The translations under genes and the position numbers were made by a program. From an uncultured Eudoraea sp. (GTDB lineage Bacteria; Bacteroidota; Bacteroidia; Flavobacteriales; Flavobacteriaceae): a DNA stretch of 64,000 nt. The notes beneath the pieces were generated by a model that was not told the origin of the DNA, made no database searches, and saw nothing but the letters and a program-made list of their open reading frames with translations. Below are positions 1 to 64,000 of the stretch, piece after piece; the stretch's first letter is position 1; every line of letters begins with the position of its first letter. The stretch is from the NCBI RefSeq assembly GCF_947490415.1, contig NZ_CANLGX010000004.1, positions 372,001 to 436,000 of the forward strand. Reading direction: 5' to 3'.

Positions 1-38
1 CCAGAAAGATTTATTGATTTTTGAAATAAATTCGAAAA

Positions 39-716
39 ATGAAATTTCTGAAAGCAGGTATTTTACTAGCCATAACCTTGTTCACTACAAGTTGCGAATC
101 CAAAATTAAGAATAAAATAGAGCCAGCCAAAGAAGTAGTTTTAGCGGAAAAATATTCCAAACAAGATCTGCAAAAATATGAAACTGCCTATTTTGCAAGC
201 GGGTGTTTTTGGTGTGTGGAAGCCATATTCGAGAGTGTAAAAGGTGTTAAGGAAGTAATCTCAGGCTACGCTGGTGGAACTGAAGAAAATCCGACCTATG
301 AACAGGTAAGCTATGGCAAGACTTCCCATGCCGAAGCAGTAGAAGTATATTATGATCCAACGGAAATATCCTATATAGAGCTGGTCCAGGTATTCTTTGG
401 ATCCCATGATCCAACCAGCCTTAATCGGCAAGGCCCGGACAGGGGAGCGCAATATCGATCTATTGCTTTCTACAAGAATCCGGAAGAAAAAAAGATCATA
501 GAGACCTATATGGTTGCACTGGAAGAAAGTGGCAATTATGAAGACCCTATTGTGACAGAAGTCACTGCCTTTACCAAATTTTATAATGCTGAAGATTACC
601 ATCAGGATTACGAAAGAAAAAACCCCAATAATTCCTATGTCAGGCAAGTATCTATTCCGAGGTTGAATCGATTTAAAAAGAACTTCCCGGATTACCTTAA
701 AAAGGAAGTGCATTAG
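39..716 (+). CDS. msrA: Peptide-methionine (S)-S-oxide reductase MsrA, lipoprotein-like N-terminus
   Basis: GCFWCVEAIFESVKGV active-site motif, YAGGTEENPTYEQVSYGKTSHAEAVEVYYDP; lipobox-like FTTSC. Confidence 0.95.
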   Translation: MKFLKAGILLAITLFTTSCESKIKNKIEPAKEVVLAEKYSKQDLQKYETAYFASGCFWCVEAIFESVKGVKEVISGYAGGTEENPTYEQVSYGKTSHAEAVEVYYDPTEISYIELVQVFFGSHDPTSLNRQGPDRGAQYRSIAFYKNPEEKKIIETYMVALEESGNYEDPIVTEVTAFTKFYNAEDYHQDYERKNPNNSYVRQVSIPRLNRFKKNFPDYLKKEVH

Positions 717-751
717 GGCAATGTTATAAAACTTAGGCAATCAAACAAAAA

Positions 752-780
752 GCGACTTTTTTAAGTCGCTTTTTTTATTT
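752..780 (+). terminator. Rho-independent terminator after msrA
   Basis: AAAGCGACTTttttAAGTCGCTTTTTTT hairpin plus T-tract. Confidence 0.8.
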
Positions 781-829
781 GTGCATTCTACAGCCTATAT
801 TTAAGGGATAAATACAAATCTATCTCCAA

Positions 830-2218
830 ATGGAACACATAAAAAGTACCCATTTTTACAAAACAGTATTAATTATAATAGTACTCACTTCAATGGGATG
901 TTCAGATTCCGTGAAGGACAATACACCCTGGACTCCTTTGTTTGATGGAGAAACCCTTAATGGCTGGACTATTAAAGGAGGTGAAGCGCATTATACGGTA
1001 AGAGATGAAATTATTGTGGGCAGTACGGTACATGATACCCCTAATACCTTTTTAACGACAGACAGGATGTATGGCGATTTTATCCTGGAATTAGACTATA
1101 AGGTAGATTCTACCATGAATTCCGGGATTCAAATCAGAAGCAATAGCTTCCCTCATTACAGGAATGGGCGTGTTCATGGTTACCAGATAGAGATAGATCC
1201 TTCAGACAGGGCATGGAGTGCGGGAATCTACGACGAGGCCAGAAGGGGCTGGCTTAATACCATGGATAATAATCCAAAGGCTCAACAGGCATTCAAGCAA
1301 AATGACTGGAATCATTATAGAATTGAAGCCATTGGAGATACTCTTAAAACCTGGATAAACGATGTGCCCGCAGCCTATCTGATAGACGATAAAACCAGTA
1401 GCGGCTTTATTGGTCTCCAGGTGCACAGCATTGGAAAGGACCAAAAGGAAGGTACAGAAATTCAATGGAAAAACATTAGAATCCTTACAGACAGCCTTGC
1501 TAAATATGCAAGGAAAAGTACACTTACACCAATCATTACTAAAAACCAACTCACCATTGACGAAGAAAAAAATGGTTGGAAACTCCTATGGGATGGCAGC
1601 ACGACCAACGGATGGCGGGGAGCACGCCTTGATGACTTTCCTGCTGAAGGCTGGGTTATAGAAAATGGTGAGCTTATAGTCTTATCATCAGGTGGGGAAG
1701 AATCTTCAGCTGGGGGCGATATTGTCACCGATGACCTTTATGGTAATTTTGAATTTCAATTGGATTTTAAACTTACAAAAGGTGCCAACAGTGGTATAAA
1801 ATATTTTGTGGATACCGACCTTAACAAAGGTCCCGGATCATCAATTGGTTTGGAATATCAAATTCTGGATGATGACAATCATCCTGATGCTAAGTTGGGC
1901 AATCACGAAGGTAGCAGAACCATGGCATCTTTGTATGATCTCATAAAGGTAGATCCTGATAAACCAGTGAATCCTATTGGTGAATGGAACCATGCCCGTA
2001 TCCTTTCCAAAGACAACCATGTGGAACATTGGCTAAATGGCATGAAAGTGCTGGAATACGAACGAAAAAGCGACACTTATAAAAAATTGGTTTCAGAGAG
2101 TAAATATAAAATCTGGCCGAATTTTGGAGAAGCTGACAAGGGCCATATACTGCTTCAGGACCACGGTGATCGTGTTTCATTTAAGAATATTAAAATAAGA
2201 CCAATCCTAAGCGAATAA
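830..2218 (+). CDS. Lipoprotein with two tandem DUF1080 (3-keto-disaccharide hydrolase) domains
   Basis: Repeated motifs LFDGETLNGW...GDFILELDYKV..SGIQIRS and LLWDGSTTNGW...GNFEFQLDFKL..NSGIKYF; lipobox SMGC. Confidence 0.85.
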   Translation: MEHIKSTHFYKTVLIIIVLTSMGCSDSVKDNTPWTPLFDGETLNGWTIKGGEAHYTVRDEIIVGSTVHDTPNTFLTTDRMYGDFILELDYKVDSTMNSGIQIRSNSFPHYRNGRVHGYQIEIDPSDRAWSAGIYDEARRGWLNTMDNNPKAQQAFKQNDWNHYRIEAIGDTLKTWINDVPAAYLIDDKTSSGFIGLQVHSIGKDQKEGTEIQWKNIRILTDSLAKYARKSTLTPIITKNQLTIDEEKNGWKLLWDGSTTNGWRGARLDDFPAEGWVIENGELIVLSSGGEESSAGGDIVTDDLYGNFEFQLDFKLTKGANSGIKYFVDTDLNKGPGSSIGLEYQILDDDNHPDAKLGNHEGSRTMASLYDLIKVDPDKPVNPIGEWNHARILSKDNHVEHWLNGMKVLEYERKSDTYKKLVSESKYKIWPNFGEADKGHILLQDHGDRVSFKNIKIRPILSE

Positions 2219-2221
2219 ACC

Positions 2222-3550
2222 ATGACTACAAGACGAGATTTTATTAAAAAAACCACTGTTGGAAGCGCTGCCATAACCTTAGGCACTTTCGCCCTGCCGG
2301 GAACCCTTAATGCAGGAGTTTTAGGTGCCAATGACCAATTGCAGGTTGCCGTTATTGGAGTGCGAAGTCGTGCTAAAGCGCTGACCATGGGTATTTCAAA
2401 AAGCCCAAATGTAAAGATCATTTACAATTGTGATGTGGATGATACTATAATTGAGGCACATAATATATGGTGCCAGAAAAAAATTGGTTACGTTCCCAAA
2501 GTGGAAAAAGATTTCAGAAGAATGCTGGAAGATAAAGATGTTGACGCTGTTTTCATAGCAACACCTGAACACTGGCATGCCCCAATGGCCATAATGGCCT
2601 TACAGGCAGGAAAGCATGTTTATGTTGAAAAACCTTGCAGTCATAACCCTTACGAGAATGACTTGTTGGTTGAGGCACAGAAAAAATACGGTAAGAAAGT
2701 ACAGATGGGTAACCAGCAACGTTCTGCAAGGACTTCTATTACCGCCGTAAGGGATATTAGAAATGGTATTATTGGAAATGTTTATAAGGGAGAAGCCTAT
2801 TATTCCAATAGCCGCTCATCTATTGGAAATGGAGTAGATACAGCCGTACCATCAACCTTAAATTGGGATCTCTGGCAGGGACCAGCGCCGAGGAAAGCAT
2901 ATAAAGACAATATTCATCCATATAATTGGCATTGGTTCCGCAATTGGGGAACAGGTGAAATTCACAACAATGGCACACACGAAATAGATATCTGCCGATG
3001 GGCATTGGGAGTTGATCTCCCTGAAACGGTCACTTCTTTTGGAGGCAAATATGCCTATAATGACGATTGGCAGTTTCCTGATAACCAACAGGTGACCTAT
3101 ACGTTCAGTGATAATAAGTTCATTACCTGGAACGGACATAGCCGGGGGGTAATGAAACCGGAACAACCGGGAAGAGGCGCAACCATTTATGGTAGTAAGG
3201 GTACTATAGAATTAAGTCGGGAAAGTTATAAATTATATGACCTGGATGGCCGACCCATCAAATTTGAATTTGAAACAGGAGGTAGCGCTACAATAGATAC
3301 TATGGGCGCAGGTGATCTGGACGGGATGCATATTGCAAATTTCTTTAATGCCATTCGGTTAGATGAAAAACAAAACTCTCCCATTGCAGATGCAAGTATA
3401 ACTACTATGCTTTGTCATCTGGGTAATATGGCTCAGGATGCGGGAGAAACGCTTAAAGTAGATACTAAGACAGGTAAGATTTTAAAAAATAAGCAAGCAA
3501 TGGCCGCCTGGAAAAGGGAATATGAAAATGGATGGGAACCAAAATTATAG
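2222..3550 (+). CDS. Gfo/Idh/MocA family oxidoreductase with Tat signal
   Basis: TRRDFIKK Tat motif; VAVIGVRSRAKA; ATPEHWHAPMAIMALQAGKHVYVEKP. Confidence 0.9.
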   Translation: MTTRRDFIKKTTVGSAAITLGTFALPGTLNAGVLGANDQLQVAVIGVRSRAKALTMGISKSPNVKIIYNCDVDDTIIEAHNIWCQKKIGYVPKVEKDFRRMLEDKDVDAVFIATPEHWHAPMAIMALQAGKHVYVEKPCSHNPYENDLLVEAQKKYGKKVQMGNQQRSARTSITAVRDIRNGIIGNVYKGEAYYSNSRSSIGNGVDTAVPSTLNWDLWQGPAPRKAYKDNIHPYNWHWFRNWGTGEIHNNGTHEIDICRWALGVDLPETVTSFGGKYAYNDDWQFPDNQQVTYTFSDNKFITWNGHSRGVMKPEQPGRGATIYGSKGTIELSRESYKLYDLDGRPIKFEFETGGSATIDTMGAGDLDGMHIANFFNAIRLDEKQNSPIADASITTMLCHLGNMAQDAGETLKVDTKTGKILKNKQAMAAWKREYENGWEPKL

Positions 3551-3562
3551 GTAAATTTAAGT

Positions 3563-4753
3563 ATGAAGCGGAGAGAATTTGTGATCAAAAGCAGTCTGGC
3601 AACAGCTGCCATAGGCACTACAAGTTTTATGGAATCTGGTATGGCCTATTCTAAGAATACAACAGATAGCATAAACTTTGGCGTCATAGGTACGGGAGAT
3701 CGCGGCGGTGGGCTAATAAATATCATGAATAATATTCCGGACTTAAACGTGATATCATGTTGCGATATTTTGCCATTCAGACTTCAGAAAGGCATTGCAA
3801 ATACGTCAGGAAAAGCGAAAGGATATTCAGATTACCGTAAACTTCTGGAACAGAAAGATATAGACGCTATCTTGGTTGCAACTCCTTTTAATACTCATTC
3901 GCAAATAGCATCGGAAGCTATCGATGCCGGTAAACATGTTTTTTGTGAAAAAACTATGGCCAAAGGATATGATGGTATAATCCGGTTAAGAGACAAAGTA
4001 AATAGTTCTGATAAGATCTTCCAAACCGGGCATCAATATCATAGTTCACGTTTATATAGACATGTAGTAGACCTTATACAGAATGGAAAAGTTGGCAAAG
4101 TCACCGCTATTGAATGTCAATGGAACCGAAATGGAAACTGGAGAAGGCCAGTTACTGACCCTGTACAGGAAAGAGCAATCAACTGGAGAATGTACCGTGA
4201 ATACTCCGGCGGTTTGGTAGCCGAACTATGTTCACATCAGATTGATTTTACTAATTGGGTTTTAAACGCAATTCCTGAACAAGTATTAGGTGTTGGTGGA
4301 ATTGACTACTGGAAAGATGGCCGCGAAACATTTGATAATGTCCACCTTATCTATAGTTACCCCAATGGTGTAAAAGCTACTTTTACATGTTTAACCAGCA
4401 ATTCAAAAGATGATTACCAAATAAAAGTGATGGGAGACAAAGGCACATTGATCCTTGATTATGTTAATGCATGGTTCTTTCCGGAAGGGAATTACAAAAA
4501 AGAAATTCAAGATGTAGACGGGGTTTCGGGAGCTACCATTAAATGGGACGAAGGCAAAGGCATTCCAATTGATATAGATCATGCAGACCCTAGTACCCAG
4601 GCATTAATCGACTTTAAGAACAATATATTAAATAATACAGTTCCCACATCAAATGTTACTACTGGCGCTAAAGCTGCCGCATGTGTTCAAATGGGTTTAG
4701 ATGCCATGTATAACAACAAAATAGTTCAATGGAATAATGAATTAAATTTATAA
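3563..4753 (+). CDS. Gfo/Idh/MocA family oxidoreductase with Tat-like signal
   Basis: KRREFVIKS; FGVIGTGDRGGG; ATPFNTHSQIASEAIDAGKHVFCEK. Confidence 0.9.
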   Translation: MKRREFVIKSSLATAAIGTTSFMESGMAYSKNTTDSINFGVIGTGDRGGGLINIMNNIPDLNVISCCDILPFRLQKGIANTSGKAKGYSDYRKLLEQKDIDAILVATPFNTHSQIASEAIDAGKHVFCEKTMAKGYDGIIRLRDKVNSSDKIFQTGHQYHSSRLYRHVVDLIQNGKVGKVTAIECQWNRNGNWRRPVTDPVQERAINWRMYREYSGGLVAELCSHQIDFTNWVLNAIPEQVLGVGGIDYWKDGRETFDNVHLIYSYPNGVKATFTCLTSNSKDDYQIKVMGDKGTLILDYVNAWFFPEGNYKKEIQDVDGVSGATIKWDEGKGIPIDIDHADPSTQALIDFKNNILNNTVPTSNVTTGAKAAACVQMGLDAMYNNKIVQWNNELNL

Positions 4754-5224
4754 ATAAGTAAGTCCCTATACTTCTGGCTTATCAAATATGTATTTGTAGG
4801 CAGATTGCTTCAACACATCGCAACATACTATGGTGAAAGGACACAAACCAAAAAAAATGACCATCATGTAAAAAGGGCCCTCAAAAACTGAAATATCAAC
4901 TATCCATGAATTCAAGGTAGTCGATAAAGGTCCCGGGAGATTTGCATTTATGCAATAATAATTAGGCCACCGATTTAATTACCTAAATCAAAACAAGCAT
5001 ATGCAAATATCAATTTCTTTATCTATAAATGATTATTTAGATCACGGAACAAAAGCCTCAAAAGAGCTTTGCTCTGATAAAAAATAGTTTCATACGAACC
5101 TATTGCGACAATGATGGAAGTAATGGAAGGGAAAAATTTACAGGATTTGTTTTTTCCTGTTGAGGATAAAAATCAAGGATGGGTCGTTGCAGATAAATTT
5201 GGGACTATGAAGTTAAAAGAGTAG

Positions 5225-6706
5225 TTATTGTTGAAGCAGGATGTCGCTGTATCTGGAATCTATTACTATTGACTTCCCCGAATCCTTTTGCATATAATAC
5301 CCCCTGTGAACAAAACTGTTTCCATTTTTTTCCGATACTAATTTTAAATCCGACGGACCGGAGTATTCAGAAGAAGTACCATCTATAGTAATACTAAATG
5401 GGGTGCCTGGTAAACGGCAAACTAATTCCCCGTTCTGTACAGATATATCCAAATCCTTAAAATCATTAGCAATTGTATTGATCCTTAATGCACCAAGGTC
5501 ATTTTTAATTTGGGCACTTTTTAGTAAACGATCTATAGTAATATCAGAAGAAGTAGCGTTTAAAGTCAATATATTTACGTCCTTTAAAGCCACATCTTCT
5601 GAGAAATTGATATTTAAGTTCCCATAATTCCATCGTTGTACGGACACCGGAGAATAGGAAGCCACAATATTTGTCTTTTCGCCATCTATAGTGGAGGCAA
5701 GCAACCTTGCATAAGACAAGGTTGCATTCATGTTTCTTGTATTCTCTGCCAGCTTAACCTCTCCATGTCGTACATTCATTTTGAGTTTAGTAGATTTCGG
5801 CATTTTAATTCTGATGGTCTTTTTTACCTTATAATTCCTTTCTTCACCTTCAGAAGATCGGTAAAAAGTATTAGGTCCATCTTTCCCTTGTCTTGAAATA
5901 ATAACATTCCTGTGAACCTTGCGTTGTTCATGTGCAATTCTTCTCTGCTCCTCCATAGCCTCTCGCTTTATTTCCTGAGCTTCACGCCTTAATTCTTGAG
6001 CTTCGCCTCTCATTTCTTCCCTTTCTTTGCTCATTTCTTCTCTTTCTCTCATCATTTCTTCCCGAGCTTCTTCGCGTTTCTCAACCCTGGACTCCATTTC
6101 TTTACCCCAGGCTTCCATTTCCTTTTGATATTCTTCATCAAAATTCTTTTCAAAATCCTTTGACCACTCTTTTAAGTACTTTTCACCATCTTTCTGATAG
6201 GCCTGATAATCAAAATCTTTGAATTTCATTGGAGGCATTGGGGGCATAGGGGGCATTTCCATGATAATCTCCGGAATTTCCGGGATTTGTAAATCCAGAA
6301 AAAGGGGCTCCATATCCGGCATTTCAGGAATTTCAGGAATTTCAACAATTATATTATTGGCATCACCATGTGCTCCTTTTAAAACCCATGCATATCCCCC
6401 GCCTGTTTCTATTGTTATTTCCTGGCTATTGCCAACGATTTTTATACCACCATTGTTAAAATAGGCCTCAGCTTCTTCGGGAGTAGCTCCCTCAAGTTCA
6501 ATTGTGGCTTCAACTACTACCTGATTTTTATTCCAGGTTTCAAATTCAATATCGGCATGACTTGTATTAATATCAACAACGGCATTATCACCTACCGAAA
6601 AGGTTTCCTTATACTTTTTGGATTGCATTTGTCCGAAGCTGCCAATTGTAAAGAGGCAAAGGCTAAGCACAAAACTTTTAAACACTATTTGATGTAACTT
6701 GTTCAT
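5225..6706 (-). CDS. Secreted DUF4097-like (adhesin-like beta) protein with Pro-rich and charged-helix insertion
   Basis: Signal peptide; beta-rich N- and C-terminal parts typical of DUF4097-type proteins; IPEIPEMP../MPPMPPMPPM and E/R-rich insert; next to sigma/anti-sigma genes. Confidence 0.6.
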   Translation of the reverse strand: MNKLHQIVFKSFVLSLCLFTIGSFGQMQSKKYKETFSVGDNAVVDINTSHADIEFETWNKNQVVVEATIELEGATPEEAEAYFNNGGIKIVGNSQEITIETGGGYAWVLKGAHGDANNIIVEIPEIPEMPDMEPLFLDLQIPEIPEIIMEMPPMPPMPPMKFKDFDYQAYQKDGEKYLKEWSKDFEKNFDEEYQKEMEAWGKEMESRVEKREEAREEMMREREEMSKEREEMRGEAQELRREAQEIKREAMEEQRRIAHEQRKVHRNVIISRQGKDGPNTFYRSSEGEERNYKVKKTIRIKMPKSTKLKMNVRHGEVKLAENTRNMNATLSYARLLASTIDGEKTNIVASYSPVSVQRWNYGNLNINFSEDVALKDVNILTLNATSSDITIDRLLKSAQIKNDLGALRINTIANDFKDLDISVQNGELVCRLPGTPFSITIDGTSSEYSGPSDLKLVSEKNGNSFVHRGYYMQKDSGKSIVIDSRYSDILLQQ

Positions 6707-7262
6707 TTTCTGATGATTTTAATTGATTTAATTTTTGTTTCAATTTCTGCAATAACTGCAACCTTAATTGCAGGTTTTTAATAAGAGCCGAAATAGTCTG
6801 ATCATTTGGACCAATTTCGTTTAATTCTATATTGAGCCTTTTGTACTCTTCATCCAACTCAGACAAACGCTTCATATAATCATCTACCAGGGCTTTATTT
6901 TCGCCTGAGACTTCCAAACGGGATAATTCAAGGTTGATATTGGCTACATAGTAGTTTTCTACTTTCTTCAGATCCGGGGAAAGATCACCTAGAGAATACC
7001 CCTGAGGTTTCGAATCCTCCGTTCCTTTATCAACAACAACAGGCTGTTGTGGCAAGTCACTTTTATAATTTATATAGGAATAAATTCCCAGGCTAAAAAG
7101 CACTAATATTGATGCCGCGATTTTTATAAAATAGAAAGTCGATCTCCTTGCCTGAGGTAACTCTTTATCTAATCGTTGTAAAAACCGCTCCTCGTGTCCT
7201 TTTTTCATCAGATGCTTTTTATCGTTCTCTTTTTTGAACAATTCTCTAAGATCCTGTGCCAT
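6678..7262 (-). CDS. Anti-sigma-factor-like membrane protein (single TM, C-terminal coiled coil)
   Basis: Overlaps the ECF sigma gene by a few bp; one central TM segment IAASILVLFSLGIYSYI. Confidence 0.6.
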   Translation of the reverse strand: MAQDLRELFKKENDKKHLMKKGHEERFLQRLDKELPQARRSTFYFIKIAASILVLFSLGIYSYINYKSDLPQQPVVVDKGTEDSKPQGYSLGDLSPDLKKVENYYVANINLELSRLEVSGENKALVDDYMKRLSELDEEYKRLNIELNEIGPNDQTISALIKNLQLRLQLLQKLKQKLNQLKSSENEQVTSNSV

Positions 7263-7803
7263 AACGTTTTTCTTTAAGTAATTCCTTTAAATGCCCTTTA
7301 CCTCTTAACAATCGGGTCCTGCTTGTGGTTTCTGTCAAATTCAATATTTCAGAGATCTCACTATGATCATATCCCTCCATTAGATAAAGTTGTACAACAA
7401 GTCGGTATTTCTCTGATAATTGATTTATCGCTTCTTTTACCTCATCAATTGATATTCCATCATCTACAGACCAGTCCTCATCTTCAACAATATGTACGCT
7501 ATTTTCATTAAGTTCCTGAAAGCGCTCCTTTTTAGATTTTAGAAAGTCTATACTCTTGTTGATAACAATTTTCTTTAACCATGCGCCAAATGTAACTTCA
7601 CCTTTGAATTGATCTATCTTTTGAAACGCCTTAATAAAGGATTCCTGTAAAACGTCTTCAGCATCATCAGGATCATTTATAAATCGTTTTGCCACAAAAT
7701 ACATACCATCACAATATTGCCTGTAAAGCTTTATTTGTGCTTTTCGATCATTGGCTTTGCAACGCTCTACCAGATCTATTTGAAACATTTGGCCGGTTTC
7801 CAA
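7246..7803 (-). CDS. RNA polymerase ECF-type sigma-70 factor
   Basis: DAEDVLQESFIKAFQKIDQFKGEVTFGAWLKKIVINKSIDFLKSKK; region 4 HSEISEILNLTETTSRTRLLRGKGHLKELL. Confidence 0.93.
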   Translation of the reverse strand: METGQMFQIDLVERCKANDRKAQIKLYRQYCDGMYFVAKRFINDPDDAEDVLQESFIKAFQKIDQFKGEVTFGAWLKKIVINKSIDFLKSKKERFQELNENSVHIVEDEDWSVDDGISIDEVKEAINQLSEKYRLVVQLYLMEGYDHSEISEILNLTETTSRTRLLRGKGHLKELLKEKRYGTGS

Positions 7804-7897
7804 TTTTTGGTATTAGTTGTTGTTAATTTAAAGACGAGTGAAAATATTGCATGTTGCAAAAAACAAGTATTTTTAAGAAATTTTTAAATAGCCCACC

Positions 7898-8806
7898 TTG
7901 CAACAAGTTACAATTAAAAACGATTTTATATCCTTAAGTGTCCTCGATTACGGAGCTATTATTCAAAATATTCTGGTTAAAGACAAGGAAGGAAATGTGC
8001 TGAATGTAGTGGTTGGATTTGAGAATCCAGAAAATTATCTGGAAGATGATAAATTCTTAGGCGCATGTGTTGGCCGCTTTGCCGGCAGGATATCCAACAG
8101 CGGCTTTGAACTTGATGGAAACTCTTATCATTTGAAAAGTGAAGATGGTATACACCTGCATGGGGGAAAGGAAAGCTTCGGAAAAAAGTACTGGAAGTTC
8201 GAAACCATTGATAACAGTGAACATCCCTGGCTGAAATTGAGTTACAAAAGCCCTCATATGGAAGAGGGTTATCCGGGAAACCTAATAGCCAGCGTGACGT
8301 ATAGATTGGTTGGAAATTCATTGCACATAGTTCACGAAGCGGTTACAGATAGAACTACCGTTATAAATATGACAAACCATTCATACTTTTGCCTGGACAA
8401 TACTAATTCTATTGATCACTATGAGCTGCAACTGGAATGTCCTGAAATATTAGAAACTCAAGATAATTTGCTGCCAACCGGAAAACTGATTTCCGTGAAA
8501 GACACAGATTACGATTTCCTTACTAGAAAAGAGATAGCAGGAAAACGATTGGATACTCCGTATGTGGTTTCAGATGATGCTAAAAAAGTGGCTGAACTAT
8601 ATTCCCCGGTTTCAGGCATTCAGATGAAAGTTGAAAGCAATCAACCTGCTGTTGTTGTTTATACTCCCCCGGAGTTTGGAGCTATTTGTTTTGAAACCCA
8701 AAACTATCCTGATGCACCTAATATTCAATCATTTCCACCAGCGGTGCTTCATCCCGGAGAAACCTATTACAACCAGGCAATTTTTACTTTTGATTTAGTA
8801 ACTTAG
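7898..8806 (+). CDS. galM: Aldose 1-epimerase (galactose mutarotase), TTG start
   Basis: VVGFENPENYLEDDKFLGACVGRFAGRI; HLHGGKESFGKKYW; VINMTNHSYFCL; VYTPPEFGAICFETQNYPDAPN. Confidence 0.9.
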   Translation: MQQVTIKNDFISLSVLDYGAIIQNILVKDKEGNVLNVVVGFENPENYLEDDKFLGACVGRFAGRISNSGFELDGNSYHLKSEDGIHLHGGKESFGKKYWKFETIDNSEHPWLKLSYKSPHMEEGYPGNLIASVTYRLVGNSLHIVHEAVTDRTTVINMTNHSYFCLDNTNSIDHYELQLECPEILETQDNLLPTGKLISVKDTDYDFLTRKEIAGKRLDTPYVVSDDAKKVAELYSPVSGIQMKVESNQPAVVVYTPPEFGAICFETQNYPDAPNIQSFPPAVLHPGETYYNQAIFTFDLVT

Positions 8807-8831
8807 ACAAACTAATCAACACTTCTATAAT

Positions 8832-9392
8832 ATGAAAGTATTAAAATGGATATTGATCATATTAGCGGCATTAGCGCTACTTTTTTACTTCGTGGGAATG
8901 CCCTATCTAAAAGAACAAACTAAGAAAAACAGTCCTCAAAAGATCGTTGTTTACACTGAAAATGGCATGGACCTTACACTAAAATACAGCAGTCCTTTCA
9001 AAAAGGGAAGGGTAATTTTTGGTGAACTTGTGCCCTATGATGCCGTATGGCGTACTGGTGCTAATGAGCCTACAACCTTTACCACTAACTCCAAAATTTA
9101 TATCATCGATAAAGAACTTCCTGCAGGTACCTATTCGCTTTGGACAATCCCGGGTAAAGACAGCTGGCAGGTAATTTTTAATAAGAATGTCCCAGATTGG
9201 GGAGTTACTCTTAGTAGCGGTGGTAAAGAAACAACACGTATCCCTGAAGAAGACATTGTTAACGTTGAGGTACCCGTTATTAATTTGTTGGAAACAGTTG
9301 AAAGTTTGACTATAAATTTTGAAGAAACCGGGCAATTATACCTCAGTCTCGAATGGGACAAAACCAAAATCCGGGTACCAATTACCAACTAA
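8832..9392 (+). CDS. DUF2911 domain-containing protein
   Basis: GRVIFGELVPYDAVWRTGANEPTTFTTNSKIYI..LPAGTYSLWTIPG. Confidence 0.85.
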   Translation: MKVLKWILIILAALALLFYFVGMPYLKEQTKKNSPQKIVVYTENGMDLTLKYSSPFKKGRVIFGELVPYDAVWRTGANEPTTFTTNSKIYIIDKELPAGTYSLWTIPGKDSWQVIFNKNVPDWGVTLSSGGKETTRIPEEDIVNVEVPVINLLETVESLTINFEETGQLYLSLEWDKTKIRVPITN

Positions 9393-10441
9393 CATTGAGT
9401 ACGGAAAAAAATAAAGGTACAAAAGGAGTACGCCAGGTAAAAAAACACCGCAAAAAGAAACTCTCTGTTGAGGATCTTACCCGTGGGGTCCTAAATGGAG
9501 ACAAAGCCATTTTGGCAAGGGCTATAACTTTAGTTGAAAGCACCAAAAACGAAGACTTAAAGAAAGCTTATACTTTAGTTGAGAATTGCCTTTTAAAGAA
9601 ATCCAATAGTATTAGAATTGGTATAACTGGTGTACCTGGGGTTGGTAAGAGCACCTTCATTGAAATCTTCGGTAAAACCCTAACAAGCCTTGGCAAGAAA
9701 GTTGCCGTATTAGCTGTAGATCCGACTAGTACTCTTAGTAAAGGAAGTATCCTTGGTGATAAAACGCGTATGCAGGAGCTGGTTAAAGATCCTAACGCTT
9801 TTATACGACCTTCACCTTCGGGTGAATCTCTAGGAGGAGTGGCCCGTAAGACCCGAGAATCAGTTATCTTATGCGAAGCCGCCGGTTTTGATGTGGTTTT
9901 AATAGAAACTGTTGGGGTTGGACAAAGTGAAACTGCAGTACACAGTATGGTTGATTTCTTCTTGCTATTGAAGTTAGCCGGTGCAGGAGATGAACTTCAG
10001 GGAATAAAAAGAGGCATCATGGAAATGGCAGATGCGATTGTCATAAACAAAGCGGAAGGCGATAATCTAAAAAAAGCGCAACTAGCGAAAGTACAATTTG
10101 AAAGAGCATTACAGCTCTATCCTCCCAAAGAAAATGGATGGACCCCTCAAGTAAGCACTTGTTCAGCTGTTGAGAATAAAGGGATAATTGAAATATGGGA
10201 GATGATTGTGCAATTTTTGAATACCACAAAAGACAATGGGTATTTTGCAAAGAACAGGCAAAAACAGAATAAATACTGGCTCTTGCAAGCTATAGATGAA
10301 CTTTTAAAGCAACACTTCTTCCAAACGTCTACTGTTAAAGAGCATCTGGAAACTATGATATTGAAGGTTTCAAAAGATAAAATCTCCCCTTTTAGGGCTG
10401 CCGAAGTACTAATGGCCCGGTATAGGAAAGAACTTAAATAA
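9353..10441 (+). CDS. meaB: MeaB/ArgK-type P-loop GTPase (methylmalonyl-CoA mutase associated); true start may lie downstream
   Basis: GITGVPGVGKSTFIEIFG; VLAVDPTSTLSKGSILGDKTRM; FDVVLIETVGVGQSE. Confidence 0.93.
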   Translation: MGQNQNPGTNYQLTLSTEKNKGTKGVRQVKKHRKKKLSVEDLTRGVLNGDKAILARAITLVESTKNEDLKKAYTLVENCLLKKSNSIRIGITGVPGVGKSTFIEIFGKTLTSLGKKVAVLAVDPTSTLSKGSILGDKTRMQELVKDPNAFIRPSPSGESLGGVARKTRESVILCEAAGFDVVLIETVGVGQSETAVHSMVDFFLLLKLAGAGDELQGIKRGIMEMADAIVINKAEGDNLKKAQLAKVQFERALQLYPPKENGWTPQVSTCSAVENKGIIEIWEMIVQFLNTTKDNGYFAKNRQKQNKYWLLQAIDELLKQHFFQTSTVKEHLETMILKVSKDKISPFRAAEVLMARYRKELK

Positions 10442-10452
10442 AAAGTATAAAT

Positions 10453-11430
10453 TTGTCCCAACATTTATCCACCACAATGAAGCCGGTTACTCTCTCTCTT
10501 TTATCTATTGTTATTCCAATCTATAATGAAGAAGAAAATGTAGAACTTCTTACATCTAAAATTAATGAGAGTCTGCAGGGTTATTTCTATCAGATTATAT
10601 ATGTGGATGATTTTTCTACAGACCTTAGCCGTAAAAAGGTAAAAGAGATGAAAGATCCTAACGTTCATCTCATAGCTTTAAAAAAGAACTATGGCCAAAG
10701 TTTGGCTTTGGCTGCAGGCATTGATTATGCCAAAGGGGAATATATTATTACCATGGACGGTGACCTGCAAAATGACCCTCAGGATATACCTAAAATGTTG
10801 GAATATGCAGTGAGCGGGGAATATGATGTTGTTACAGGAATCCGGCAAAAAAGAAAGGATTCCTTGGTTAAGAAAATTCCATCCAAGATCGCTAATTTCA
10901 TGGTTAGACGCGTCACTAAGTTAGACATCAAAGACAACGGATGCGCTCTAAAGGTATTTACCAGGGATATTGCCAAAGATTTGAACCTTTATGGTGAAAT
11001 GCATCGCTTTATCACCTTACTGGCACATTTAGAAGGTGCTCAGATAAAACAGGTGCCTGTGCAACACCATGCGAGAAATGCCGGGGTATCCAAGTATGGA
11101 TTGGAACGTGTTTTTAAAGTAGTTGCCGATATGATGTTGCTTCTTTTTATAAGAAAATATTTCCAACGACCCATTCATTTATTTGGTATTCTTGGAGTAT
11201 TGCTAATTATATTGGGAATTTTCATTAATATCTATTTGCTTATCATAAAAGTAGGTTTCGGACAGGATATAGGAACCAGGCCCCTGCTCATCTTTGGAAT
11301 GATGTTCATATTAGCCGGGATTCAGCTATTTACCATAGGCATAGTTATGGAACTCCTCATTCGAACGTATTACGAATCGCAAAATAAAAGGCCCTACAGA
11401 ATTAAAAGTATATCCATAGGTGGCCAATAA
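10453..11430 (+). CDS. Glycosyltransferase family 2 (dolichol-phosphate mannosyltransferase-like) with two C-terminal TM segments; ATG at 10477 is a likelier start
   Basis: LSIVIPIYNEEENVELL; YVDDFSTD; GEYIITMDGDLQNDPQDIP. Confidence 0.92.
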   Translation: MSQHLSTTMKPVTLSLLSIVIPIYNEEENVELLTSKINESLQGYFYQIIYVDDFSTDLSRKKVKEMKDPNVHLIALKKNYGQSLALAAGIDYAKGEYIITMDGDLQNDPQDIPKMLEYAVSGEYDVVTGIRQKRKDSLVKKIPSKIANFMVRRVTKLDIKDNGCALKVFTRDIAKDLNLYGEMHRFITLLAHLEGAQIKQVPVQHHARNAGVSKYGLERVFKVVADMMLLLFIRKYFQRPIHLFGILGVLLIILGIFINIYLLIIKVGFGQDIGTRPLLIFGMMFILAGIQLFTIGIVMELLIRTYYESQNKRPYRIKSISIGGQ

Positions 11431-12286
11431 TCGTAAAAAAGGGATTACCCTCCTTAAAATCCTTTTTAGCTTTGTTCTGCTGTATTTTGTTTTTACCAAA
11501 ATTCAATTCAAAGAGGTTTGGGATATTCTTAAGGGAAGTAATTTAGGGTACCTGTTTATAGCGCTCTTATTTTTTATCTTATCCAAGGTTTTATCAGCCT
11601 TTCGCCTAAACTTGTATATTCATCAAATCAATATATTTCTTACTCAATTAAGCAATTTAAAACTATACCTTCTTGGCATGTTTTATAACTTGTTTTTACC
11701 AGGTGGAATTGGGGGAGACGCCTATAAAGGGTATGTATTAAAGAGAAAATATGAGGTAAAGACTAAGAGCGTTGTATCTATTCTTGTTTTAGATCGGCTT
11801 AATGGACTTTTGCTAATCTTTGTGATCAGCTGTATGCTCGCACTTTTTTTAGATGAAGGCCGTTTACAGCCCTATAAACTCCTTTTTGGAATTGCTATTG
11901 GGCTTAGTATTCTTATTTTTTGGCTTTTTAATAAAAGGTTTTTTTCATTCGTTTATCCTGTTTTCTGGAAATCTTTGGGGTATTCGGCTTTGGTCCAACT
12001 AGCTCAATTGGTAAGTGTTTTATTTATTTTACAGGCTTTAGATGTTCAAGGCGATAACATTGCCTATTTATTTATTTTCCTAATATCGTCTATTGTTTCT
12101 GTTTTACCACTGACAATAGGCGGAATAGGTAGCAGGGAAGTTGTTTTCTACTACGGAGCACTTTGGTTGGGATTAGGTGAGAATACCTCAGTAAGTATTA
12201 GCATGCTGTTTTTTCTAATAACCGCCGTAGTTTCCCTATTCGGAATCGCCTACCATTTCAGAAAACCCGAATTAAAAGAAATATAG
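11420..12286 (+). CDS. Lysylphosphatidylglycerol synthase TM-like (UPF0104/flippase-like) membrane protein
   Basis: Multi-TM; GMFYNLFLPGGIGGDAYKGYVLKRKY; LPLTIGGIGSREVVFYYGA. Confidence 0.85.
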   Translation: MANNRKKGITLLKILFSFVLLYFVFTKIQFKEVWDILKGSNLGYLFIALLFFILSKVLSAFRLNLYIHQINIFLTQLSNLKLYLLGMFYNLFLPGGIGGDAYKGYVLKRKYEVKTKSVVSILVLDRLNGLLLIFVISCMLALFLDEGRLQPYKLLFGIAIGLSILIFWLFNKRFFSFVYPVFWKSLGYSALVQLAQLVSVLFILQALDVQGDNIAYLFIFLISSIVSVLPLTIGGIGSREVVFYYGALWLGLGENTSVSISMLFFLITAVVSLFGIAYHFRKPELKEI

Positions 12287-12299
12287 CCTAAAGTCATTT

Positions 12300-13958
12300 T
12301 TAGTTTAGGCGAACCAAGTGCATTTTGTTTAGCACTTTTTCCCTGCTGGCAGGATTTAAAAATTTTGGTTGTAAACGTGTTATCCTGAATTGATCTGCAG
12401 TAAAATGCCTGTCCCAATGTATACCGGTTTCTTTTAGTTTTTTAAGATCGTCATCTGTGCCATAAACCCAAATAGCACCAATATCGGGTAAATTTGCGAT
12501 CTCAGTAATTTTAACTGGATGTTGGTTGTAAAAATCCAGGGCCCATGAAGGCCCAGCGGTAATTTTGTATATCTGATCAGGCGGAATGTCATTTTCAGCA
12601 ACTATACCTGACATAGTAGAGCCTGCCTGATACTTTAATAAAGATGGATAAAAATGTAAATTCAAAACGGCATTTAGAAGAAGAGAGCTGTATAGCGCTA
12701 TAGTTATTAATCGAAGTCCTTTTTCCTGCTGCTTCAAACAGAAATATCCTATGAGAACAACAGCGAATACTAATAAAACATAGGCATACCAGCTTGAAAT
12801 TTTAAAAACAAAAAAACATATCAGAATCGTTGTAGTTACCACCAGACCTAGAATAAAATATTGAAGTCCAAGAAATACTTTAATCTTTTTTACTTTTGAA
12901 GAATTTATTAAGTCTTGCATAAAGGAAGCTGAAAGTACCGCGAACAAAGGAATCATTATATTTAAGTAATGTGGTAATTTAAATTGCGCAAAACTTATTA
13001 TTAAAAAAATTAATGTAATACCCCCTATTGTAAGAAACTCAAGGTCCGAATCTCTCCTGAATCTAGTATTAAAAAATACCTTGACCTTTGTCCAATACGC
13101 TGCAAGACCAATAAGAGTCCAGGGAAGAAATACCCATAAAAAAGTATGGAAAAAGAAAAAATAATCACTGCTGTTCTTTCCTACCCCTTCTCCGCTTAAT
13201 CGTTCAAAACTTTGCTCCCACAGAATAAAGAGTATACCGCTTCTGTGATCTTTGCCTCGGATTATTTTCTCCGGATGCAGATCAAATTGCAGGTAATAGG
13301 CATAAAGTATAGGTGAAATAGTTAATCCAAAAACGGCCAATGCCACTAATACCTTCCAACTGAACAGCAATTTCCATTTATTGCTATAACCTAAATGGCA
13401 AAGTATTGGAAGACCTATAACTAATAGTGCAATTTGCCCTTTCGTTGAAAAAGCAATTCCGGCGCCAAACGCACCCAGAAGTAAATGCCTCAGGGAGTTT
13501 TTTTCTATATAAGCTGCCAGTTGCCAAATGGCAAAAGCGGTAAATCCGGTAAGAACAGCATCAGTTCGTACGTCAATATTAGACAGCATGATCGTTTGTG
13601 CTGTCATAAAAATAAGTGAGGCCATTTTACCTACTTCCTTGTTATACAACACCTTACCTAATCCATAGCAGCTATATGCACCTAACAAAGTTGCTAAAAT
13701 GCCGGGGATTCTATAGGCCCAATCATAAAGACCGAAAATTTTAAAAGCAATGGCTGCCAGCCAATAGTGCATATGAGGTTTATCTAAATACTCCTCCGGA
13801 CCTTTAAACAAATTTATAAAGTCATTTTCCTGTACCATTCGCATTGCCATAACAGCAAACTGAGCGGAATCATATTCAAAAAGTGTTACGAACATTCCCG
13901 CCAGATATACCAGGATAGTAAGCAAGAGAAAAAACCAATACTTCGTATTTGAGATCAT
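12300..13958 (-). CDS. ArnT-like glycosyltransferase family 39 membrane protein
   Basis: Multi-TM; DSAQFAVMAMRMVQENDF..DKPHMHYWLAAIAFKIFG; IDVRTDAVLTGFTAFA. Confidence 0.88.
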   Translation of the reverse strand: MISNTKYWFFLLLTILVYLAGMFVTLFEYDSAQFAVMAMRMVQENDFINLFKGPEEYLDKPHMHYWLAAIAFKIFGLYDWAYRIPGILATLLGAYSCYGLGKVLYNKEVGKMASLIFMTAQTIMLSNIDVRTDAVLTGFTAFAIWQLAAYIEKNSLRHLLLGAFGAGIAFSTKGQIALLVIGLPILCHLGYSNKWKLLFSWKVLVALAVFGLTISPILYAYYLQFDLHPEKIIRGKDHRSGILFILWEQSFERLSGEGVGKNSSDYFFFFHTFLWVFLPWTLIGLAAYWTKVKVFFNTRFRRDSDLEFLTIGGITLIFLIISFAQFKLPHYLNIMIPLFAVLSASFMQDLINSSKVKKIKVFLGLQYFILGLVVTTTILICFFVFKISSWYAYVLLVFAVVLIGYFCLKQQEKGLRLITIALYSSLLLNAVLNLHFYPSLLKYQAGSTMSGIVAENDIPPDQIYKITAGPSWALDFYNQHPVKITEIANLPDIGAIWVYGTDDDLKKLKETGIHWDRHFTADQFRITRLQPKFLNPASREKVLNKMHLVRLN

Positions 13959-14524
13959 ATACGATATTTGTGAATTGCAAAGATATATAACTTAGCAAAT
14001 AGCCAACCAAAGAGTGCTCCTACAGCCATTCCTGTAATAATATCTAATGGAAAATGAACTCCGATATATATTCTACTATAAGAAACAAAAGCGGCCCAAA
14101 CAATTAAAAAGACACCAACATATTTGTAGGTAGTATTAAAAAGAAAAGTAAAGAATAAAGCCAGTGCAGAAGTATTGGCGGCGTGAGCAGAAAAATAACC
14201 GAATTTTCCTCCGCAATAGTCTTTTACCAGACGCATCAATTGGTTAACGTCCGGGTCATAGCAGGGCCGTAAGCGTTGAACACCATATTTAAAAAAATTG
14301 GATAATTGATCCGTAGCGGTAATCAATAAAACCACGCTGATAACAAGAAAAATCATCTTTTTAGCTCCATATTGCTTAAATGAAAGTACTAGCAATAAAA
14401 AATATAAGGGAATGGCGCTCCACTTATTGGTAAGAAACATCCAAAAACCATCCCATTCAGAAGTTCCCAGGTTATTGAGAAAAAGGAATACTTCCTTGTC
14501 GAGATGTACTAATTCTTCTAACAT
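13955..14524 (-). CDS. PAP2 family phosphatase
   Basis: KYGVQRLRPCYDP..., GYFSAHAANTSAL, SRIYIGVHFPLDIITG. Confidence 0.92.
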   Translation of the reverse strand: MLEELVHLDKEVFLFLNNLGTSEWDGFWMFLTNKWSAIPLYFLLLVLSFKQYGAKKMIFLVISVVLLITATDQLSNFFKYGVQRLRPCYDPDVNQLMRLVKDYCGGKFGYFSAHAANTSALALFFTFLFNTTYKYVGVFLIVWAAFVSYSRIYIGVHFPLDIITGMAVGALFGWLFAKLYIFAIHKYRI

Positions 14525-14525
14525 C

Positions 14526-14753
14526 TTAATCTTCGTATCTCGCTATTTCCCTATCATAAAATGCCGTAGCCGCTTCAATTAATTTTTCTGCTTCATCAGA
14601 CAACTCTTTTTCATCTTCAGCAGTGAAATCCTCAAGCCATTCTACCTCGTCATTTTCAAGGTTTAAAATAAACCTTGGATATTCGGTGTGTACAACAAAT
14701 ATCGCGGTAGGGTAATCTGTATTATCGCCAAGTAAAAATTTTGGAAATTGCAT
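14526..14753 (-). CDS. Small acidic conserved hypothetical protein
   Basis: ORF adjoining the PAP2 gene on the same strand. Confidence 0.6.
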   Translation of the reverse strand: MQFPKFLLGDNTDYPTAIFVVHTEYPRFILNLENDEVEWLEDFTAEDEKELSDEAEKLIEAATAFYDREIARYED

Positions 14754-14830
14754 AGATCAATTTGTTTTTTAATTTATCTGGTAACAAAATTTATCAATGA
14801 TTTGCATAAATATAGAAATAAGTAAAGGTC

Positions 14831-16198
14831 CTAAGAATTTATAAGTTTTTTGGTCATTTTGTTAAATCGAATATACAACATAATTGCCGATGCCGTCAAG
14901 CCCGCCAGCAAACCTATCCATATGCCTGTACTCTTCAATTCTGTATGTAAACCCAGGTAATAGCATATAGGAAAGCCTATCAGCCAATAAGCAATAAGAG
15001 TAATAAAAGTTGGGACCTTTACATCCTGTAAACCCCTTAAAGCACCAAGAATAACCACCTGAAAACCATCTGAAATCTGGAAAAATGCCGCTACTAGAAG
15101 TAATTGTGAGACCAGAAGAATTACTTCCAAATTATCTGCCTGGTTTATTGGGTCGTTAACATCCAGGTAAATGGTAGGAAACCAATGGCGTCCTAAAAGG
15201 AAAAGTATGGCAAAGACAATCTCAATAATAAACGTAAGGAGAAAAATAGACTGAGCAATTCGTCTTAAATCTGTAAAATTTTTAAGCCCTTTCTGATTTC
15301 CAACACGAATCATTGCCGCAACTCCTAATCCCATGCCAAACATGAATGTCATGCTGCTCAGATTTAAGGCTATCTGATTAGCGGCTTGTGGATTTTTGCC
15401 TAAAACGCCACTCAGCCAGATGGCCGCTGTGAATATGGCTACTTCGAAAAACATTTGTAAAGCCGATGGAAATCCAAGATTGATAATCTTGTGAATTACC
15501 TTGTTTTCAATCTTTTTGAAGTTAAACCCTGTAACGTAATCGTGAAATTTTTTCTTCTTATCCAATAAATACCAAAGCATTATCAACATAATTATTCGTG
15601 CAGCTAATGTACCAATGGCAGCACCTATAATTCCGAGTTTTGGAAAACCTAACGCACCAAAAATCAGCAGGTAATTAAGGACGATATTAACCACATTAGC
15701 TACTATAGTGGCATACATTGGATATTTGGTTTGAGACAATCCTTCTGAAAATTGTTTATAGGCCTGAAACATAACCAGCGGAACCAATGAAAAAGCCACC
15801 AGATCTAAATAAGGGATAGACAACTCCACTACCTCAGGTGGTTGGTCCATTAAATAAAGTAAAGGTTTTCCCAATTGAATAAGGCCAAAAAGAACTAATC
15901 CAAGTATAGTACAAAGCATCAATCCGTGCTTTAAAGCACTTTTTCCCCCAGCCTTATTGCCAGCGCCATCAGCCTCAGCAACCAATGGGGTAATTGCCGT
16001 TGAAAATCCTATTCCCAAAGACATGGCTATAAAGACAAAACTATTTCCCAGAGAAACGGCGGCCAATTCCGCAGTACCCAATTGCCCTACCATTATATTA
16101 TCTGCGAAGGAAACAAAAGTATGCCCAAGCATTCCCAATATAACAGGCACGGCGAGCCTTATATTATATCTGAATTCCCTGGTATACTGTTGCAACAA
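14831..16198 (-). CDS. MATE family efflux transporter
   Basis: 12-TM; LAVPVILGMLGHTFVSFADNIMVGQLGTAELAAVSLGNS. Confidence 0.93.
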   Translation of the reverse strand: MLQQYTREFRYNIRLAVPVILGMLGHTFVSFADNIMVGQLGTAELAAVSLGNSFVFIAMSLGIGFSTAITPLVAEADGAGNKAGGKSALKHGLMLCTILGLVLFGLIQLGKPLLYLMDQPPEVVELSIPYLDLVAFSLVPLVMFQAYKQFSEGLSQTKYPMYATIVANVVNIVLNYLLIFGALGFPKLGIIGAAIGTLAARIIMLIMLWYLLDKKKKFHDYVTGFNFKKIENKVIHKIINLGFPSALQMFFEVAIFTAAIWLSGVLGKNPQAANQIALNLSSMTFMFGMGLGVAAMIRVGNQKGLKNFTDLRRIAQSIFLLTFIIEIVFAILFLLGRHWFPTIYLDVNDPINQADNLEVILLVSQLLLVAAFFQISDGFQVVILGALRGLQDVKVPTFITLIAYWLIGFPICYYLGLHTELKSTGIWIGLLAGLTASAIMLYIRFNKMTKKLINS

Positions 16199-16344
16199 AA
16201 CTGGCTGTTTTTTGAAGCAGCAAAGATAGGGTTTAGGATTGGTTTAATTAGAGTATGGCAGAACCTCCTATCGCCCCGTTTCAAGAGTAAGTGACTCAAT
16301 ATCATGAGAGGTAGAAATTTATAAAATGTTGCTCTCGGTAAGGC

Positions 16345-17145
16345 CTATATTTTCTTAGCCTCCTCCCAAAAGACATCCATCTCTGCCAGTGACATATCTT
16401 TTAGTGTTCTTTTCTGTTCTTTAGCCTTGCTCTCCAGATATTGAAAACGTTTAATAAATTTCTTATTGGTTCTTTCCAGGGCATTTTCCGGGTTAACATC
16501 CAGGAATCTGGCATAATTCACTATGGAGAAAAGCACATCTCCAAATTCAGCTTCCAATTTATCTCTGTTCCCTGCATCCACTTCTTCCTGCAATTCTGAT
16601 AATTCTTCTTTAACCTTTTCAAAAACTTGCTCTGGTCGTTCCCAATCAAATCCAACGCCAGCAACTTTTTCCTGAATTCTATTGGCTTTAACCAATGCCG
16701 GAAGACTATTTGGAACCCCTTCAAGAACACTTTTTTTACCTTCCTTTAGTTTAATATTTTCCCAATTCCTTTTAACATCCTCTTCGCTGGTAACAGACAC
16801 ATCTCCGTAGATATGTGGGTGTCGGTTAATTAGTTTATCACAAATAGAATTAGCAACGTCGGCAATATCAAAACTATTGGTTTCGGATCCTATTCTTGCA
16901 TAAAAAACAATGTGTAACAAAAGATCTCCAAGCTCATTTTTCACTTCCTTAAGATCATTTTCCAGGATTGCATCACCCAATTCATAAGTCTCTTCAATGG
17001 TAAGATGCCGCAGTGTTTGAAGTGTCTGTTTTTTATCCCATGGACATTGCTCCCGGAGCTCATCCATTATAGTAAGTAAGCGATCAAAAGCCTTAAGTTG
17101 TAATTCTCTTTTATTCATAGAACGGGTATTTGGGTAAAAATACAA
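16345..17145 (-). CDS. mazG: Nucleoside triphosphate pyrophosphohydrolase MazG; start probably the internal Met (MNKRELQLK)
   Basis: LREQCPWDKKQTLQTLRHLTIEETYELGDAI; GDLLLHIVFYARI; EAEFGDVLFSIVNYARF. Confidence 0.93.
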   Translation of the reverse strand: MYFYPNTRSMNKRELQLKAFDRLLTIMDELREQCPWDKKQTLQTLRHLTIEETYELGDAILENDLKEVKNELGDLLLHIVFYARIGSETNSFDIADVANSICDKLINRHPHIYGDVSVTSEEDVKRNWENIKLKEGKKSVLEGVPNSLPALVKANRIQEKVAGVGFDWERPEQVFEKVKEELSELQEEVDAGNRDKLEAEFGDVLFSIVNYARFLDVNPENALERTNKKFIKRFQYLESKAKEQKRTLKDMSLAEMDVFWEEAKKI

Positions 17146-17222
17146 ATACCATTGATAAAGGTGTATGGAAAATTTAGACTAATTTAGAAGAATACAACTA
17201 CCTTAATTAAAACAAGAACATC

Positions 17223-18059
17223 ATGCAATCCAGAAGAGATTTTTTACTTCGATCCACTGCTTTTACTGCCGGATCATTACTTCTACCTTCCTTTACTTAT
17301 GCGCCAAATAAATCGCAAAATTTTGGAGTTCAATTGTATTCTTTTCGCAATGAAATGGCTAAGGATGCTATTGCTACATTAAAACAAATTGCCTCTCTAG
17401 GTTTCAAAGAGATTGAAACAGCCAGAAGTCAGAAAGGCCACTACTACGGTCTCGGCCCAGCGGAGATGAAATCTGTTTGTGATGACCTGGATATGAACCT
17501 AAAGAGCGGACACGTACATTTAGATGATAAGTGGCAGCAAACCATGGAAGAAGCAGTAGAATCGGGACAAGAGTATCTTATCTGCTCTTCAATGCCCAGT
17601 GAAGGACAGAATGTAGATAATTATAAGAAAGTGGCTGAAGAATTCAATAAGGCCGGTGAAGCATGTAAAAAATTGGGGCTTAAATTCGGTTATCACAATC
17701 ATGAATATGAATTTGAAACTGAAAATAACCAGGTTCTTTATGATGTTCTCCTCTCAAATACCGAAGGAGATCTTGTTCATATGGAATTAGATCTCGGATG
17801 GGTGGTTGTGGCCGGCAAGGACCCATTGGACTATTTTAAGAAATATCCGGGGAGATTTCCCTTATGGCACCTTAAGGATATGGACATGAATAAAAAAGAA
17901 AGCACAGAATTTGGCAAAGGCGGCCTGGATATCCCGTCTATGATGGCTCATAAAAAAGCTTCAGGTGTAAAACATATCTTCATAGAACAGGAAGAATATG
18001 CCAGCAATCCTTTGGAAAGCATGAAGCATAATATGGCCTATTTAAAAAACCTTTCATAG
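17223..18059 (+). CDS. Tat-signal sugar phosphate isomerase/epimerase (xylose isomerase-like TIM barrel)
   Basis: QSRRDFLLRS; GVQLYSFRNEMAKDAIATLKQIASLGFKEIE; YHNHEYEF; LWHLKDMD. Confidence 0.9.
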   Translation: MQSRRDFLLRSTAFTAGSLLLPSFTYAPNKSQNFGVQLYSFRNEMAKDAIATLKQIASLGFKEIETARSQKGHYYGLGPAEMKSVCDDLDMNLKSGHVHLDDKWQQTMEEAVESGQEYLICSSMPSEGQNVDNYKKVAEEFNKAGEACKKLGLKFGYHNHEYEFETENNQVLYDVLLSNTEGDLVHMELDLGWVVVAGKDPLDYFKKYPGRFPLWHLKDMDMNKKESTEFGKGGLDIPSMMAHKKASGVKHIFIEQEEYASNPLESMKHNMAYLKNLS

Positions 18060-18089
18060 AAATTAATGTAACAGGCCAATAAAATAGCG

Positions 18090-19448
18090 ATGTCCGAATC
18101 ATTAGATCCCTATTTACTATCCCAAGATAAAATAAAACATCCTCCTTCCACTTTCAGGGAACGTCTCAAATTTCTTGGACCCAGCTTTATACTTTCTGCT
18201 TCCATAGTAGGTTCTGGAGAATTAATAGCTACAACAACTCTTGGGGCAGAAGCCGGATTTATTACATTTTGGGTGATTATTGTTAGCTGTTTAGTGAAAG
18301 TAGCGGTCCAATTAGAATTTGGAAAACATACAATCCTGACTGGGGAAACCGCTATGCAGGCATTTAATAAGCTTCCGGGGCCTGTTTACGGCAAAGCCAG
18401 ATGGACAGTCTGGACGGTATTGGCTGTAATGATCATAAAACTAATGCAAGTTGGAGGTATTGTAGGGGGTGTGGCTATAATATTAAACATAGCCATTCCG
18501 GGAATTGGTGTTCCGGTCTTTTGTTTTGGAATTGCAATAATCGTTGCATTGATGATTTACAGGGGGTATTATTCTTTTATTGAAAAATTTTCCCTAAGCA
18601 TGATCGGGTTCTTCACAATTTTCACATTTGCTTCCCTTTATTTTCTAAAGTTTACACCCTATCAGATATCTATTGAAAGCATCTGGAGCGGGCTTCAATT
18701 TAATTTGCCGAAAGAAGCCGTAGCGGTTGCCATAGGGGCTTTTGGGATAACAGGTGTTGGTGGAGATGAAATAATACATTACAACTATTGGTGCCTTGAA
18801 AAAGGCTACGCGGCGTTTACAGGTAAGAATGACAATTCTGAAGAATGGAAGTCAAGGGCCGAGGGATGGTTAAAAGTTATGAAATTGGATGCGATTATTG
18901 CCATGTGTATATATACATCTGTGACTGCCGCTTTCTATTTACTTGGAGCGGCTGTGCTTCATGCTCAGGGTTTTGTGCCTGAAGGATATGCAATGGTAGA
19001 GACGCTGTCTGCCATGTATACTGAATCTTTAGGACCTTATGCAAAATCTGCGTTTCTTATAGGAGCGTTTATCACCTTATTCTCTACCCTTTTCGCTGCT
19101 TTGGCGGCATGGACCAGACAAATTACCGATATATTTGGGCAAATAGGATGGATCAGTTTTTCTAACTTTAAGCAACGCAAAAAAACAATTGCAGTCCTTG
19201 CATGGGTAATCCCTTTATTGTGGGCCTTACTTTTTGTATTCATTAAATTACCTGTTCTTATGGTGTTAACAGGCGGTATTGTTGGTTCATTCCTGCTTTT
19301 TCTGGTAGTTTTTGCAGTAATCCACTTTCGATACTTTAGAACACAACCGCTTTTCAAACACGGATTTTTTTATGATTTTGCGCTATGGATAAGTATATTG
19401 AGTATTCTAGGTGTTGGCATTTTGGGTATTATTAAATTATATAGCTGA
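18090..19448 (+). CDS. Nramp family divalent metal transporter
   Basis: LGPSFILSASIVGSGELIATTTLGAEAGFITFWVI; multi-TM. Confidence 0.88.
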   Translation: MSESLDPYLLSQDKIKHPPSTFRERLKFLGPSFILSASIVGSGELIATTTLGAEAGFITFWVIIVSCLVKVAVQLEFGKHTILTGETAMQAFNKLPGPVYGKARWTVWTVLAVMIIKLMQVGGIVGGVAIILNIAIPGIGVPVFCFGIAIIVALMIYRGYYSFIEKFSLSMIGFFTIFTFASLYFLKFTPYQISIESIWSGLQFNLPKEAVAVAIGAFGITGVGGDEIIHYNYWCLEKGYAAFTGKNDNSEEWKSRAEGWLKVMKLDAIIAMCIYTSVTAAFYLLGAAVLHAQGFVPEGYAMVETLSAMYTESLGPYAKSAFLIGAFITLFSTLFAALAAWTRQITDIFGQIGWISFSNFKQRKKTIAVLAWVIPLLWALLFVFIKLPVLMVLTGGIVGSFLLFLVVFAVIHFRYFRTQPLFKHGFFYDFALWISILSILGVGILGIIKLYS

Positions 19449-19488
19449 AACGCACCGGAAAAAATGAAGCAGTATAATAGCAAACTAA

Positions 19489-21147
19489 ATGTATAGAATG
19501 AAATTGAAACCAATTGTATTAGCCTTACTGGCCCTGGGCTTGTTCATAAGTTGTGAACACCATAAATCTTATGATCTGGTCATCAGAAATGGTATAATTA
19601 TGGACGGATCAGGTGAACCGTCATTTAAAGGAGACATTGCAATTAACGCGGACACCATAGTTGCGGTTGGCGATTTAAAAAATGCCGCCGGCTCAATGGA
19701 AATAGATGCAAGCGGACTCACAGTTGCTCCCGGGTTTATTAACATGTTAAGTTGGGCCAATGTTTCTCTGATTGAGGATGGAAGATCACAAGGGGATATC
19801 AGACAAGGGGTAACCCTTGAAGTTATGGGTGAAGGGCATTCCATGGGCCCGTTAAACGAAGCTATGAAACTGGAAATGAAAGAAACACAACAAAATATCA
19901 ATTACGAAATTAATTGGAGTACCCTTGGAGAATACCTGGAGTATCTCGAAAAAAAAGGTGTATCTACAAATATTGCTTCTTTTGTTGGGAATGGAACCTT
20001 AAGGGAATATGTTATGAATTACGAAACCAGGCCTCCAAACACAGCTGAATTAGAAAAAATGAAAGAGCTGACAAAACAGGCTATGGAAGAAGGTGCAGTA
20101 GGTCTATCAACATCATTAATTTATGTGCCTAGCGGACATGCAAAAACGGAAGAAATTATTGAATTAGCCAAAATTGCTGCAGACTATGGTGGAATGTATG
20201 TTTCCCATATCAGGGATGAAGAAGAAAACCTTTTAGATGCCGTTCAGGAACTAATAACTATTTCTAAGGAGGCCGGTGTACGCTCCGAAATATATCACTT
20301 TAAAGCCTCAGGCACCGCTAACTGGCATTTACTGGACAGTGCAATACAGCTGGTGGATAACGCCCGTAAACAAGGCCTGCCAATAACTACTGATATGTAT
20401 ATGTACAATGCCAGTTCCACAGGTCTAAATATTTTATTGCCGTCATGGGCAAAAGAAGGTGGGCATAGCAAAACAATGGAACTGATATCGCAATCGGCAA
20501 AAAGGAGGCAGATGATTCAGGAAATAAAATTTCATGTACCACCGGAAAAGATTCTTTTAGTTGGGTTCAGAAATAAACAAATGAGGCACCTTATAGGTAA
20601 AACCCTTGACGAAATAGCCAAGGAAAGAAATATTACCGCTGCCGAGGCCGTAGTTGACTTAATACAGGAAGACGATAGCAGAATTCAGGTGGTTTACTTC
20701 TCAATGTCTGAAGAGAATATTAAAAAGAAACTGGCCCTACCCTATATGTCCATCTGTTCTGATGCAGGATCCTATACTACTGAAGGCGTGTTTTTAGAAC
20801 AAAGCACACATCCGAGAGCTTATGGATCCTTTGCACGCTTATTAGGGCATTTTGTGCGTGACGAAAAAGTTATTCCATTGGAGGAAGCTATCTATAAACT
20901 TACTTCTCTTCCTGCTAACAATTTAAAACTAAAGCATCGCGGCGCTCTAAAAGAAGGATATTATGCAGATATTGTAGTTTTTGATGCCAATACAATTAAA
21001 GACAACGCTACTTTTGCCAGGCCACATCAATATGCAACGGGAATGAAACATGTCTTTGTAAATGGAACCCAGGTGCTCAAAGACGGAGAACATACTGGTG
21101 CTTTCCCCGGCAGGGTAGTTCGCGGACCTGGATGGACTGGAAATTAA
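19489..21147 (+). CDS. N-acyl-D-amino-acid deacylase/D-aminoacylase family amidohydrolase, lipoprotein
   Basis: YDLVIRNGIIMDGSGEPSFKGDIAI; GLSTSLIYVPSGHAKTEEI; SHIRDEEENLLDAVQELI; Lipobox LFISC. Confidence 0.9.
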   Translation: MYRMKLKPIVLALLALGLFISCEHHKSYDLVIRNGIIMDGSGEPSFKGDIAINADTIVAVGDLKNAAGSMEIDASGLTVAPGFINMLSWANVSLIEDGRSQGDIRQGVTLEVMGEGHSMGPLNEAMKLEMKETQQNINYEINWSTLGEYLEYLEKKGVSTNIASFVGNGTLREYVMNYETRPPNTAELEKMKELTKQAMEEGAVGLSTSLIYVPSGHAKTEEIIELAKIAADYGGMYVSHIRDEEENLLDAVQELITISKEAGVRSEIYHFKASGTANWHLLDSAIQLVDNARKQGLPITTDMYMYNASSTGLNILLPSWAKEGGHSKTMELISQSAKRRQMIQEIKFHVPPEKILLVGFRNKQMRHLIGKTLDEIAKERNITAAEAVVDLIQEDDSRIQVVYFSMSEENIKKKLALPYMSICSDAGSYTTEGVFLEQSTHPRAYGSFARLLGHFVRDEKVIPLEEAIYKLTSLPANNLKLKHRGALKEGYYADIVVFDANTIKDNATFARPHQYATGMKHVFVNGTQVLKDGEHTGAFPGRVVRGPGWTGN

Positions 21148-21175
21148 CTCTTATTATTCTATTAAAAACAAGAGA

Positions 21176-22063
21176 ATGAAACATTTAAATGCGATCCTGA
21201 TCTTACTTTTAGCTATAGGATGTAAAGCCCAAAAACAAGAACTAGTGGCTGATGAGTCCAACCTCACTCTGGTTGCTGCAGAATACAAATTTACCGAAGG
21301 CCCGGCAGTAGATAAAAATGGTGATATATATTTCACAGACCAGCCAAATAATAGAATAATAAAATGGACCGCCTCAGATAATTCGGTCTCTGTTTATATG
21401 GAAGATGCTGGTAGAGCAAATGGCCTCTATTTTGATCACGATGGTAGTCTTTTGGCCTGCGCCGATGAAAAATTTGAACTTTGGAGAATAGATAAGGCTA
21501 AAAAGCCAACAGTGCTGGTAGACGAATTTCAAGGACAAAAACTCAATGGCCCCAATGACCTTTGGGTGGATGCAAAGGGAGGTATTTATTTTACAGATCC
21601 TTATTACCAAAGACCGTATTGGGAACGTAAGGAAAAAGAAATTGAAAAAGAACGTGTTTATTATTTGACCCCGGACATGAATGAGTTACGCATTGTAGCC
21701 GATGACTTGGTACAACCCAATGGAATAATAGGAACTCCGGATGGTAAAATGATTTATATCGCAGATATAGGCGATAAAAAAACATATAGTTTTACTATTT
21801 CGGAAAATGGTGATCTAAGTAATAAGACACTCTTCACGGAAATGGGTTCAGACGGGATGACAATAGACAACCAGGGTAATGTTTATTTGACCGGTAATGG
21901 CGTAACAGTATTTAATAAAAAAGGGGAAGAAATACTTCAAATTCCGGTACCCCAAAAATGGACAGCCAATGTTACATTTGGTGGGCACAGTCAAAATATA
22001 CTTTTTATTACCGCAATGAATTCAGTTTATACCCTGGAAATGAATGTGAACGGGGTGCGCTGA
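21176..22063 (+). CDS. SMP-30/gluconolactonase-like protein
   Basis: FTEGPAVDKNGDIYFTDQPNNRIIKW; LNGPNDLWVDAKGGIYFTDPYYQRP; QPNGIIGTPDGKMIYIAD. Confidence 0.9.
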   Translation: MKHLNAILILLLAIGCKAQKQELVADESNLTLVAAEYKFTEGPAVDKNGDIYFTDQPNNRIIKWTASDNSVSVYMEDAGRANGLYFDHDGSLLACADEKFELWRIDKAKKPTVLVDEFQGQKLNGPNDLWVDAKGGIYFTDPYYQRPYWERKEKEIEKERVYYLTPDMNELRIVADDLVQPNGIIGTPDGKMIYIADIGDKKTYSFTISENGDLSNKTLFTEMGSDGMTIDNQGNVYLTGNGVTVFNKKGEEILQIPVPQKWTANVTFGGHSQNILFITAMNSVYTLEMNVNGVR

Positions 22064-22147
22064 TAATTTATTACTGTAATTATTATAAAAGTTAGCCTTT
22101 GAAAATCAATGTAAACTGAATATTGCAGATTCTTAAAAAGAGATTTC

Positions 22148-22885
22148 GTGAAAAAATTTCTTATTCTACAAATGCGACCAGAAAACGAAACTTCAGATAG
22201 TGAGTTTGAGGCTATTTTGAGGGTCGGAGGTTTAACAGCGGATGAGGTGCATCGGGTAAGGGTAGAACAAAATAGCATACCCGATATTAATCTTCATAAC
22301 TACTCTGCCATAATTGCCGGGGGCAGCCCGTTTGATGTGAGCATCCCGGAAGCAAAAAAAAGTGTCGTCCAAAGACGGGTTGAATTATTTTTTACTGCTC
22401 TTTTTGACAAGCTGATTCCTCAGGATTTCCCATTTCTTGGTGCCTGTTCAGGAAATGGACTTTTGGGCAGATATTGCGGCGCAACAATATCTAACAAATT
22501 TTCTGAACCCATAGGAAGTGTTGATGTATGGATAACAGACGAAGGCACCAAAGATCCACTTTTAAAAGGCCTGCCAAAGAATTTTACCTCAATGGTAGGC
22601 CATAAAGAAGCATGCGATACAATTCCTTCTGGTGCTGTTCTCCTGGTATCTTCAGCTTCCTGTCCGGTCCAGATGTTTCGAATAAAAAAAAATATATATG
22701 CCACTCAATTTCACCCGGAAGCCGATGCCGATGAATTTATTTTGCGTGTCAAAATTTATAAACATGCCGGTTATTTCCTGCCTGAAGAAGCTGAAGATCT
22801 GATCAGGAAAATTCGACAAATAAATACCCCGGTACCGAAAGAAATACTGAATCGCTTTATAGACAAATACAAATCCTATAAATAA
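22148..22885 (+). CDS. Class I glutamine amidotransferase (GMP-synthase GATase-like)
   Basis: AIIAGGSPFDVS; FPFLGACSGNGLLG (nucleophile elbow); TQFHPEADADEF. Confidence 0.85.
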   Translation: MKKFLILQMRPENETSDSEFEAILRVGGLTADEVHRVRVEQNSIPDINLHNYSAIIAGGSPFDVSIPEAKKSVVQRRVELFFTALFDKLIPQDFPFLGACSGNGLLGRYCGATISNKFSEPIGSVDVWITDEGTKDPLLKGLPKNFTSMVGHKEACDTIPSGAVLLVSSASCPVQMFRIKKNIYATQFHPEADADEFILRVKIYKHAGYFLPEEAEDLIRKIRQINTPVPKEILNRFIDKYKSYK

Positions 22886-22951
22886 AATTAGTTCAGTACC
22901 TATTTCTTAGATTTTTTTAAGTAATTTAATCCTGCACTATTACAAGCTGGC

Positions 22952-23413
22952 ATGGCTTCTCAATCTTTAAATATTAACAATAAGACGTATGTTGTAGATC
23001 TTAATGAGGATACTTCATTGCTGTGGGTATTAAGGGAACATCTTGGACTAACGGGAACAAAATACGGCTGTGGCATCGCCTTATGTGGATCTTGCACCGT
23101 GCATGTTGACGGCCAGCCAATGAGATCATGTGCACTTCCAATTAGTGGTTTAAACAAAAATCAAAAAATTATTACAATAGAAGGCTTGTCAGATGATGGT
23201 AGTCATCCGGTTCAGAAAGCCTGGATAGAGGCTCAAGCCCCGCAATGCGGCTATTGCCAATCAGGTCAGATAATGCAGGCTGTGGCCCTGCTTGCGGAAA
23301 ATCCCAATCCAACAAAGGAAGAGATAAAAGCTTATATGAATGGAAATTTATGTCGTTGTGGCACATATTTGCGCATTGTAAAAGCTATTGAAATAGCAGC
23401 AAAAAAACATTAG
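22952..23413 (+). CDS. (2Fe-2S)-binding subunit of molybdo-hydroxylase (isoquinoline 1-oxidoreductase alpha-like)
   Basis: [52 protein letters not shown]. Confidence 0.93.
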
Positions 23414-23458
23414 TAAATACTTAAATCGTTTTCAAGCTATAAATTTTTTACGGAACTA

Positions 23459-25627
23459 ATGAGTAAAGCAGTAAGTAGAAGAGAATTTCTTAAAACCTCA
23501 GGTGAGGTTGCCTTATTTATTGGTGTTTCCGGTCTCCTGCCTCAAATAATTTCCTGTAAAAACAACAAGGAGGTACAAAAACTTTTAAAAAAACATCAGC
23601 TAACAGCTTGGGTGAAATTAGCTGAAGACGGCCAGATTACTATATATAATCCTGCAGCTGAAATGGGCCAGGGATCCATGACCTCATTACCTGCAATCTT
23701 TGCAGAAGAAATGGATGCAGATTGGTCTAAGATCTCTGTAGAGTTCTCGCCACAGGAATCCCATATATACGGATCGGATAAATGGAGCCCAAATAATAAG
23801 GTAATGCTTTCAGCCGGTAGTATGATAACCTATGGTTACTACTCCATAATGAGGCAGGCCGGTGCTCAGGCCCGTTATATTTTAATGCATAGTGCCGCCG
23901 AGCATTGGAAAGTACCTATGGAGGAGCTTAGCACTTCCAATGGTGAAGTAATTAACGGGCGGGATAACAAAAGGATGGGGTATGGTAATTTGATTCCCTT
24001 TCTGAGTATGCCCGAAAAGCTACCCGAATTCTCGGAATCAGAGTTCAAAGATCCTAAAAACTATCGGTTTATAGGGATAGACCGGCCACGCGTAGATATT
24101 CCCGATAAGGTAAAGGGAACCACCCAGTTTGCCATTGATATTCAATTACCTGAAATGCTCTATGGGGTACTGGAGCGCGGTAATCTCCATGGAGCACGAC
24201 CAACCCTGAATAATGAATCTGAAATCCTGGCCTTAAGAGGAGTGCTGAAAATAGTACCCTTTGATTATGCCATTGGCATAATTTCAGAAACTTTAGATCA
24301 GGCTCTTGCTGCCAAAAAACGGCTTAATATTACCTGGAGTGAATCTTCTGCAAGCGGTTTCAATTCTCAGGAGTGTTATAAAAAATATGAAAAAATAGCC
24401 TCAGGGAAATCAGCAGGTAAAGTGATTACAAATGAAGGAGATATTAATAGCGCCATTAAATCAGCGACAAAAACCTTTAGTGTTGATTTTAAAAATGATT
24501 ATGTCTATCACGCCCAAATGGAACCTCTAAATGCCATAGTGCAGGTTGGGACAGATGGAAACTCAGCTGAGGTTTGGGTTGGAAGTCAGCAAGGATTCGA
24601 TTCTAAACTGGGAGTGCCCAAGTACCTAGGGATTCCGGCAGAAAATGTGAAAATTAATCTGCAATATTTGGGAGGTGGCTTTGGCAGAAGGAGTATGACA
24701 GATTTTGTTTTGGAAGGAACCGGTTTAGCCAGAGAGGTTGCTCCCAGACCGGTAAAATTAATTTGGACACGCGAAGATGACCTTAGTTATGGTGCCTATA
24801 GGCCTTTAACTCTGCAACGATTAAAAGCCTCTGCAGATGCAAACGGGAATATAACCGGTTTATCTCATTGTGTGGTTGGAGATGGTGGTAATTTGGTTGC
24901 CAGCGGTATTCGAATTGATTATTATGATATTCCCCATAAATATGCGGAATGGCGGGAAGTTTCTGAAGGTATAAGGCTAAAGCACTGGCGTTCGGTGGGC
25001 CACGGCCCCAACAAATTTGCGATAGAGTGCATGGTCGATGAAATAGCTGCTTATTTCAAGAAAGATCCTGCCGATTTTAGAAGGATTTTATTGAGTAAAT
25101 CACCAAGGGGCCTTGCAACATTAGAGAAGGCTATAGCTATGTCTGATTGGTATTCAGCTATTGCTGATAAACGTGCCAAAGGGATTGCTTTTTTAGAGCG
25201 AAGCGGTACATTAAGCACAGGTGTTTGTGAAATTTCCGTGGATAGAAAAACCGGTAAAATAAAGGTACACCATTTTTGGACTGCAAGTGATGCGGGAATA
25301 GTAATACAGCCGGATAATGTTAGGGCACAAATGGAAGGTGGCATACTAATGGGTATTAGCAGTGTACTTAAAGAACAGCTGACCGTAGTTAACGGACAAG
25401 TACAACAGTCCAATTTCAATGATTATGAAATATTGAGAATGTCAGAAATTCCTGAAAGCGTAGAAACTGAAATGATTGAATCTCGTGAAACACCCCGGGG
25501 AGTGGGTGAATCTGGCACACCTTTAGTTGCCTGTGCCATTGCCAACGCCTTCCTTAAATTAACCGGTAAACACCTCAGGCATTTACCTTTTACTCCGGAA
25601 AGAGTGTTGAAGGCCTTAAATACCTGA
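23459..25627 (+). CDS. Xanthine dehydrogenase-family molybdopterin-binding subunit (IorB-like), Tat-type N-terminus
   Basis: SRREFLKTSG; EMGQGSMTSLPAIFAEEMDADW; YLGGGFGRRSMTDF; ETPRGVGESGTPLVACAIANA. Confidence 0.93.
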   Translation: MSKAVSRREFLKTSGEVALFIGVSGLLPQIISCKNNKEVQKLLKKHQLTAWVKLAEDGQITIYNPAAEMGQGSMTSLPAIFAEEMDADWSKISVEFSPQESHIYGSDKWSPNNKVMLSAGSMITYGYYSIMRQAGAQARYILMHSAAEHWKVPMEELSTSNGEVINGRDNKRMGYGNLIPFLSMPEKLPEFSESEFKDPKNYRFIGIDRPRVDIPDKVKGTTQFAIDIQLPEMLYGVLERGNLHGARPTLNNESEILALRGVLKIVPFDYAIGIISETLDQALAAKKRLNITWSESSASGFNSQECYKKYEKIASGKSAGKVITNEGDINSAIKSATKTFSVDFKNDYVYHAQMEPLNAIVQVGTDGNSAEVWVGSQQGFDSKLGVPKYLGIPAENVKINLQYLGGGFGRRSMTDFVLEGTGLAREVAPRPVKLIWTREDDLSYGAYRPLTLQRLKASADANGNITGLSHCVVGDGGNLVASGIRIDYYDIPHKYAEWREVSEGIRLKHWRSVGHGPNKFAIECMVDEIAAYFKKDPADFRRILLSKSPRGLATLEKAIAMSDWYSAIADKRAKGIAFLERSGTLSTGVCEISVDRKTGKIKVHHFWTASDAGIVIQPDNVRAQMEGGILMGISSVLKEQLTVVNGQVQQSNFNDYEILRMSEIPESVETEMIESRETPRGVGESGTPLVACAIANAFLKLTGKHLRHLPFTPERVLKALNT

Positions 25628-25787
25628 TTCTTATTAGGTTGTATATCTATTTAAAATAACAGTTAACCCACCATTTTTATTACCTTTAATATTAAGTTCC
25701 ATAAGATTTTTAAAGGAGTTTTTAAATACAATAAATAATAGTATTTCAAATTGGTAATTATAAATAATTCCTAATAAGGTAGCCATA

Positions 25788-26165
25788 ATGAAGAGAAGAA
25801 AGTTCCTGTTATTGTCGCTTCTTGGTTTATTTATAAGCTTAGTTGCCTATTGGTATTATAAATTTAAATCTGCAGCAATTGGAGATCTGATGTACCCTTC
25901 AGACCTTACAGAAATATGCGATCGAGAAACTTTAATTACTATTGGAAAGGCGTATCGGAAGTTAACCGATGAGAATAATAAAAAATCTTTGGAAGAATTG
26001 TTGCTCAAAGATGCAGAAGTTCACCGTACCGAAATAAAAACAGGCTTGAAAACTAAAGTGACGGAAGACTTTAACACCGGCAATACGATTCTTATTGATG
26101 GCTGGTTACTTTCTATAACTGAAGCCAGACAATGTGCCCTTTTATCAATCTCCGAAGCAAATTAG
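25788..26165 (+). CDS. Gluconate 2-dehydrogenase subunit 3-like protein
   Basis: Directly upstream of GMC oxidoreductase; N-terminal RR/TM signal; C-terminal DGWLLSITEARQCALLSI. Confidence 0.65.
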   Translation: MKRRKFLLLSLLGLFISLVAYWYYKFKSAAIGDLMYPSDLTEICDRETLITIGKAYRKLTDENNKKSLEELLLKDAEVHRTEIKTGLKTKVTEDFNTGNTILIDGWLLSITEARQCALLSISEAN

Positions 26166-26170
26166 AATTT

Positions 26171-27706
26171 ATGCATGTAGACGCCAGAGAACTTGATAAC
26201 AACACCTTAATTGAAGGAGATCTTTGTATTGTTGGTGCCGGGGCAGCAGGTATTAGTATGGCACTGGACTGGAATAAAAGTGGCAAAAAAGTAATCCTTC
26301 TTGAAGGGGGAGGTTTTGAATATGACAGTGAAATTCAGGATCTGTACTCCGGAAACTCAACGGGACAAAGGTATTATCCTTTGCGCTCATGCAGGCTTCA
26401 CTTGTTTGGAGGAACAACAGGTCATTGGGGGGGTATGTGCGCCCCCCTGGATCCCATAGATTTTAAAATAAGAAGTTGGGTGCCAGATAGTGGCTGGCCT
26501 ATTACACTGGACGATCTTGTGCCCTTTTACACTAAAGCGCAAGATTTATTTGAATTAGATGCTTATAATTACGACTTGCAATACTGGCAAGAAAAGTACC
26601 CGGGACTCACCCCTTTTCCTCTGGATAAGAACATTATCTGGTCTAAAATGTGGCAATTCAGCCCCCCTACCCGATTTGGTAAAACATATAAAGAAACTAT
26701 TGTAAAATCTGCTAATATACATCTGTACACCTATGCCAATCTTACGAATATTGTGGCAAACAATGAAGTTAACGGCATACAGGAACTAATAGTAAAAAAT
26801 CATGAGGGAAAAACCCATAAAGTAAGGGCTAAAAATTTTGTCTTGGCATGTGGTGCTATACAAAATGCAAGGATGTTACTGGCATCAAGGGGAGTGGCCA
26901 AAAAAGGCATAGGCAATGACAGGGATCTTGTCGGGCGTTATTTTATGGAACATCTGGAAATTAAGTCAGCCCAATTATGGCTCAAAAACCCATTTTCAAC
27001 CGAGTTGTACACTTTTGATTACGGCACGCGTAAACCAAGGGCAGAATTGGCTTTGACCGAAGGTATTCAAAAAGAAACTGGGATTCTAAACGGTTCTGCT
27101 TCCCTAACACCGCTCGTTTTAGCAAAACAGCAGACGCCACTTATAGATGTCTGGAGCAATGAAGATCCAAGGAAATCCTTCGATAATTTAGTAGCAAATT
27201 TCAGGGAATCCAGAGAGAAAAACCGTGCCTGGAAGGATGATAACGGAAACAGGGCTTTTGAATTATTCACGCGCATGGAGCAGGCCCCGAACCGTAATTC
27301 CAGAATAATGCTCTCCGATGAAAAGGATGCTCTGGGTGTGCCTAGACCCCAACTGCATTGGGAATTAACCGAGCTGGATAAATCCAGTATCAGAAAAATG
27401 TACCACATCCTTGGTGAACAAATGGGTAAGGCAAGCGTTGGAAGAATAAAATTAGCGGAATTCCTATGGGATGAAAACGACAACGCTATGCCAGATCAGT
27501 TAGGTGGAGGTTGGCATCATATGGGTACTACGCGAATGAGCGCAGATCGCAATAAAGGAGTGGTAGATGAAAATTGTAAAGTTCATGGTATTGATAACCT
27601 CTTTATTGCCGGTTCCGGTTGCTTTAGTACGGCCGGCGCTCCAAATCCAACGCTAACACTGGTTGCCCTGTCTTTAAGATTGTCAGATTATTTAAAAGCA
27701 AGCTAA
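26171..27706 (+). CDS. GMC family oxidoreductase; ORF track begins at GTG 26132, ATG 26171 preferred
   Basis: DLCIVGAGAAGISMALDWNKSGKKVILLEGG; GGTTGHWGGMCAPLDP; GGWHHMGTTRMSADRNKGVVDENCKVHGIDNLFIAGSGCFSTAGAPNPTLT. Confidence 0.92.
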   Translation: MHVDARELDNNTLIEGDLCIVGAGAAGISMALDWNKSGKKVILLEGGGFEYDSEIQDLYSGNSTGQRYYPLRSCRLHLFGGTTGHWGGMCAPLDPIDFKIRSWVPDSGWPITLDDLVPFYTKAQDLFELDAYNYDLQYWQEKYPGLTPFPLDKNIIWSKMWQFSPPTRFGKTYKETIVKSANIHLYTYANLTNIVANNEVNGIQELIVKNHEGKTHKVRAKNFVLACGAIQNARMLLASRGVAKKGIGNDRDLVGRYFMEHLEIKSAQLWLKNPFSTELYTFDYGTRKPRAELALTEGIQKETGILNGSASLTPLVLAKQQTPLIDVWSNEDPRKSFDNLVANFRESREKNRAWKDDNGNRAFELFTRMEQAPNRNSRIMLSDEKDALGVPRPQLHWELTELDKSSIRKMYHILGEQMGKASVGRIKLAEFLWDENDNAMPDQLGGGWHHMGTTRMSADRNKGVVDENCKVHGIDNLFIAGSGCFSTAGAPNPTLTLVALSLRLSDYLKAS

Positions 27707-27770
27707 AAATTACTATAGGAATTAATAATTGGTTTATCAATATTGTAAATTAGTTTAAAAAGGTTAACCC

Positions 27771-29318
27771 ATGCCAACGGGCAGAAAATTTATCCTCGAA
27801 AATCCGAGTAAATCGGCTCGCTATGCCTTGTCTGTACTGGCCCCTTTTATATCAGCTTATTTGATATTCTTTGTAGAACTGGACCCTAATAATCCGGCTA
27901 TCACTAATACACTGGCAGTAGCATTATTAATGGCCCTTTGGTGGATAACTGAGCTAATTCCCCTCGCCATCACCTCCCTCCTGCCCATTGTGCTTTTTCC
28001 TGCACTGGGAATCATGAATGGCCGGGAAGTTTCAGCCACTTATTTTAATCATGTCATATTTTTATTTATTGGAGGTTTTTTGGTTGCTCTTGCCATTCAA
28101 AAATGGGCGCTACACAAGCGAATTGCATTAAAAATTCTTCGAATTATTGGTAGTAGTCCGGGTAGAATACTATTGGGGTTTATGGTTGCTACTGCTTTCC
28201 TCTCCATGTGGATATCAAATACCGCAACGGCAATGCTAATGGTCCCTATACTTTTATCAATAATTACCAAGTTGGAGGAGATAAATGGTAAAGCATTGGT
28301 AAAGCACTTTGCTGTAGGCCTTCTACTTTGTATTGCCTACAGCGCTTCTATAGGAGGCATTGCAACTCTTGTGGGTACACCCCCGAACCTTTCGTTCGCC
28401 CGTATCTTTTATATTTACTTTCCTAATGCCCCGGAGATTTCTTTTGCAACCTGGTTTTTTTATGCCTTTCCAATATCACTAGTTTTATTTGTGGTCCTAT
28501 TTGGGTACCTATACCTCATTTTTGTCAAGAGAAAAAAGAATTGGAAAAGTTTGAGTAAAAATGAGATTCTTCTGGATTATGCAAAACTAGGCAGGAAAAA
28601 CTTTGAAGAGAAAGTATTGATGATTGCTTTTGCGTCCCTTGCATTGCTATGGTTTTTCCGGGCAGATATAATGTTAGGTGGATTTAAAATTCCCGGATGG
28701 TCAAACTTATTCAATTATCCACAATTTTTTAATGACGGGACAGTGGCCATTTTTGTTGCTGTGATCTTATTTATGATTCCATCTAAAACGCAACCAGGGA
28801 CTTTTCTCATGGATTGGAAAGCGGCAGAAGAGATTCCTTGGGAAATAATTTTACTGTTTGGTGGTGGTTTTGCCCTTGCAAGCGGATTTAAAGAATCTGG
28901 TTTATCCTTGTGGTTTGGACATCAATTGGAATGGTTAAGTGGCCTGCACCCCCTAATTCTAATTCTTTGCATATGTTTCCTTGTAACTTTTTTGACCGAA
29001 ATTACTTCAAATACAGCTACAGTAGAAACCTTATTGCCAATTCTTGCCGGCCTGGCGGTTAGCATAGAAACCAACCCCCTGCTCTTCATGCTTCCGGCCA
29101 CAGTGGCGGGATCCCTAGCATTTATGTTGCCGGTAGCAACTCCTCCCAACGCTATAGTTTTTGGCAGTAAACGTATATCCGTCATTCAGATGGCTAAAAC
29201 CGGTTTTTTCTTAAATATTATAGGGATTATCCTGGTATCTGTGATAACTTATTATTTCGGTACCTTTATTTTTGATATTGTAGAAGGCGTTTTTCCCGAA
29301 TGGGCAAAAATCGACTAA
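27771..29318 (+). CDS. SLC13/DASS family anion:sodium symporter
   Basis: WWITELIPLAITSLLPIVLFPALGIM; SMWISNTATAMLMVPI; GGIATLVGTPPN; TEITSNTATVETLLPIL. Confidence 0.92.
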   Translation: MPTGRKFILENPSKSARYALSVLAPFISAYLIFFVELDPNNPAITNTLAVALLMALWWITELIPLAITSLLPIVLFPALGIMNGREVSATYFNHVIFLFIGGFLVALAIQKWALHKRIALKILRIIGSSPGRILLGFMVATAFLSMWISNTATAMLMVPILLSIITKLEEINGKALVKHFAVGLLLCIAYSASIGGIATLVGTPPNLSFARIFYIYFPNAPEISFATWFFYAFPISLVLFVVLFGYLYLIFVKRKKNWKSLSKNEILLDYAKLGRKNFEEKVLMIAFASLALLWFFRADIMLGGFKIPGWSNLFNYPQFFNDGTVAIFVAVILFMIPSKTQPGTFLMDWKAAEEIPWEIILLFGGGFALASGFKESGLSLWFGHQLEWLSGLHPLILILCICFLVTFLTEITSNTATVETLLPILAGLAVSIETNPLLFMLPATVAGSLAFMLPVATPPNAIVFGSKRISVIQMAKTGFFLNIIGIILVSVITYYFGTFIFDIVEGVFPEWAKID

Positions 29319-29353
29319 TAGGAATTTCTTAACTTGCCTTAATAAACATCCTA

Positions 29354-30211
29354 ATGAAAAATACTATCCTTTTTTTGGCTTTTCATCTCATAATTAGCTC
29401 ATTTGCGTTTGGTCAAAACGGAAAAGTTCTGGACGAACTTACTCTTAACAGTAAAATATTGAAGAGTCAGCGAAAATTTGCAATTTACTTACCTCCGGAT
29501 TATGATTCCTCCCAGCGAAGCTATCCGGTACTTTATTTACTGCACGGCGGAGGTGATGACCAAACCGGTTGGGTGCAATTTGGAGAAGTTTTACACATTA
29601 CAGACAAAGCTATTCGAGAAGGTAAGGCTACTCCAATGATCATTGTAATGCCCGACGCAAATACCGGAAAACGAGGCTATTTTAACCGAGGGGACTGGCG
29701 CTATGAAGATTTCTTTTTCGAAGAATTTATGCCCTATGTAGAAACTACATATCGAATTAAAAGGGAAAAGCGATTTCGTGCAGTGGCGGGTCTCTCTATG
29801 GGTGGAGGTGGTTCTTTTATGTATGCCTTACATCATCCGGAGTTATTCTCTTCGGCCTGCCCTTTAAGTGCTTCCGTTGGCCCACTTACAATTGATAAAT
29901 TAAAAGAACGATTAAAAGAAAGAGGAGAAACCTATTCAGAAGAAGAAATAAAAACGTATTTCAAACGGCATAATGCTATTTCTTTGGTTGAATCTATGCC
30001 GGTTGAAGACGTTAAATCTGTCAGGTGGTTTATTGATTGCGGAGATGATGATTTTTTATACGAGGGTAACAGCCTAATACATATTACCATGAAGAAAAAA
30101 GATATCCCTCATGAATACAGGGTCCGAGATGGCAGGCATAGCTGGACCTATTGGAGAGCGTCACTACCAGTAGTATTAGAATTTGTATCTGATGCATTTC
30201 ATCAATATTAA
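29354..30211 (+). CDS. Secreted alpha/beta-hydrolase esterase (esterase D/FrsA-like)
   Basis: YPVLYLLHGGGDDQTGWVQFG; VAGLSMGGGGSFMYALHHPELF. Confidence 0.9.
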   Translation: MKNTILFLAFHLIISSFAFGQNGKVLDELTLNSKILKSQRKFAIYLPPDYDSSQRSYPVLYLLHGGGDDQTGWVQFGEVLHITDKAIREGKATPMIIVMPDANTGKRGYFNRGDWRYEDFFFEEFMPYVETTYRIKREKRFRAVAGLSMGGGGSFMYALHHPELFSSACPLSASVGPLTIDKLKERLKERGETYSEEEIKTYFKRHNAISLVESMPVEDVKSVRWFIDCGDDDFLYEGNSLIHITMKKKDIPHEYRVRDGRHSWTYWRASLPVVLEFVSDAFHQY

Positions 30212-30222
30212 TCAGGAAGAAC

Positions 30223-30819
30223 ATGAAAATAAAAACTACCCTTATGGCTTTATTTTTAATCACAATTATGAATGCCCAGGAAAAGTACCCTCAGGACCTA
30301 CCTTATTATCAGATTCCGGACTATCCGGATAGCTATACGGCAGGTACTGTGGTTGCCCGAATGATAGATGGTTTGGGATTTAGATATTATTGGGCAACTG
30401 AAGGATTACGGACCGAAGACCTGGCCTATAAACCCTCGGAAAGCAATAGAACTATTGATGAAACCTTAGATCACCTTTATAATTTATCACGCGTCGTGTA
30501 CAACTGCGCAATAAAGGAAATTAATGATAGAACACAAGCCAGGGAAGAAGCACTTTCATTTCAGGAAAAAAGAAAGCGCACTTTATTAAATTTTAAAAAA
30601 GCCAGTGAAATTTTTATTAATGCCGGGGACCTAAACGAACATTTGGTGATCTTCAAATCCAAATCTGGCACAATTATAAACCCATTCTGGAATCAGATAA
30701 ACGGACCTATTGAGGATGCTATTTGGCATAGCGGACAGATAGTGGCTTTGCGAAGGGCATCGGGTAACCCAATAGATCCAAAGGTTAATGTTTTTAGGGG
30801 TGTAAGAAGTTCCGAGTAA
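30223..30819 (+). CDS. DinB-like protein with signal peptide
   Basis: Four-helix pattern; AIWHSGQIVALRRASGNPI. Confidence 0.6.
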   Translation: MKIKTTLMALFLITIMNAQEKYPQDLPYYQIPDYPDSYTAGTVVARMIDGLGFRYYWATEGLRTEDLAYKPSESNRTIDETLDHLYNLSRVVYNCAIKEINDRTQAREEALSFQEKRKRTLLNFKKASEIFINAGDLNEHLVIFKSKSGTIINPFWNQINGPIEDAIWHSGQIVALRRASGNPIDPKVNVFRGVRSSE

Positions 30820-30820
30820 T

Positions 30821-30862
30821 TGGAAAAAACCAAAGGATAATAAACTATTTAATGGTTTTTCC
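30821..30862 (+). terminator. Possible rho-independent terminator
   Basis: GGAAAAAACC...GGTTTTTCC hairpin. Confidence 0.4.
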
Positions 30863-31014
30863 TTATTCGCTGAAAGGATTTAATCAGTAAAAAGACTATT
30901 TGACATTAATTTATTGATTACAAGGACTTTTATCCTTAAATTCTTCGTATATCTATTATAGGATATTCCAGGTTTTATAGAAATCTTTCAAAATATTTCG
31001 GATTTGTCAGGCAC

Positions 31015-31659
31015 ATGATTAATAATTTAATTAACAACCTTAAAAACATACAAATGAAAAAAATTCTTCTTCCAGTAATTGCGCTTTTCTTACTTGGTTT
31101 TGGTCCCACAAGCACTAAACTTACGGATCAGGAAAGAGTTATAGGAGCTCTTGAATTGACTAAAACACATGCATATGTGATGGAAACCCTTAACGGACTA
31201 AGTGAGGAACAGTTAAATTTCAAAAGTAGTCCTGAATCATGGTCTATTGCCGAATGTGTTGAGCATCTGGCAATTTCCGAAAATGCTTTGGACCAAATGC
31301 TTCAGGAATCCTTAAAAACACCTGCTGATCCCTCTAAGCGTGCAGAAGTAAAGATGACCGATAAGGAACTAATGGCTATGATTAGAAGCCGGGATACAAA
31401 AGTAAAAACCTCAGAACCTTTTGAGCCATCCGGTAAGTTTGGATCCTATGAGGAAAGCCTGAAAGCTTTTCAATCAAAAAGAAAAGAACACATAGTCTAT
31501 ATGGAGACTACAGAAGATGATCTGAGAAATCATTACGGGCAAATGCCTTTCGGTACCATTGATGCCTATCAAATACTCATGTTCATTTCTGGTCATACTG
31601 AAAGGCATGTAAAGCAAATGGAAGAAGTCAAATCAGATAAAAACTTTCCTGATAAATGA
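31015..31659 (+). CDS. DinB family protein; start may be ATG at 31054
   Basis: LNFKSSPESWSIAECVEHLAISENAL; FISGHTERHVKQMEEVK. Confidence 0.85.
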   Translation: MINNLINNLKNIQMKKILLPVIALFLLGFGPTSTKLTDQERVIGALELTKTHAYVMETLNGLSEEQLNFKSSPESWSIAECVEHLAISENALDQMLQESLKTPADPSKRAEVKMTDKELMAMIRSRDTKVKTSEPFEPSGKFGSYEESLKAFQSKRKEHIVYMETTEDDLRNHYGQMPFGTIDAYQILMFISGHTERHVKQMEEVKSDKNFPDK

Positions 31660-31735
31660 TTTGATTTTCTTTGTTTGGAAAAGATAATTGTAATACCCTC
31701 GTGCTATTTTGTTCGCTGAGGGTATTTGCTTTTAA

Positions 31736-33358
31736 ATGGTATTGCTTATTTTTAGAGCGATGACATTTTTCACTTTTGTACTCTTTACAGGTTTTGTCGC
31801 CCTTTATGCTACCTGGAAACTTCGCCGGGATAAATTAAATACCAAAGACGGTTATTTTCTGGGAGGAAGGTCACTGACAGGTATAATTATTGCCGGCTCA
31901 TTGCTATTAACCAATATTTCTACAGAGCACCTTGTGGGAATGAATGGTTCTGCATATAAAAATGGTGCCATTATAGTAGCCTGGGAGGTCACTTCCGCAT
32001 TAGCTCTCGTAATTGCAGCTTTATATTTTGCACCCCGGTACCTAAAAATGGGTCTGACAACAATTCCGGAATTTTTGGAAAAACGATTTGATGGCCTTAC
32101 TAGAACCCTGGTTGCCCTCTTGCTGATCATATCTTTTGTAGCCACTCTGTTACCCATAGTACTATATACGGGGGCATTAAATATCGAAGCCATATTCGAA
32201 ATCTCTGAACTTTTAAGTGTAAGTCAAAAAGAAGGTATCTGGATTACCATAGTTATTGTTGGAGGGATTGGTGCTCTATACGCTATTTTTGGCGGTCTTA
32301 AGATGGTAGCTTACACAGATACAATAAACGGTTTTGGTCTCCTTGTAGCCGGTTTGCTGGTTCCGGTTTTGGCGCTTTGGAGTATAGGCGATGGAAATCT
32401 GGCGGAAGGTTTAGGTATGGTCTTTGAAAAAAACCCCGGTAAATTTAATGTTATTAGCAGAGAAGCGGGCATAGGACCGGGATCAAGGTCTGCAATATTG
32501 CCATTTGAAGTACTTTTTACAGGATTAATGCTAAATCAGATTTATTTCTGGACCATGCATCAGTCAATTATCCAAAGAGTACTCGGGGCCGTAAGTCTTA
32601 AGGAAGCCCAAAAAGGCTTGCTGTTTACCGGACTATTGAAAATTCTGGTACCCCTGGTAATAGTCCTTCCTGGTCTTATCGGTTTTTATTATTTTGGAGA
32701 AGAATTTTATGATAATCCCGACAGTGTTTACCCCAATCTGGTGAAAATGGTTTTACCGGCCTGGTTAACCGGATTCTTTGTTGCCGTTATGATGGGGGCA
32801 ATACTCACTACCTTCAATAGTGCTTTGAACAGTGCAGCAACAGTTTTTAGCCTGGGCATTTTTAAACGATATATCCAAAAAAATGCCGGGGAAAGAAGAC
32901 TTGTAAATATAGGAAAATGGACCTCAGCCATACTTGCCCTTTTTGCTATTGGAATAGCACCTTTTGTAGCCAATGCACCAGAAGGTCTTTATCAACTGTT
33001 GCAACAACTTAATGGAATATTCTTCATACCAATTGCTAGTGTTATAATCGCAGGTTTTTTACTGCCAAGTGTTTCGGCTGCAGGAGCGAAAACCGGTTTA
33101 TTATTTGGCTTGTTATTTTATATCATAAGCTACTTTATTCTCGAAGTTGATCTGCATTTTGTGCATATATGGGGAATTGAATTTGTACTAAATATTGGTG
33201 TAATGCTTTTAATATCACGGTTTTTTCCAAATAAGGAAACTTTTGTCATTAAAGATGCGGGAATATTAAACCTTAAACCGTGGAAATATGCGAGACAGTT
33301 TAGCCTGTTTTTGGTAGTATTCACCATTATTTTGTACCTTTTACTAGGAAATGTTTAG
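31736..33358 (+). CDS. Solute:sodium symporter (SSS/SLC5 family)
   Basis: DGYFLGGRSLTGIIIAGSLLLTNISTEHLVGMNGSAYKNG; GGLKMVAYTDTINGFGLLVAG; multi-TM. Confidence 0.93.
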   Translation: MVLLIFRAMTFFTFVLFTGFVALYATWKLRRDKLNTKDGYFLGGRSLTGIIIAGSLLLTNISTEHLVGMNGSAYKNGAIIVAWEVTSALALVIAALYFAPRYLKMGLTTIPEFLEKRFDGLTRTLVALLLIISFVATLLPIVLYTGALNIEAIFEISELLSVSQKEGIWITIVIVGGIGALYAIFGGLKMVAYTDTINGFGLLVAGLLVPVLALWSIGDGNLAEGLGMVFEKNPGKFNVISREAGIGPGSRSAILPFEVLFTGLMLNQIYFWTMHQSIIQRVLGAVSLKEAQKGLLFTGLLKILVPLVIVLPGLIGFYYFGEEFYDNPDSVYPNLVKMVLPAWLTGFFVAVMMGAILTTFNSALNSAATVFSLGIFKRYIQKNAGERRLVNIGKWTSAILALFAIGIAPFVANAPEGLYQLLQQLNGIFFIPIASVIIAGFLLPSVSAAGAKTGLLFGLLFYIISYFILEVDLHFVHIWGIEFVLNIGVMLLISRFFPNKETFVIKDAGILNLKPWKYARQFSLFLVVFTIILYLLLGNV

Positions 33359-34169
33359 TATGGAAAAAGTATTTAGAAATTATAATGATACAGATGTAAA
33401 TGCCGCAGTGCGAGACCATTATCGCAAAATGCGGGAAAGACAAACCTTTGAATATGTCCAGCGGATGCACAGGAAGTATTTGATGTTTAATAAGCCTATG
33501 GGTCTCTGGGATGCAATGATACATTTAAATGACCTGATTGACGTGAGCGATCCGGATTTGGATTTGCCTAACGTACAGCATCTTATTCAAAGTGCTGAAG
33601 CAATCAGAGAGGATAAGCGACCAGACTGGATGCAATTAGTTGGCCTGATACACGATTTAGGGAAAGTGATGTTTCTTTGGGGAAGCGATGAAGATGGAAC
33701 AAGCCAGAACGAACAATGGGGAATGGTTGGTGATGTTTTTGTGGTTGGTTGTGCGTTGCCGGAGTCTTGTGTTTACCCTGAATTTAATCAACTTAATCCG
33801 GATATGAGAGATTCAAGATATAGCTCTGAATTGGGAATATATGAAAAGCACTGTGGTCTGGATAATCTTACTCTTGCATGGGGACATGACGAATATCTAT
33901 TTCAGGTATTACAGCACCATAAGGGAAACTTAATCCCGGAAGCTGGTATGGCCATGATAAGGTATCATTCCTTTTACCCCTGGCATAGCGGAGGAAGTTA
34001 TACTTCGCTGCTTTGTGATAAAGACGAAGAATATTTAAATTGGATAAGAGATTTCAATAAATATGATCTTTATACAAAATGTAATAAAACCTATGATCTG
34101 GAAGAGATTAAGGATTATTATTTACCCATAGCTGAAAAGTATCTCGGAACTGGCCTAATCTATTGGTAG
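33351..34169 (+). CDS. Inositol oxygenase (MIOX family); start ATG 33351 or 33360
   Basis: MGLWDAMIHLNDLIDVSDPDLDLPNVQHLIQSAEAIR; DWMQLVGLIHDLGKVMFLWG; EYLFQVLQHH; MIRYHSFYPWHSGGSY; LDSSDPD/HD-type metal ligands. Confidence 0.95.
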   Translation: MFSMEKVFRNYNDTDVNAAVRDHYRKMRERQTFEYVQRMHRKYLMFNKPMGLWDAMIHLNDLIDVSDPDLDLPNVQHLIQSAEAIREDKRPDWMQLVGLIHDLGKVMFLWGSDEDGTSQNEQWGMVGDVFVVGCALPESCVYPEFNQLNPDMRDSRYSSELGIYEKHCGLDNLTLAWGHDEYLFQVLQHHKGNLIPEAGMAMIRYHSFYPWHSGGSYTSLLCDKDEEYLNWIRDFNKYDLYTKCNKTYDLEEIKDYYLPIAEKYLGTGLIYW

Positions 34170-34197
34170 TGCGAAAACCAAAAAAAGACATCTCAAA

Positions 34198-34228
34198 ATA
34201 GCAAAGTAAATTACTTTGCTATTTATAT
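34198..34228 (+). terminator. Rho-independent terminator after MIOX
   Basis: ATAGCAAAGTAaatTACTTTGCTAT, 11-bp stem. Confidence 0.7.
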
Positions 34229-34441
34229 TTAAAACGGAATAGGCCGAACTATAGTTTAGTGCGAATTTTTAGAAGTAAATGCACCATAGATAATTCTACA
34301 CAAAGAGCATGAAATAGACACATTTCTGCACAGGCATCATTTGTCTAAAGGATATTTATCCTTCAGTATTCTTTAAGAAAATTTATGATATATTAACAAT
34401 TTAAGATGATCAAAATCATTAAATTAGAATGAAATGCGTTG

Positions 34442-34449
34442 TATTTTTG
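34442..34449 (+). promoter_or_regulatory. Bacteroidota-type -7 box TATTTTTG upstream of 34477 CDS
   Basis: Matches TAnnTTTG; no clear -33 TTG. Confidence 0.45.
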
Positions 34450-34476
34450 CAACTATAGTTTTTAAAAATCTAGATC

Positions 34477-35811
34477 ATGAAACATATCATATTTCTCAAA
34501 TCCAATAATGTTCTATTATCAGCATTCGCAGGAATTATATTGTTAATAGGAATACCTGCAACCAGCCAGGCATCAACTTTCTTCCAGGATAATCCTCAGG
34601 AAGTAACATCATTCAACCAATTCAAAGGAGAGGTAGTTGACAGTGAGAATAACAAGCCGCTTGTATTTGCTACATTAACGCTGGAAGGAAGTAATATTAG
34701 TACCATAACCAATACAGAAGGTAAATTTTTATTAAAAATTCCAACAAGTATTAAACAAGGAAATATCATTGTATCCTTTTTAGGTTATAAAACTTCCGTA
34801 GTTCCTTTAGAGCAATTAAAGGATAATAATAATAAGATTGCCCTGATGGTCTCAATAACTAAATTGGAAGAGGTAAATGTTGTTATTCCAAAAAGTGCCC
34901 GTACCCTAGTTAAGGAAACGCTGCGAAGAAAAGGAGAGAATTACTTTGGAGATCCTACACTTATGACCGCATTTTACAGGGAAACTATTAAAAAACGAAA
35001 GAAAAATGTATCTCTATCGGAAGCCGTGGTAAACATATATAAAACCCCTTATTCCTCTGAGAAAAAAGATGCCGTGCAGCTCTATAAAGCCAGAAAGAGT
35101 ACAGACTATAACAAACTAGACACTCTGGCATTAAAACTGCAAGGAGGTCCGTTTAATGCGCTTTATGTAGATATTATGAAATACCCGGAATATATCTTTA
35201 ATGATGTTACCATGGAGGATTATGATTTTAGTTTTGAAAGATCTACAAGGATTAATGACAAATTGATTTATGTTGTAGGTTTTAAACAACGCCCTAATAT
35301 TTATGATCCTCTTTATAAAGGACAATTATTTATCGACGCAGAAAACAAAATACTTACCAGTGCTATATATTCTTTAAATATTACAGATAAGGAATTAGCG
35401 AGTAAAATGTTTGTCCGGAAAAAACCTCGCAATGCTAGAGTATACCCTACAGATATAGCCTACAGGGTGGATTACAGGGAAAAAAATGGAAAATGGTATT
35501 ACGGATATAGTAATGTGCTTTTAGAGTTTAAAATCAACTGGGATAAAAAGCTATTTAATTCTGTTTATAGTATGAGCTGTGAAATGGCCGTAACCGACTG
35601 GGAAAAAAATATTTCTGGCGAAGTTCCGAAAGTTAAGGATAGATTAAAATCCTCTATTATTCTTAGCGAGGCTGCCATTGGTTTTTCAGATCCTGATTTC
35701 TGGGGAGAATACAACATCATAGAACCTGAAAAATCTATTGAATCCGCTATCAAGAAAATACAGAGACAGTTAAAAAAATCCAATACAGACGGTGGGGAAT
35801 CCATACCGTAG
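34477..35811 (+). CDS. Carboxypeptidase-regulatory-like (CarboxypepD_reg) outer-membrane-associated protein
   Basis: FKGEVVDSENNKPLVFATLTLEGSNISTITNTEGKFLLKIP..GYKTSVVPL. Confidence 0.8.
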   Translation: MKHIIFLKSNNVLLSAFAGIILLIGIPATSQASTFFQDNPQEVTSFNQFKGEVVDSENNKPLVFATLTLEGSNISTITNTEGKFLLKIPTSIKQGNIIVSFLGYKTSVVPLEQLKDNNNKIALMVSITKLEEVNVVIPKSARTLVKETLRRKGENYFGDPTLMTAFYRETIKKRKKNVSLSEAVVNIYKTPYSSEKKDAVQLYKARKSTDYNKLDTLALKLQGGPFNALYVDIMKYPEYIFNDVTMEDYDFSFERSTRINDKLIYVVGFKQRPNIYDPLYKGQLFIDAENKILTSAIYSLNITDKELASKMFVRKKPRNARVYPTDIAYRVDYREKNGKWYYGYSNVLLEFKINWDKKLFNSVYSMSCEMAVTDWEKNISGEVPKVKDRLKSSIILSEAAIGFSDPDFWGEYNIIEPEKSIESAIKKIQRQLKKSNTDGGESIP

Positions 35812-35835
35812 TATCAGTCTAAGAGATATTTTTTT

Positions 35836-35862
35836 AATCGGCCTCAGATGAGGCCGATTTGT
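35836..35862 (+). terminator. Rho-independent terminator
   Basis: AATCGGCCTCagatGAGGCCGATT, 10-bp stem. Confidence 0.75.
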
Positions 35863-35975
35863 ATTAATATATGCTGCTGAATAACCCTTTTGACAAATAA
35901 TTGCAAACTTCCTAGTTATGAACAATTGTTCATAAAACAAGTTTATAAACTGTTGATTATTAAATTCTTGCAAAA

Positions 35976-36007
35976 TTTGATTTATGCTCAAAAATTATGT
36001 ATATTTA
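35976..36007 (+). promoter_or_regulatory. Putative Bacteroidota promoter: TTTG-N20-TATATTTA
   Basis: TTTG at 35976-35979, 20-nt spacer, TATATTTA at 36000-36007 (one mismatch to TAnnTTTG). Confidence 0.5.
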
Positions 36008-36013
36008 TTTTAT

Positions 36014-36425
36014 GGTTTAAGAGAGTTACCTGTCTAGGGTAAATCAATGAGGCCATTATAAAGTTGACGTTCTTTATATTATTGTCTAGTCTTAAAATTA
36101 AAGTAGGGTAATTTATTACCAGATTTTAACAAAGATGAGCATAACGAAGGAGAGCTGTAGTTTTCCTGAGGTGTGTGGGTTTATTTACGTTAAATTTAGA
36201 ACTTAGGTTTTAGATTTAAGATAGATGAATTAAAACGATGAGAAGAAGCCTTCAGTTGTTACTTGGTTGAAAAATTAAGAACAAAGAAAGTTTCAAACGT
36301 TGATTTAGTTAGTCAAATGCAATCAATGGTTGCCGTGCTGTACTCCGGTACAGAACAAAAAGTTTGCTAGCTAATTCTAGAAAGCCATGTCAATGTACTT
36401 GTACAATGATATGGCTTTTGTTTTT
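36014..36425 (+). ncRNA. Candidate ~410-nt non-coding RNA (unidentified)
   Basis: ORF-free gap flanked by promoter-like element and strong terminator; internal hairpins GGTAATttATTACC and CTGTACtccgGTACAG. Confidence 0.4.
36381..36425 (+). terminator. Rho-independent terminator
   Basis: AAAGCCAT...ATGGCTTTTgttttttg, 8-bp outer stem with further internal pairing. Confidence 0.75.
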
Positions 36426-36519
36426 TGTTACTTTTCCCTATTAGTTTCATTCTTTTGGCAAGCTCCCTTGACTTAAATTAAAGTTTAAAAAACGGTGGTT
36501 TTATGATCTGTTAAAATTG

Positions 36520-36527
36520 TATATTTG
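36520..36527 (+). promoter_or_regulatory. -7 box TATATTTG upstream of isocitrate dehydrogenase
   Basis: TAnnTTTG match 30 bp before the ATG. Confidence 0.5.
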
Positions 36528-36553
36528 CTGCGCTTAAAACAAATTCTCTTTAA

Positions 36554-38776
<2,223 letters not shown>

Positions 38777-38799
38777 TACTAATTCAGTAATAAAATTAA

Positions 38800-38830
38800 A
38801 GACCTCAACGAATTCAGTTGGGGTCTCTTC
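38800..38830 (+). terminator. Rho-independent terminator after icd
   Basis: AGACCTCAACgaattcaGTTGGGGTCT. Confidence 0.65.
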
Positions 38831-38898
38831 ATTTTAAAATACTGTTAACAATGAATAGATTGTAATCTTAATGCATATTTTTGGAGAAAATTGCCTTA

Positions 38899-41301
38899 AT
38901 GTACCAACCCTTACGACAATTCGTAATTATCCTCTTTTTTATTTCCTCATTTTGCCTCTTTTCACAGCAAAAGTATACCTTCAGTGGAACAATTACAGAA
39001 GCCTCGAGCAATGAGACATTAATTGGAGTTACTTTACTGATCCCTGAAATAAATACCGGTGTTACCACTAATGATTATGGTTTTTACTCCCTAACCCTAC
39101 CTGAAGGAGATTATCAAATCAGACTGAGTTATTTAGGATATCAGGACATCGTGCAAACCATATCACTTACCCAGGACCTCAGAATAAATTTTGAAATGTT
39201 TGAAGAGGTTGAACAATTAGACGAAGTTGTGGTAACCGAAGATGTGGAAAAAGTTAATATTCGCAAACCGCAAATGAGTGTGAATACGCTTTCTGTACAA
39301 ACAATTAAAAAAATTCCCGTGATTTTGGGTGAGGCAGATGTAATAAAATCTTTGCTTCTTCTACCAGGTGTTACCAGCGCGGGTGAGGCGTCTTCGGGTT
39401 TTAATGTGCGTGGCGGAGCAGCAGATCAGAACCTCATACTGCTTGATGAAGCAACTATTTTTAACTCTTCACATTTATTTGGCTTTTTCTCCGTATTTAA
39501 TCCGGATGCCATAAAGGACGTAAAACTATTTAAAGGGGGTATTCCGTCCAGATATGGAGGACGTGTATCTTCTGTCCTTGAAATATTTCAAAAAGAAGGG
39601 AATAGTAACAAATTCCATATGACCGGAGGCATAGGAGCAGTTGCAAGCCGGCTGCTTGCTGAAGGGCCAATTGTAAAAGATAAGGCCGCCTTTTTAATTG
39701 GCGGGAGAGCCTCTTATGCACATTTAGCTCTTCCCCTATTTGATATTCCCAACAAAGCGTATTTCTATGACCTTAATGCTAAACTAAATTATAAAATAAA
39801 TGAAAGGAACAATATTTACCTTTCAGGTTACTTTGGACGGGATGTTTTTAGCATTTCAGACAGTTTTGAAAACACTTATGGCAATAGCGTAGTTAACTTT
39901 CGCTGGAATCATCTCTTCTCAAATAAATTATTTTCCAACCTCTCTCTAATTTACTCGGATTATTACTATGGTTTGGAGCTGGATTTTGTTGGATTTAAGT
40001 GGAATTCCGGGATTAAGAATTTTAATGTCAAGTATGACCTTAAACATTATCTCAGTGAAAAATTGCGAATTAACTACGGGTTAAATAATATCTACTATAA
40101 ATTTAATCCGGGAAAAATAGTTCCAAACAGTCCGGAATCTGGAATTGTAGAAGAACAACTTATTGAAAAATATGCCAATGAATTTGCGGCCTATGTGGAT
40201 GTAGAACATAATGTAACTCAGGACTTAAGTTTGAATTATGGCCTAAGATTCAGTTATTTTATGAGACTGGGACAAGATGAATTAAACGTTTATGAAAACA
40301 ATAACCCGGTAATTTTTGACCCTTTCCTACTTATTTATAAGGAAGCTGAGCCTATTGGGACCATAAATCCAGGCAGAGGGGAAACTTTAGCTTCATTCGC
40401 CAATTTGGAACCGCGGATTTCACTGGCATATACCCTAAATCCGGATAATTCATTTAAAGCCAGTTATACAAGACTAGCTCAATACCTTCACCTATTATCT
40501 AATACCAGCTCACCTACTCCTCTGGACGTCTGGACACCCAGTGGTCCTTTTGTTAAGCCCCAACTGCTAGATCAATATGCTCTTGGGTATTTCAGAAATA
40601 TAAAAAACGGGGATTATTCCTTTGAGACGGAAGTCTTCTATAAAGACATAGAAAATAGAATAGATTATATAGATGGAGCAAACCTTATCGCGAATAATGC
40701 TATTGAGCAGGTAATTTTAAACGGTACTGCGCGGGCATATGGTCTTGAATTGTTGTTTAGAAAAAACCAGGGAAAGTTTCAGGGATGGCTGGCATATACA
40801 TTATCCAGATCAGAACAAAGGACTCCGGGAAGAGCTCCTGTTGAAGACAATGGCAGATCTAATATGGAAACAGGCATTAATCTGGGAGAATGGTATAACA
40901 CTCCATATGATAAAACACATGATATTTCGGTGTACGGAAGTTACACACTCAATAAGAAATGGACTTTTAATAGCAATTTTATTTATCAAACCGGACAGCC
41001 TACCAATTACCCCGTAGGTCAGTTTGAGTTTCAGGGAATTGTTGTTCCCTATTACGGATTTCGAAACCTGGAACGCTTGCCGGACTACCACAGACTTGAT
41101 ATAGCTGCTACGCTTACGCCAAAGAAAAATGAAGGGAGAAACTGGAAGTCCGAATGGGTGTTCAGCCTTTATAATGTATATAATCGGATGAATGCAGCAT
41201 CTATTAATTTCAGGGAAAATCAGGATACCGGTGTTAATGAAGCGGTGCGTACTTCTATTTTTGGTATTGTACCCTCAGTAACCTATAATTTTAAATTTTA
41301 A
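38899..41301 (+). CDS. TonB-dependent receptor with N-terminal carboxypeptidase-regulatory-like domain; track start TTG 38881, ATG 38899 preferred
   Basis: FSGTITEASSNETLIGVTLLIPEINTGVTTNDYGFYSLTLPEGDYQI; GFNVRGGAADQNLILLDEATIFNSSHLFGFFSVFNPDAIKDVKLFKGGIPSRYGGRVSSVLEI. Confidence 0.92.
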   Translation: MYQPLRQFVIILFFISSFCLFSQQKYTFSGTITEASSNETLIGVTLLIPEINTGVTTNDYGFYSLTLPEGDYQIRLSYLGYQDIVQTISLTQDLRINFEMFEEVEQLDEVVVTEDVEKVNIRKPQMSVNTLSVQTIKKIPVILGEADVIKSLLLLPGVTSAGEASSGFNVRGGAADQNLILLDEATIFNSSHLFGFFSVFNPDAIKDVKLFKGGIPSRYGGRVSSVLEIFQKEGNSNKFHMTGGIGAVASRLLAEGPIVKDKAAFLIGGRASYAHLALPLFDIPNKAYFYDLNAKLNYKINERNNIYLSGYFGRDVFSISDSFENTYGNSVVNFRWNHLFSNKLFSNLSLIYSDYYYGLELDFVGFKWNSGIKNFNVKYDLKHYLSEKLRINYGLNNIYYKFNPGKIVPNSPESGIVEEQLIEKYANEFAAYVDVEHNVTQDLSLNYGLRFSYFMRLGQDELNVYENNNPVIFDPFLLIYKEAEPIGTINPGRGETLASFANLEPRISLAYTLNPDNSFKASYTRLAQYLHLLSNTSSPTPLDVWTPSGPFVKPQLLDQYALGYFRNIKNGDYSFETEVFYKDIENRIDYIDGANLIANNAIEQVILNGTARAYGLELLFRKNQGKFQGWLAYTLSRSEQRTPGRAPVEDNGRSNMETGINLGEWYNTPYDKTHDISVYGSYTLNKKWTFNSNFIYQTGQPTNYPVGQFEFQGIVVPYYGFRNLERLPDYHRLDIAATLTPKKNEGRNWKSEWVFSLYNVYNRMNAASINFRENQDTGVNEAVRTSIFGIVPSVTYNFKF

Positions 41302-41309
41302 TCTCTACT

Positions 41310-42200
41310 ATGAAAAAATATATCTACCTCTTAGTGGTTTTAGTACTAAACGTTGCCTGCGAAGATGTCATAGACGTGGAAGTCCCCAATGAGGAACCAA
41401 GACTGGTAGTAGATGCCCTGATACGGGTCGATATAGATGAACTATTTATTCCGGTGGAGGTTAAATTATCTTTAAGCAGTGATTTTTTTAATGATAATAC
41501 GCCAACGTCGGCAGAGACTGTAGTGATCCAATATGAAGAGTATGAAGGTGATAGGGTAATTGATACGCGCTTTTCAAATTTAGCTGAGTTAGAGCCCGGA
41601 TCAGGCATTTACACACCAGACCCCAACTTTGATAGTGATCAAAGAATACCAACCAATATATTAGACAGGAATTGGGTGTTTAACCTATTGATAAATCACC
41701 AGGGCCGCCGTTATCTTGCCACCACAAAATATGTGCCGGCGGTTCCAATAGATTCTCTAGTTCAAGGAGATGGTACACTTTTTAATGATGATGAAACAGA
41801 AATAATTGTAACATTTACGGATGATCCTGAAAGGGATAGTTTTTATCTTTTCGACTTCAGTTTTAGCGAATTTCTGGTTACCGAAGATAAATTTTACAAA
41901 GGACAGCAATTTAGTTTTTCGTACTTCTATGACAAAATATTTGAACCTAATACAGAAATAGAGATTGGACTAATGGGGGCGGATCAGACTTTTTTTAACT
42001 ATATGGATCTCCTGATTGAGCAAACCACTAATGATGCTGGTATTTTTTCCACTCCCGTGGCTACCGTTCGGGGGAATGTTTTTGATATTACTGATATAGA
42101 CAATATTGACGTATCAGATAGCGTGGGTCAGCCTAACATATTTCCGCTGGGGTATTTCGCCATAGTTCAGGAATATAAGGATACTCTGGTTATCCAGTAA
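41310..42200 (+). CDS. DUF4249 domain lipoprotein
   Basis: Lipobox LNVAC; CEDVIDVEVPNEEPRLVVDALI; paired with TonB receptor. Confidence 0.85.
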   Translation: MKKYIYLLVVLVLNVACEDVIDVEVPNEEPRLVVDALIRVDIDELFIPVEVKLSLSSDFFNDNTPTSAETVVIQYEEYEGDRVIDTRFSNLAELEPGSGIYTPDPNFDSDQRIPTNILDRNWVFNLLINHQGRRYLATTKYVPAVPIDSLVQGDGTLFNDDETEIIVTFTDDPERDSFYLFDFSFSEFLVTEDKFYKGQQFSFSYFYDKIFEPNTEIEIGLMGADQTFFNYMDLLIEQTTNDAGIFSTPVATVRGNVFDITDIDNIDVSDSVGQPNIFPLGYFAIVQEYKDTLVIQ

Positions 42201-42256
42201 GGGAATTATGCCTGAATCCTAATATGGTAGTGAGCTTTACCACGTACAATCACCCC

Positions 42257-43393
42257 TTATCTTTTTATGTAATTCTTAAAAAAATTTGCTATGGCTAGTT
42301 CAATTAAACTGGAGGCGTTTTCCATACTATAGGAAAGTGACATTGATGGATCTCGTATTTCTATGACTTCAACATTACCCATCTCATTTAAGTGTTTTGC
42401 ATTTACCTCTGAAACTCCACAAACGACTATGACCGGAATATTGTAATTTTTACCCAATTGGCATACTCCATTTATTAATTTCCCTCTTAAGGTTTGTTCG
42501 TCAATTTTACCTTCCCCTGTAATAATGAAATCTATTGAATTGGATTCTAAAAGTTTATCTATTCGTGCCAGTTTGAATATGAAATGGGTACCGCTTATAA
42601 ACTCCGCATCTAAAAACGTCTTTAACCCATATGCCGCACCACCGGCCGCTCCGGATCCGGGTATATCCGCATAGTCCTTTCCCATTTCCCCTTTAACAAT
42701 GGTATGCAAGTCTTTCAAACCATTATCCAGGAATTCTATATCCTCTTTATTCCCACCTTTCTGAGCCGAATAAACGTAAGCTGCCCCAGTTGGTCCAAAT
42801 AATGGATTGTCTACATCGTTAACAGCATAAACCTCCAAATTTTTATAATCTTTTAGGAATTTGGAAGGGATTATAGCATTAATCTTAGATAAATTTCCTC
42901 CTATCGGTTTCAGTAAATTTCCAAATTCATCCTGAAATGAAAATCCAAGCGCCTTTGCTATTCCCAAACCCGCATCGGTGGTTGCACTACCCCCCAGGCC
43001 AATATATATTTTTTTAGCCCCTTTTAAAACTGCATCCTTCATTTGAATTCCTGTCCCTATGGTTGAGGTTTGCAAAGGGTCGCGTTCCTCATTACTCAAT
43101 AATTCCAGTCCGGAGGCCTTAGCAAGTTCTATATAGGCCTCTCCTGTTTGCCGGTTTAATAAATATTCGGTAGTTATTTTTCTTCCTAAAGGGTCTGTCG
43201 TATGAACTTCAATGGTTTCTAATTGCTTATAATGCTTTACTGAATCAAGAAAACCATCTCCCCCATCGGAAGCTGTGACGCTGTAAATCCCCGCTTTTGG
43301 AAATATAGAAGAAACGCCCCTTTCAATTGCGGCTATCACCTGTTTCGCGTTAAGAGATCCCTTAAATTTATCGGGAACCAGTAGAAAATTCAT
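42257..43393 (-). CDS. Glycerate kinase (GarK/GlxK family)
   Basis: PDKFKGSLNAKQVIAAIERGV; ASDGGDGFLDSV; GLGGSATTDAGLGIAKALG; GSGAAGGAAYGL; TGEGKIDEQTLRGK. Confidence 0.95.
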   Translation of the reverse strand: MNFLLVPDKFKGSLNAKQVIAAIERGVSSIFPKAGIYSVTASDGGDGFLDSVKHYKQLETIEVHTTDPLGRKITTEYLLNRQTGEAYIELAKASGLELLSNEERDPLQTSTIGTGIQMKDAVLKGAKKIYIGLGGSATTDAGLGIAKALGFSFQDEFGNLLKPIGGNLSKINAIIPSKFLKDYKNLEVYAVNDVDNPLFGPTGAAYVYSAQKGGNKEDIEFLDNGLKDLHTIVKGEMGKDYADIPGSGAAGGAAYGLKTFLDAEFISGTHFIFKLARIDKLLESNSIDFIITGEGKIDEQTLRGKLINGVCQLGKNYNIPVIVVCGVSEVNAKHLNEMGNVEVIEIRDPSMSLSYSMENASSLIELAIANFFKNYIKR

Positions 43394-43551
43394 ATGTTTT
43401 ATTTAATGAAGATTTGAATAATCCCAACAGAAAGTTTAATCATAATTTTGATTTCTTCCTGAAATGTACATGTCTATTTATTTAACCCCTTTTGTATAAA
43501 TATAGCGCAATATTCTTATTTTTAACCAGATCAATCTGGTATAGGCCGAAT

Positions 43552-43779
43552 ATGAAAACGAACAAAGATTTAATTATTAAAGGAATAAAATACCTTGCCT
43601 ATACACTTGTTCTTATGTTTACTGCACCTGTGGTATTGTATCAGGCATTCAAAAATACCGAACATTCATTTTACCTTCCTGTACTCGTCGTTGGTTTCAT
43701 TCTGGCCATTGGCGCCATAGCTTTGGGTTTCTATAGTATTAAGATACTCATGGAAGGTATTTTTACCAGTAATAAATAG
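43552..43779 (+). CDS. DUF6095-like small membrane protein; ORF track start 43492, ATG 43552 preferred
   Basis: Two TM segments; MKTNKDLIIKGIKYLAYTLVLMFTAPVVLYQAFKN. Confidence 0.7.
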   Translation: MKTNKDLIIKGIKYLAYTLVLMFTAPVVLYQAFKNTEHSFYLPVLVVGFILAIGAIALGFYSIKILMEGIFTSNK

Positions 43780-43833
43780 TTAATCGACAAAATATTAGGG
43801 TTTTTAAATCTAATGAAAATCATTTAGGGATAT

Positions 43834-43865
43834 TTTGCCTTCATATTCTTAAGATGCTATCTTTG
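43834..43865 (+). promoter_or_regulatory. Bacteroidota-type promoter of thrS operon: TTTG-N20-TATCTTTG
   Basis: TTTG 43834-43837, 20-nt spacer, TATCTTTG 43858-43865. Confidence 0.75.
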
Positions 43866-43890
43866 CAAACTTAAATCCTCATACCAGCAT

Positions 43891-45831
43891 ATGATTAAAA
43901 TAACACTCCCGGACGGGTCAGTTAGAGAGTATGAAAAAGGCATAACTCCTTTAGATGTTGCCAAAAGCATTAGTGAAGGTTTGGCCAGGAATGTTATTTC
44001 CGCAAAATTCAATGACACTGTGGTGGAAACGGTTTCAGCCTTAAATGAGGATGGCAAACTTGTACTTTATACCTGGAGCAATACAGAAGGGAAAAAAGCA
44101 TTTTGGCACTCCTCCTCACATATCATAGCCCAGGCCCTGGAGGAGTTATACCCGGGAATCAAACTTACTATTGGTCCTGCTATTGAAAACGGGTTTTATT
44201 ATGATGTGGATTTTGGGGAGCAATCAATTTCTGAAAAAGATTTTCCGGCTATTGAACAAAAAGCTTTGGAAATTGCCCGTGGAAAACACGACTTTAAAAT
44301 GCGTTCAGTTTCCAAGAAGGATGCGTTACAATTTTATAAAGACCAGAGCAATGAATACAAGGTAGAACTCATTGAAAATCTTGAGGATGGTAGCATTACC
44401 TTTTGTGATCATGATACCTTTACCGATTTATGCAGGGGCGGTCATATCCCAAATACAGGCATCGTAAAGGCCATTAAAATAATGAATGTAGCAGGAGCCT
44501 ACTGGCGTGGCGATGAGAATAAAACGCAACTTACACGTGTTTACGGCATTTCTTTTCCAAAGCAAAAAGAACTAACAGAATATTTGGAATTACTCGAAGA
44601 AGCCAAGAAAAGAGATCATAGGAAGTTAGGTAAAGAGTTGGAATTATTTACTTTTTCCAAAAAAGTGGGACAAGGATTACCACTGTGGCTTCCAAAGGGT
44701 GCTGCTCTGCGGGAACGCCTTGAAAATTTCCTGAAGAAAGCTCAGAAAAAGGCTGGTTACGAAATGGTGATTACGCCACATATTGGGCAAAAAGAATTAT
44801 ATGTCACTTCCGGACATTATGAGAAATATGGAGAAGACAGTTTTCAGCCTATACATACCCCTAAGGCAGACGAGGAATTTTTATTAAAACCAATGAATTG
44901 TCCCCACCACTGCGAAATATTTAATTCTAAACCATTGAGCTATAGGGAACTTCCAAAACGTTTTGCCGAATTTGGAACAGTTTATCGTTATGAACAAAGT
45001 GGTGAACTTCACGGACTAACACGGGTAAGGGGTTTTACCCAGGATGATGCACACATTTTTTGTACACCAGATCAATTACATCAGGAATTTATTGATGTTA
45101 TTGACCTATCACTCTATGTTTTGGGTTCTTTGGGGTTTGAAAATTTTACGGCACAGGTATCCCTGAGAGATCCGGAGAAGCCTGAAAAATATATTGGTTC
45201 TATAGAAAACTGGGACAAAGCGGAAAAAGCAATCATTAACGCCGCTGAAGAAAAAAGTTTGAATTTTATAATTGAAAAAGGTGAGGCAGCGTTTTACGGT
45301 CCTAAACTAGATTTCATGGTCAAAGATGCTCTTGGCAGAAACTGGCAATTGGGAACAATTCAGGTCGATTACAATCTCCCGGAGCGCTTTGAACTTACGT
45401 ATAAAGGCAGTGATAATGAGCTACACAGACCTGTTATGATACACAGGGCGCCTTTTGGCAGCATGGAACGATTTGTTGCCTTGTTACTTGAACATACCGG
45501 AGGAAATTTTCCATTATGGCTCACACCAGATCAGGCTATTATTTTGCCAGTAAGTGAGAAACATGAAAAATATGCCGAAAAAGTTTTAAATTCATTGGAA
45601 AATGACGAAATTCGCGCGCTCATTGATGTTAGGAATGAGACCGTAGGGAAGAAAATACGAGAGGCAGAAATGAATAAAATACCATTTATGCTTATCGTTG
45701 GTGAAAATGAAGAGGAACAAAATACAATTTCGGTTCGTAAGCACGGGGGTGAAGACCTGGGAATGCTTAGTCTAAAGGAATTTGTAAACTTGGTCGAAAA
45801 GGAAATAAGTAGTACCTTAAAGTCATTTTAA
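43891..45831 (+). CDS. thrS: Threonyl-tRNA synthetase
   Basis: TGS domain start [87 protein letters not shown]. Confidence 0.98.
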
Positions 45832-45861
45832 AAAAATTAAGTTTAATTAAATATATCAGTC

Positions 45862-46416
45862 ATAGCAATACGAAGAAGATTTAGGCCCCAACCTCGGAGG
45901 GAAAACAAGAATCCTCATAATATCAATGAAAAAATTACATCACCAAGTGTACGCTTGGTTGGTGATAATGTAGAAGTGGGGGTATTTCCCATTGCTAAAG
46001 CAATTTCACTGGCAGAAGAACAAGGTCTGGATTTGGTGGAGATTTCACCTAAAGCAGATCCGCCGGTATGCAAGATTATAGATTACAAGAAATTCCTTTA
46101 CGAGCAGAAAAAGCGAGAAAAGGTAATGAAGGCGAAAGCCACCAAAGTAATCGTAAAAGAAATTAGATTTGGGCCCAATACGGATGATCACGATTATGAG
46201 TTCAAAAAGAAACATGCGGAAAAGTTTCTTAAAGACGGAGCTAAATTAAAGGCCTATGTTTTTTTTAAAGGAAGATCAATAGTTTATAAGGATAAGGGAG
46301 AAATACTCTTATTGAAACTAGCACAGGAGTTGGAAGAATTTGGCAAGGTTGAGCAAATGCCAAGACTTGAAGGAAAGCGAATGACAATGTTCATTGCTCC
46401 TAAGACGAAAAAATAA
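45862..46416 (+). CDS. infC: Translation initiation factor IF-3 with inferred AUA start (ORF-track start at 45955 is internal)
   Basis: Frame reads (M)[86 protein letters not shown]; no ATG/GTG/TTG between in-frame stop 45844 and TTG 45955. Confidence 0.9.
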
Positions 46417-46456
46417 GAAAGAAAAGAAGCGAGATTAATAAACAAATAGGAAGAAA

Positions 46457-46654
46457 ATGCCTAAGATGAAAACAAAATCCAGTGCCAAAAAGCGGTTTAA
46501 GCTTACAGGTTCTGGTAAAATTAAAAGAAAGCACGCTTTTAAGAGTCATATTTTGACAAAGAAATCTAAAAAGCGAAAGCTTAAGCTAACACATTCAACA
46601 TTAGTACATGACTCTGATGTTGCGAATATTAAAGGACAATTGGGATTAAAATAA
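46457..46654 (+). CDS. rpmI: 50S ribosomal protein L35
   Basis: [42 protein letters not shown]-type sequence. Confidence 0.97.
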
Positions 46655-46755
46655 ATTGTTCTTTGGGTAATCAGTATTAACCATGGAGTTGGGCTTTTAA
46701 AAGTGTTTTGAGAATAATTCTTTGAGCCGCCTGCTACAAAAACAAATGTAAAAAA

Positions 46756-47100
46756 ATGCCAAGATCAGTAAATTCAGTCGCTTCCAGAGCCAGAAGAAAA
46801 AAGGTAATGAAGCAAGCCAAAGGTTATTTTGGAAGACGTAAAAATGTCTGGACAGTAGCCAAAAATGCGGTCGAAAAAGCAATGGTATACGCTTATAGAG
46901 ACCGTAGAAATAAGAAAAGAAATTTCCGTGCACTATGGATCACCCGTATTAATGCAGGTGCAAGATTACATGGAATGTCTTATTCGCAATTTATGGGAAA
47001 AGTAAAAGCCAATAACATAGAACTTAATAGAAAAGTTCTGGCAGATTTGGCAATGAACCACCCGGATGCCTTTAAAGCTGTTGTGGATAAAGTAAAATAA
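46756..47100 (+). CDS. rplT: 50S ribosomal protein L20
   Basis: [62 protein letters not shown]. Confidence 0.98.
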
Positions 47101-47118
47101 TAAAAAGAATTCTCGCTT

Positions 47119-47153
47119 TAAAGCCCTGACTAAAACAGTCAGGGCTTTTTTTA
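47119..47153 (+). terminator. Rho-independent terminator of thrS-infC-rpmI-rplT
   Basis: AAAGCCCTGACtaaaacaGTCAGGGCTTTTTTT. Confidence 0.9.
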
Positions 47154-47169
47154 TTCAATATGCAAAAAG

Positions 47170-47595
47170 TTAACTGCCAATACAGCTAAGGATCAAACTA
47201 CGACCTGAAGCATTATTTCTGTGTTCACATAAATATATCCCTTGCCAAATGCCCAGATTTAAACGGCCTCTACTAATCGGAATTTGAATAGACGACCCCA
47301 TTAGAGAAGCTTTTATATGAGCAGGCATATCATCTGAACCTTCATAGGTATGGACATAATATGGCGCATCCTCCGGCACCATGATATTCATATGCGCCTC
47401 AAAATCTGAACGCACAGTTGGGTCTGCATTTTCATTAATAGTTAAACTTGCTGATGTATGTTTTATGAACACATTTAGGACTCCAATCTTAATTCCCTGT
47501 AACTCTGGAAAACTATCTTCAATAGTCTCTGTAATTAAATGAAAACCCCTTTTATATGGTTTTAATCGTATTTCTTTTTGATAAATATTCATCAC
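47170..47595 (-). CDS. YjbQ/UPF0047 family protein (secondary thiamine-phosphate synthase)
   Basis: VFIKHTSASLTINENADPTVRSDFE; HIKASLMGSSIQIPISRGRLNLGIWQGIYLCEHR. Confidence 0.92.
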   Translation of the reverse strand: MMNIYQKEIRLKPYKRGFHLITETIEDSFPELQGIKIGVLNVFIKHTSASLTINENADPTVRSDFEAHMNIMVPEDAPYYVHTYEGSDDMPAHIKASLMGSSIQIPISRGRLNLGIWQGIYLCEHRNNASGRSLILSCIGS

Positions 47596-47676
47596 GATTT
47601 ATGTTAGTGTAAAACTTCAAGAAAGTTACTAGTATTTTAAACATAAAAAATACCTTTGTCCTTTACAATTAGAAAT

Positions 47677-48480
47677 ATGAATTTATCAGCAATTAAAATG
47701 GTGGTTACAGACATGGATGGAACACTGTTGAATTCCAGGCATGAGGTGAGCCAGCATTTTTTTGAATTGTATGAGGAATTAAAAAACCGGGGAATCCTTT
47801 TTGTGGCGGCCAGCGGTCGCCAATACAACAGTATTGCTGATAAGCTTAGTAAAATACAAAGTGAGATAATTATCATCGCAGAGAATGGTGGATTGGTTAT
47901 ACATAATGACCAGGAACTGATTTCAACTCCTTTGGATTCAGTTTCAAAGAATGTAATTCTTGAAATTTTGGGTCAGATTGATGGGGCATTCCCAGTATTA
48001 TGTGGTAAACACAATGCATATATACTTGGTGACTCCCCAAAATTCATCAATACGCTTAAAGAGTACTATACCAAATATGAGATTTTAGACGATCTGCAGA
48101 AGTTTGATAGCGAAGTGATAAAGATTGCTGTATATCACTATGGAGGCTCAGAAAAATACATATATCCTGCTGTGAAACACCTGGAGGGTATACTAAAAGT
48201 CAAAGTATCCGGTGAAAACTGGGTAGATTTATCTCATATAAATGCGCATAAAGGTTTTGCACTAAAGCAGATACAGGAACAACATGGAATTGGTCCTGAT
48301 GAAACTCTGGTATTTGGGGACTACAATAACGACCTGGAAATGCTTGCCCTGGCAAAATATAGTTTTGCTATGGCAAATTCACACCCTAATGTTTTAAAAG
48401 CGGCAAATTACAGGACCTTGAGCAACGATGATTTTGGGGTAGAGCATATCCTGAAAAAACTATTAAAGGATAAAAATTAG
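47677..48480 (+). CDS. Cof-type HAD-IIB family hydrolase; track start TTG 47656, ATG 47677 preferred
   Basis: VVTDMDGTLLNSRHEVSQ; FVAASGRQYNSI; ENGGLVI; VFGDYNNDLEMLALAKYSFAMANSHPNV. Confidence 0.93.
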   Translation: MNLSAIKMVVTDMDGTLLNSRHEVSQHFFELYEELKNRGILFVAASGRQYNSIADKLSKIQSEIIIIAENGGLVIHNDQELISTPLDSVSKNVILEILGQIDGAFPVLCGKHNAYILGDSPKFINTLKEYYTKYEILDDLQKFDSEVIKIAVYHYGGSEKYIYPAVKHLEGILKVKVSGENWVDLSHINAHKGFALKQIQEQHGIGPDETLVFGDYNNDLEMLALAKYSFAMANSHPNVLKAANYRTLSNDDFGVEHILKKLLKDKN

Positions 48481-49796
48481 GTCTTTTGTTTTTTCTTGCG
48501 TGCTGCAGGAAATAAAACATTGTTTAAAATAAGCCGGTAGCCGGGTGAATTTGGATGAAGTTCCAATTCAGTTTTAGGATCCCCTACCCTATGCTGATAG
48601 TCTTCCGGATCATGTCCTCCATAGAAAGTAAAAAATCCTTTGCCCTTAATGCCATGAATATAACGCGCTTCACCATTAATTTTATTTTCCCCTAAGACAA
48701 GTACTGTTGCTTTAACTTCATCCCTGGCAAAAGCTGTTGTCTGACCCATAAAACCTTTAACCAATGACGTATGATTCTGGCAAAGCATGGTTGGAACAGG
48801 ATCCCATTTTGCCGAAAAATCCATCAAGCTAAAATAATCAGTTTCCCGTGCAACATTGCTCCGTTTACTGGTCATATCAATGGATGAAAATTCGTAACGC
48901 AGTGGGTTTCTCTCTAATGTAAAATTGGTAAAGGCAAAGGTTTTTTTAAAATCCAGTTTGCTTTGATAATTGGCGTCTGACGGATCCCCATCAAACATTG
49001 GTTCACAAATATCAACCCCATCTGCAGCGAGAGCGATATCAAAACTATCTGTTGCAGAGCACATTGCGAACATAAATCCTCCACCTATTACATAATTTCT
49101 TATTTTAAGCACAACCGCCCTTTTCTCTTCTGAAACCTTATTGAATCCAAGCTTTGCCGCCAAGGCTTCGGCTTCTTGCTTCCCTTCAATATACCATGGG
49201 GCAGCTCTGTAAGCCCCATAAAATTTACCAAATTGTCCTGTAAAATCTTCGTGATGTAAATGAAGCCAATCATATAAAACAAGTTTATTGTCAAGTACTT
49301 CTTCATCGTAAATAGTGATATAAGGGATTTCTGCATAAGTCAATGCCATGGTTACAGCATCATCCCACGGCTGATTATTCTTTGGTGAATAAACCGCTAT
49401 TTTAGGTGCTTTCTCAAGAATCACAGCTTCCTGATTTTTAGACGGACTACTTATCTCATCCAAAATTGCTTGCGCCTGTCCGTCTGACAAAATTTCATAG
49501 CTAACACCCCGAATCTGGCACTCTTTTCTGATACTTTCGCCATCGGGTAATAAAAATGAGCCTCCCCTGTAGTTAAGTAACCATTGTACCTTTTGTTGTT
49601 TGGTTAATACCCAATAAGTAATGCCATAGGCTTTTAAATGGTTTTCCTGACTTTCTGCATCCATGGGAATGAGAATTGTAGAAGCACTGGAATGAAAGGA
49701 CGTTAAGAAAAGAAATAGAATTGGTATCAGAAAGTTGGTAGTGGCAGGCTTTCTAAATTGGCGTATGCAGGTTTTAAAAAGGTACATCATTGTCAT
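48477..49796 (-). CDS. Conserved Bacteroidota secreted protein; I recall homologues being labelled 'asparagine synthetase B', which the sequence does not support
   Basis: Signal peptide; no N-terminal Cys nucleophile or PP-loop; GGGFMFAMCSATDSFDIALAADGVDICEPMFDGDPSD. Confidence 0.7.
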   Translation of the reverse strand: MTMMYLFKTCIRQFRKPATTNFLIPILFLFLTSFHSSASTILIPMDAESQENHLKAYGITYWVLTKQQKVQWLLNYRGGSFLLPDGESIRKECQIRGVSYEILSDGQAQAILDEISSPSKNQEAVILEKAPKIAVYSPKNNQPWDDAVTMALTYAEIPYITIYDEEVLDNKLVLYDWLHLHHEDFTGQFGKFYGAYRAAPWYIEGKQEAEALAAKLGFNKVSEEKRAVVLKIRNYVIGGGFMFAMCSATDSFDIALAADGVDICEPMFDGDPSDANYQSKLDFKKTFAFTNFTLERNPLRYEFSSIDMTSKRSNVARETDYFSLMDFSAKWDPVPTMLCQNHTSLVKGFMGQTTAFARDEVKATVLVLGENKINGEARYIHGIKGKGFFTFYGGHDPEDYQHRVGDPKTELELHPNSPGYRLILNNVLFPAARKKKQKT

Positions 49797-51345
49797 CCGG
49801 GTCTAAATCGGAATCCTCATTCATAGTTCTTCCAAAGGCTTCTTCAGCATTAGGAAGGTTTTTTGTAATGAATGGATTATCCCCATCTATATTCATCTTT
49901 GACTGAAACTCAAATGGCGAATCAAAGTCATCCAAGTTATCAAATTTACCCAGTTGAGCAATGAACTTTAACCTAATATTATCTAAACCACCATTCCTGT
50001 GTTTAGCTACAATAAACTCTGCCTGTCCCTGAGTAGGTGTTCGCTCTTCATCATCCCATTCATCAATTTTATAATATTCGGGACGATAAATAAAGGAAAC
50101 GATATCCGCATCCTGCTCAATAGCACCTGATTCCCGGAGATCTGACAATATAGGTCTTTTACTACCTCCACGTGTTTCCACGGCCCTTGATAGCTGAGAC
50201 AAAGCAATTACCGGAACATTTAATTCCTTTGCCAGTGCCTTTAAATTTCTTGAAATGGTTGAAATTTCCTGTTCCCTATTTCCCCCTTTTTGGCTGCCAC
50301 CCGCAGTCATTAGTTGCAAATAATCAAGGACAATCAGTTTAATTTTATGTTGTGATGCCAGTCTTCTTGCTTTTGCCCTGAGATCAAAAATTGACAGCGA
50401 AGGTGTATCGTCAATGAATAGGGGTGCCTTTTCAAGTGCCTTTACTTTTACATTCAATTGTTCCCATTCATGTTTTTCCAATCTTCCTGTTCTAAGTTTC
50501 TCAGAAGGTAAACCGGTTTCTGAAGATATCAGCCTGGTGATTAATTGAACCGAAGACATCTCCAAAGAGAAAAAGGCCACCGGAATATTGGAATTGACAG
50601 CCATATTTCTAGCCATGGATAAGGTCAGGGCCGTTTTACCCATACCAGGCCGTGCGGCTATAATAATCAAATCACTTGGTTGCCAACCAGAAGTAAGCCT
50701 GTCTACCTTATCAAAACCAGAAGGAATACCACTTAATCCATCCTTATTAGATATTTCTTCAATTTTCTTTTTAGCCTGAATCACCAGGTTTTGAGCTGTT
50801 TCAGCAGAACGTTTTAAATTTCCCTGGGTAACTTCATATAATTTTGCTTCTGCGCTATCTAAAAGATCAAAAACATCCGTAGAATCTGTATAAGCATCCT
50901 CAATAATTTCACTGGAAATCTTAATTAAACTACGCTGAATATATTTTTGAAGAATAATCCTTGCATGGAACTCAATATGTGCCGAAGAAGCCACTTTTTG
51001 AGTTAATTTTATTAAATAAAAATCTCCGCCTACAGCCTCAAGTCGCTCATCTTTCCGTAGTTGGCTAGAAACGGTTAATAAATCCACCGGTTCTGAACTT
51101 TCAAACAGTTTAAAGATAGCCTCGTATATATAACGATGTGCATCTTTATAAAATGCATCGGGGTGTAAAATGTCAATAACTTCATCCACTCCTTTCTTAT
51201 CAATCATCATTGCGCCAAGCACAACCTCCTCTAAATCAACAGCTTGAGGGGGTATTTTACCCTTCTCAAGGTTGATGATTGCCGGCTTACCTATTTTATG
51301 ACCAATAATTGGACTGGGTTTTTCCATGGGTGCAAAAGTATGCAA
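49774..51345 (-). CDS. dnaB: Replicative DNA helicase DnaB; start probably internal MEKPSP
   Basis: PPQAVDLEEVVLGAMMIDKKGVDEVIDIL; DLIIIAARPGMGKTALTLSMARNMA; VLDYLQLMTAGG; VIALSQLSRAVETRGGSKRPILSDLRESGAIEQDADIVSFIYRPEYY. Confidence 0.97.
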   Translation of the reverse strand: MHTFAPMEKPSPIIGHKIGKPAIINLEKGKIPPQAVDLEEVVLGAMMIDKKGVDEVIDILHPDAFYKDAHRYIYEAIFKLFESSEPVDLLTVSSQLRKDERLEAVGGDFYLIKLTQKVASSAHIEFHARIILQKYIQRSLIKISSEIIEDAYTDSTDVFDLLDSAEAKLYEVTQGNLKRSAETAQNLVIQAKKKIEEISNKDGLSGIPSGFDKVDRLTSGWQPSDLIIIAARPGMGKTALTLSMARNMAVNSNIPVAFFSLEMSSVQLITRLISSETGLPSEKLRTGRLEKHEWEQLNVKVKALEKAPLFIDDTPSLSIFDLRAKARRLASQHKIKLIVLDYLQLMTAGGSQKGGNREQEISTISRNLKALAKELNVPVIALSQLSRAVETRGGSKRPILSDLRESGAIEQDADIVSFIYRPEYYKIDEWDDEERTPTQGQAEFIVAKHRNGGLDNIRLKFIAQLGKFDNLDDFDSPFEFQSKMNIDGDNPFITKNLPNAEEAFGRTMNEDSDLDPDDNDVPF

Positions 51346-51441
51346 TTAACCTTAAGTTAACTTTAAATAAAGCTTTTCGGATATCAACCGTTAATTAACA
51401 TTTGGTATGTTGATAAGTTACGAAATTGTGTTGATAACGAA

Positions 51442-51476
51442 AAAAATCCGAAGAATCAATTCTCCGGATTTTCTTC
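51442..51476 (-). terminator. Terminator of accA (minus strand)
   Basis: AAATCCGgAGAAttgatTCTtCGGATTTTTTT on the minus strand. Confidence 0.75.
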
Positions 51477-51495
51477 ATCCTGATAAAAACGCTGA

Positions 51496-52449
51496 TTAGC
51501 CGTTAAATACACCCATATTTGCATATTTATTCATACGGGCTGTAACTAGTTCTTTTGGTGATAACTTTTTGAGATCATCATAATTCTTAGCAATTTTATT
51601 TTTCACAATTTCAAAAGTTTTTTCTCTATTACTATGAGCGCCCCCAGCTGGTTCCCGAACAATCTCATCTATTAGTTTTAATTTTTTCATGTCTGTTGCT
51701 GTCAGTTTTAATGCTTCAGCAGCAATTTCCTTGTACTCCCAACTTCTCCATAAAATAGAAGAACAGGATTCGGGTGATATTACAGAATACCAGGTATTTT
51801 CAAGCATCAATACCCTGTCACCTACCCCTATTCCCAAGGCACCACCTGAAGCACCTTCTCCTATGATCACCACAATAATAGGTACTTTAAGGCGGGTCAT
51901 TTCCAGTATATTTCTGGCTATAGCCTCCCCTTGGCCTCGCTGTTCTGCTTCAATACCGGGATAGGCTCCGGGAGTGTCTATTAAACAAACAACGGGAATT
52001 TTAAATTTTTCAGCAGACTTCATAAGTCTGAGTGCTTTCCTATAACCTTCAGGATTGGCCATCCCAAAATTCCTGTACTGCCTGGTCTTTGTATTGTATC
52101 CTTTTTGTTGGCCAATAAACATATAACTTTGGTCCCCTATTTTACCAAGACCACCAATCATGGCTTTGTCATCTTTCACATTTCTGTCACCATGCAATTC
52201 TAAAAAAGTATCCCCGCAAATGGCTTTAATATAATCCAAAGTATAAGGTCTGTTTGGATGTCTTGAAAGTTGCACCCTCTGCCAGGCAGAAAGATTTTTA
52301 TAGATATCTTTTCGTGTTTCGTCTAATTTTTTTTCAATCTGCCGACAGGTATCCGTTACATCAACTTCACTCTCCTCGCCAATAATCTGGCATTTCTCCA
52401 ATTGCTCTACCAATTCCTTAATAGGAAGTTCAAATTCTAAATATTCCAT
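51496..52449 (-). CDS. accA: Acetyl-CoA carboxylase carboxyltransferase subunit alpha
   Basis: [76 protein letters not shown]. Confidence 0.97.
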
Positions 52450-52546
52450 TAAAAAAGGTTTTTGCCACTTTTAATATGGCATTAGTTTGATTGTATGAAC
52501 AAATATAAAATATTATACCGTCTTATACATTAAATTAATAAACACT

Positions 52547-53458
52547 TCAGGAAACCCCGTCACTTATTCCATTTCCAATATTTGATTTTCTCCTGTTCTT
52601 TAAGATCCCATTGGCAATTATAGTGGTAACTATAATTAGCGCTCCAATATAAAAAAGAGGGCTCATCTTTTCGCTTTGTCCAAAGATTAATAACGCTAGT
52701 ATTATACCATAAATTGGTTCTAAATTTATAGTCAGCATAACGGTATATGGGCTGATAAATCTCATAACTTTTACAGCGGCAATAAAAGCATATGCTGTGC
52801 ATACAGATGCCAGGATAAAAATGAAAAACCAGTCACTGATTGCGAGTGTAAAAAATGCTCTATTAAAGGATCCGTTTATGGCCAGATAAATTGAAATAAA
52901 AAGTGCACCGCTTATCAATTCGTAAAAAGATATTGTCGACGGCTTATTTGTTTTAATTAATTGTCCGTTAATTAAGGTAAATATCGATCCCAGGAGTGCA
53001 GAAATAAGAGCCAGGCCCATACCCAGACTATAAGAAGTGCTTACATTAAAAATAAGGTATAAACCAAATACAACCATCAAACCAAATACAACTTCATACC
53101 AAATCATTTTCCTTCCATACCATATTGGTTCCAGAAATGCAGTAAACAATGCGCCAGTAGACATTGTTACCAATGCAATGGATACGTTAGACACTTTAAT
53201 TGCTTTAAAAAATGTGACCCAGTGCAACGCAATTATGACACCAGCCGTCAACATTACCAACAAAGTTTTATTACTGACCCTAAGGGAATAGCGCTTAAAT
53301 AAAATAAAAACAGCAACTAAAGAGGCGGCGATGAGCATTCGATACCAAACCAAAGGCATGGCATCTATTGAAATTAATTTTCCAAGTACTGCCGTAAAAC
53401 CCCAAATAAATACAATCAGGTGAAGATGCAGGTAGTTTTTAAACTTATCGCTTGGCAT
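52547..53458 (-). CDS. EamA/DMT family transporter
   Basis: 10-TM EamA repeats; HLIVFIWGFTAVLGKLI...PLVWYRMLIA. Confidence 0.9.
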   Translation of the reverse strand: MPSDKFKNYLHLHLIVFIWGFTAVLGKLISIDAMPLVWYRMLIAASLVAVFILFKRYSLRVSNKTLLVMLTAGVIIALHWVTFFKAIKVSNVSIALVTMSTGALFTAFLEPIWYGRKMIWYEVVFGLMVVFGLYLIFNVSTSYSLGMGLALISALLGSIFTLINGQLIKTNKPSTISFYELISGALFISIYLAINGSFNRAFFTLAISDWFFIFILASVCTAYAFIAAVKVMRFISPYTVMLTINLEPIYGIILALLIFGQSEKMSPLFYIGALIIVTTIIANGILKNRRKSNIGNGISDGVS

Positions 53459-54524
53459 TTTTAAGCAAATAAAATCCTAAAATACCAAATACCACATTAG
53501 GTATTATTACGGCCAGCAAAGGTGAAAAACCAGATTGCTCGGCTAGAGTACCAAAAACTTTGTCAAAAAATATATAAATGAAAGCAACCCCAATTCCAAA
53601 GGCAAGGTTTACCCCCATCCCACCACGGCGTTTCACCGAAGAAACGGCCACTCCAATGACGGTAAGAATAAATGCGGTAATTGGAAGTGCCCACCGTCTG
53701 TATTTTACCAAAATATAAGTGTTTATATTGGATGCCCCTTTATTTTTCTGAACCTCAATAAATTCATTAAGTTCAAATAAATTCTTGGTCTCAGCTACAT
53801 AGGACACCGGTGTTAAATCTTCAATATTGAATATAAATAAAGTATCCAGTCTCCTCTTTGTCTCAATAATCTCCTTATTCGCCCTTATCTTCCGTTTCAT
53901 GTATGATGTTAATCTATATAAGCTGTCTTTTGGTACCCAACGGATATTACTGGCAGATATCTTATAATCCAGTTGATTTTGATCATTGAAGTGTTCAAAA
54001 GTAAAATTATAACCTATCTTTCTTGCCGGATCAAAACTACTGACATAAATAAAATCACTCTCATTCAGTTGGTTAAAAATATTGCTGGTAATCCGGTCTT
54101 TATTACCTCTTTTTAAATATTCAAACTTAAACTCATTGTACCCTTTACTCGCATTAGGCACAATGAACATTCCCATAAAAAACATCATTACAGCAATTAT
54201 ACTTGCCCCTATCCAGTAAGGTCGCAAAAAGCGGCTATATGAAACTCCGGAACTTAGAATAGCCACTATTTCGGTATTATTGGCCAACTTTGAAGTAAAG
54301 AAAATAATAGATAAAAACAAAAAGATAGGAAACAACAAACTACCGATGTATATCGTAAAATTAAGATAGTAGATAAGTATTTCATTCAGAGGAGCTTCAT
54401 TATCAATCATCTTACCTATCTGCTCCGCCAGATTAAGCATAATACCAATGGGCACAAACAGCAATAGCATCGTTCCAAAAGTGACCAGATATCGTTTTAA
54501 TATGTATTTGTCTAAAATTGTCAT
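53445..54524 (-). CDS. LptF/LptG (YjgP/YjgQ) family permease
   Basis: MTILDKYILKRYLVTFGTMLLLFVPI; TM topology; RRWALPITAFILTVIGVAVSSVKRRGGMGVNLAFGIGVAFIYI. Confidence 0.92.
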   Translation of the reverse strand: MTILDKYILKRYLVTFGTMLLLFVPIGIMLNLAEQIGKMIDNEAPLNEILIYYLNFTIYIGSLLFPIFLFLSIIFFTSKLANNTEIVAILSSGVSYSRFLRPYWIGASIIAVMMFFMGMFIVPNASKGYNEFKFEYLKRGNKDRITSNIFNQLNESDFIYVSSFDPARKIGYNFTFEHFNDQNQLDYKISASNIRWVPKDSLYRLTSYMKRKIRANKEIIETKRRLDTLFIFNIEDLTPVSYVAETKNLFELNEFIEVQKNKGASNINTYILVKYRRWALPITAFILTVIGVAVSSVKRRGGMGVNLAFGIGVAFIYIFFDKVFGTLAEQSGFSPLLAVIIPNVVFGILGFYLLKNAKR

Positions 54525-54526
54525 GC

Positions 54527-55657
54527 TTATAGCCTCTTATCCATTTGCCGAACCATCTGATCTTTCCAGTTTGAAAAAGTTCCTTCCAAAATATGATTTC
54601 TGGCCTCCCGAACTAATCGTATATAAAAACCAAGGTTGTGAATCGTGGCAATTTGTTTCCCTAAATATTCATTTGCCGCAAATAAATGACGTAAATATGC
54701 TTTCGTATATTCTTTATCAACAAAGGTAGTACCCTCCTCATCAATCAGGGAAAAATCATTCTCCCATTTTTTATTTTTGATATTAATAGTCCCATGTGCA
54801 GTAAACAGCATACCGTTCCTTGCATTTCTGGTTGGCATAACACAATCAAACATATCTATTCCTAACGCAATGTTTTCTAAAATATTAATTGGTGTACCCA
54901 CACCCATAAGGTAACGTGGCTTATCCTTAGGTAAAATATTACAAACTACCTCGGTCATGGCATACATTTCCTCTGCCGGTTCTCCAACAGAAAGGCCGCC
55001 TATGGCATTTCCTTCTGCCCCGGCATTTGCAATGTACTCTGCAGACTGAATGCGCAGGTCCTTATAAGTAGATCCTTGAACTATTGGAAAAAACGATTGA
55101 GAAAAACCATATTTAAAGGGTAAATTATCTAAATGCCTTATACATCTGTCTAACCATCTATGGGTCATGTTCATAGATTGCTTTGCATAATTGTAATCGC
55201 ATGGATATGGCGTACATTCATCAAAGGCCATAATAATATCTGCACCGATTGCCCTTTGGATTTCCATAACATTTTCAGGAGTAAACATATGTAAAGAGCC
55301 ATCAATATGAGATTTGAACTTTACGCCTTCTTCCTTTATTTTTCTGTTGGCAGAGAGGGAGTATACCTGGTAACCCCCGCTGTCTGTGAGAATATTTCTA
55401 TCCCAACCCATAAACTTATGAAGTCCGCCTGCCTGCTCTAAAATGGAAATTTTTGGCCTTAAGAATAAATGGTAGGTATTACTTAAAATAATATCTGGAT
55501 CAATTTCATCACGAAGTTCTCTCTGATGTACCCCTTTTACAGATGCTGCAGTTCCAACAGGCATAAATATTGGAGTCTTAATTACACCATGGTCCGTTAC
55601 TATTTCGCCGGCACGGGCCGCTGTCCCAGGATCTGTATGTTCTAATTTAAACTTCAA
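54527..55657 (-). CDS. tgt: tRNA-guanine transglycosylase
   Basis: GIVKTPIFMPVGT-like; SNTYHLFLRPG-like; TDSGGYQVYSL; DECTPYPCDYNYA; IGGLSVGEP; MGVGTPINILENIALGIDMFDCVMPTRNARNG. Confidence 0.97.
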   Translation of the reverse strand: MKFKLEHTDPGTAARAGEIVTDHGVIKTPIFMPVGTAASVKGVHQRELRDEIDPDIILSNTYHLFLRPKISILEQAGGLHKFMGWDRNILTDSGGYQVYSLSANRKIKEEGVKFKSHIDGSLHMFTPENVMEIQRAIGADIIMAFDECTPYPCDYNYAKQSMNMTHRWLDRCIRHLDNLPFKYGFSQSFFPIVQGSTYKDLRIQSAEYIANAGAEGNAIGGLSVGEPAEEMYAMTEVVCNILPKDKPRYLMGVGTPINILENIALGIDMFDCVMPTRNARNGMLFTAHGTINIKNKKWENDFSLIDEEGTTFVDKEYTKAYLRHLFAANEYLGKQIATIHNLGFYIRLVREARNHILEGTFSNWKDQMVRQMDKRL

Positions 55658-55764
55658 AGCAAGATTTCAATGGCAAATATACTCAACTGACGTGCATAAA
55701 ATACTTAACAAAAAAATAAAGTTCTTCAAAGGGTTCTAACGTTAATAAATTATTATAACTACTC

Positions 55765-55795
55765 TTGTGCAGGCAAAAGTTTGCCATTACATTTG
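55765..55795 (+). promoter_or_regulatory. Bacteroidota-type promoter of transketolase genes: TTG-N20-TACATTTG
   Basis: TTG 55765-55767, 20-nt spacer, TACATTTG 55788-55795. Confidence 0.7.
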
Positions 55796-55817
55796 ACGCT
55801 GATAAAACAGAGATAAA

Positions 55818-56663
55818 ATGTCAGAATTAAAGGAATTACAGGATCTTGTTTCACAAGTTCGTCGAGACATTGTACGCATGGTGCACAAAGTGAATTCTGG
55901 TCACCCGGGAGGCTCTCTGGGGTGTACAGAATTTATGGTAGCCTTGTATTATGAAATTATGGACTTAAAAGAAGGTTTTGATATGAATGGACGTGATGAA
56001 GATATTTTCTTTTTATCTAACGGCCATATTTCTCCGCTTTTTTATAGTGTACTTGCCAGACGTGGCTACTTCCCAGTTGAAGAATTACAAACATTTAGAT
56101 TATTGAATTCCCGCCTGCAAGGTCATCCTGCAACACATGAAGGGCTGCCCGGGGTGCGAATAGCTTCCGGTTCCTTAGGGCAGGGTATGTCTGTTGCGAT
56201 TGGTGCAGCATTGGCGAAAAAATTAAATAAAGATCAACATCTGATATACAGTCTGCATGGCGATGGCGAATTACAAGAGGGACAGAATTGGGAAGCGATA
56301 ATGTATGCTGCAGGAAATAAGGTTGATAACTTAATAGCCACCATTGATCATAATGGTCAGCAAATTGATGGTGCCACCTCTGATGTATTACCTATGGGCG
56401 ACTTAAAGAAAAAGTTTGAAGCATTTGGATGGGATACCCTGGAAATTAAAAATGGGAATAATCTGGAGGACATTATCAAAGGGCTCAAAGCAGCGAAGCA
56501 AAGAACGGGTAAAGGCAAACCGGTTTGTGTAATCATGGATACTGTAATGGGTCATGGAGTAGATTTTATGATGTATACACATGCATGGCATGGTAAAGCA
56601 CCCAATGATGCACAATTAGAAATTGCATTAAACCAGAATCCGGAAACACTCGGGGACTATTAA
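55818..56663 (+). CDS. Transketolase N-terminal (ThDP-binding) subunit
   Basis: VNSGHPGGSLGCTEFMVALYYEIM; FLSNGHISPLFYSVLARRG; LHGDGELQEGQNWEAIMYA. Confidence 0.95.
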   Translation: MSELKELQDLVSQVRRDIVRMVHKVNSGHPGGSLGCTEFMVALYYEIMDLKEGFDMNGRDEDIFFLSNGHISPLFYSVLARRGYFPVEELQTFRLLNSRLQGHPATHEGLPGVRIASGSLGQGMSVAIGAALAKKLNKDQHLIYSLHGDGELQEGQNWEAIMYAAGNKVDNLIATIDHNGQQIDGATSDVLPMGDLKKKFEAFGWDTLEIKNGNNLEDIIKGLKAAKQRTGKGKPVCVIMDTVMGHGVDFMMYTHAWHGKAPNDAQLEIALNQNPETLGDY

Positions 56664-56687
56664 TCCTCAATACGAAAAATCGAATTA

Positions 56688-57644
56688 ATGAAAAAGTATA
56701 TAGATCAAGGAAAGAAGGACACAAGAAGTGGTTACGGAGCCGGTATGACCGTGCTCGGTCGTACAAATCCAAAAGTAGTAGCTCTTTGTGCTGATTTGGT
56801 AGGTTCTCTCAAAATTCAGGAATTCATAGATGAAAATCCGGAACGCTTTTTTCAGGTTGGAATCGCTGAAGCAAATATGATGGGCATTGCAGCAGGACTT
56901 ACCATTGGGGGATATATTCCTTTTACCGGTACTTTTGCCAACTTTTCTACCGGCAGGGTTTATGATCAGATCAGACAGTCCATAGCTTATTCCGGTAAGA
57001 ACGTAAAAATATGTGCTTCTCATGCTGGTATAACACTTGGCGAAGATGGAGCAACACACCAGATTCTGGAAGATATTGGGTTAATGAAAATGTTACCCGG
57101 TATGACGGTCATTAATACCTGTGATTTCAATCAGACAAAAGCCGCCACGATTGCCATTGCAGAACATGAGGGACCGGTATATTTGAGATTTGGAAGGCCC
57201 GCCGTAGCTAATTTTACTCCGGTAGATCAGAATTTTGAGATAGGAAAAGCAATCCTTTTAAATGAAGGCACGGATGTTACTATAGTGGCCACAGGGCATT
57301 TAGTCTGGCAATCATTAATTGCAGCTGAAAACCTGGAAAGTAAAGGCATTTCAGCTGAGGTAATTAATATACATACCATTAAGCCATTAGATGAGGAAAC
57401 CATAATTAAATCAGTAAAAAAGACGGGGGCCATAGTAACTGCTGAAGAACATAATTATCTGGGTGGACTTGGAGAAAGTGTAGCCAGAACTTTAACTAGC
57501 AGTTATCCTGTACCTCAGGAGTTTATTGCCACTCAGGACATCTTTGGTGAAAGTGGAACACCCGATCAATTAATGGAAAAATATGGTTTGGATAATAAAG
57601 CCATAGAAAAGGCCGTTTTGGGGGTATTAAAAAGAAAGGCGTAA
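56688..57644 (+). CDS. Transketolase C-terminal (Pyr/C) subunit
   Basis: RFFQVGIAEANMMGIAAGLTIGGYIPFTGTFANFSTGRVYDQIRQSIAY; SHAGITLGEDGATHQ. Confidence 0.95.
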   Translation: MKKYIDQGKKDTRSGYGAGMTVLGRTNPKVVALCADLVGSLKIQEFIDENPERFFQVGIAEANMMGIAAGLTIGGYIPFTGTFANFSTGRVYDQIRQSIAYSGKNVKICASHAGITLGEDGATHQILEDIGLMKMLPGMTVINTCDFNQTKAATIAIAEHEGPVYLRFGRPAVANFTPVDQNFEIGKAILLNEGTDVTIVATGHLVWQSLIAAENLESKGISAEVINIHTIKPLDEETIIKSVKKTGAIVTAEEHNYLGGLGESVARTLTSSYPVPQEFIATQDIFGESGTPDQLMEKYGLDNKAIEKAVLGVLKRKA

Positions 57645-57695
57645 AAACTTGTGGTTCCGTTTTAGATACCACAAAGCCAATAAAACGAGAACATT

Positions 57696-58283
57696 ATGAA
57701 AAACACACTTGTAATTATCCTATTCTGTATAGGCTGTTTATCAACTTTTGCTCAAAAAAAATCCGGTATCGGCATTAAGGCCGGACTAAATTACAGTTCC
57801 AACGGGGATTACCTGGAGGATGTCAACGAAGCGATTCAAAATCCGGATGCAAATGTAGGTTATCACATTGGGTTTTATGGAAAATTGGGAGATAAATATT
57901 ATCTGCGACCAGAAGTGGTCTATACACACACAAAATCCGGTTATAACGATGGGGACCTTGTAATTGACAAATTGGATATTCCCATATTAGGCGGTTGGAG
58001 AATAATTGGTCCACTGAATATTTTTGCCGGACCGTCTTTTCAATACATTTTTAATTCAAAGTTCAGCGATATCACTATAGATAGTATAGAAAACGATTTT
58101 ACTGTTGGTCTGAATATTGGAGCAGGACTTAATCTGGGCAGAATAGGATTGGAAATACGTTATGAAACGGGTTTCGGTGAAAATATAGCCACTTTTATAA
58201 ATACAAACATTACCTCTTTACCTGAAAGCAGGGTAGATACCAGGGCTAATCAGGTTATTTTTAGTTTATCATTTTTATTCTGA
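57696..58283 (+). CDS. Outer membrane beta-barrel (porin family) protein
   Basis: Signal peptide; GIGIKAGLNYSSNGDY...; C-terminal aromatic VIFSLSFLF. Confidence 0.85.
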   Translation: MKNTLVIILFCIGCLSTFAQKKSGIGIKAGLNYSSNGDYLEDVNEAIQNPDANVGYHIGFYGKLGDKYYLRPEVVYTHTKSGYNDGDLVIDKLDIPILGGWRIIGPLNIFAGPSFQYIFNSKFSDITIDSIENDFTVGLNIGAGLNLGRIGLEIRYETGFGENIATFINTNITSLPESRVDTRANQVIFSLSFLF

Positions 58284-58303
58284 CCCATTAATCAACATAA
58301 TAA

Positions 58304-58331
58304 AAAAAGCCTGCAAAAATGCAGGCTTTTT
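58304..58331. terminator. Bidirectional terminator between convergent genes
   Basis: AAAAAGCCTGCaaaaatGCAGGCTTTTT. Confidence 0.85.
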
Positions 58332-58352
58332 TATTTGACATTATTCTTTCTA

Positions 58353-59333
58353 TTAACTATCAGCATCAAGATAATCGGGAATTCCGTCTCCATCAGAATC
58401 AGGAAATGAAATATTTCCTTCACTGTCTATCACAATTTCATCTCTGGTAAGTATTCTATCCTGATCATCATCACGATCTAAATGATTTGGAACAAACCCG
58501 AATCCAGAGGACAGTTCCGTACTTGCATCCGTATTATCATCAGAAAGATTTCCATTATTATTTAAATCTTCCATTATAGAAGGAATTCCATCATTATCGT
58601 AATCCGTAGCTTCTATAAATAAACCAGTATTTACCTGAAAAACAAGTATGTCGTAATTAAAGATACCGCTACCTAATGGAGGGTTATTATAATACGCTAA
58701 TCCGGAAGGAATAAACATTAATCCAATACCACTTCCAGTAATTTCTATAGTGCCATCAGGATTGGAAATAATTTCACCACCTACCCTGAAATTTGAAACT
58801 CCGGCAGCATATCCCCTAAGAAAAAAGGGCAGATATTGCCACGTATAGGTAGAGTTACTGTCAAAAATATTGCCGGAAAGTAACTGTCCTTCATAGGCAA
58901 CAAAAGTTGAATCTCCCACTGTAGGACTTTCCCCAATTCCTTCTCGCGCAGCAAGATAATAAAGCGTATGATTCACAGTTACATCCTCATCCAAATTAAA
59001 AGTTTCAGACGAAACAGGGATTGTCATGGTTGATACCTGATCTATCAGAGGAATTTTATCATCAGTTAGACTAGTAATAGTATCCAAAACTATCTTATAA
59101 TCGAAATCCGCAGGTGGGCTCTCAAATTCTTCATAGTTATAGTAATGCGTTTTTAAGTATTCTATAATTGTCGCATCATTTTCTGCTTCAACCTCAGCAA
59201 GGGGTCTTGGCGGTATAACCTCTACATTCGTACTATCATCTTTTTTACAGGAGGCTATAATAGCAAAGACAGCAATAAAGAGTATAACTCCTTTTTCTTT
59301 CATAGATCTTCTTTTGAAGCCCGCAAGATACAA
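58353..59333 (-). CDS. FKBP-type peptidyl-prolyl isomerase-like lipoprotein with C-terminal Ca-binding TSP3-like tail; start probably internal MKEKGV
   Basis: Lipobox AIIASC; VGDSTFVAYEGQLLSGNIFDS; SDGDGIPDYLDADS, DYDNDGIPSIMEDLNNNGNLSDD. Confidence 0.75.
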   Translation of the reverse strand: MYLAGFKRRSMKEKGVILFIAVFAIIASCKKDDSTNVEVIPPRPLAEVEAENDATIIEYLKTHYYNYEEFESPPADFDYKIVLDTITSLTDDKIPLIDQVSTMTIPVSSETFNLDEDVTVNHTLYYLAAREGIGESPTVGDSTFVAYEGQLLSGNIFDSNSTYTWQYLPFFLRGYAAGVSNFRVGGEIISNPDGTIEITGSGIGLMFIPSGLAYYNNPPLGSGIFNYDILVFQVNTGLFIEATDYDNDGIPSIMEDLNNNGNLSDDNTDASTELSSGFGFVPNHLDRDDDQDRILTRDEIVIDSEGNISFPDSDGDGIPDYLDADS

Positions 59334-59381
59334 TTTTCCCCTATTTTTGTTGAAGTCCTTAACAAAGATTTTTGTTTGTAA

Positions 59382-59753
59382 ATGCGTATAGATAAGTATT
59401 TATGGAGTACCCGCTATTATAAGACCCGAAATATGGCTACTGAAGCTTGTAAAAAAGGGCATGTGCGTATAAATGGTAAAACGGTTAAACCTTCAAGAGA
59501 AGTCTATAAACTGGATGAAATTATAGTTCGTAAAAATCAAATTAATTATGAACTTAGTGTCCTGGATGTGCCTTCCAGCCGGGTAAGTGCCAAACTGGTG
59601 GATATTTATAGAAAAGATACCACCCCAAAGGAAGTATTTCAAAACCAAGAGTTAATGCAATTAAATAAAAATCAATACAGACAAAAAGGCGAAGGACGAC
59701 CTACCAAAAAAGAAAGACGTGATATAGACGATTATCTGGATGAATCTGAATAA
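59382..59753 (+). CDS. S4-domain RNA-binding protein (Hsp15-like)
   Basis: MRIDKYLWSTRYYKTRNMATEACKKGHVRINGKTVKPSREVYKLDEI. Confidence 0.92.
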   Translation: MRIDKYLWSTRYYKTRNMATEACKKGHVRINGKTVKPSREVYKLDEIIVRKNQINYELSVLDVPSSRVSAKLVDIYRKDTTPKEVFQNQELMQLNKNQYRQKGEGRPTKKERRDIDDYLDESE

Positions 59754-60321
59754 AGACTATTGGGAAGAGCGCTATGCTAGCAATAATTTGGGTTGGGATA
59801 TAGGTTATGTTTCCACTCCCTTAAAAGAGTATATTGATCAAATTGAAAATAAAAACCTGAAGATATTAGTTCCCGGAGTCGGTAATGGGTATGAAGTAGT
59901 TTATCTCTATAATTCAGGTTTTAAAAATATTCATGTTATTGATCTTGCCCGGCAACCTTTGGATAAAATAAAGGCAGAAATTCCGGAAATTCCCGCCAGC
60001 CAATTAATATCTGGAGATTTTTTCGATCTGGAGATACAGGATTTCGACTTGATCCTGGAACAAACTTTTTTTTGTGCCCTAAATCCGGAACTACGCAAAA
60101 ATTATGTACAGAAAATGTTACAGCTTTTAAAACCCGGTGGCAGGCTTGCAGGACTTTTATTTGACTTTCCACTAAGCCTTAACGGCCCCCCATTTGGAGG
60201 TAGTCCTAAAGAATACGAAGAATTGTTTAGCCCAACTTTTACCATAAATGTGCTGGAGCGGGCGATCAACTCTATCCCACCCAGAAAAGATAAGGAACTG
60301 TTTTTTATCTTTGAAAAATAA
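59740..60321 (+). CDS. SAM-dependent methyltransferase (thiopurine methyltransferase-like)
   Basis: YWEERYASNNLGWDIGYVSTPLKEYIDQ; ILVPGVGNGYEVVYLYNSGF. Confidence 0.88.
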   Translation: MNLNKDYWEERYASNNLGWDIGYVSTPLKEYIDQIENKNLKILVPGVGNGYEVVYLYNSGFKNIHVIDLARQPLDKIKAEIPEIPASQLISGDFFDLEIQDFDLILEQTFFCALNPELRKNYVQKMLQLLKPGGRLAGLLFDFPLSLNGPPFGGSPKEYEELFSPTFTINVLERAINSIPPRKDKELFFIFEK

Positions 60322-60333
60322 TTTGACGCCATT

Positions 60334-60834
60334 ATGCAAAATAAAATACTTTCCCATGTTCAGATTCAACATAAGATCAGAAGGATTGCCTATCAGATCT
60401 ATGAGACCAATGTATCTGAGAAAAAAATTATCATCGCAGGAATTGTGGGGGGAGGCTTAAATTTTGCCAAAAAATTACAAGCAGTCCTGAAAGACATAAC
60501 TACAGCTGAAATTGTATTGTGTAAAGTGATGATGGACAAAAAGAATCCTATTAAAAGTGGGGTTACAATGTCTATTCCGGAAAGTGAATACAAAAATAAA
60601 TCAGTTGTTCTTGTTGATGACGTTTTAAATTCTGGGACCACCCTTATTTATGGGGTGCACCATTTTCTTAAAACGCCATTAAAACAATTAAAGACGGCCG
60701 TTTTGGTAAACAGAAACCATAAAAAATATCCTGTAAAAGCAGATTTTAAAGGGATTTCTCTTTCCACATCTTTACAGGAACATGTCATAGTAGAATTTAA
60801 GGCAAAAAATGATGCCGTTTATTTAGGGGAGTAA
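60334..60834 (+). CDS. Phosphoribosyltransferase (PyrR-like)
   Basis: RRIAYQIYETNVSEKKIIIAGIVGGGLNFA; KSVVLVDDVLNSGTTLIYGV. Confidence 0.88.
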   Translation: MQNKILSHVQIQHKIRRIAYQIYETNVSEKKIIIAGIVGGGLNFAKKLQAVLKDITTAEIVLCKVMMDKKNPIKSGVTMSIPESEYKNKSVVLVDDVLNSGTTLIYGVHHFLKTPLKQLKTAVLVNRNHKKYPVKADFKGISLSTSLQEHVIVEFKAKNDAVYLGE

Positions 60835-61338
60835 AGTTAGTATTTCATCTTTTACGGCTTCAGCATCCTTATGGTCTCCAATTATAGTGAAATGGGCACG
60901 AGAATAAAAAACCCCTCTTTCGAAAATATGTTTCCCTATAAACTCCGGTAAATCTTCATCCTTTAAATGTGCAATTAGTGGTCTGTGATCTTTCTCCCTA
61001 TGGAGTCTTTGTATCAATGAAGCAATGGATAATTTAAGGTAAAAAACCAGGTCTGTTTTTTGAAGAATTGTATCCATATTGACACCGTAACAAGGTGTTC
61101 CACCTCCTAATGCTATAACCAAATCACGATTGTCATCAAGTAACGCATTTAGCAATTCGCTCTCCTTTTTTCTAAAGTACAGTTCCCCCTTAGTTGCAAA
61201 TAAGTCAGCTATCTTCTCGTTTAACCTTGTTTCAATATAGTCATCCAGATCTACGAATTCAAAATTTAGCTCATTTGCAAGCAACTTCCCTGCAGTGGTT
61301 TTCCCACTACCCATATATCCTATAAGGACTACTTTCAT
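60823..61338 (-). CDS. aroK: Shikimate kinase
   Basis: VVLIGYMGSGKTTAGKLLANELNFEFVDLDDYIE; FRKKESELL; VIALGGGTPCY; DHRPLI. Confidence 0.95.
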   Translation of the reverse strand: MKVVLIGYMGSGKTTAGKLLANELNFEFVDLDDYIETRLNEKIADLFATKGELYFRKKESELLNALLDDNRDLVIALGGGTPCYGVNMDTILQKTDLVFYLKLSIASLIQRLHREKDHRPLIAHLKDEDLPEFIGKHIFERGVFYSRAHFTIIGDHKDAEAVKDEILTLLP

Positions 61339-61411
61339 TTTAAATATTTTAGTAAAAATGTACTAATTATCAAGGAATTCAAAGAAAACCTAAATTAATC
61401 TTTAAATGGAC

Positions 61412-61441
61412 TTGAAAAATTAATTAATGATAGTATATTTG
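61412..61441 (+). promoter_or_regulatory. Promoter of tRNA-Lys: TTG-N19-TATATTTG
   Basis: TTG 61412-61414, 19-nt spacer, TATATTTG 61434-61441. Confidence 0.7.
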
Positions 61442-61491
61442 CAGCCGCTAATGCCGTTTTATCGATGGTATTGGAATATTAATCACATAAT

Positions 61492-61564
61492 GACCTGGTA
61501 GCTCAGTTGGTAGAGCATCTCCCTTTTAAGGAGAGGGTCCTGGGTTCGAGCCCCAGCCAGGTCA
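61492..61564 (+). tRNA. tRNA-Lys(UUU)
   Basis: Cloverleaf by eye: GACCTGG/CCAGGTC acceptor, GCTC/GAGC D stem, TCTCC-CTTTTAA-GGAGA anticodon arm, CTGGG-TTCGAGC-CCCAG T arm; CCA not encoded. Confidence 0.97.
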
Positions 61565-61575
61565 CGAGAGAAAGT

Positions 61576-61605
61576 AAAACCCACCGAACAGGTGGGTTTT
61601 TTATT
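61576..61605 (+). terminator. Rho-independent terminator after tRNA-Lys
   Basis: AAAACCCACCgaacaGGTGGGTTTTTTATTTT. Confidence 0.85.
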
Positions 61606-61610
61606 TTGAA

Positions 61611-61677
61611 GGAAATCCAAGCTCGCTTGAGATTTCCGGAGAAATATAAAACGGCAAGCGTTAGCTTGCGTGGTTTT
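61611..61677 (+). repeat. Two stable stem-loops of unknown function
   Basis: GGAAATCcAAGctcgCTTgaGATTTCC (61611-61637); AAAACgGCAAGCgttaGCTTGCgtGGTTTT (61648-61677). Confidence 0.7.
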
Positions 61678-61683
61678 GCTTTT

Positions 61684-61738
61684 TGACCTTGGGGGCGCTG
61701 GGTCAGACGAGTGTAACGAGTCAACCCCAGCCAGGTCA
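61684..61738 (+). other. tRNA-Lys-derived acceptor/T-arm minihelix (truncated tRNA duplicate)
   Basis: TGACCTtGG..CTGGG[T..A]..CCCAG-CCAGGTCA reproduces tRNA-Lys acceptor 5' strand, T stem and 3' strand without D/anticodon arms. Confidence 0.7.
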
Positions 61739-61752
61739 ATTAGTGAGATGGA

Positions 61753-61782
61753 AATCCTGACAGCAACGTCAGGATTTTTTTA
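61753..61782 (+). terminator. Rho-independent terminator after the minihelix
   Basis: AATCCTGACagcaacGTCAGGATTTTTTT. Confidence 0.85.
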
Positions 61783-61806
61783 TGAAATAAAATCGGGGCG
61801 AGAAGC

Positions 61807-61826
61807 CTGCCTGCCGGCAAGCAGGT
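61807..61826. repeat. Palindromic CCTGCCTGCCGGCAAGCAGG element
   Basis: Near-perfect 20-bp palindrome. Confidence 0.6.
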
Positions 61827-61862
61827 TTATACCGAGTGCAGTCTAGGTAAGCCCCCGTCCGA

Positions 61863-62162
61863 ATGGCATTGACCCAATTTCAGGTGACTACTGAAACAAC
61901 AATGGAGGTCAACGCTTTAAAGAGCGATATGGGAGGAGTTGTATTGGCAATCGGTTTGATTTTATAGCTCTATTTCATCCAGGGAACAAAGTGGCTGTAT
62001 CCTGCTGCAATAGTGGCTTTTGCCATGTTATTTAGAAGGGTGGTCAGTCTTTTTGTAGATGGAGTTTCACAGGAAGCTTTATTGGCGACCTTTTAAGAGC
62101 TATTGGCAATAGCTGCTTTTCTATTTGTGGCTAAAAACTATTCAATCAATCACTCTTCATAG
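61863..62162 (+). pseudogene. 5'-truncated DUF4345-like integral membrane protein pseudogene with two in-frame stops
   Basis: Frame reads MALTQFQVTTETTMEVNALKSDMGGVVLAIGLIL*LYFIQGTKWLYPAAIVAFAMLFRRVVSLFVDGVSQEALLATF*ELLAIAAFLFVAKN; TAG 61965-61967, TAA 62094-62096. Confidence 0.75.
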
Positions 62163-62322
62163 CCGTTTGAATATGAAAACTACCTATTATTAAAGAAGGC
62201 GTTTCACTCCATAAAAAAGGTATAAATCTTTAACGAATTAGTATTTAATATGAGCAAAATCAGCAAACACTTAAGATAAGATTGGTTAAGGAATTTGTTG
62301 GTTAACCTCATTATTTATTGAA

Positions 62323-62911
62323 GTCCCGTAAAACGAGTGTTTAATAGAAATAAAGTAACATCACAAAAAGCTATATCATATACTGGTTAATCCATAATGC
62401 TAATTTCAAAACCACAAAGCTGATGATAGTCATTGCAGTCCCCACGGAAATTGTACAATTTTAAAAAGTTTAATCAATAAAGTGAAAATGATGAATTTAA
62501 TTAATTTACATCAGGACGGTATGCATTGGGGCGAATGGCATTGGGATGGATGGTTTATTTTCCCGGTAATCATGTTTAGTATATTCATAATCTGGCTCCT
62601 ATTTGGTAAAAAACGTTATATGTGGTCATGGCCTCATTATTATAACGATCATTATAAGCAGAGAACTTTTGAAACAGCTCTTGAGATACTGAAGAAAAGA
62701 TATGCCAAAGGGGAAATCGACAAAGAAGAATTTGACCAAAAACGCAAAGACATGCTAGAATGAGTAATCTTTTAATTTAAAGATAAAATTTCACCATTGT
62801 AAAAGTTATAATACCAAGGGTATGTTTTATTGAACAATCCCAAAAAACAAACGTTTTATGGGACGTTTCTATTCCTTCCAACCAGTTTTGTAAACGGGCA
62901 TTTTATGGGAC
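62323..62911. repeat. Inverted GTCCCRTAAAAYG repeats flanking a SHOCT gene (possible MITE/IS remnant)
   Basis: GTCCCGTAAAACG 62323-62335; CGTTTTATGGGAC 62852-62864; CATTTTATGGGAC 62899-62911. Confidence 0.4.
62482..62763 (+). CDS. SHOCT domain-containing small membrane protein
   Basis: One TM (WFIFPVIMFSIFIIWLLFG); ALEILKKRYAKGEIDKEEFDQKRKDM SHOCT motif. Confidence 0.85.
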   Translation: MKMMNLINLHQDGMHWGEWHWDGWFIFPVIMFSIFIIWLLFGKKRYMWSWPHYYNDHYKQRTFETALEILKKRYAKGEIDKEEFDQKRKDMLE

Positions 62912-62955
62912 TGTGACATTTGATAGTTAGACCAGTTCCAATTGATTAAATTATT

Positions 62956-63777
62956 TTATCCTTTTATCAGCGATTCAGTAATTGACCACAATTGTTCACC
63001 TACATTTTTATCTTTCCAATATTCTATCAGAGGATATTCTTTTTTTTCCTTGAATACCTTTCCGTTTTTTTCAATTTCAGATGTGAGAACATAAAGAATA
63101 TTTTCAGCAGCTTTATCCACAGTAGATGAGAATAGGTTTTTGAACCATCCAGCAAGTGGTACTTCTTTTACTAGATTTGATTTAAAAGGCCCAGGGTCGG
63201 CCATGAATGTCGATATACCATCATTGCCATATCTCCGTGAATACTCGAGACTGGTAAAAAGAAGACAAAGCTTTGTTTTAAAGAAAGAGTGGTACATGCT
63301 ATATTTTTTTATGAATTGCAGGTCATCCATATCCAGGCGTAATCTGTCTGAAGGCCGTCCGTTGTTTAATATTTGTGGTGATGAACCTTTCTTTAGGATA
63401 TCCCGGAACGATGTCATTAGAATAAACGGGGCAAGGTAATTAACTTGAAACATCATTTCAAACCCATCCTCAGTTACGGTGCGCTTCTTTTTCATGATCG
63501 CAGCATTATTAAATAGTATATCAAGCTTGGTTTTTCTTTTTAGAAAGGCATTTATGAAGCTTTGGATTGAGTCCATTGAGGACAGATCACAAATCATTAA
63601 TTCAATTGCAGTGCCGGGAACTGCTCTTTTTATTTCAAGAATAGCCCTTTCGCCCACTTCTTCGTTTATGCACAGCATTACTGTTTCGGCACCATGGGTC
63701 GCTAATAGCTTTGTTATTTCAAATCCTAATCCTGAATTTGCGCCGGTAACTAGACAGGTTTTTCCTGAAAGATTCAT
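62956..63777 (-). CDS. SDR-fold (retinol dehydrogenase-like) protein with degenerate catalytic residues
   Basis: TGANSGLGFEI Rossmann motif; NNAAIMKKKRTVTEDGFEMMFQVNYLAPF; catalytic Tyr/Ser positions replaced. Confidence 0.85.
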   Translation of the reverse strand: MNLSGKTCLVTGANSGLGFEITKLLATHGAETVMLCINEEVGERAILEIKRAVPGTAIELMICDLSSMDSIQSFINAFLKRKTKLDILFNNAAIMKKKRTVTEDGFEMMFQVNYLAPFILMTSFRDILKKGSSPQILNNGRPSDRLRLDMDDLQFIKKYSMYHSFFKTKLCLLFTSLEYSRRYGNDGISTFMADPGPFKSNLVKEVPLAGWFKNLFSSTVDKAAENILYVLTSEIEKNGKVFKEKKEYPLIEYWKDKNVGEQLWSITESLIKG

Positions 63778-63825
63778 ATCAACCTCTTTATTTTGAAAAA
63801 TGGCATTATTTCCAAAACATTGAAA

Positions 63826-64000
63826 CTATGCCTTTGCGTAAGAATTATATAAATATTTTACTCTTACTGGAATTCCTTCTGCAAGACTGTTCTTGATTGG
63901 GCAGCCTTCGGCGGCCCTTTCCAAACGTTTGCCAGTCTTTTCTGATATACCTTCCGGCATTGTGACGATAACCTCCACTTCATCGAAACGCATGATTGGT
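63826..64000 (-). CDS. OsmC family protein, C-terminal part (runs off window)
   Basis: Minus-strand frame: PIMRFDEVEVIVTMPEGISEKTGKRLERAAEGCPIKNSLAEGIPVRVKYLYNSYAKA*. Confidence 0.85.
   Translation of the reverse strand, partial: PIMRFDEVEVIVTMPEGISEKTGKRLERAAEGCPIKNSLAEGIPVRVKYLYNSYAKA

Follow-up and report, generated by a model that had tools for sequence, protein, structure and literature searches.

The E. coli tyrT operon has rtT repeats (Rfam RtT), tandem units of about 178 bp that follow a tRNA gene and each carry a copy of its 3′ end. The units described here likewise stand in tandem behind tRNA genes (tRNA-Ala, Ser, Val and Met), each with a tRNA 3′ end. They differ from rtT in that they show no sequence or Rfam match to it, occur at many tRNAs throughout an order and have a covarying fold in common. 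With integron attC sites they share a hairpin with a variable tip at the unit end and a reshuffled unit order, but they carry neither an attC consensus nor a linked integron integrase. A review (PMC5704250) describes how integrative elements, CIMEs among them, accumulate in tandem at the 3′ ends of tRNA genes. As in such accretion, a tRNA 3′ end is found at every border, the tRNA is intact, the outer elements are older and decayed, and tyrosine recombinases occur at the same tRNA, here in relatives. Unlike in CIME accretion (PMC5704250), the units are only 120-180 bp long, non-coding, and have one conserved fold across many tRNA targets. Serial accretion at tRNA genes is already known (PMC5704250); a small structured family on many tRNAs was not found in the resources searched. 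No Rfam family matched the unit above the gathering score, tRNA alone being matched and RtT giving no match, and no published description of the family was found in the literature searched, which was mostly open-access. Here we report that a tRNA-like minihelix behind tRNA-Lys of an uncultured Eudoraea sp. probably forms the distal border of a 174-bp element, one of a family of small, structured units at Flavobacteriales tRNA 3′ ends, in arrays grown by the arrival of units.

Anatomy of the locus behind tRNA-Lys

The window is the whole stretch of 64,000 nt that was analysed. A first-pass annotation had read a tRNA-Lys-derived minihelix in it. We located the parts of this minihelix as TGACCTtGG (61684-61692), CTGGGT (61698-61703), ACCCCAG (61724-61730) and CCAGGTCA (61731-61738). 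We confirmed its coordinates, the copied 3′ end, the T-arm-like hairpin, the missing D and anticodon arms and the terminator, and found the copy to be 14 nt long. This core, CCCCAGCCAGGTCA at 61725-61738, is identical to 61551-61564 at the end of tRNA-Lys, 174 bp away. It forms the 3′ arm and tail of a hairpin with CTGGGT as the 5′ arm, and downstream of it lies a terminator-like stem-loop, AATCCTGAC..GTCAGGATT (about 61753-61777), followed by a T-run. The T-loop consensus is gone, and neither ARAGORN nor Rfam called a tRNA at the minihelix, the sole call being the tRNA at 61492. An exact 14-mer has a chance of about 1e-6 of occurring within a few hundred bp. The identical 14-mer was found again at unit borders in several related genomes, and because of this recurrence a chance match was rejected. 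The minihelix is the distal end of a longer unit A, consisting of hairpin P5 and the core. The features are as follows.

61492-61565 (end at 61564/5), plus strand: tRNA-Lys(UUU), whose last 14 nt (61551-61564) are the source of the core
61566-61738, plus strand: unit A, a structured element from the tRNA 3′ end to the end of the core (174-bp repeat distance; R3 model, 96.6 bits at 61566-61691)
61570-61583, plus strand: 5′ strand of P1 (AAAGTAAAACC region), closing the multibranched fold
61576-61600, plus strand: P2, terminator-like hairpin of tRNA-Lys, terminator-like on the opposite strand too
61611-61637, plus strand: P3 hairpin (GGAAATCC..GATTTCC) with conserved tip AAGCTNGCTT
61654-61669, plus strand: P4 hairpin (GCAAGC..GCTTGC)
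61672-61692, plus strand: 3′ strand of P1 (GGTTTTGCTTTTTGACC), continuing into TGACCTtGG, the arm first taken as acceptor strand
61698-61730, plus strand: P5, T-arm-like hairpin CTGGGT..ACCCCAG with inner stem GAC/GTC
61725-61738, plus strand: core, reproducing exactly the final 14 nt of tRNA-Lys
61739-61857, plus strand: unit B, with a terminator (about 61753-61781), its own T-arm-like hairpin and a partly decayed distal border (GCCCCCGTCC for GCCCCAGCCAGG)

Directly 3′ of unit B, the stretch at 61860-62200 looks by eye like the remnant of a broken coding sequence. Elsewhere in the window, the R3 model gave a weak match (29 bits) on the minus strand at 58191-58340, which is intergenic and without a tRNA and is perhaps merely a bidirectional terminator.

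Fold and covariation of unit A

Eleven A units, 60-93% identical, were aligned with MAFFT without the use of structure. Their consensus fold reached -44 kcal/mol, compared with -4.5 (sd 2.4) for shuffled columns, and compensatory double changes were observed in 23 of the 45 consensus pairs. The closing helix P1 is 92.6% paired and exceeded all 500 shuffles in every measure. Folding is better for the plus than for the minus strand (-44.0 versus -34.8), so that RNA or plus-strand DNA is the likelier folded form. Across 42 units at tRNAs, double changes were found in 34 of 36 pairs, in an alignment that was fitted to the model and so leans towards it. Conservation and compensatory change in relatives had been set beforehand as the test of the first-pass annotation, and both are strong. 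At this locus the minimum-energy fold has the TGACCTtGG arm extend P1 by pairing with the 3′ end of the tRNA itself and not with the copy. It is limited to a subset of copies, others carrying TTTGCAGNANGGG at the same place. The sequence proposed as a 5′ acceptor strand is present, but this detail of the first-pass reading did not stand.

The strong fold could reflect a role as host RNA. Unit A would then be a conserved non-coding RNA or a regulatory trailer of tRNA transcripts with a selected fold, and P5 would act in tRNA 3′ maturation, in termination or as a decoy. The consensus structure with its compensatory pairs, the preference for the plus strand, the performance of P1 against the shuffles and the fixed position at tRNA 3′ ends all fit such an RNA. 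On the other hand, P2 is a strong predicted terminator that precedes P3-P5, and therefore most transcripts should end before these hairpins are reached. Patchy presence, tandem copies, altered order and cargo suit mobility better, and the T-loop and acceptor features have been lost. Of the alternatives to an arriving element this one survives best, but on balance we regard it as rather unlikely.

Distribution of the family

A covariance model of P1-P4 of unit A, which contains no tRNA sequence, matched 85 of 201 Flavobacteriaceae genomes (E<=0.01) and 10 of 10 genomes of the genus, and a broader model matched 25 of 119 genomes of other families in the order (E<=1e-5), with E-values that are rough and a signal that is partly terminator-like. 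Position is therefore the better test. Among the inspected matches, 33 of 43 begin at a tRNA gene's 3′ end, to within about 7 nt, and the tRNAs carrying a unit there include Val, Arg, Tyr, Ser, Pro, Met and Lys. Tandem arrays with tRNA-3′-end borders were found behind tRNA-Ser, Val, Met and Ala. The tRNA-Lys form of P5 is patchy, being present in 10 of 201 genera. We also considered a dispersed REP-like hairpin and rejected it: the R1 model of P5 finds one copy in this genome, and wherever a tRNA was called near R1 loci of other genera, it was always tRNA-Lys.

Modular arrays behind tRNA-Lys in relatives

Relatives were collected via the neighbouring shikimate kinase gene, and they put the genome within or close to Eudoraea (Flavobacteriaceae). 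The variable stretch is bounded by tRNA-Lys and a conserved convergent sortilin-like gene (1053 aa), with the 14-mer marking the unit borders, and two short non-coding units, A (174 bp here) and B (122 bp), recur in it. The order of the units is tRNA-A-B here and in genome G001 and tRNA-B-A in G006; B-B-A in G007 and B-A in G009 were read from contigs that stop short of the tRNA. Contig G007:C191, one of the 14 rows in alignment A1, was given little weight because its sequence is common to G138:C43 and it may be mis-binned; the stretches L162 (G007:C191) and L190 (G138:C43) are almost identical in two genomes, so that one contig is probably mis-binned. Gene-bearing cassettes with the same kind of borders measure 2.6 kb in E. 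adriatica, 0.9 kb at locus L061 and 3.9 kb here. In this genome the tRNA 3′ end and its trailer also recur in decayed form (115 nt, 86%), 4,081 bp downstream and beyond the window. A direct repeat of the tRNA 3′ end flanks the inserted stretch on both sides, as in integrative elements.

Core mismatches rise with distance from the tRNA (0, 2 here; 0, 1, 2, 3 in E. adriatica), as expected if units newly arrive beside it. Extra core copies match the local tRNA-Lys variant in four classes, hosts whose tRNA ends in CCCCAGTCAGGTCA, CCCCAGCCAAGTCA or CCCCAGCCCGGTCA carrying identical copies. A cassette starting with CTTTTTAAA directly follows the core in G009 and also in G064, which belongs to another genus, and this points to horizontal movement. 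Larger islands occupy the same tRNA-Lys in G002 (50 kb) and G069 (7.8 kb). Both end in the core, and in both the first gene after the tRNA encodes a tyrosine recombinase (Arm-DNA-bind_5, SAM_5, Phage_integrase). Beyond the island-end core of G002 lies the start of unit A. Tyrosine recombinases are present at the same tRNA in further genomes. At the locus studied here, no recombinase gene lies between tRNA-Lys and the distal core, and the tRNA-Lys array of this genome contains no GIY-YIG gene.

Copying of the cognate tRNA

To compare the copies with their neighbouring tRNAs, the longest match to a tRNA 3′ end was sought 100-300 nt downstream of the tRNA 3′ end. Summed over 30 loci, it amounted to 290 bases for the cognate tRNA versus 165.6 (sd 4.2) for other tRNAs, and without Lys to 202 versus 121 (sd 3.8), a few loci showing no excess over other tRNAs. 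Where the copy is clear, it begins on the 3′ side of the T-loop. It reaches 16-17 nt at the best loci (Arg-TCG, Arg-ACG and Pro-TGG), and many family members retain only its T-stem part. A model-free test over the 34 tRNAs of this genome gave 290 versus 210.5 (sd 10.9), with a permutation maximum of 265 (3000 permutations), one contributor being a true tandem tRNA-Glu; the antisense control of this test was null (205 versus 199). No tRNA is called at the 17-nt copies behind Asn, Leu-TAG, Phe and Ser-TGA or at the 14-nt copy behind Lys.

Origin of the units

Movement of the units is suggested by the changes of order, the host-matched cores, the shared cassettes and the integrase islands at the same site. 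In the scheme that we favour, the junction would lie at the 3′ side of the T-loop, with element sequence (P1-P4 and the 5′ arm of P5) upstream and host tRNA, from the 3′ strand of the T-stem to the discriminator base, downstream of it. An arriving unit would displace the old 3′ end outward and would leave the tRNA intact, because it supplies the 3′ end again and brings a terminator. Repeated arrivals would build arrays of units bordered by copies of the tRNA 3′ end, some with gene cargo. The units may move by site-specific recombination or homing, and the short ones would be non-autonomous or decayed members. Among the three ideas of the first-pass annotation, an att scar comes closest. The core is indeed a tRNA-3′-end border repeat of inserted or duplicated units, but a simple att scar neither needs nor explains a strongly conserved multibranched fold. 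In addition, at 120-180 bp the units are very small by the standard of conventional circular integrative elements, and neither a circular form nor gain or loss at strain level was seen.

Folded units carrying a copy of the host tail sit on the tails of many essential tRNA genes throughout the order, in a family so far unannotated. They offer a natural series for asking how elements switch their tRNA target, and they raise the question whether folded non-coding DNA or RNA can spread as a parasite of minimal size or has come to serve the host. They are also a warning against taking tRNA 3′-end fragments in these genomes simply for decayed tRNAs.

Copies of tRNA 3′ ends could also arise by replication slippage. 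Slippage or unequal exchange would duplicate the tRNA 3′ end together with its trailer, and the tRNA body would be lost with no mobile element involved. Relatives commonly have tandem tRNA-Lys genes, partial copies lie next to tandem tRNAs at two loci (L036, L067), and near-identical tandem units occur. However, units behind different tRNAs have one structure and sequence motifs in common, so that the unit must have spread between tRNAs; unit order differs among related genomes; and the copy always starts at the same T-loop position. We consider local tandem duplication followed by decay still less likely than a host RNA. A lone decayed tRNA duplicate, as first suggested, was rejected: it leaves unexplained the conserved structured unit of about 130 nt before the core, the same layout behind many other tRNAs and the shuffled order.

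It was also suggested that tRNA enzymes (CCA enzyme, RNase P/Z or EF-Tu) recognise the minihelix as a functional acceptor-plus-T-arm RNA. The exact tRNA 3′ end, the helix that can be drawn on paper and the terminator behind it agree with this. In an alignment of 14 copies of P5, pairing reaches 95% in the inner helix, where compensatory changes occur, but the outer acceptor helix is only 70% paired and not ancestral, one of its pairs being unpaired in 7 of the 14; compensatory upkeep of an acceptor helix stacked on the T-stem was not seen in these copies. The T-loop consensus is missing, and many members have kept the T-stem part alone. Since its acceptor stem lacks conservation, the minihelix is highly improbable as a working tRNA mimic.

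An integron-like attC cassette system with tRNA-Lys as its primary site would account for the two-block stem with a variable loop, the cassette-like units and the integron-integrase-like recombinase that adjoins one array (L092), but we give it hardly any credence: no attC box consensus was seen by eye, the recombinase scores 196 bits, under the integron-integrase cut-off of 265 bits, and has other repeats beside it, and its homologues have other repeats but no P5 hairpins nearby. Close to this tyrosine recombinase (L092:1015-1968, minus strand; G008:C48), repeats of ATAACnnGTTGTG type surround a small gene. The genome studied here contains a truncated homologue (G000:C1:56571), and the two possibly belong to an integron-like system of Flavobacteriaceae.

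GIY-YIG genes at tRNA genes

Small GIY-YIG genes (PF01541) were found within or beside units of the family. One lies inside a tRNA-Ser array (L253), and another between two tRNA-His 3′ ends, each followed by an identical terminator (L292). Others are directly upstream of tRNA-Asn, Asp and Pro, in several cases with 3′-end copies behind the tRNA, one such case being tRNA-Asn of the genome studied here. Among 42 inspected small GIY-YIG genes, 13 have a tRNA no more than 200 bp away, compared with 0.8% expected from the tRNA count of this genome; the related genomes are not independent, so that the binomial value serves as a rough guide only. SegB, a free-standing GIY-YIG homing endonuclease of phage T4, sits between tRNA genes (PMC2988022). 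The small GIY-YIG genes here adjoin tRNA genes as SegB does (PMC2988022), but they are chromosomal, stand beside structured units with tRNA-3′-end copies, and encode candidate nucleases for tRNA genes. GIY-YIG nucleases and tyrosine recombinases both occur in the surroundings of the family and are candidate movers of the short units. The question arises why small GIY-YIG genes cluster at Flavobacteriales tRNA genes. As a tentative extension, the family might be a new class of minimal mobile element, made of structured non-coding units of ~120-180 nt that home to tRNA genes and adopt the cognate T-arm and 3′ end as terminal hairpin. Such units might be mobilised by GIY-YIG endonucleases or integrases that are linked to tRNAs and act in trans, perhaps with an intermediate of RNA or single-stranded DNA, which would account for the covarying multibranched fold.

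At one locus of this genome (L306, G000:C1:1094900-1096500), a GIY-YIG gene lies 5 bp upstream of tRNA-Asn, a B-like hairpin (GCTGGGTGAGAAGTTTAT) follows the tRNA, and an exact copy of the tRNA-Asn 3′ end is located 128 nt downstream. At a contig end (L307, G000:C7), a GIY-YIG reading frame between tRNA-Ser(GCT) and tRNA-Pro(TGG) runs into the tRNA-Pro gene. Palindromic inserts (e.g. CCTGCCTGCCGGCAGGCAGG and TCCGCCGAAGCCTGGAGGCGAAGGTGGA) were observed within the tips of P5 and B hairpins at four loci (L024, L025, L092 and L182).
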